18,730 nucleotides of DNA from a bacterium. Lineage in GTDB: Bacteria; UBP18; UBA7526. The notes beneath the pieces are model-generated. The model ran no database searches. It was not told the origin of the DNA and saw only the letters and a program-made list of their open reading frames with translations. Positions 1 through 18,730 of the stretch are shown here, in pieces (position 1 is the first letter of the stretch; every line of letters begins with the position of its first letter). A program made the translations under genes and the position numbers. Location: NCBI GenBank assembly GCA_030619985.1, contig JAUXAI010000016.1, positions 1 to 18,730 on the forward strand, read 5' to 3'.

Positions 1-35
1 AAAAAAACCAGCTCCCGTGGGTTTAAAGAAGCTGG
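1..35 (-). terminator. Possible intrinsic terminator of the minus-strand gene run
   Basis: On the minus strand CCAGCT pairs with AGCTGG across a 16-nt loop and is followed directly by seven Ts at 7-1. It lies about 160 bases beyond the stop codon of the HAD phosphatase gene. The stem is only six base pairs and the loop is large, so strength is uncertain. It overlaps the structured stretch described separately. Confidence 0.4.
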
Positions 36-135
36 TTTAAATCTCCTTTCCAAACACGGGAGGTATGGCCGTTTCCCGCCATGCCCTATCGCCCCGATAT
101 CATATCCCTTAATTGGGATTTAGAACATTGGGGTC
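1..135. other. Structured non-coding stretch of nested hairpins
   Basis: At least five potential stems pack into 135 bases: 8-13 with 30-35 (CCAGCT/AGCTGG), 12-19 with 55-62 (CTCCCGTG/CACGGGAG), 62-69 with 78-85 (GGTATGGC/GCCATGCC), 91-98 with 127-134 (GCCCCGAT/ATTGGGGT), and 104-108 with 115-119. The first two stems share bases and exclude each other. The third and fourth contain G-U pairs if the plus strand is transcribed, but A-C mismatches on the minus strand, which favours a plus-strand RNA. In the minus direction the 8-35 stem is followed by seven Ts, so it could instead end transcription of the phosphatase gene. I do not recognise the RNA family. A mobile-element end remains possible. 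Confidence 0.4.
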
Positions 136-192
136 GGAACAATATTCAGTTTTCAAATCAAGTCTAACTTAATTTTTCGGATTTGTCAAGAA

Positions 193-861
193 TTACTTTA
201 TCAGTTTTGCTATCTCGTTCTTTACCCTTATCCAGTCTTCCTCAGAGGATTCAGCGACTTTAATGGCTGCTATTCCGCAGGTCTGGTAAGCGGTGATATC
301 ACGATCCCTATCGCCAACCCCAAAGATGACATGATAACTTTTCTGAATGGTTCTGATAGTATCAATCTTATATTCCAGGCTTTGAGCAAAAGATTTTCTA
401 TGATATACCTCTCCTTCTGGGAAGTTATGTGCCTTTAACCACCACTTGGACGCCTCGAGGACCGTGGTCTCTCTGCTACTTACATAGAATATCTTAACCC
501 CTTTTTCTTCAATCCATCTCAGAACTTCCCGGGATTTGAGGATTGGTTTATCTTTTTTTACCAGTTCAGGATTAAAGTATTTCCTCCAGTTTGTGCTGCC
601 ATCTGGGTTGGTGGCCATTGCTCGTCTTTCCTTTTCATTAGCTATCGTTCCATCGATATCTATGATGCAGGCCTTTGGCTTAGGTAGCTGAGCAAAGACC
701 TCCTGTCCGCCGAAGCTCGAAGAGCGAAGGCGGGTCTGAACCCCACCAAATAAGGAAGCCTCCGCTTTCAGCGGAGAACCTTGTTTTCTCGCTACGCTCA
801 AAAATAGAACAGAGAGAATAACTAACCCCAGAACCCCAATCCATAGGTATCTTCTTCTCAT
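193..861 (-). CDS. Membrane-anchored HAD-superfamily phosphatase, PNKP-3'-phosphatase-like
   Basis: Predicted hydrolase of 222 aa. The start chosen is the ATG at 861, which has AGGAGG about nine bases upstream; an in-frame ATG at 894 would put that Shine-Dalgarno sequence inside the gene. Residues 5-24 form one hydrophobic helix (signal anchor or uncleaved signal), so the catalytic domain probably lies outside the cytoplasm. HAD motif I is DIDGT (D68 nucleophile, D70 acid/base), motif II is VSSR (127-130), K165 is a candidate motif III lysine, and GDRDRD (183-188) supplies the acidic motif IV. The motif layout resembles the 3'-phosphatase domain of polynucleotide kinase (inference); the substrate is unknown. 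The linker, residues 29-55, is encoded by two palindromic repeats. The neighbouring nuclease gene upstream is probably unrelated, since a repeat array separates them. Confidence 0.75.
   Translation of the reverse strand: MRRRYLWIGVLGLVILSVLFLSVARKQGSPLKAEASLFGGVQTRLRSSSFGGQEVFAQLPKPKACIIDIDGTIANEKERRAMATNPDGSTNWRKYFNPELVKKDKPILKSREVLRWIEEKGVKIFYVSSRETTVLEASKWWLKAHNFPEGEVYHRKSFAQSLEYKIDTIRTIQKSYHVIFGVGDRDRDITAYQTCGIAAIKVAESSEEDWIRVKNEIAKLIK
707..776. repeat. Two GC-rich palindromes inside the phosphatase gene
   Basis: Positions 707-733 read CCGCC-GAA-GCTC-GAA-GAGC-GAA-GGCGG, a symmetric stem with matching GAA internal and terminal loops. Positions 760-776 are CTCCGCT-TTC-AGCGGAG, a seven-base-pair stem. 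Both lie in frame and encode the linker between the membrane helix and the HAD domain (residues about 29-34 and 43-52). They look like interspersed palindromic elements that entered a tolerant part of the gene. Confidence 0.65.
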
Positions 862-880
862 ATTTTTTACCTCCTCCTGG

Positions 881-982
881 ACACAGATCATCACAGATTA
901 TAAACAGATGATCACAGATTTTTCTCACGCAGACTATCACAGATTTTGAACAGATGACCACAGATATCTGTGGTCATCTGTG
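881..982. repeat. CACAGAT array, downstream side of the nuclease gene
   Basis: Plus-strand ACAGAT units begin at 883, 893, 904, 914, 939, 950 and 960, with a degenerate GCAGAC unit near 929, mostly 10-11 nt apart. The array ends in a perfect 32-bp palindrome at 950-981 (ACAGATGACCACAGAT followed by its reverse complement). That palindrome stops four bases short of the nuclease stop codon at 986-988. The opposite end overlaps the upstream region of the phosphatase gene. Confidence 0.85.
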
Positions 983-985
983 TTT

Positions 986-1363
986 TTACGTATGAATCAA
1001 TCTTTTTATGCCAACCTTGCTTGTTCCAAAATTTGCAAGAAGGACCAGTTTATATCTGGTTCCCTTAGCATAGTAGTAAACCTGATCCCGCATCGCTTTG
1101 GTTATGGCCGGTGCTACTTTAATCTCTAAAATGACCTTATCATCTATGATAAAATCTGGCCTATATACACCTATCTTCTTCCCTTTATACTTAACATCTA
1201 TTGATTTTTCTTCGCTAAATGGTATCTTCCTATTATCTAACGCTATGGCTACGGCCTTATGATAAATGATTTCCTTATGTACTGCCCCTAACTCTTTGTG
1301 CACTTCATATAAGATCCCGATGATTTTATACGTTAAGTCCTTATAAATATAATCTGTGCTCAT
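986..1363 (-). CDS. GxxExxY-family PD-(D/E)xK nuclease-like protein
   Basis: Small protein of 125 aa matching the GxxExxY (PDDEXK_3) family, predicted to fold as a PD-(D/E)xK nuclease of unknown substrate. The putative active site is R68-P69-D70 followed by E80-I-K82. The family's signature region (VHKELG and then E31..Y34) is present, but the first glycine of GxxExxY is replaced by V28. Length is typical of the family. No good Shine-Dalgarno sequence precedes the ATG; the start codon and codons 2-4 (Ser-Thr-Asp) are themselves part of the CACAGATGAC repeat. Repeat arrays flank both sides in opposite orientation, giving a compact unit of about 540 bp. Family and fold are known from homologues; nuclease activity and any link to the repeats are inference. 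Confidence 0.8.
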   Translation of the reverse strand: MSTDYIYKDLTYKIIGILYEVHKELGAVHKEIIYHKAVAIALDNRKIPFSEEKSIDVKYKGKKIGVYRPDFIIDDKVILEIKVAPAITKAMRDQVYYYAKGTRYKLVLLANFGTSKVGIKRLIHT

Positions 1364-1416
1364 CTGCGGTCATTTTCTGTGATCATCTGTGGTTCTCATC
1401 TGCGGTCATCTGCGTC
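1352..1416. repeat. CACAGATG array, upstream side of the nuclease gene
   Basis: Plus-strand (A/T)TCTG(T/C)G units begin at 1352, 1362, 1375, 1385, 1398 and 1408. The spacing alternates 10, 13, 10, 13, 10, so the higher-order unit is 23 nt. Relative to the 881-965 array these units are inverted, so the nuclease lies between inverted repeat arrays. The array contains the nuclease start codon (1361-1363) and, at its far end, the last three arginine codons and stop of the 57-aa gene upstream. Confidence 0.85.
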
Positions 1417-1579
1417 TACCGAAGCAGCCTAACTGGCAGTTAGTAATCTTGATCCCCAACTCATTCGCTGCCTTGCCAATCTCTATGGGTTGTACTTTCA
1501 ACCTTTTAGCCAGAGCCAAAGCTTTAATACAGGGAAGTTTTTTATCCTGGGCGATTTTCAAAACTTCATTCTTAATCAT
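1406..1579 (-). CDS. 57-aa basic peptide with helix-rich body and CxxxC motif
   Basis: A 57-aa protein whose ATG overlaps the stop codon of the MobB-like gene (ATGA at 1579-1576), so the two are probably translated together. AAGGAG lies about ten bases upstream. The N-terminal 45 residues look like two or three short helices compatible with a small DNA-binding fold (AQDKKLPCIKALALAKRLKV, then EIGKAANELGIKI). The end carries NCQLGCFG, with C48 and C52 in a CxxxC arrangement that could bind metal or form a disulfide. I believe this ending recurs in small proteins beside MobB-like genes, but cannot name the family. The final RRR-stop is encoded by the CACAGATG repeat, so the original C-terminus may have been altered. 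Function unknown. Confidence 0.65.
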   Translation of the reverse strand: MIKNEVLKIAQDKKLPCIKALALAKRLKVQPIEIGKAANELGIKITNCQLGCFGRRR

Positions 1580-2037
1580 CTTATCTTCTCCTTGACAAAC
1601 TTTACTGCTTTATCAAATTCATTAGATAAGATTATTAAATCCGCTTTCTTTAGTGCTCTCTTAGCACTCTCCTTTATTCTCTTTCCTTTGGCCCTAATCA
1701 TTATGGCAACATCTGGCTTAATATAATCCAAGACGCTCGTTCCCTCAATGATTACTCCCTTGCATCCAGAGACCATATTCAAAGCAACCTTAAGTGCCCA
1801 GCCCAAATCCTTCCTAGGAGAACTAACTAAAACTACCTTCTCCGCTCCTGCCTTTTTCAATAAGAAAGTGTCTTTCCCCGGAACTTCAATCGCCTCATCC
1901 TTAGAAGTAATGGAGATATTCTCTTTGGAAACCATAGTCTTTATTGCTCCGAAATCCTTTAAACCTTTAAGTATCTTGCAAGCCAGGGTGGTCTTTCCCA
2001 CCCCCTTATGCGCCCCAGATATAGTAATAATCTTCAC
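1576..2037 (-). CDS. MobB-like P-loop GTPase/ATPase
   Basis: Predicted 153-aa P-loop NTPase resembling MobB, which assists guanine dinucleotide attachment to molybdopterin. Walker A is GAHKGVGKTT at residues 8-17, with K15 binding phosphate. GKDTFLLKKAGA (54-65) corresponds to the conserved MobB segment after the second strand, and GVIIEGT (94-100) to the Walker B-like strand. The GTG at 2037 is chosen because the Walker A strand begins right after it and AAGG lies six bases upstream; an in-frame GTG at 2067 would add ten residues encoded by a second copy of the start-site repeat. No other molybdenum gene is in the window, so the link to molybdopterin rests on family resemblance. The next gene overlaps by four bases. 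Confidence 0.65.
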   Translation of the reverse strand: MKIITISGAHKGVGKTTLACKILKGLKDFGAIKTMVSKENISITSKDEAIEVPGKDTFLLKKAGAEKVVLVSSPRKDLGWALKVALNMVSGCKGVIIEGTSVLDYIKPDVAIMIRAKGKRIKESAKRALKKADLIILSNEFDKAVKFVKEKIR

Positions 2038-2068
2038 CCCGCACCTTCTACCATCTTCACCCCGCACC
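2029..2068 (-). repeat. GGTGCGGGGTGAAGAT start-site repeat, two tandem copies
   Basis: A 16-nt unit occurs twice here (2029-2048 and 2053-2068). The first copy is identical over 20 nt to 9342-9361, at the start of V-ATPase subunit F. In both places it carries an AAGG Shine-Dalgarno-like stretch, the GTG start codon and the following Lys codon. The flank up to about 2115 is also GC-rich, and AACCCCGC on the far side can pair with GCGGGGT of the repeat. Confidence 0.75.
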
Positions 2069-2125
2069 CTCTCCTCTCCAAATCCTAACCGCGGACAAGG
2101 AAGGGGCGGGGTTCATCTTTATTCC

Positions 2126-2329
2126 TTAGAGAGAATTGATGTAGCTCTCAATCAATGCCTTTGCTTCTTCTACCTGCTCTTTTGAAGTTAGAATATCTAC
2201 CTTGCCCATAGGACCTAAGTGAGGGATATCTGCGGAACGAAGCATTACCAGAATCCCATTCTTCTCCAATAAATCTTTCAACATCTCAGCAATCGACCTA
2301 TTCGGTGCCAGGTAGGCAACTTCCCACAT
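2126..2329 (-). CDS. DUF2007-family small protein
   Basis: A 67-aa protein opening with MWEVAYLAPN and continuing through a helix (SIAEMLKDLLEKNGI) and strand (LVMLRSADIP) to a C-terminal helix (KEQVEEAKALIESY). This matches the small alpha/beta DUF2007 proteins, often labelled putative signal-transducing proteins, which have no established biochemical role. AAAGGAAA lies about six bases before the ATG. It follows the DUF4190 gene after 30 bases and precedes the MobB-like gene. Family assignment is from the recognisable pattern. Confidence 0.7.
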   Translation of the reverse strand: MWEVAYLAPNRSIAEMLKDLLEKNGILVMLRSADIPHLGPMGKVDILTSKEQVEEAKALIESYINSL

Positions 2330-2359
2330 TTAATATTTCCTTTCATTTTCCTTTAGATT

Positions 2360-2590
2360 TTAGGTAATCTCTACTAAGGAAGCGATGATGATGTAGAGGA
2401 AGTAGGCGATACCGATGGCGCCCAGGATGATTCCTGCCCGGGAGATACCGACTCTCTTCTTCCTACGCAGAGAAATCACACCCAAGATGATGGCCGGCGT
2501 AGAAAAGAAGATGGCTCCAATTATACCAATGAGCGGCATCCATCCTAAGAGTACCCCAATTATGCCCAATACCAGACTGGTAATAGCCAT
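2360..2590 (-). CDS. DUF4190-type two-helix membrane protein
   Basis: A 76-aa membrane protein with two hydrophobic segments, residues about 3-38 (a glycine-rich hairpin containing the LGIIGVLLG pattern) and 49-73, separated by a basic loop RRKKR that should face the cytoplasm. The layout (AITSLVLGIIG... ILGVISLRR... AGIILGAIGI) is that of DUF4190 proteins, whose function is unknown. The ATG lies one base after the rsmI stop codon, so expression probably depends on translational coupling. Confidence 0.7.
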   Translation of the reverse strand: MAITSLVLGIIGVLLGWMPLIGIIGAIFFSTPAIILGVISLRRKKRVGISRAGIILGAIGIAYFLYIIIASLVEIT

Positions 2591-2591
2591 A

Positions 2592-3431
2592 CTATCTCTC
2601 CATCTTCAGGCTTGCTTGGTAAACTTCTCTTTTTGGGATGCTGCGTAATTGGGCAACTCTTTTGATGGCTTCTTTTTTAGAGAGGTTTTCTTCTTTCATC
2701 ACTAACTTTAAGTGGTCGAGGATTGGTAAATTCTGCCACTTCTCTTTTAGGATCTCTTTTTCTTGAGCTCCTTTTAAGATAATGGTGAATTCTCCTTTTG
2801 GCTTAACAAATTTCTCTATCGCTTCGCTTGTCCTTCCCCTGAATGTCTCCTCAAACTTCTTAGTGAGTTCCCTGGTCAAAGAGACTTCTCTATCTCCCAG
2901 AATTTCTAATGTATCTTTTAGAGTAGCGATTAATCTATGGGGTGCTTCATAGAAGACAATAGTTCTTTTTTCAGACTTTAATTCCTTTAACCTATCACAT
3001 CTTGCTTTCTTCTTGGAAGGAAGAAATCCCTCAAAGACAAAACTGTCCGTGGGAAGACCAGAGATGACCAAAGAAGGAATAAAAGCAGTTGGTCCCGGAA
3101 TAGGAATGATAGAAATATTTTCTTTTAATACTTTCTGGATAATAAAATAGCCCGGATCAGATATTCCGGGCATTCCGGCATCAGAGACTAAAGCAATATT
3201 CTTTCCCTCTTTTAATCTCTCAATTAGGAAATCAGCCTTAACTATCTTATTATGCTCAAAGTAAGAGGTGAGAGGTTTATGAATGTTGTATCTACTTAAT
3301 AGTTTCCTCGTCCTTCTGGTATCCTCACAGGCAATCAGGTCAACTTCCCTTAAGATTCTTAAGGCTCTGAGGGTAATATCTTCTAAGTTCCCAATAGGTG
3401 TTCCCACTATGTAGAGAGTTCCTGATCTCAT
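2592..3431 (-). CDS. rsmI: 16S rRNA (cytidine(1402)-2'-O)-methyltransferase RsmI
   Basis: RsmI uses S-adenosylmethionine to methylate the 2'-OH of C1402 in 16S rRNA at the ribosomal decoding centre. The 279-aa length is normal. Tetrapyrrole-methylase-type signatures are clear: GTPIGNLEDIT near the N-terminus, the DLIACEDTRRTRKLL segment, SDAGMPGISDPG (SAM-binding loop), FEGFLPSKK and FYEAPHRL. The C-terminal part is the basic helical extension of RsmI. The start is the ATG at 3431, seven bases downstream of the nadE stop, with only a weak Shine-Dalgarno sequence. The order nadE-rsmI-DUF4190 is nearly gapless, so the three probably share a transcript. Confidence 0.93.
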   Translation of the reverse strand: MRSGTLYIVGTPIGNLEDITLRALRILREVDLIACEDTRRTRKLLSRYNIHKPLTSYFEHNKIVKADFLIERLKEGKNIALVSDAGMPGISDPGYFIIQKVLKENISIIPIPGPTAFIPSLVISGLPTDSFVFEGFLPSKKKARCDRLKELKSEKRTIVFYEAPHRLIATLKDTLEILGDREVSLTRELTKKFEETFRGRTSEAIEKFVKPKGEFTIILKGAQEKEILKEKWQNLPILDHLKLVMKEENLSKKEAIKRVAQLRSIPKREVYQASLKMER

Positions 3432-3437
3432 ATCTCA

Positions 3438-4208
3438 TCACAATCTGGCAACAGGAGCTGGTTTTCTCTTGTGCTCTGTATTTTTTATTTTGTTCTTTAC
3501 TTTTTCGATGAATTCTTTCTTGAATCCTAGTTTTAACAGTTCCTCATTGTCCTTCTTCTCATCGAGCATAGCGTAAAGAAGTCTATCTACTTCCTCATAG
3601 GTGAAGCCCAGTTCCCCTTCATCTGTCTGGCCGGCCCACAGGCCAGCGCTAGGGACTTTTTTGATGATTTTCTCTGATATCCCTAAATCCTTAGCCAGTT
3701 GCCTCACCTGGGTCTTGTATAAATCCCCCAGAGGCTCTAAATCCACTCCACCATCACCATACTTTGTGAAATATCCTAAGAGTAATTCTGTCTTATTGCT
3801 TGTCCCTAGAACAAGTGCTTTATACTTTGCTGCCTGATCATATAAGAGAATCATCCTCGTTCGGGCCATCATATTTCCCTTTCTAATCTTATCTGTATCC
3901 TTTAAAGAGGTCAGGAGGCTATCTACTGTAGGAGCAATTTCTATCTCAATAAGGTTAATTTTTAAGGTCTCTATTATTCCTTTGGCATCTTCCACATCTT
4001 CCTTATTGCTTGTCTCGTAAGGCAAAACTATTCCATAGACGTTCTCTGCCCCTAAGGCTTCTTTGGCCAGATAGGCAATAACAGCGGAATCCAATCCTCC
4101 AGATAATCCAAAGACTACTTTGCTGAAGCCTGCCTCTTTTACCTGTGCCCGAATAAACTCAACAAGCTTCTCTTTCACTCTTTCACTATCAATCTTCATT
4201 TCTTTCAT
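3438..4208 (-). CDS. nadE: NH3-dependent NAD+ synthetase
   Basis: NadE adenylates deamido-NAD+ with ATP and aminates it with ammonia, the last step of NAD+ synthesis. The PP-loop SGGLDS is at residues 36-41. NMMARTRMILLYDQAA, LGTSNKTELLLGYFTKYGDGGVDLEPLGDLYKTQVRQLA (in separate conserved blocks) and AGLWAGQTDEGELG are all characteristic. At 256 aa it lacks the N-terminal glutaminase domain, so ammonia must come from outside. The ATG at 4208 lies two bases after the upstream stop codon; a second ATG three codons later is equally possible because neither has a strong Shine-Dalgarno sequence. Confidence 0.93.
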   Translation of the reverse strand: MKEMKIDSERVKEKLVEFIRAQVKEAGFSKVVFGLSGGLDSAVIAYLAKEALGAENVYGIVLPYETSNKEDVEDAKGIIETLKINLIEIEIAPTVDSLLTSLKDTDKIRKGNMMARTRMILLYDQAAKYKALVLGTSNKTELLLGYFTKYGDGGVDLEPLGDLYKTQVRQLAKDLGISEKIIKKVPSAGLWAGQTDEGELGFTYEEVDRLLYAMLDEKKDNEELLKLGFKKEFIEKVKNKIKNTEHKRKPAPVARL

Positions 4209-4210
4209 TT

Positions 4211-4645
4211 TTAATTTTTAGCAGCCCTTTGAAATTGTTTTTTAACTGGGTCTTGATTGAAAAACCAAACAATTAACCCATTATATACTATGAATAATAT
4301 TATTCCTGATGTTATTCCTAATTCAACAAAGGAAGGAATCTTATGGCTTTTTAACATAATATATAAAATAATACCTGTAGCGGGAATAAAAAGTATTAAA
4401 TAGACCACTGCTAAAATAATAATACCTCGGCGAGCCCAGTTCTTAAGTCTTAGAATACCAACTCCACAAACGAGATATAGAATCGGCAAGATGCGCAAAA
4501 ACCAATCACCTCCTGTATAGGTTTTTGATGTGCGTGGGTGCAGATACATAAGTATGGACAATATAGTTAGTACAACAGCCAGCGTAATTGTTATGACCGC
4601 AAATACAGTAATGTTTCTTGTTCGCTTTATCTCTCTCTTTTTCAT
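4211..4645 (-). CDS. Four-helix membrane protein of unknown function
   Basis: A 144-aa integral membrane protein with a basic N-terminus (MKKREIKRTR) and four predicted transmembrane segments at about residues 12-34, 48-66, 71-95 and 106-128. A basic RLKNWARRG loop follows the second segment, consistent with both termini in the cytoplasm. AAGGAG precedes the ATG by six bases. I do not recognise the family; the general layout recalls small uncharacterised membrane proteins. It sits between the end of the ATPase operon and nadE. Its sequence is A+T-richer than its neighbours, which may hint at a different origin. Confidence 0.65.
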   Translation of the reverse strand: MKKREIKRTRNITVFAVITITLAVVLTILSILMYLHPRTSKTYTGGDWFLRILPILYLVCGVGILRLKNWARRGIIILAVVYLILFIPATGIILYIMLKSHKIPSFVELGITSGIILFIVYNGLIVWFFNQDPVKKQFQRAAKN

Positions 4646-4689
4646 CGCTTCTCCTTCCAGATTTCAACATTTAATATCAAGGATCCAGA

Positions 4690-5310
4690 TTAATGCGCTC
4701 TCACGATCTCTTTAATCCTCATTAGTCTGGTCAAATCTGCCCTCTCCATCTCACTAAGTTTCATGGTAATATACTTTATGGTCTCTTCTAAGTTGGGGAT
4801 GAAGATATACTCTAAGGCGTTCACCCTTCTGCGTGTTCTTTCTATCTCAGCAGCCAAAAGTTCTAACGTTTTCTCTAAAGAGGCTAACTTTACCAAAGAA
4901 GGCAATAGGTCTGAATAGACCTTTAGGGCGATATCCAATTCAGATGAGGTAGTTGCTAATCCATAATTATGGATGTCTCCTTCTTTCTTAATTTCATACT
5001 CTGGGACCTTGACACCTACGATATACCTAAAAGAAACCTCAAGAGTTATTTTCTCTCCGGGCCACATCAAGGCTTCTTCAATGAACTCTGGAGGTATAAG
5101 CATCCGAGCAGTAACGAAGCTCTGAAATGCCTTTTTCAGGCCTTCTTCTACCTCTTTTCTTAAGCCTATCACCTCTTTGACTAAAGGCATGAACTGCCTT
5201 ATCAGTTCATCCTGCTTATCTTTTAGGAGTCGGTGGCCTCTCTGGGCCAGAAGGATCCTCTTCTTTAATCTCAATAACTCCATCCTAGTAGGACTAACAG
5301 AAAGCCGCAT
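4690..5310 (-). CDS. atpD: V-type ATPase subunit D (central rotor shaft)
   Basis: Subunit D is the long antiparallel coiled coil inside the A3B3 head, and with F forms the rotor shaft driving catalysis. The 206-aa protein has the family N-terminal signature (SPTRMELLRLKKRILLA) and the C-terminal half of the coiled coil with ELLAAEIERTRRRVNALEY followed by PNLEETIKYI. GGAG lies six bases upstream of the ATG. It is the last ATPase gene, separated from B by a GTTACTGG hairpin repeat, whereas F-x-A-B are fused or overlapping. Confidence 0.94.
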   Translation of the reverse strand: MRLSVSPTRMELLRLKKRILLAQRGHRLLKDKQDELIRQFMPLVKEVIGLRKEVEEGLKKAFQSFVTARMLIPPEFIEEALMWPGEKITLEVSFRYIVGVKVPEYEIKKEGDIHNYGLATTSSELDIALKVYSDLLPSLVKLASLEKTLELLAAEIERTRRRVNALEYIFIPNLEETIKYITMKLSEMERADLTRLMRIKEIVRAH

Positions 5311-5329
5311 CTCTTACTCCATTCAGATA

Positions 5330-5397
5330 GTTTACAGTAACCAGCGAACAGTAACCAGTCTTTTCACTGTAAACTGTAAACTGGTTACTGGTTACTT
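5330..5397. repeat. GTTACTGG hairpin repeat, copy 1 (B-D gap)
   Basis: A 68-nt element with GTAACCAG units on the left and CTGGTTAC units on the right, able to fold into one long imperfect hairpin. Its first 30 and last 20 bases are identical to the copy at 10356-10422; the centres differ. The stop codon of subunit B (5385-5387) lies inside a right-hand GGTTAC unit, read as GTAACC on the minus strand, so the repeat encodes the last residues of B. Confidence 0.85.
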
Positions 5398-6764
5398 TGC
5401 TTAAGATACTTCTTAATATATTCGTCTCTTATTCTCTTCAGGTCACTGGTGGGAATTATAGTGAGTAACTTCCATCCGAGGTCTAAGGTCTCTTCAATGC
5501 TTCTATTCTCTTCCTCGCCCTGGGCAAGGAACTCCTCTTCGAATTTATCGCTGAACTTAGCGTAGAGTTTATCTAATTCTGTTAGCGCGGCTTCACCAAG
5601 GATGATGGCTAATTCCTTGGCCTCTTTTCCCCGAGCATAGCAGGCGAATAACTGATTGGTGACATCCCCATGGTCCTCCCGGGTCTTATCCTTTCCAACC
5701 CCCTTTTCCTTCAATCTCGATAATGAAGGAAGGACATCTATGGGAGGATAGACCCCCTTTCTATGTAGTGGTCGAGAGAGAATTATCTGTCCCTCTGTAA
5801 TATATCCTGTCAGATCGGGAATGGGATGGGTCTTATCATCCTCAGGCATGGTGAGTATTGGGATCTGGGTAATGGAGCCCGCCTTTCCTTTTATCCTTCC
5901 CGCCCTCTCGTATATAGTAGATAAATCAGTATACATATAGCCCGGATATCCCCTTCTTCCGGGAACCTCTTTTCTTGCCGCCGAGATTTCTCTTAAAGCA
6001 TTGGCATAATTGGTCATATCGGTTAATATTACCAAGACATGCATATCCTTCTCGAAGGCGAGATACTCGGCACAGGTTAAGGCCATTCTGGGAGTGGCAA
6101 TCCTCTCGATGGCCGGATCATCTGCCAAGTTAACGAATAATACCGCCCTCTCAATGGCTCCTGTCCTCCGGAAGTCGGTGATGAAGTAATTTGCCTCCTC
6201 GAAAGTAATGCCCATGGCAGCGAAGATCACTGCAAATTTCTCTTCTTTGCCCAAGACTCTTGCTTGTCTGGCGATCTGGGCAGCGATCTGGGGATGAGGT
6301 AATCCTGCACCAGAGAATATGGGAAGCTTCTGTCCTCTCACTAAAGTATTCATGCCATCTATGGCAGAGATCCCGGTCTGAATGAACTCTGTGGGATAGT
6401 CCCTTGCCGTGGGATTTATGGGGTTACCATTGATATCAATCCTCTTCTCCGGAATGATCTTGGGACCACCATCTATGGGTCTTCCCAATCCGTCGAATAT
6501 CCTTCCTAATAAATCGGTGGATACTCCCAGTTCAATCCCTTTTCCTAAGAACCTCACCCTTGCCTGATAGACGTTCAGTCCCGTGGTCCCTTCAAATAGT
6601 TGAACCAAGGCCTTATCACCAGTAACCTCTAATACCTTTCCCCTTCTCACTTCCTTGGTAGCCAGTTCAATCTCTGCAATCTCCCCATACGTAATCCCAC
6701 TTGTCTCCTCCACTAAGATCAAGGGACCAGCGATATGGGATATAGTCAGATATTCTTTTACCAT
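5385..6764 (-). CDS. atpB: V-type ATPase subunit B (non-catalytic head subunit)
   Basis: B alternates with A in the hexameric head and contributes an arginine to each catalytic site without hydrolysing ATP itself. At 459 aa it is the usual length. The region corresponding to the P-loop is [11 protein letters not shown] (151-161), lacking GKT, as expected for [20 protein letters not shown] and [23 protein letters not shown] (in adjacent blocks) are characteristic. Its ATG overlaps the A stop codon (TAATG), with AAGGAG just upstream, giving tight A:B coupling. The last residues KQSNQ and the stop are encoded by the GTTACTGG repeat. Confidence 0.95.
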
Positions 6765-8545
6765 TACTCCTTCCTCTCGACTAAGGACTCTATTTCTCTC
6801 TTCAATTCTTTCTCTATGCTATCAAATTCCTTCATATTCTTCTTCTCTATATACTTCATCCGGTCAATCCTCTCCTTAACCTTCAAGGTGAGTAACTTCT
6901 CTAAAGGCACTTCCTTCTCCAGGGCATGTTTAGAGGAACGGTGGAGCTCTAAAATCACCCTTAGCATGCGATACTGCTTTGCCAATGGGGCATAGACATC
7001 TATTTCGTGGAAGGCATCCTGCATAAGGTAATCCTCCCTGATGGACTTGGAGGTCTCCAGGACCAACTGTTCCCTTGAAGAGAGGGCCTCCCGCCCCACT
7101 AATCTCACAATCTCTTGTAAGGAGTCCTCTTCCTGCAATATGGCCATGGCGATATTCCTCAACTTCATCCAGTCGCTGGCGATCTCCTTTCCCAAGTATC
7201 CCTCTATATTGTCCAGATAGAGGGAATAACTATTGAGCCAGTTGATGGCCGGGAAGTGCCTCATATAGGCCAACCTATCCTCTAAGGCCCAGAAGACTTT
7301 CACCGTCCTTAGCGTTGCCTGAACAACAGGGTCTGATAGGTCCCCTCCTGGGGGAGAGACAGCGCCCATCACAGTAAGCGTCCCTTCCCGGTTCTTTGTT
7401 CCCTGACAGATGACCCTTCCTGCTCGCTCATAGAACTCTGCGATCCTGGTTCCCAGATAGGCAGGATATCCCTCCTCACCAGGCATCTCCTCTAATCTTC
7501 CCGAAATCTCTCTCAAGGCCTCAGCCCATCTGGAAGTGGAGTCAGCCATTACGGCAACATTATATCCCATATCCCGATAGTATTCGGCAATGGTGATTCC
7601 GGTATAGATGCTGGCCTCCCTTGCCGCAACCGGCATATTCGAGGTATTGGCAATCATGATCGTCCTTTCAATCAAGGGCCTTCCTGTCTTGGGGTCCTTT
7701 AGTTTGGGGAATTCTAATAGAACATCAGTCATCTCATTTCCTCTCTCACCACATCCAATATAAACGATGATCTGGGCGTCTGCCCAAGCAGCGATACAAT
7801 GGAGGATCACTGTCTTACCACTTCCGAAGGGCCCGGGGATACAGGCCGTCCCTCCTTTGGCCACTGGAAAGAAGGTGTCGATTACTCTCTGACCAGTGAC
7901 CAAGGGAGTCTCTGGAGGAAGCTTCTTCTGGACCATTCTTTCCATTCTCACCGGCCACTTCTGGAGCATCCTGATCTCTTTCAGTCCCGAGACGGTCTTC
8001 ACTTTAGCAATAGTTTGAGTGACGGTGAATTTTCCTTTCTTAATTACCCTTATCTCTCCCTCGATCCCCGTAGGGACTAAGACCTTATGAATAACAAGAG
8101 GGGTCTCCTGGACAGTACCTAAGATATCACCTGCCCTTACCTTATCTCCCTTCTTTACTAAAGGAACAAAGTCCCACTTCTTTCTTCTGTTGACTGCCGG
8201 AAGGGTAATCCCACGGGTAATGTAACTACCTGTTTTATCTCTGATAATATCCAAGGGTCTTTGGATACCATCATATATCCCGCTCATCAAACCGGGACCT
8301 AATTCAACGCTCAAGGGGGCCATGGTAGTCTCTACCGGTTCTCCGGGTCCTAAACCAGAGGTCTCCTCATAGACCTGGATGGAGGCCTTATCCTCCTTAA
8401 TCTCGATGATCTCACCGATGAGGCCCATCCTTCCTACTCTCACCATATCGTACATCCTGGCCTTCTCCATCCCTTCAGCAACTACTAAGGGACCAGAGAC
8501 CTTGATTATTCTCGCTTTGGTTGGAGAGGTTGTAACTCTTTCCAT
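6764..8545 (-). CDS. atpA: V-type ATPase subunit A (catalytic)
   Basis: A is the catalytic head subunit, coupling ATP turnover to ion movement through the membrane sector. The 593-aa protein carries the V-type P-loop GPFGSGKT at 238-245, GCGERGNE with the catalytic glutamate E267, and [14 protein letters not shown] downstream. The 90-or-so-residue insertion typical of V/A-type A subunits is present before the P-loop (about 110-200). The ATG at 8545 has GGAG eight bases upstream and lies 40 bases inside the preceding gene x, so A is coupled to x as well as to B. Confidence 0.96.
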
Positions 8546-9036
8546 TTTTTCTTCTCCATCACTGGTTTAGGTTTCTCTATTTCTTTTTTAAAGGGTTTTT
8601 CAATCTCAGGTTCGGGTGGTTTGGGAACCTTTTCCCCTATGCCCAAAAATTCCATTATCTTGTCAATCTTCCCTATTGTCTCTTCTGTGTCCATTTGAAG
8701 GGAGATTATTGCTTCTTGGATAATAGCGTTTTCCTTCTTCAGATGCTTGAGGTCTTTATCTATAGCCAAGAGGCTATTCCCTATCTTCATAAAAAGGGCT
8801 TTGGTTTCTTCCCTCAAGTCTTTCAATAAGTCCTTTAATTCCTCTTTTTTGAAGGGGGGGTCCTCTGGTTCTTTCATTTCAGGCTTTTGGAGAGATAGAG
8901 AGATGACCTTTTGCTCTAAAGTAGTAATCCTCTTCTCCAAGAGGCCTACCCCCTGGCTTGTCCTTATACTAAGATAGAGAAGGAAGAAAAGAATAAGAAG
9001 TAAAAAGAAATAGGCGAGAATATTAGCCTTCTTCAT
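8506..9036 (-). CDS. Membrane-anchored coiled-coil protein inside the V-ATPase operon
   Basis: An unrecognised 176-aa protein. Residues 6-24 form a transmembrane helix with a short basic N-terminus (MKKAN), so the bulk could face either side. It is followed by heptad-like helices at about 30-48 and 63-125 (EELKDLLKDLREETKALF, KKENAIIQEAIISLQ), then a proline/lysine/glutamate-rich tail from about 136. The ATG overlaps the F stop codon (ATGA), and its end overlaps the A start by 40 bases, so it is embedded in the coupled F-x-A-B block. Position suggests an accessory stalk, assembly or regulatory role for the ATPase; this is inference from context only. It is not one of the nine standard V/A-ATPase subunits, which are otherwise all present. 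Confidence 0.75.
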   Translation of the reverse strand: MKKANILAYFFLLLILFFLLYLSIRTSQGVGLLEKRITTLEQKVISLSLQKPEMKEPEDPPFKKEELKDLLKDLREETKALFMKIGNSLLAIDKDLKHLKKENAIIQEAIISLQMDTEETIGKIDKIMEFLGIGEKVPKPPEPEIEKPFKKEIEKPKPVMEKKKWKELQPLQPKRE

Positions 9037-9350
9037 TTCTCTTCCGCCTTTAGGATATCTGTGCCCAATGCCTTCTCAGATATCTTCTTTAACCTCTCTC
9101 TTGCCAGGCCCAAAGCCTCACCCTTTCCTGGAATGATGACGATATTTGAGAACTTGCTAAGCTCTGCTACCAGATCCTTAATTTGGGAAGAGAGGTTCTC
9201 TGTGATGTAGATGGTAGCATAATCCCTATTTTGGGCGAGACTCTTTAATCTCTCTTCTGCTCCCTTGGAATCGGTTACAGAATAGATCTCAATCCCTAAG
9301 GGCTTGAAACCTAAGATAGCATCCTTCTCACCAATTATGGCAATCTTCAC
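9033..9350 (-). CDS. atpF: V-type ATPase subunit F (rotor)
   Basis: F binds D in the central rotor shaft. The 105-aa protein starts KIAIIGEKDAILGFKPLGIEIYSV, the Rossmann-like opening of this family, and includes TIYITENL and IIPGKGEALGLARERLKK near the end. Length fits. Start is a GTG at 9350, within a 20-nt sequence also found at the start of the MobB-like gene. The stop codon overlaps the start of gene x. Confidence 0.9.
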   Translation of the reverse strand: MKIAIIGEKDAILGFKPLGIEIYSVTDSKGAEERLKSLAQNRDYATIYITENLSSQIKDLVAELSKFSNIVIIPGKGEALGLARERLKKISEKALGTDILKAEEK

Positions 9351-9361
9351 CCCGCACCTTC
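9342..9361 (-). repeat. GGTGCGGGGTGAAGAT start-site repeat, copy at subunit F
   Basis: Identical over 20 nt to 2029-2048. It carries the AAGG Shine-Dalgarno-like stretch, the GTG start and the second codon (Lys) of subunit F. The two genes using it are unrelated, so identity here is not due to gene homology. Confidence 0.75.
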
Positions 9362-9366
9362 CTCCA

Positions 9367-10329
9367 TTAGATAAAGGTCTCTCTCATCCTCTCCCTGATC
9401 ATCTGGACAGGAATCTCGTTTATCTTTCCCGTCAATATGCTCCTTAAGAGTTTTATTTCATTCTCTTTAGCAATCAAATAAGCAATAAGCACTTCCAGAC
9501 CAGCAGTAACAAGTTTTGTCTTCTTTACATACTCCAAGAGAAAGTTATCACAGGAAAGCTCAAGTTCTCTCAAGCCTTCTTTTTCATACCCCATAATAGC
9601 CTTGGCATAAGGAGTGAAGGAAAGCTTTCTTAAGAAAGCACCCTCTTCTTTCTCATAGAATTCCAGGAAGAGTTTCTTGGTTAAACTCCCTCCCCCAATG
9701 AGGACTTTTAAGAAGAATGCCCTATTCTTTTTTAAAGCTCGACAGCGGAAAAAGATTTTTATATCTGCAAGGTCAATCTCTATTCGAAAAAGGTTTATTA
9801 CAAATTCATTTTCAGACTCTTCTGCCTTTTCGACACAGAGTCTATAGTATTCTTTATCTAGAATTATATCAATATCCTGGGGATTCTTGTTCTCTTCAAA
9901 GGCTCTCGTTGTCTCCTTCTGAATCTGGAGAAACTTCTTTGCTTCCCCTACTTTCAGGGGCTCAATGGTCCCCAGATTAATGAAGGGCAGTTCCTCTAAA
10001 GGGAGGGGCTTTTCTTTAAACTTATTCTTTAAAAAGACTTTCAGGTTATGGAAATCATAGCGCATCCTGAATAGGTCGGTCAATTCCCTGTTTAAAGACC
10101 CTTTATCAATGAAGGAGTAGAGTCTCCTCAATTCATCGTGAAGTAGTTCTTCAAAATTATGGATATCCTTTAGTTGTGAAACATATGGCCCGTAATCTGT
10201 CTCTTCAAGCTCTGAGAGGCTGGCTTTTGCTGAGGTAGCAGCAATCATCCTCTCCATTTTTAATTTATCGAGAAGTCGCGCCTCAAGAGCCCTTACTCTT
10301 CCTGTGATATAGGCATATCTTATGTCCAT
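9367..10329 (-). CDS. atpC: V-type ATPase subunit C (rotor-to-ring socket)
   Basis: Subunit C (AC39/d family) is the funnel-shaped socket that caps the K-ring and receives the D-F shaft. The 320-aa protein shows the repeated helical layout, with RYAYITGRVRALEARLL at the start, DYGPYVSQL, LFRMRYDFHNLKVFLKNKF in two blocks, and YLIAKENEIKLLRSILTGKI near the end, all typical. The ATG at 10329 has GAGGGAAA directly upstream. It follows E after a GTTACTGG hairpin repeat and precedes F by 16 bases. Confidence 0.92.
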   Translation of the reverse strand: MDIRYAYITGRVRALEARLLDKLKMERMIAATSAKASLSELEETDYGPYVSQLKDIHNFEELLHDELRRLYSFIDKGSLNRELTDLFRMRYDFHNLKVFLKNKFKEKPLPLEELPFINLGTIEPLKVGEAKKFLQIQKETTRAFEENKNPQDIDIILDKEYYRLCVEKAEESENEFVINLFRIEIDLADIKIFFRCRALKKNRAFFLKVLIGGGSLTKKLFLEFYEKEEGAFLRKLSFTPYAKAIMGYEKEGLRELELSCDNFLLEYVKKTKLVTAGLEVLIAYLIAKENEIKLLRSILTGKINEIPVQMIRERMRETFI

Positions 10330-10355
10330 TTTCCCTCAGTAGCCAACGATTAGAA

Positions 10356-10422
10356 GTTTACAGTAACCAGCGAACAGTAACCAGTTTTTTACTATAAACT
10401 GCAAACTGGTTACTGGTTACTT
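10356..10422. repeat. GTTACTGG hairpin repeat, copy 2 (E-C gap)
   Basis: A 67-nt element built like the one at 5330-5397, with identical outer parts (30 nt on the left, 20 nt on the right) and a different centre. GTAACCAG units on the left can pair with CTGGTTAC units on the right. The stop codon of subunit E (10417-10419) is the TAA inside a GTAACC unit, as for subunit B at the other copy. Confidence 0.85.
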
Positions 10423-10989
10423 CTTAAATAACATTTTTACCAGTCTGAATTCCAGTTCCTCGCGCTTAGAGTGAAGGAGGGTTTCGAAGGAGTTATTAAC
10501 CTCTATCTTCTTTCTCTTCAGGATGAATCCCCCGCTAATTCCTCTTTCCTCCTTTGAAATCTTCAATTCTTTATTGATGCTTTCAATAAAAGAAGGCGTA
10601 ATCCTTTTTCTATCTTCCCTTGATATAATGACCTCACCCGGCCCACTCTTCGCTGCCTTGAGAAGCATTTTCTTAATTATATCTTGATAAGATTTTTTAC
10701 CGAGTCTCTTAAGTTTTGCTAAGGCCTTCTTATAGGCCTCTTCCATCAAGCGCTCCTTCTCTTCTAAAACTATTCTCCTTGCCTCTAAGTTAGCCGTGGT
10801 GAGGATACGGTCTCGTCTCCTTTGGGCTTCGAAAGAGGCAGCCTTTAGGATCTCCTCTTTAATGGAGGCTGCCTTTCTCTTCGCCTCCTTTAGGATTTCA
10901 CTCACTCTACCTTGAGTCTCTTTCTTGATTTTCTCTATCTCAAGGGAAAACTCCTCATCAATGCGCTTAATAATCTTCTCTAAAGGCAT
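10417..10989 (-). CDS. atpE: V-type ATPase subunit E (peripheral stalk)
   Basis: E pairs with the small H/G subunit to form the peripheral stalk that holds the catalytic head against rotation. The 190-aa protein has the expected long charged N-terminal helix (about 1-95, with EIEKIKKETQGRVSEILKEA) followed by a globular C-terminal domain (GPGEVIISREDRKRI, RGISGGFIL). The ATG at 10989 follows AGGGG by about seven bases. The stop codon is supplied by the repeat downstream, after the last codons for LFKK, so the original end may have been altered slightly. Confidence 0.92.
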   Translation of the reverse strand: MPLEKIIKRIDEEFSLEIEKIKKETQGRVSEILKEAKRKAASIKEEILKAASFEAQRRRDRILTTANLEARRIVLEEKERLMEEAYKKALAKLKRLGKKSYQDIIKKMLLKAAKSGPGEVIISREDRKRITPSFIESINKELKISKEERGISGGFILKRKKIEVNNSFETLLHSKREELEFRLVKMLFKK

Positions 10990-11000
10990 CTTTGACCCCT

Positions 11001-11100
11001 AACGGTTACTGAAGGTTACAAACGGTTACTATCAGTTACCTTTTTAAATAATGTAACCGGTTTTAACTGTTTTTAACCGTTGTTAACCGATATTAACTTA
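11001..11100. repeat. 100-bp array phased at exactly 10 bp (K-E gap)
   Basis: Ten consecutive 10-bp blocks fill this gap. Blocks 1-4 each carry (A/G)GTTAC at the same offset (for example AACGGTTACT at 11001 and 11021). Block 5 is an A/T spacer. Blocks 6-9 carry the inverse, GTAACCG or TTAAC(C/T)G, again in register, and block 10 ends in TTAACT. The array is therefore symmetric and can fold into a cruciform or hairpin. It separates the K and E genes. Confidence 0.85.
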
Positions 11101-11121
11101 CCCACACATTAACCCTTATTT

Positions 11122-11595
<474 letters not shown>

Positions 11596-11613
11596 TTAAC
11601 TCACCCCCTTTAA

Positions 11614-11662
11614 ACACAGATTCACACAGATTTAATACAGATGGCCACAGATCACAGATAGT
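11614..11662. repeat. CACAGAT array in the I-K gap
   Basis: Five ACAGAT units start at 11616, 11626, 11637, 11647 and 11654 on the plus strand, with spacings 10, 11, 10 and 7. The unit is the same as that flanking the nuclease gene, but no nuclease gene is present here, so the array can exist alone. It lies just upstream of the K ribosome-binding site. Confidence 0.8.
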
Positions 11663-11711
11663 CTTAAATATTTAACACTCTTTTGCTTCTTTTTTTTATT
11701 TTGCATTGTTA

Positions 11712-11760
11712 ATTTTGTCCGCCCCAAAGGGGCGAGACCTCGCCTTTGGCGGGCATTTTG
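11712..11760. repeat. GC-rich palindrome flanked by ATTTTG direct repeats
   Basis: Positions 11718-11754 form an imperfect palindrome (CCGCC outside, CCCCAAAGGGG and CGCCTTTGGCG inside). ATTTTG sits immediately on each side, at 11712-11717 and 11755-11760. The surrounding sequence is a TTTTGCATT-type repeat, so the flanking match could come either from insertion or from that repeat. Confidence 0.6.
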
Positions 11761-11765
11761 CATTT

Positions 11766-13859
11766 TCACTTTATTATGGTATATTCCTCTTTTCTTTTGA
11801 AGGGCTGGAATGGTCTCCCCCCTCCTTCAAAGAAGTAAGGAAAGAACTCCACGAACTGTAACCTCATAGTGTGGATGAAACCACTCAAGGTATTAATGGC
11901 CAGATTAAAGGGATGCCCCACTAAAAGGATAGCCAACATCGCCACATATCCTCCAATGGGAATTTTCTTGAAAACTGCCCCAATAATAACCAATAGGGCA
12001 ACTGCTATAATATACTTGGCCTTGGAGAATTTTTTGACAACTACTATCGCAACCAAAAGAACAATTGTTATCATGGCATATCTGATAACCGGTGTCTCAA
12101 AAGCTACCTGAGCCATGATGTTTATTACCATAGCGATGACACCAGTGACTAAGCCTAAAGCCATCAGGCGAGAATAAGATAGGACATTGCCCAAGAAGTT
12201 CTTCGCCCCGTCCAAAAGAAGAATGAGACCTAAGCCCATCCCAACAATCTTTCTCTTGCTGAATAGACCGTAGAGAACGACTCGGCTGAAAGCACCAAAG
12301 GCTAAAAGCCAAAGACCGATTCTCTTTGCCTGCTCTTCCCCCATTATTGCTGTTATCTGCTGGTTCTTCAAGATCAAAGACAGGATGAGGAAAAGGATTC
12401 CTGAAAATATGACTATCCAAGAACCTTCTCCCAGGAGACCTTCTCTAAACTGATGTCTTGAAAGCTCCTTACCCATTTTGATTATTACTCCAAAGACGAT
12501 CTGACCAAAACCCAATGCCAGAGCAAGGATGAAGAAGATCATAGGGTCTTTTAAGGGAGCGAAGAGCACTATTCTCTCCAAAAAGTGAGGGATTCTCTCT
12601 ATTCCAAACCAGCCACCGGTCAGAGCGCCACAGATTATGGTTGCCAGTCCTCCCAAAAAGAGTAACTGGAAGAGTCGTCTCCCCTCTTTTACCTTCCAGA
12701 GACCGATCAGACTCAAGATACTCAAAATTATTCCATATCCAGCGTCTGTCAGACAAAGACCGAAGAAGAGGAAGAAGAAGGGCGCAAGAAAAGGAGTGGG
12801 ATCTACTGCCCGATATTGAGGGTAACCATATAGTCTGGTCACCATCTCAAAAGGTTTAATCGCTCTTCTATTCTCCAAGGCAATGGGAACCTTTTCTTTT
12901 GGAGAGGGATCTTTGGTAATAACCTCGATCTCCTTAAATCTCTTCTCTAGCTCCTCCTTTAATTTTCTGACATCCTCCTTTCTTATCCAGCCCGAAATCC
13001 TAAATGTCCCATAGGTCTGGCTAAAGGAACTCTGGATGTCCCTCTGGGCCTTGAGGTTGGCAAGATAGTCATATAGAGCGACCACCTTTACCTTTGACCT
13101 TTCTAAGAGTACCTTACCCTTGGCTATGAGTTCTCCCCTCTCTCTTCCTGCTTTTTCCAGTCTCCCATCAATAAAAGAGTTAAGCTGAAGAGGAGTGATG
13201 TCCAGATGGGGATAGAGGACCTGTTCAAAGTTATATCTCTTTAGGGTCTCGCTTATCTTCTGACTATCTTCTTTTAAATAGATTAAAAGGATGTACCTTT
13301 TGATCTTGCTTTCGCTTATTATCTTAAAGAAGAGCCTCTCCTCTGTTGCCTTCTTTAAATCCTTTAATAGGTCTTCTATCACCTGGAAGGAGATAGCGCC
13401 CAGAACTACTTCTGTCTTCAGGGTGGGATGGACATCGGATAAAAGCATCTCAAGATCGAGCCAGGGAAGGACCTCCTCTTTCCAGCTGTGGAGTTTTCTA
13501 AAGGTATGTCTCAGCCTATTTAAGCGTCTCTCCAACCTCTGGCATTTCTCATAGACTTCCTGGTAATCGAACTCTTTAATAATCTTCTCAAACTCTTTCC
13601 TGGATAAGAGAAACTTTGGTTTGACAAAACTTTCTAGCATCCCTTTCTTCTCTTCGAACCTGGAGAAGAACTTAAGGATATAGGTAAGGTTCCCCAGTTC
13701 CTTTTCGATGTCCCGTTCCTCTTCAAAAAGAAGAGGAACTTTCTCTTCTTTCACATCTGTTATCTGGACTAATCCTCTATCCTGCAGGTATTTTACTATT
13801 CCTTTCCGGTGCTCTTTATGAGTGATAATATCTATCTTTTGTATGGATGTTATTGCCAC
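11766..13859 (-). CDS. atpI: V-type ATPase subunit I (membrane stator, a-subunit)
   Basis: I is the stator carrying the ion half-channels beside the K-ring. The 697-aa protein has a cytoplasmic coiled-coil half (1-345) and a membrane half (about 355-665) with seven or eight transmembrane helices. R564 in SYSRLMALGL and R666 in HTMRLQFVEFF correspond to the two functionally important arginines of the family. DPTPFLAPFFFLFFGLCLTD begins the membrane domain. Start is a GTG at 13859 with GAGG five bases upstream. It is slightly long for the family but within range. Repeat-filled gaps flank both ends. Confidence 0.95.
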   Translation of the reverse strand: MAITSIQKIDIITHKEHRKGIVKYLQDRGLVQITDVKEEKVPLLFEEERDIEKELGNLTYILKFFSRFEEKKGMLESFVKPKFLLSRKEFEKIIKEFDYQEVYEKCQRLERRLNRLRHTFRKLHSWKEEVLPWLDLEMLLSDVHPTLKTEVVLGAISFQVIEDLLKDLKKATEERLFFKIISESKIKRYILLIYLKEDSQKISETLKRYNFEQVLYPHLDITPLQLNSFIDGRLEKAGRERGELIAKGKVLLERSKVKVVALYDYLANLKAQRDIQSSFSQTYGTFRISGWIRKEDVRKLKEELEKRFKEIEVITKDPSPKEKVPIALENRRAIKPFEMVTRLYGYPQYRAVDPTPFLAPFFFLFFGLCLTDAGYGIILSILSLIGLWKVKEGRRLFQLLFLGGLATIICGALTGGWFGIERIPHFLERIVLFAPLKDPMIFFILALALGFGQIVFGVIIKMGKELSRHQFREGLLGEGSWIVIFSGILFLILSLILKNQQITAIMGEEQAKRIGLWLLAFGAFSRVVLYGLFSKRKIVGMGLGLILLLDGAKNFLGNVLSYSRLMALGLVTGVIAMVINIMAQVAFETPVIRYAMITIVLLVAIVVVKKFSKAKYIIAVALLVIIGAVFKKIPIGGYVAMLAILLVGHPFNLAINTLSGFIHTMRLQFVEFFPYFFEGGGRPFQPFKRKEEYTIIK

Positions 13860-13885
13860 TTTAACCTCTCCATAGTCTCTTTATC

Positions 13886-13972
13886 GTTAACCGGTTGGCC
13901 CGACCCCGACATCTGTCGGGGTGCCCGCCGGTTTGCCAGTTTTAACTGGACAACAGGTTAACTGGCTAAACA
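13886..13972. repeat. GTTAACCGG/GTTAACTGG repeat with a nested 20-bp hairpin (H-I gap)
   Basis: GTTAACCGG (13886-13894), CCAGTTTTAACTGG (13936-13949) and GTTAACTGG (13957-13965) form one repeat region. Nested inside is a perfect 9-bp-stem hairpin at 13903-13922 (ACCCCGACA-TC-TGTCGGGGT). GCCCG abuts that hairpin directly on both sides (13898-13902 and 13923-13927), as a 5-bp target duplication would. Confidence 0.75.
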
Positions 13973-13979
13973 TTTCTAT

Positions 13980-14291
13980 CTATTTAACGATCTTTTGAGC
14001 AATAAAAGAGGCGGCCTTATTCATCCTCTTTTTGGCCGCCTTCTTTATCTTCTCTCTCTCTTTTAAAGACTTTTCTTTTATCTTTTGGGCTTCTTTATTT
14101 GCCAGTTCCTCTCCCTTTTCAATTAGTTTCTTTCCTTCTTCTTTTGCTTTGGCTTCAATCTCTTTTATTAGCTTCTCTGCCTTCTCTTGGGCCTCCTTTA
14201 TCGCTTCTTTCGCTTTTTCCTTCGCCTCTTCTAAGGCCTTGGCGCAAGAAGCCTCTTTCTCTTTTATCTTCTTAATCGCTTCCTCAACCAC
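13980..14291 (-). CDS. ahaH: V-type ATPase subunit H/G (peripheral stalk, small coiled coil)
   Basis: This subunit dimerises with E to form the peripheral stalk. The 103-aa protein is almost wholly a charged, alanine-rich coiled coil (EEAIKKIKEKEA through KKAAKKRMNKAASFIAQ), as in archaeal AhaH. The GTG at 14291 is preferred: GGAG sits seven bases upstream, and the longer reading from 14378 would add 29 residues encoded only by stacked palindromes. It is the first gene of the ATPase operon. The Shine-Dalgarno sequence itself is one arm of a hairpin. Confidence 0.85.
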   Translation of the reverse strand: MVEEAIKKIKEKEASCAKALEEAKEKAKEAIKEAQEKAEKLIKEIEAKAKEEGKKLIEKGEELANKEAQKIKEKSLKEREKIKKAAKKRMNKAASFIAQKIVK

Positions 14292-14295
14292 AAGA

Positions 14296-14390
14296 TATCT
14301 CCTTCGGAGATACTTCCATAGGGGTTTCACCCCTCTGGCGTTCCGTCCCGATTCACTGGATCGGGACTCCACTGTCACCCCCTGGGGGGC
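14296..14390. repeat. Stack of palindromes in the ATPase operon leader
   Basis: Three clean hairpins follow each other: 14296-14312 (TATCTCC-TTC-GGAGATA), 14320-14334 (AGGGGT-TTC-ACCCCT) and 14345-14367 (GTCCCGAT, 7-nt loop, ATCGGGAC). A C5/G6 palindrome follows at about 14378-14389. On the minus strand they form the untranslated leader of subunit H, and the first contains its Shine-Dalgarno sequence. A promoter could not be identified with confidence. Confidence 0.75.
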
Positions 14391-14424
14391 AAGCAGATTC
14401 TTTCCCCCAGACCCCCTAATCCTC

Positions 14425-14452
14425 GCATCGGAACTTATTTAAATTCCGATGC
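14425..14452 (-). other. Hairpin between the sulfur genes and the ATPase operon
   Basis: A perfect 9-bp stem (GCATCGGAA/TTCCGATGC) with a 10-nt A/T-rich loop lies five bases beyond the stop codon of the second miniprotein. No T-tract follows in either direction, so it is not a standard intrinsic terminator. It may act in transcript processing or stability, or be another repeat copy. Confidence 0.5.
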
Positions 14453-14457
14453 TTCAA

Positions 14458-14655
14458 CTAAGTCTTTCTCTTTATATCGTGGAACCATATCCTGTAGCAG
14501 TCCCTTATCTTAAGGCAACTGGCACAATCTATGGATTTTGCCCATTTGAGATGGTAGCAGGAAGGCTTCTCTATTGGGTGAGCCCTATCCCTCTTTCTTC
14601 TCTTTCCATGGGATATTCCCTTCGGCCACTTAGCCTTCCCCTTCCTCGGTTTCAT
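14458..14655 (-). CDS. Four-cysteine miniprotein, copy 2
   Basis: A 65-aa protein whose ATG follows directly after the stop codon of copy 1. Cysteines 33, 44, 47 and 53 have the same CX10CX2CX5C spacing as copy 1, and the core CYHLKWAKSIDCASC..IRDCY is nearly identical. A histidine lies six residues after the last cysteine in both. The N-terminal half is highly basic (KRRKRDR) and unlike copy 1, which may allow nucleic-acid contact. Four cysteines so close together suggest a zinc or iron-sulfur site (inference). Family not recognised. Confidence 0.7.
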   Translation of the reverse strand: MKPRKGKAKWPKGISHGKRRKRDRAHPIEKPSCYHLKWAKSIDCASCLKIRDCYRIWFHDIKRKT

Positions 14656-14853
14656 CTAATCCCCCCTCTTCCTTCCCTTCACCTCATGGATCATTACTGC
14701 ATAGCAATCCCTAATATGGCCGCAGGTAGCGCAGTCGATACTCTTTCCCCACTTGAGATGATAACAGTCCTTTCTCTCCACTTCGTTTAGAAGCCCTTTC
14801 TTTTCACCCTTCTTCCTCTCTTCAAGATATCGAAAAGCATCTGCCTTACGCAT
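14656..14853 (-). CDS. Four-cysteine miniprotein, copy 1
   Basis: A 65-aa protein with C30, C41, C44 and C50 (CX10CX2CX5C), plus H32 and H56 at positions shared with copy 2. The N-terminal half is a charged helix (AFRYLEERKKGEKKG). GAGGAG precedes the ATG by five or so bases. It follows the NIL-ferredoxin gene by nine bases and appears to belong to that operon. The tandem paralogue immediately downstream shows that the Cys/His core, not the N-terminus, is conserved. A metal-binding role is likely; function unknown. Confidence 0.72.
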   Translation of the reverse strand: MRKADAFRYLEERKKGEKKGLLNEVERKDCYHLKWGKSIDCATCGHIRDCYAVMIHEVKGRKRGD

Positions 14854-14862
14854 ATCTACTCC

Positions 14863-15273
14863 TCAGAACTTTATTTCCATGGCTCGATAGGGACAGGCCT
14901 TGATACATAGTTCACAAACGATGCACTTTTTCTTATTAAAAGAGACCTTATACGTCTTGGGATCTATGATAAAGGCCCGGGTGGGACAGATAGCAAGACA
15001 GGCCCCACAGTGGGTGCACCTCTCCTCAATCCATCTGATATCCTGGGCCAGAGGCTCTATTTTTATTCCTAGGTCTTTCAAAAACTTGATCCCTCTGTTG
15101 AGGTTCTCCCTCTTCCCTTCTATCTCAAGAACCAGCCGACCCTCTTCCCGGGGAGTGACCCGAGCCTTTAAAATATTGAAGACCAATCCATAGTCCTTCA
15201 CCAGATGATAGGTAATCGGCTTATCAACTAAGGAATGAGGAAAGGTCAGGACTACTCTTTTCTTTCTTACCAT
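14863..15273 (-). CDS. NIL-domain diferredoxin, partner of the DUF39 sulfurtransferase
   Basis: A 136-aa protein with an N-terminal NIL domain (about 1-75) and two [4Fe-4S] motifs: C86, C89, C92, C96 and C117, C120, C123, C127, each ending in CP. This matches the ferredoxin-like partner (MA1822 type) of the aspartate-semialdehyde sulfurtransferase of Methanosarcina, which supplies electrons for homocysteine formation. The DUF39 partner is two genes upstream. Its ATG directly follows the radical SAM stop codon, with AGGAGG inside the end of that gene, so the two are coupled. Confidence 0.88.
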   Translation of the reverse strand: MVRKKRVVLTFPHSLVDKPITYHLVKDYGLVFNILKARVTPREEGRLVLEIEGKRENLNRGIKFLKDLGIKIEPLAQDIRWIEERCTHCGACLAICPTRAFIIDPKTYKVSFNKKKCIVCELCIKACPYRAMEIKF

Positions 15274-16653
15274 TTAAGTACTCCTCCTCTTTTTCGCTTC
15301 TGCCTTTTTCTTATACTCCTTCTCCCAGATGGGATCCGCCACCTTCTTCCATTCCCGGGCATAATTGTCCAGCGAAGGGGCAAGGTCATTGATAATGTGC
15401 TCTGCCCCTTCATATGTAGGATGGGCTTTCGCCTCCTTCACCACTTCTCTTAGGATCCAGGGGTGGTCGTGCAAGGGACAGGGGCGGAGGAAGTTATCAC
15501 AGAAGGGCATTTTAGAACGAAGGGCTCTGAAGTAGGGAGAGTTTATTGCCTCTTTTAAAGATTTTTCTTTGATATTATCCGTAGCGAAGTGCAAAAAGAC
15601 GCAGGGCTCCACCTCTCCCTGATTATTGATATGAAAGTACTTTCTCCCGGCAGCCATACATCCTCCCACGATCTGCCCCTCATTGAAGAAGCTGGCCAAA
15701 AGGATGGGCTTCGTTCCCCGATAGTAATTTATTTTATCTAAGAGTTCCTTCCTCTGCTGGGTATTGGCCATGAGTCCCATATGGGGATGGCGGCCGATGG
15801 GAACATAGGAGAAGTACCAGCCAAGGATACAGCCTTTTTCTATAAGCATGTCAATGAACTCTTCGCTGACGACCACATCAGCATTTTTCCTGGTATGGGT
15901 AACAGAGAAGCCAAACAAGACCCGGTTCCCCTTCAGGATATCCATGGCCTCCATCACCTTATCGAAGACCCCTTCCCCCCTTCTCTCATCCGTCTCCTTC
16001 TTGAATCCTTCCAGACTCAGGATGGTGAGGACATTCCCCACTTTGAGAAGACGCTTGGCAAAGGTCTCATCGATCATGGTCCCATTGGTGTAGACCATGA
16101 AGGCGGTCTCTGGATGCCGGGCAAAGATATCGAATAAGTCCTCTCTTAAGAAGGGCTCCCCACCGATGACCACCACATAATAACTACCCATTTGATTGGC
16201 CTCTGTTATTATCCGGTCGATAACTCCGGCATCCAGGTCTTCCTTCTTAGAGTAATTCCCGGCATAGCATCCATGGCAGTGGAGGTTACACCTCATGGTG
16301 GGACTAATGGCAAAAAATCCTGGAGGATAGAAGCCGTTCTCCTCACTGAATTTCTTCCTCTCATTGGACCCTTTGAGCATCTGATTGATGACAAAGGCCT
16401 TGATGATTCTCTTGCGGTGATGGGGGTGGCTGAAATTGATGATGCGTTTAGTAATCTCTAAGATGGGGTGGCCCATCCTGTAGAGTCTCCTTATTTTTCT
16501 AATCCAGACCAGATAATGCCTCCTCTTGGTGATTCTTTCTGCCAAGTAGGTGAGGCGCATGATATTCTTCTCTGGATTCCTCGCCAAGAGAGTGAGGAAG
16601 GCGTTTATCACCCGAGTCAAGGTAAAGCTCTTAATCTTCTCCAAATATTTCAT
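15274..16653 (-). CDS. Radical SAM/SPASM-domain protein
   Basis: A 459-aa protein from the ATG at 16653; a TTG at 16680 would add nine residues encoded by the CACAGAT-type repeat. CX3CX2C (C122, C126, C129 in RCNLHCHGCYAG) binds the SAM-cleaving [4Fe-4S] cluster, followed by GGEPF. The C-terminal SPASM-like region has cysteines in GGCMAAG, VEPCVF, PFCDNF and RPCPLHDHP for auxiliary clusters. An unusual N-terminal helical stretch of about 110 residues is rich in Arg/Lys and hydrophobics and may sit at the membrane. Substrate unknown; coupling to the NIL-ferredoxin gene suggests a sulfur- or electron-transfer-related role (inference). A peptide-modifying role on the nearby miniproteins is possible but untested. 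Confidence 0.82.
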   Translation of the reverse strand: MKYLEKIKSFTLTRVINAFLTLLARNPEKNIMRLTYLAERITKRRHYLVWIRKIRRLYRMGHPILEITKRIINFSHPHHRKRIIKAFVINQMLKGSNERKKFSEENGFYPPGFFAISPTMRCNLHCHGCYAGNYSKKEDLDAGVIDRIITEANQMGSYYVVVIGGEPFLREDLFDIFARHPETAFMVYTNGTMIDETFAKRLLKVGNVLTILSLEGFKKETDERRGEGVFDKVMEAMDILKGNRVLFGFSVTHTRKNADVVVSEEFIDMLIEKGCILGWYFSYVPIGRHPHMGLMANTQQRKELLDKINYYRGTKPILLASFFNEGQIVGGCMAAGRKYFHINNQGEVEPCVFLHFATDNIKEKSLKEAINSPYFRALRSKMPFCDNFLRPCPLHDHPWILREVVKEAKAHPTYEGAEHIINDLAPSLDNYAREWKKVADPIWEKEYKKKAEAKKRRST

Positions 16654-16756
16654 TTCTGTGAGTCTCTTTATCTGCGACAATCTGCGTTTTGATCTGCAGC
16701 CATTGCTTGATATTCATGCTCTCTCGGATGCCAGTGCAGCGCATCCGGCATCTGCG
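16654..16756. repeat. ATCTGCG/CACAGAT-type repeat with hairpin, before the radical SAM gene
   Basis: Units TTCTGTG (16654), ATCTGCG (16670, 16680), ATCTGCA (16692) and ATCTGCG (16750) belong to the CACAGATG family. A hairpin CGGATGC/GCATCCG lies at 16725-16747. The array touches the radical SAM start codon and the end of the DUF39 gene, whose last residues may be repeat-derived. Confidence 0.7.
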
Positions 16757-16758
16757 TC

Positions 16759-17913
16759 TCAGGGGAGGGGAGTAACCGGTTGTGTCAAGAAAAACTTTTT
16801 TCTCTTTATCCAGCCCTTTAAGATATTGGCGATCTCCCTCGCCTTGAAATAGCTCGATAGACTGGAGGTAGGAATCTCTTTCCCTTTTATTTTGATAGAG
16901 CCAGAGTGAAGCTCGGCATAGCTCACCTCTTTTATAATGGTCTCCTTGCCCAGGGGATAGGCCTTGCTATAATCGATGACCGGGGCATATATCTGGGAAT
17001 CCTCTACCGCAGTGAACCTCAGTATCCTTTCATTCAAGATAGGTATCGGTATTCCTATTCCTACCGTCAAGGTAGCCCCATACCCGGTAAAAGAAGTCCC
17101 CCTCAGCCACTTGGAGCTCATCTTCTCCAGATTCCCGATTAGGGCTAAGGTCCCTGCTGGTCCCTTGGGAATCCCTTTTTTGGTTCTCTTCACCCTTGGG
17201 TTATGCTGAGTTCCACTCCAGGCAACGTAACCTATTCCTCCTCCTAAGAAGATCCTGGTTCCGATGCCTATGGTCTCATAGTAAGGGTCATTGAAGAGAG
17301 GGGAGAGTTGACCAGCGGAACAATAGTTGGCATTCCCCAATCTTGGTTGCAGGACGCCCATATAGGTATAGATTACTCTATCCGATAGGTTAATCGCCAC
17401 ATTGTAATTCTGATAGACATTTCTGGGATTATAGAGAATGGCCTTATCCAAATCTTTTATATTGATCTTGGTCTCTAACTTTTTTCTGGGATAGCAGTCC
17501 GTTCCATAGCCAGAGGCCACCAACCTCACATCCTTCCCTGCTACCAGATCCTCTATGACATGTCCTCCCCCATACCTGAACTCCCCGGGATAGACCCTAT
17601 TGCGTGGATCATCATCTGGTAAAGCACTGGCACCCAGATAGAGGTCTACCGCTGCCAGGCCTCCATAGGCCGGGACATCATTGAGATAGACCTTACCCCC
17701 TCCTACCTTAATCTTTGGTTTGGTATGGCCGAAATTGATAAAGACACCACTTGAACACATGGGTCCAAAGGTAGCGGTAGTTACTACATCCACCTCTCTG
17801 GCACACCTCTTTATTCCCCTCTTCTTCACCAGATCTATGATCTCTTCAGCAGTAACTACGACCGCTTTGCCCTTTTTTATTCTCTCATTTATCTCTTTTA
17901 TGGTTTTGGCCAT
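16759..17913 (-). CDS. DUF39 homocysteine-biosynthesis protein (aspartate-semialdehyde sulfurtransferase)
   Basis: This 384-aa protein belongs to the DUF39 family, shown in Methanosarcina (MA1821) to make homocysteine from aspartate semialdehyde and a sulfide donor together with a NIL-ferredoxin. Family signatures are visible: TATFGPMCSSGVFINFGH with C53, ASGYGTDCYPRKK with C140, and GVLQPRLGNANYCSAGQLSPL. C53 and C140 are the likely persulfide-forming cysteines (correspondence inferred). GAGGTGAG precedes the ATG, eight bases after the cysK stop. The gene ends in an unusual basic tail (GWIKRKKFFLTQPVTPLP) next to a repeat, which may be a late addition. Confidence 0.9.
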   Translation of the reverse strand: MAKTIKEINERIKKGKAVVVTAEEIIDLVKKRGIKRCAREVDVVTTATFGPMCSSGVFINFGHTKPKIKVGGGKVYLNDVPAYGGLAAVDLYLGASALPDDDPRNRVYPGEFRYGGGHVIEDLVAGKDVRLVASGYGTDCYPRKKLETKINIKDLDKAILYNPRNVYQNYNVAINLSDRVIYTYMGVLQPRLGNANYCSAGQLSPLFNDPYYETIGIGTRIFLGGGIGYVAWSGTQHNPRVKRTKKGIPKGPAGTLALIGNLEKMSSKWLRGTSFTGYGATLTVGIGIPIPILNERILRFTAVEDSQIYAPVIDYSKAYPLGKETIIKEVSYAELHSGSIKIKGKEIPTSSLSSYFKAREIANILKGWIKRKKFFLTQPVTPLP

Positions 17914-17921
17914 CTCTCACC

Positions 17922-18730
17922 TCATTCGAATAGTTCGCTACTTAAGTATCTCTCTCCAGTATCTGGTAAGATAACAACGATTAACTTTTCCTTATTCTCT
18001 TTTCTCTTCCCCACCTCTAAGGCAGCATGGATAGCAGCGCCAGATGATATACCGGCCAATATCCCTTCCTCCTGCGCCAGTCTCCTTGCCATTTTAAAGG
18101 CCTCTTCATCACTCACCTGGAAGACCTCATCAATCAATGACCTATCCAGAACCTTGGGGATGAATCCGGCACCGATTCCCTCGATCCTGTGGGAACCGGG
18201 CTTGCCTCCAGAGAGGACAGGAGAAGAAGTAGGCTCGACAGCAATTATCTTAATATCTGGTTTCTTTTGCTTCAGATAGCGTGAGGTGCCGGTAATCGTT
18301 CCTCCCGTGCCCACTCCCGCCACTAAGATATCTATCTTCCCTTTGGTATCCTCCCAGATCTCTGGTCCGGTAGTTCTTTCATGTGCTAAAGGATTGGCTG
18401 GGTTTTCAAACTGATTCAGAATAAAGGAATCTAGATTCTCCTTCGCCAATTCTCTTGCCTTTTCTATGGCTCCCCTCATTCCCTTCTCTTTCGGGGTTAA
18501 GACTATCTCTGCTCCCAGAAAGGAGAGGATCTTCTTTCTTTCTTCACTCACATTCTCTGGCATGGTGAGGATTAGTCTATAGCCACGGAAAGCAGAGAGA
18601 GAGGCTAAAGCAATGCCTGTATTACCACTGGTAGCCTCAATGAGGGTTGTTTTCCCTGGGGTAATCCTCCCTTCCTTCTCTGCCTCATCAATCATGGCCA
18701 CCCCGATCCTATCCTTTACGCTCCCTAAAG
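17922..18730 (-). CDS. cysK: Cysteine synthase (O-acetylserine sulfhydrylase), 5' end outside window
   Basis: PLP enzyme making cysteine from O-acetylserine and sulfide. The frame is open to the window edge, and GSVKDRIG at 18726-18702 contains the PLP-binding lysine (codon 18716-18714), so the gene continues upstream and about 35-45 N-terminal residues are missing. Further signatures are [10 protein letters not shown], the [10 protein letters not shown] phosphate-binding loop, [10 protein letters not shown] and [13 protein letters not shown]. It reads directly into the DUF39 gene, giving an operon that covers both cysteine and homocysteine formation. Cystathionine beta-synthase is a related alternative, but the [17 protein letters not shown] pattern fits cysteine synthase. 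Confidence 0.9.

Follow-up and report, generated by a model that had tools for sequence, protein, structure and literature searches.

Among the described systems closest to the locus analyzed here are the REPtrons, in which TnpA-REP, or RAYT, is found with REP and BIME repeats, and in which the TnpA-REP gene is usually stable and shows no evidence of being mobile itself (PMC8266576). Intergenic repeats of the heptamer TAACTGA have been described in Beggiatoaceae, Cyanobacteria and Bacteroidetes (PMC4679880). These heptamers resemble the arrays reported here in being intergenic direct repeats near start codons, in occurring patchily in the same three groups, and in their suspected horizontal spread, whereas, compared by description, they differ in that the text mentions no nuclease gene and does not present the repeats as inverted arms (PMC4679880). 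Insertion sequences and MITEs share with our locus inverted ends, an autonomous gene copy accompanied by many short gene-less copies, and insertion differences between relatives; however, the unit studied here contains no DDE, HUH or serine/tyrosine recombinase, only a PD-(D/E)XK gene, and its ends are tandem arrays of units. CRISPR arrays differ in having unique spacers of about 25-40 bp, whereas the gaps between our units are mostly 0-8 bp.

Rickettsia-type and other palindromic elements are dispersed, gene-less palindromes of 100-300 bp, for which we know of no cognate PD-(D/E)XK gene; the arms described here differ in consisting of phased short units that also border a nuclease gene. The intervening sequences of 23S rRNA contain a small four-helix-bundle gene between complementary ends, in a hairpin, within rRNA helices. 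They are similar in placing a small gene between complementary ends, the more so as genes matching TIGR02436 are array-bounded in our data, but the protein is unrelated to ours and without a nuclease fold, and the known case lies in rRNA helices.

Here we analyze an 18,730-nucleotide stretch of DNA (the window; contig JAUXAI010000016.1 of assembly GCA_030619985.1, from a bacterium of the GTDB lineage UBP18; UBA7526), together with a sample of six genomes of its phylum (G000-G005, G000 being the window's own), which represent three genera of one family. As in a REPtron, a nuclease gene lies beside repeats in both orientations, gene-less copies are numerous and mainly intergenic, the repeats co-vary with the enzyme, and the gene is usually stable. 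The enzyme is a PD-(D/E)XK nuclease rather than an HUH tyrosine (Y1) TnpA-REP transposase, and the repeats are four to five phased short units rather than GTAG-tagged single stem-loops of 20-40 nt; by inspection, the arms are direct tandem units and lack a consistent GTAG tag. A further difference is that several classes coexist per genome here, with nested palindromes of up to several hundred bp. Since neither the enzyme nor the repeat structure is that of a REPtron, we class the system as REPtron-like, and not as a REPtron.

A nuclease gene framed by inverted arrays

The original prediction, made from the window alone, was of a 125-aa nuclease lying between CACAGAT-type arrays of opposite orientation, with a start codon and three following codons derived from the repeat, and with terminal inverted repeats around the whole unit. 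Our analysis bears this out (Table 1). The unit spans 536 bp (881-1416), with repeats on the plus strand at 882-965 and on the minus strand at 1352-1414, and the inverted pairs 884-902/1348-1366, 904-918/1376-1390 and 951-965/1398-1412 are 89-100% complementary. It occupies the whole gap from the stop codon of the preceding conserved gene (about 1416), where the upstream arm terminates, to the ribosome-binding region of the next gene. The nuclease start codon lies within CGCAGATGAGCACAGATTAT, the first four codons (M-S-T-D) being repeat sequence, and the perfect palindrome is formed by the two units that follow the stop codon together with the inverted array. The window contains 15 copies of CACAGAT (1.63 expected), a count reached in none of 200 shuffles, and nine of these copies fall within the unit; Tandem Repeats Finder also calls the window arrays.

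Table 1. Coordinates of the nuclease gene and of the repeat features in the window
Feature	Position	Strand	Remarks
GxxExxY PD-(D/E)XK nuclease gene, 125 aa	986..1363	-	PF13366/TIGR04256 matches; AlphaFold model
Upstream arm, CRCAGAT units	1352..1416	-	spans start and first codons
Two units in gene orientation, immediately 3' of stop codon	966..982	-	
Downstream inverted arm, CACAGAT units	881..965	+	
Perfect palindrome, 16-bp arms, at meeting point of the two orientations	950..981	.	
Solo canonical five-unit array, spacing 10-11-10-7	11615..11659	+	intergenic
Degenerate solo array, three CGCAGAT-like units	16670..16698	-	

Gene-less arrays had also been proposed at two places in the window. 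One of these is a clean five-unit array that separates the gene for ATP synthase subunit c from the V-type ATPase gene that follows it. The other, placed at 16654-16756, proved weaker: its three units adjoin a distinct 66-bp dispersed repeat, which overlaps them in part. A cleaner four-unit array lies at the matching place in G003. This 66-bp repeat (16692-16757) has many copies, beside or within CGCAGAT arrays. The window holds further short dispersed repeats at 5308-5399, 10349-10425 and 10999-11100, of ACTGGTTACTG / GTAACC types and thus of a different array class, with additional copies across the six genomes, as well as a dispersed element of about 165 bp (14291-14457) that has many copies in the same genomes and is a clean insertion relative to G004.

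The enzyme is a predicted nuclease of RecB/Cas4 type

PF13366 (107.9 bits; cut-off 22) and TIGR04256 (106.7 bits; cut-off 35) both match the window protein over nearly its full length, and are the only profile matches to it. In window numbering, E31, E80, K82 and Y98 are invariant in 55 sequences, D70 is present in at least 90%, and Q94 is invariant among 12 sequences, giving a conserved active-site pattern of E31, D70, ExK at 80-82 and QxxxY at 94-98. The best PDB match of the AlphaFold model (pLDDT 93) is the Cas4 protein SSO0001 (Foldseek E 1.5e-3, Z 9.2); restriction enzymes and a Holliday-junction resolvase come next, but their middling Z kept them out of the function assignment. Together, these results support a predicted PD-(D/E)XK nuclease of RecB/Cas4 type, and bear on its fold and catalytic type rather than on its substrate. 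Our literature searches, which covered open-licence papers, gave no function for GxxExxY proteins.

Four nuclease genes and many dispersed arrays in one genome

The window's genome (1.25 Mb, 84% complete) contains four GxxExxY genes, each framed by a different repeat class: CRCAGAT in the window, ACAACGGAT/CGCAGAT at L001, GATTACAGTGAT at L002 and CGCGAAT at L003. All four loci have units upstream and inverted units downstream, and the start codon lies inside or beside the upstream units in the window, at L002 and at L003. Arrays are also abundant away from these genes. For example, 199 ACAGAT unit pairs are present in this genome, compared to 4 for the reversed control, and we found 41 CRCAGAT arrays in 312 kb of fully read DNA, which follow a few strict formats (10-11-10-7, 10-14-10 and 10-12-10) and of which 40 are outside open reading frames, although 83% of this DNA is coding. 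Most solo arrays belong to classes whose cognate nuclease is absent from this incomplete genome. An origin of the arrays by chance or from low complexity was rejected on the basis of the shuffles, the reversed control, the contrast between flanks described below, and the intergenic bias.

Inverted arms recur across phyla and follow the nuclease clade

An alignment-based scan provided 80 loci from many phyla, and we compared the upstream flank of each with the reverse complement of its downstream flank by local alignment, using 355 other genes on the same contigs as controls. Inverted flanks (score of at least 24) are present at 79% of 78 GxxExxY loci, compared to 7.3% of the controls (Mann-Whitney p 5e-31), as expected if these genes are enriched beside inverted arrays; this contrast is understated, since two of the best-scoring control genes are themselves GxxExxY by their own sequence. 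Arms are not detectable at some loci, for example in Chitinophaga fulva, and 15 of the 78 loci score no higher than their own control. Where present, they usually consist of 4-5 short units in a phase of about 8-11 bp, and extra arm copies are located within 6 kb at only 10 of 53 loci (about 1.3 expected). The suggestion that N-termini in relatives are repeat-encoded holds for some of them: among 55 loci, the arm extends as far as the start codon in 9, and in 27 it stops within 30 nt of this codon.

Similarity between arms tracks identity between proteins (73 loci, Mantel r 0.68, reached in 0 of 999 permutations). A single universal repeat was rejected, since arm classes differ between nuclease clades; the idea of one CACAGAT system thus gives way to many clade-specific repeat classes, while the proposal of a nuclease unit with terminal inverted arrays, and of gene-less arrays of its type elsewhere, is borne out. 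The original interpretation is in this way supported in part and broadened. Arms of the GTCTGAAC...TGATT class occur in Bacteroidota and additionally in Anabaena, Limnohabitans and Thiotrichaceae, whose proteins nest within those of Bacteroidota, the Anabaena protein being 90% identical to that of Runella. This suggests that gene and arms may have been transferred together, with bin contamination a possibility for the metagenome bins.

Of the genomes sampled, 45% of those from Planctomycetota and 60% of those from Bacteroidia contain GxxExxY genes. The prediction that arrays should track with the gene agrees with our survey of 395 Bacteroidia genomes, 21 of which contain GTCTGAAC-type arms: the TIGR04256 gene is present in 19 of these 21 compared to 220 of the remaining 374 (Fisher p 0.002, by a test that ignores phylogeny), with two arm-bearing genomes in which no GxxExxY gene was detected. 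In Planctomycetota, an overly strict pattern gave 3 matches, two of which are simple tandem repeats in genomes for which no gene is listed.

Copy expansion, nested palindromes and fixed loci

Some genomes contain a large number of arms. Arms of GTCTGAAC type number 85 in Chitinophaga niastensis, while a Thiotrichaceae MAG contains 151 and Dolichospermum 87; the reversed controls gave no match. With a looser pattern, C. niastensis has 253 arm copies. Of those that we read in this genome, most are palindromes measuring either 124 bp or about 272 bp, the latter enclosing a second palindrome, and several grow outward as further symmetric layers of 30-95 bp. Arm identity in this genome is 98.7% within a copy and 90.7% between copies. 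The nuclease gene is flanked by the same arms as the gene-less palindromes and, among the matches listed, is the sole gene observed between perfect GTCTGAAC arms; the two palindromes examined are absent from the orthologous sites in other species. We regard the gene-less arms, occurring singly or as nested palindromes, as apparent non-autonomous copies dispersed between genes.

Across 60 Chitinophaga genomes, GTCTGAAC-class arms are present in 2 of 19 that are gene-positive and 0 of 41 that are gene-negative, which is consistent with an association, in an underpowered sample. Most of the other Chitinophaga GxxExxY genes that we read have arms of GCAAAG or GGATT/TGATT types, and sit at what are apparently two shared loci. 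Arms are more alike within loci than between them (0.87 vs 0.75, and 0.90 vs 0.67), which indicates that a gene can stay at one locus by inheritance while its arms change in concert. To judge from these comparisons, some GxxExxY copies are inherited at fixed loci under purifying selection, with a dN/dS of 0.04-0.08 among close Chitinophaga copies.

A second gene family in similar units

The nuclease is not the only small gene found between arrays. On contig C30 of the window's genome (6102-6648, L194), CACAGAT half-arms enclose a gene matching TIGR02436, which we take to be the 23S rRNA intervening-sequence type of four-helix-bundle protein, and this gene has its own inverted GGTAACG arrays. 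Inverted arms surround TIGR02436-like genes in 8 of the 10 evaluable cases in the DNA that we fetched, one of these being of low complexity, and array-bounded small genes are therefore not confined to the nuclease. A further array-bounded TIGR02436 four-helix-bundle gene is located at L096:13704-14133. We also observed, at L168:4237-4699, an open reading frame that by eye resembles an IS200-type transposase; its inverted-flank score is high, and its contig also contains a GxxExxY gene.

These TIGR02436 units provide the main argument for seeing the nuclease as a passenger. In this view, another enzyme or host processes (template switching, repair or slippage) would spread and homogenize the arrays, and GxxExxY, like the four-helix-bundle gene, would be among the small genes that repeatedly land inside them. 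Host correction of imperfect palindromes is a known process, and the window's genome is array-rich without the nuclease of its commonest solo class. We nevertheless regard this explanation as rather unlikely, given that arm class follows nuclease clade across phyla, that arm-bearing genomes are enriched for the GxxExxY gene, and that in C. niastensis nothing but the nuclease was seen between perfect GTCTGAAC arms among the matches listed.

Arrays are gained, lost and replaced at orthologous sites

All six genomes of the phylum sample contain GxxExxY genes, and nearly all of the flanks that we read have upstream units and inverted downstream units of a locus-specific sequence. At one locus (L049), the canonical five-unit array is present at both ends, giving true terminal inverted arrays, and the solos of G000 are single copies of this canonical array. 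The window site itself varies between these genomes: in G004 the gene is absent and a single remnant unit is present, G005 has CGCGAAT units, G001 has both CACGAAT and CACAGAT units, and G003, which belongs to the same genus, has arrays without the gene, the upstream arm being conserved and the array beside the conserved gene nearly identical to that of G000. The solo array at 11.6 kb is identical in G003, whereas G004 and G002 have an array of CGCAAA type there instead. A systematic comparison identified clean insertions of array-type DNA, such as a 119-bp CACAGAG palindrome in G004 at window position 9367, absent from G000, and further orthologous sites with an array of another class at the same place. 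At one of these, arrays of two classes begin right after the same tRNA-like 3' end (CCTCCACCA) in G000 (L185:11435) and G003 (L204). No target-site duplication was established at the compared sites, where relatives are too diverged and each species is represented by one genome. On these alignments, some arrays are gained, lost or class-replaced at orthologous sites.

Such turnover also bears on whether the arrays are simply binding sites for a DNA- or RNA-binding regulator near gene starts and ends, with GxxExxY regulated, and perhaps autoregulated, through them. The fixed unit spacing is near the DNA helical period, arrays adjoin ribosome-binding sites and start codons, and such a role has been proposed for the TAACTGA direct repeats of Beggiatoaceae (PMC4679880); however, arms inverted on both sides of a gene, gene-less nested palindromes formed by these arms, and their gain, loss or class swap at orthologous sites make a regulatory explanation quite improbable. 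Least probable, to the point of being very unlikely, is that the arrays are homing sites rather than the spreading unit, with the nuclease cutting gene-less arrays and the gene being copied between them by recombination: the start codon inside a unit and the gene-less window site of G003 are compatible with this without being proof of it, but arms expand and move without the gene, Chitinophaga copies are inherited at fixed loci, and removing the gene from the G000 locus would not simply give that of G003.

A proposed role for the nuclease in repeat spread

With moderate confidence, we propose that GxxExxY units form a widespread REPtron-like class, in which the nuclease would act on arms of its own class and drive their spread or homogenization. 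Their architecture, recurrence across phyla, class specificity, copy expansion, intergenic placement, and gain and loss at orthologous sites are evident from the sequences compared, as are within-copy arm likeness, nesting and purifying selection. The nuclease may cleave arrays and mobilize solo arrays in trans. The presence of copies at fixed loci under purifying selection, of arm-less copies, and of TIGR02436 genes in similar units argues against a simple mobile element.

In the mechanism we envisage, each nuclease clade is paired with its own arm class, and the nuclease would bind the phased units of that class, probably when these are extruded or single-stranded, as in a cruciform, a hairpin or a replication fork; we propose such a substrate because the Cas4/RecB-like QxxxY site suggests it. 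The nuclease would then cut at the bound arms, and host repair would copy arm sequence into the break. Cutting and repair of this kind would spread arms, nest new palindromes in old ones, and keep the two arms of a copy alike, while the gene itself would move rarely and could persist at a fixed locus under purifying selection, a behavior also reported for TnpA-REP. More tentatively, it is possible that this PD-(D/E)XK family is the engine of an unrecognized class of repeat elements, reading phased short units, cutting extruded palindromes and leaving host repair to copy arms into the cut; no strand-transfer enzyme would then be needed for arrays to nest, spread, change class and remain self-complementary.

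We found no report of an association between this nuclease and repeats in our literature searches, which, being confined to open-licence papers, are weak evidence of absence. GxxExxY proteins appear in the annotation of a large proportion of environmental bacterial genomes; the association gives them a testable function and explains many short repeats found between genes in these phyla. It would represent a second, non-homologous solution to the REP/RAYT arrangement, and, if the nuclease cuts extruded arms, repeats would be disseminated by a hydrolytic nuclease and host repair only.
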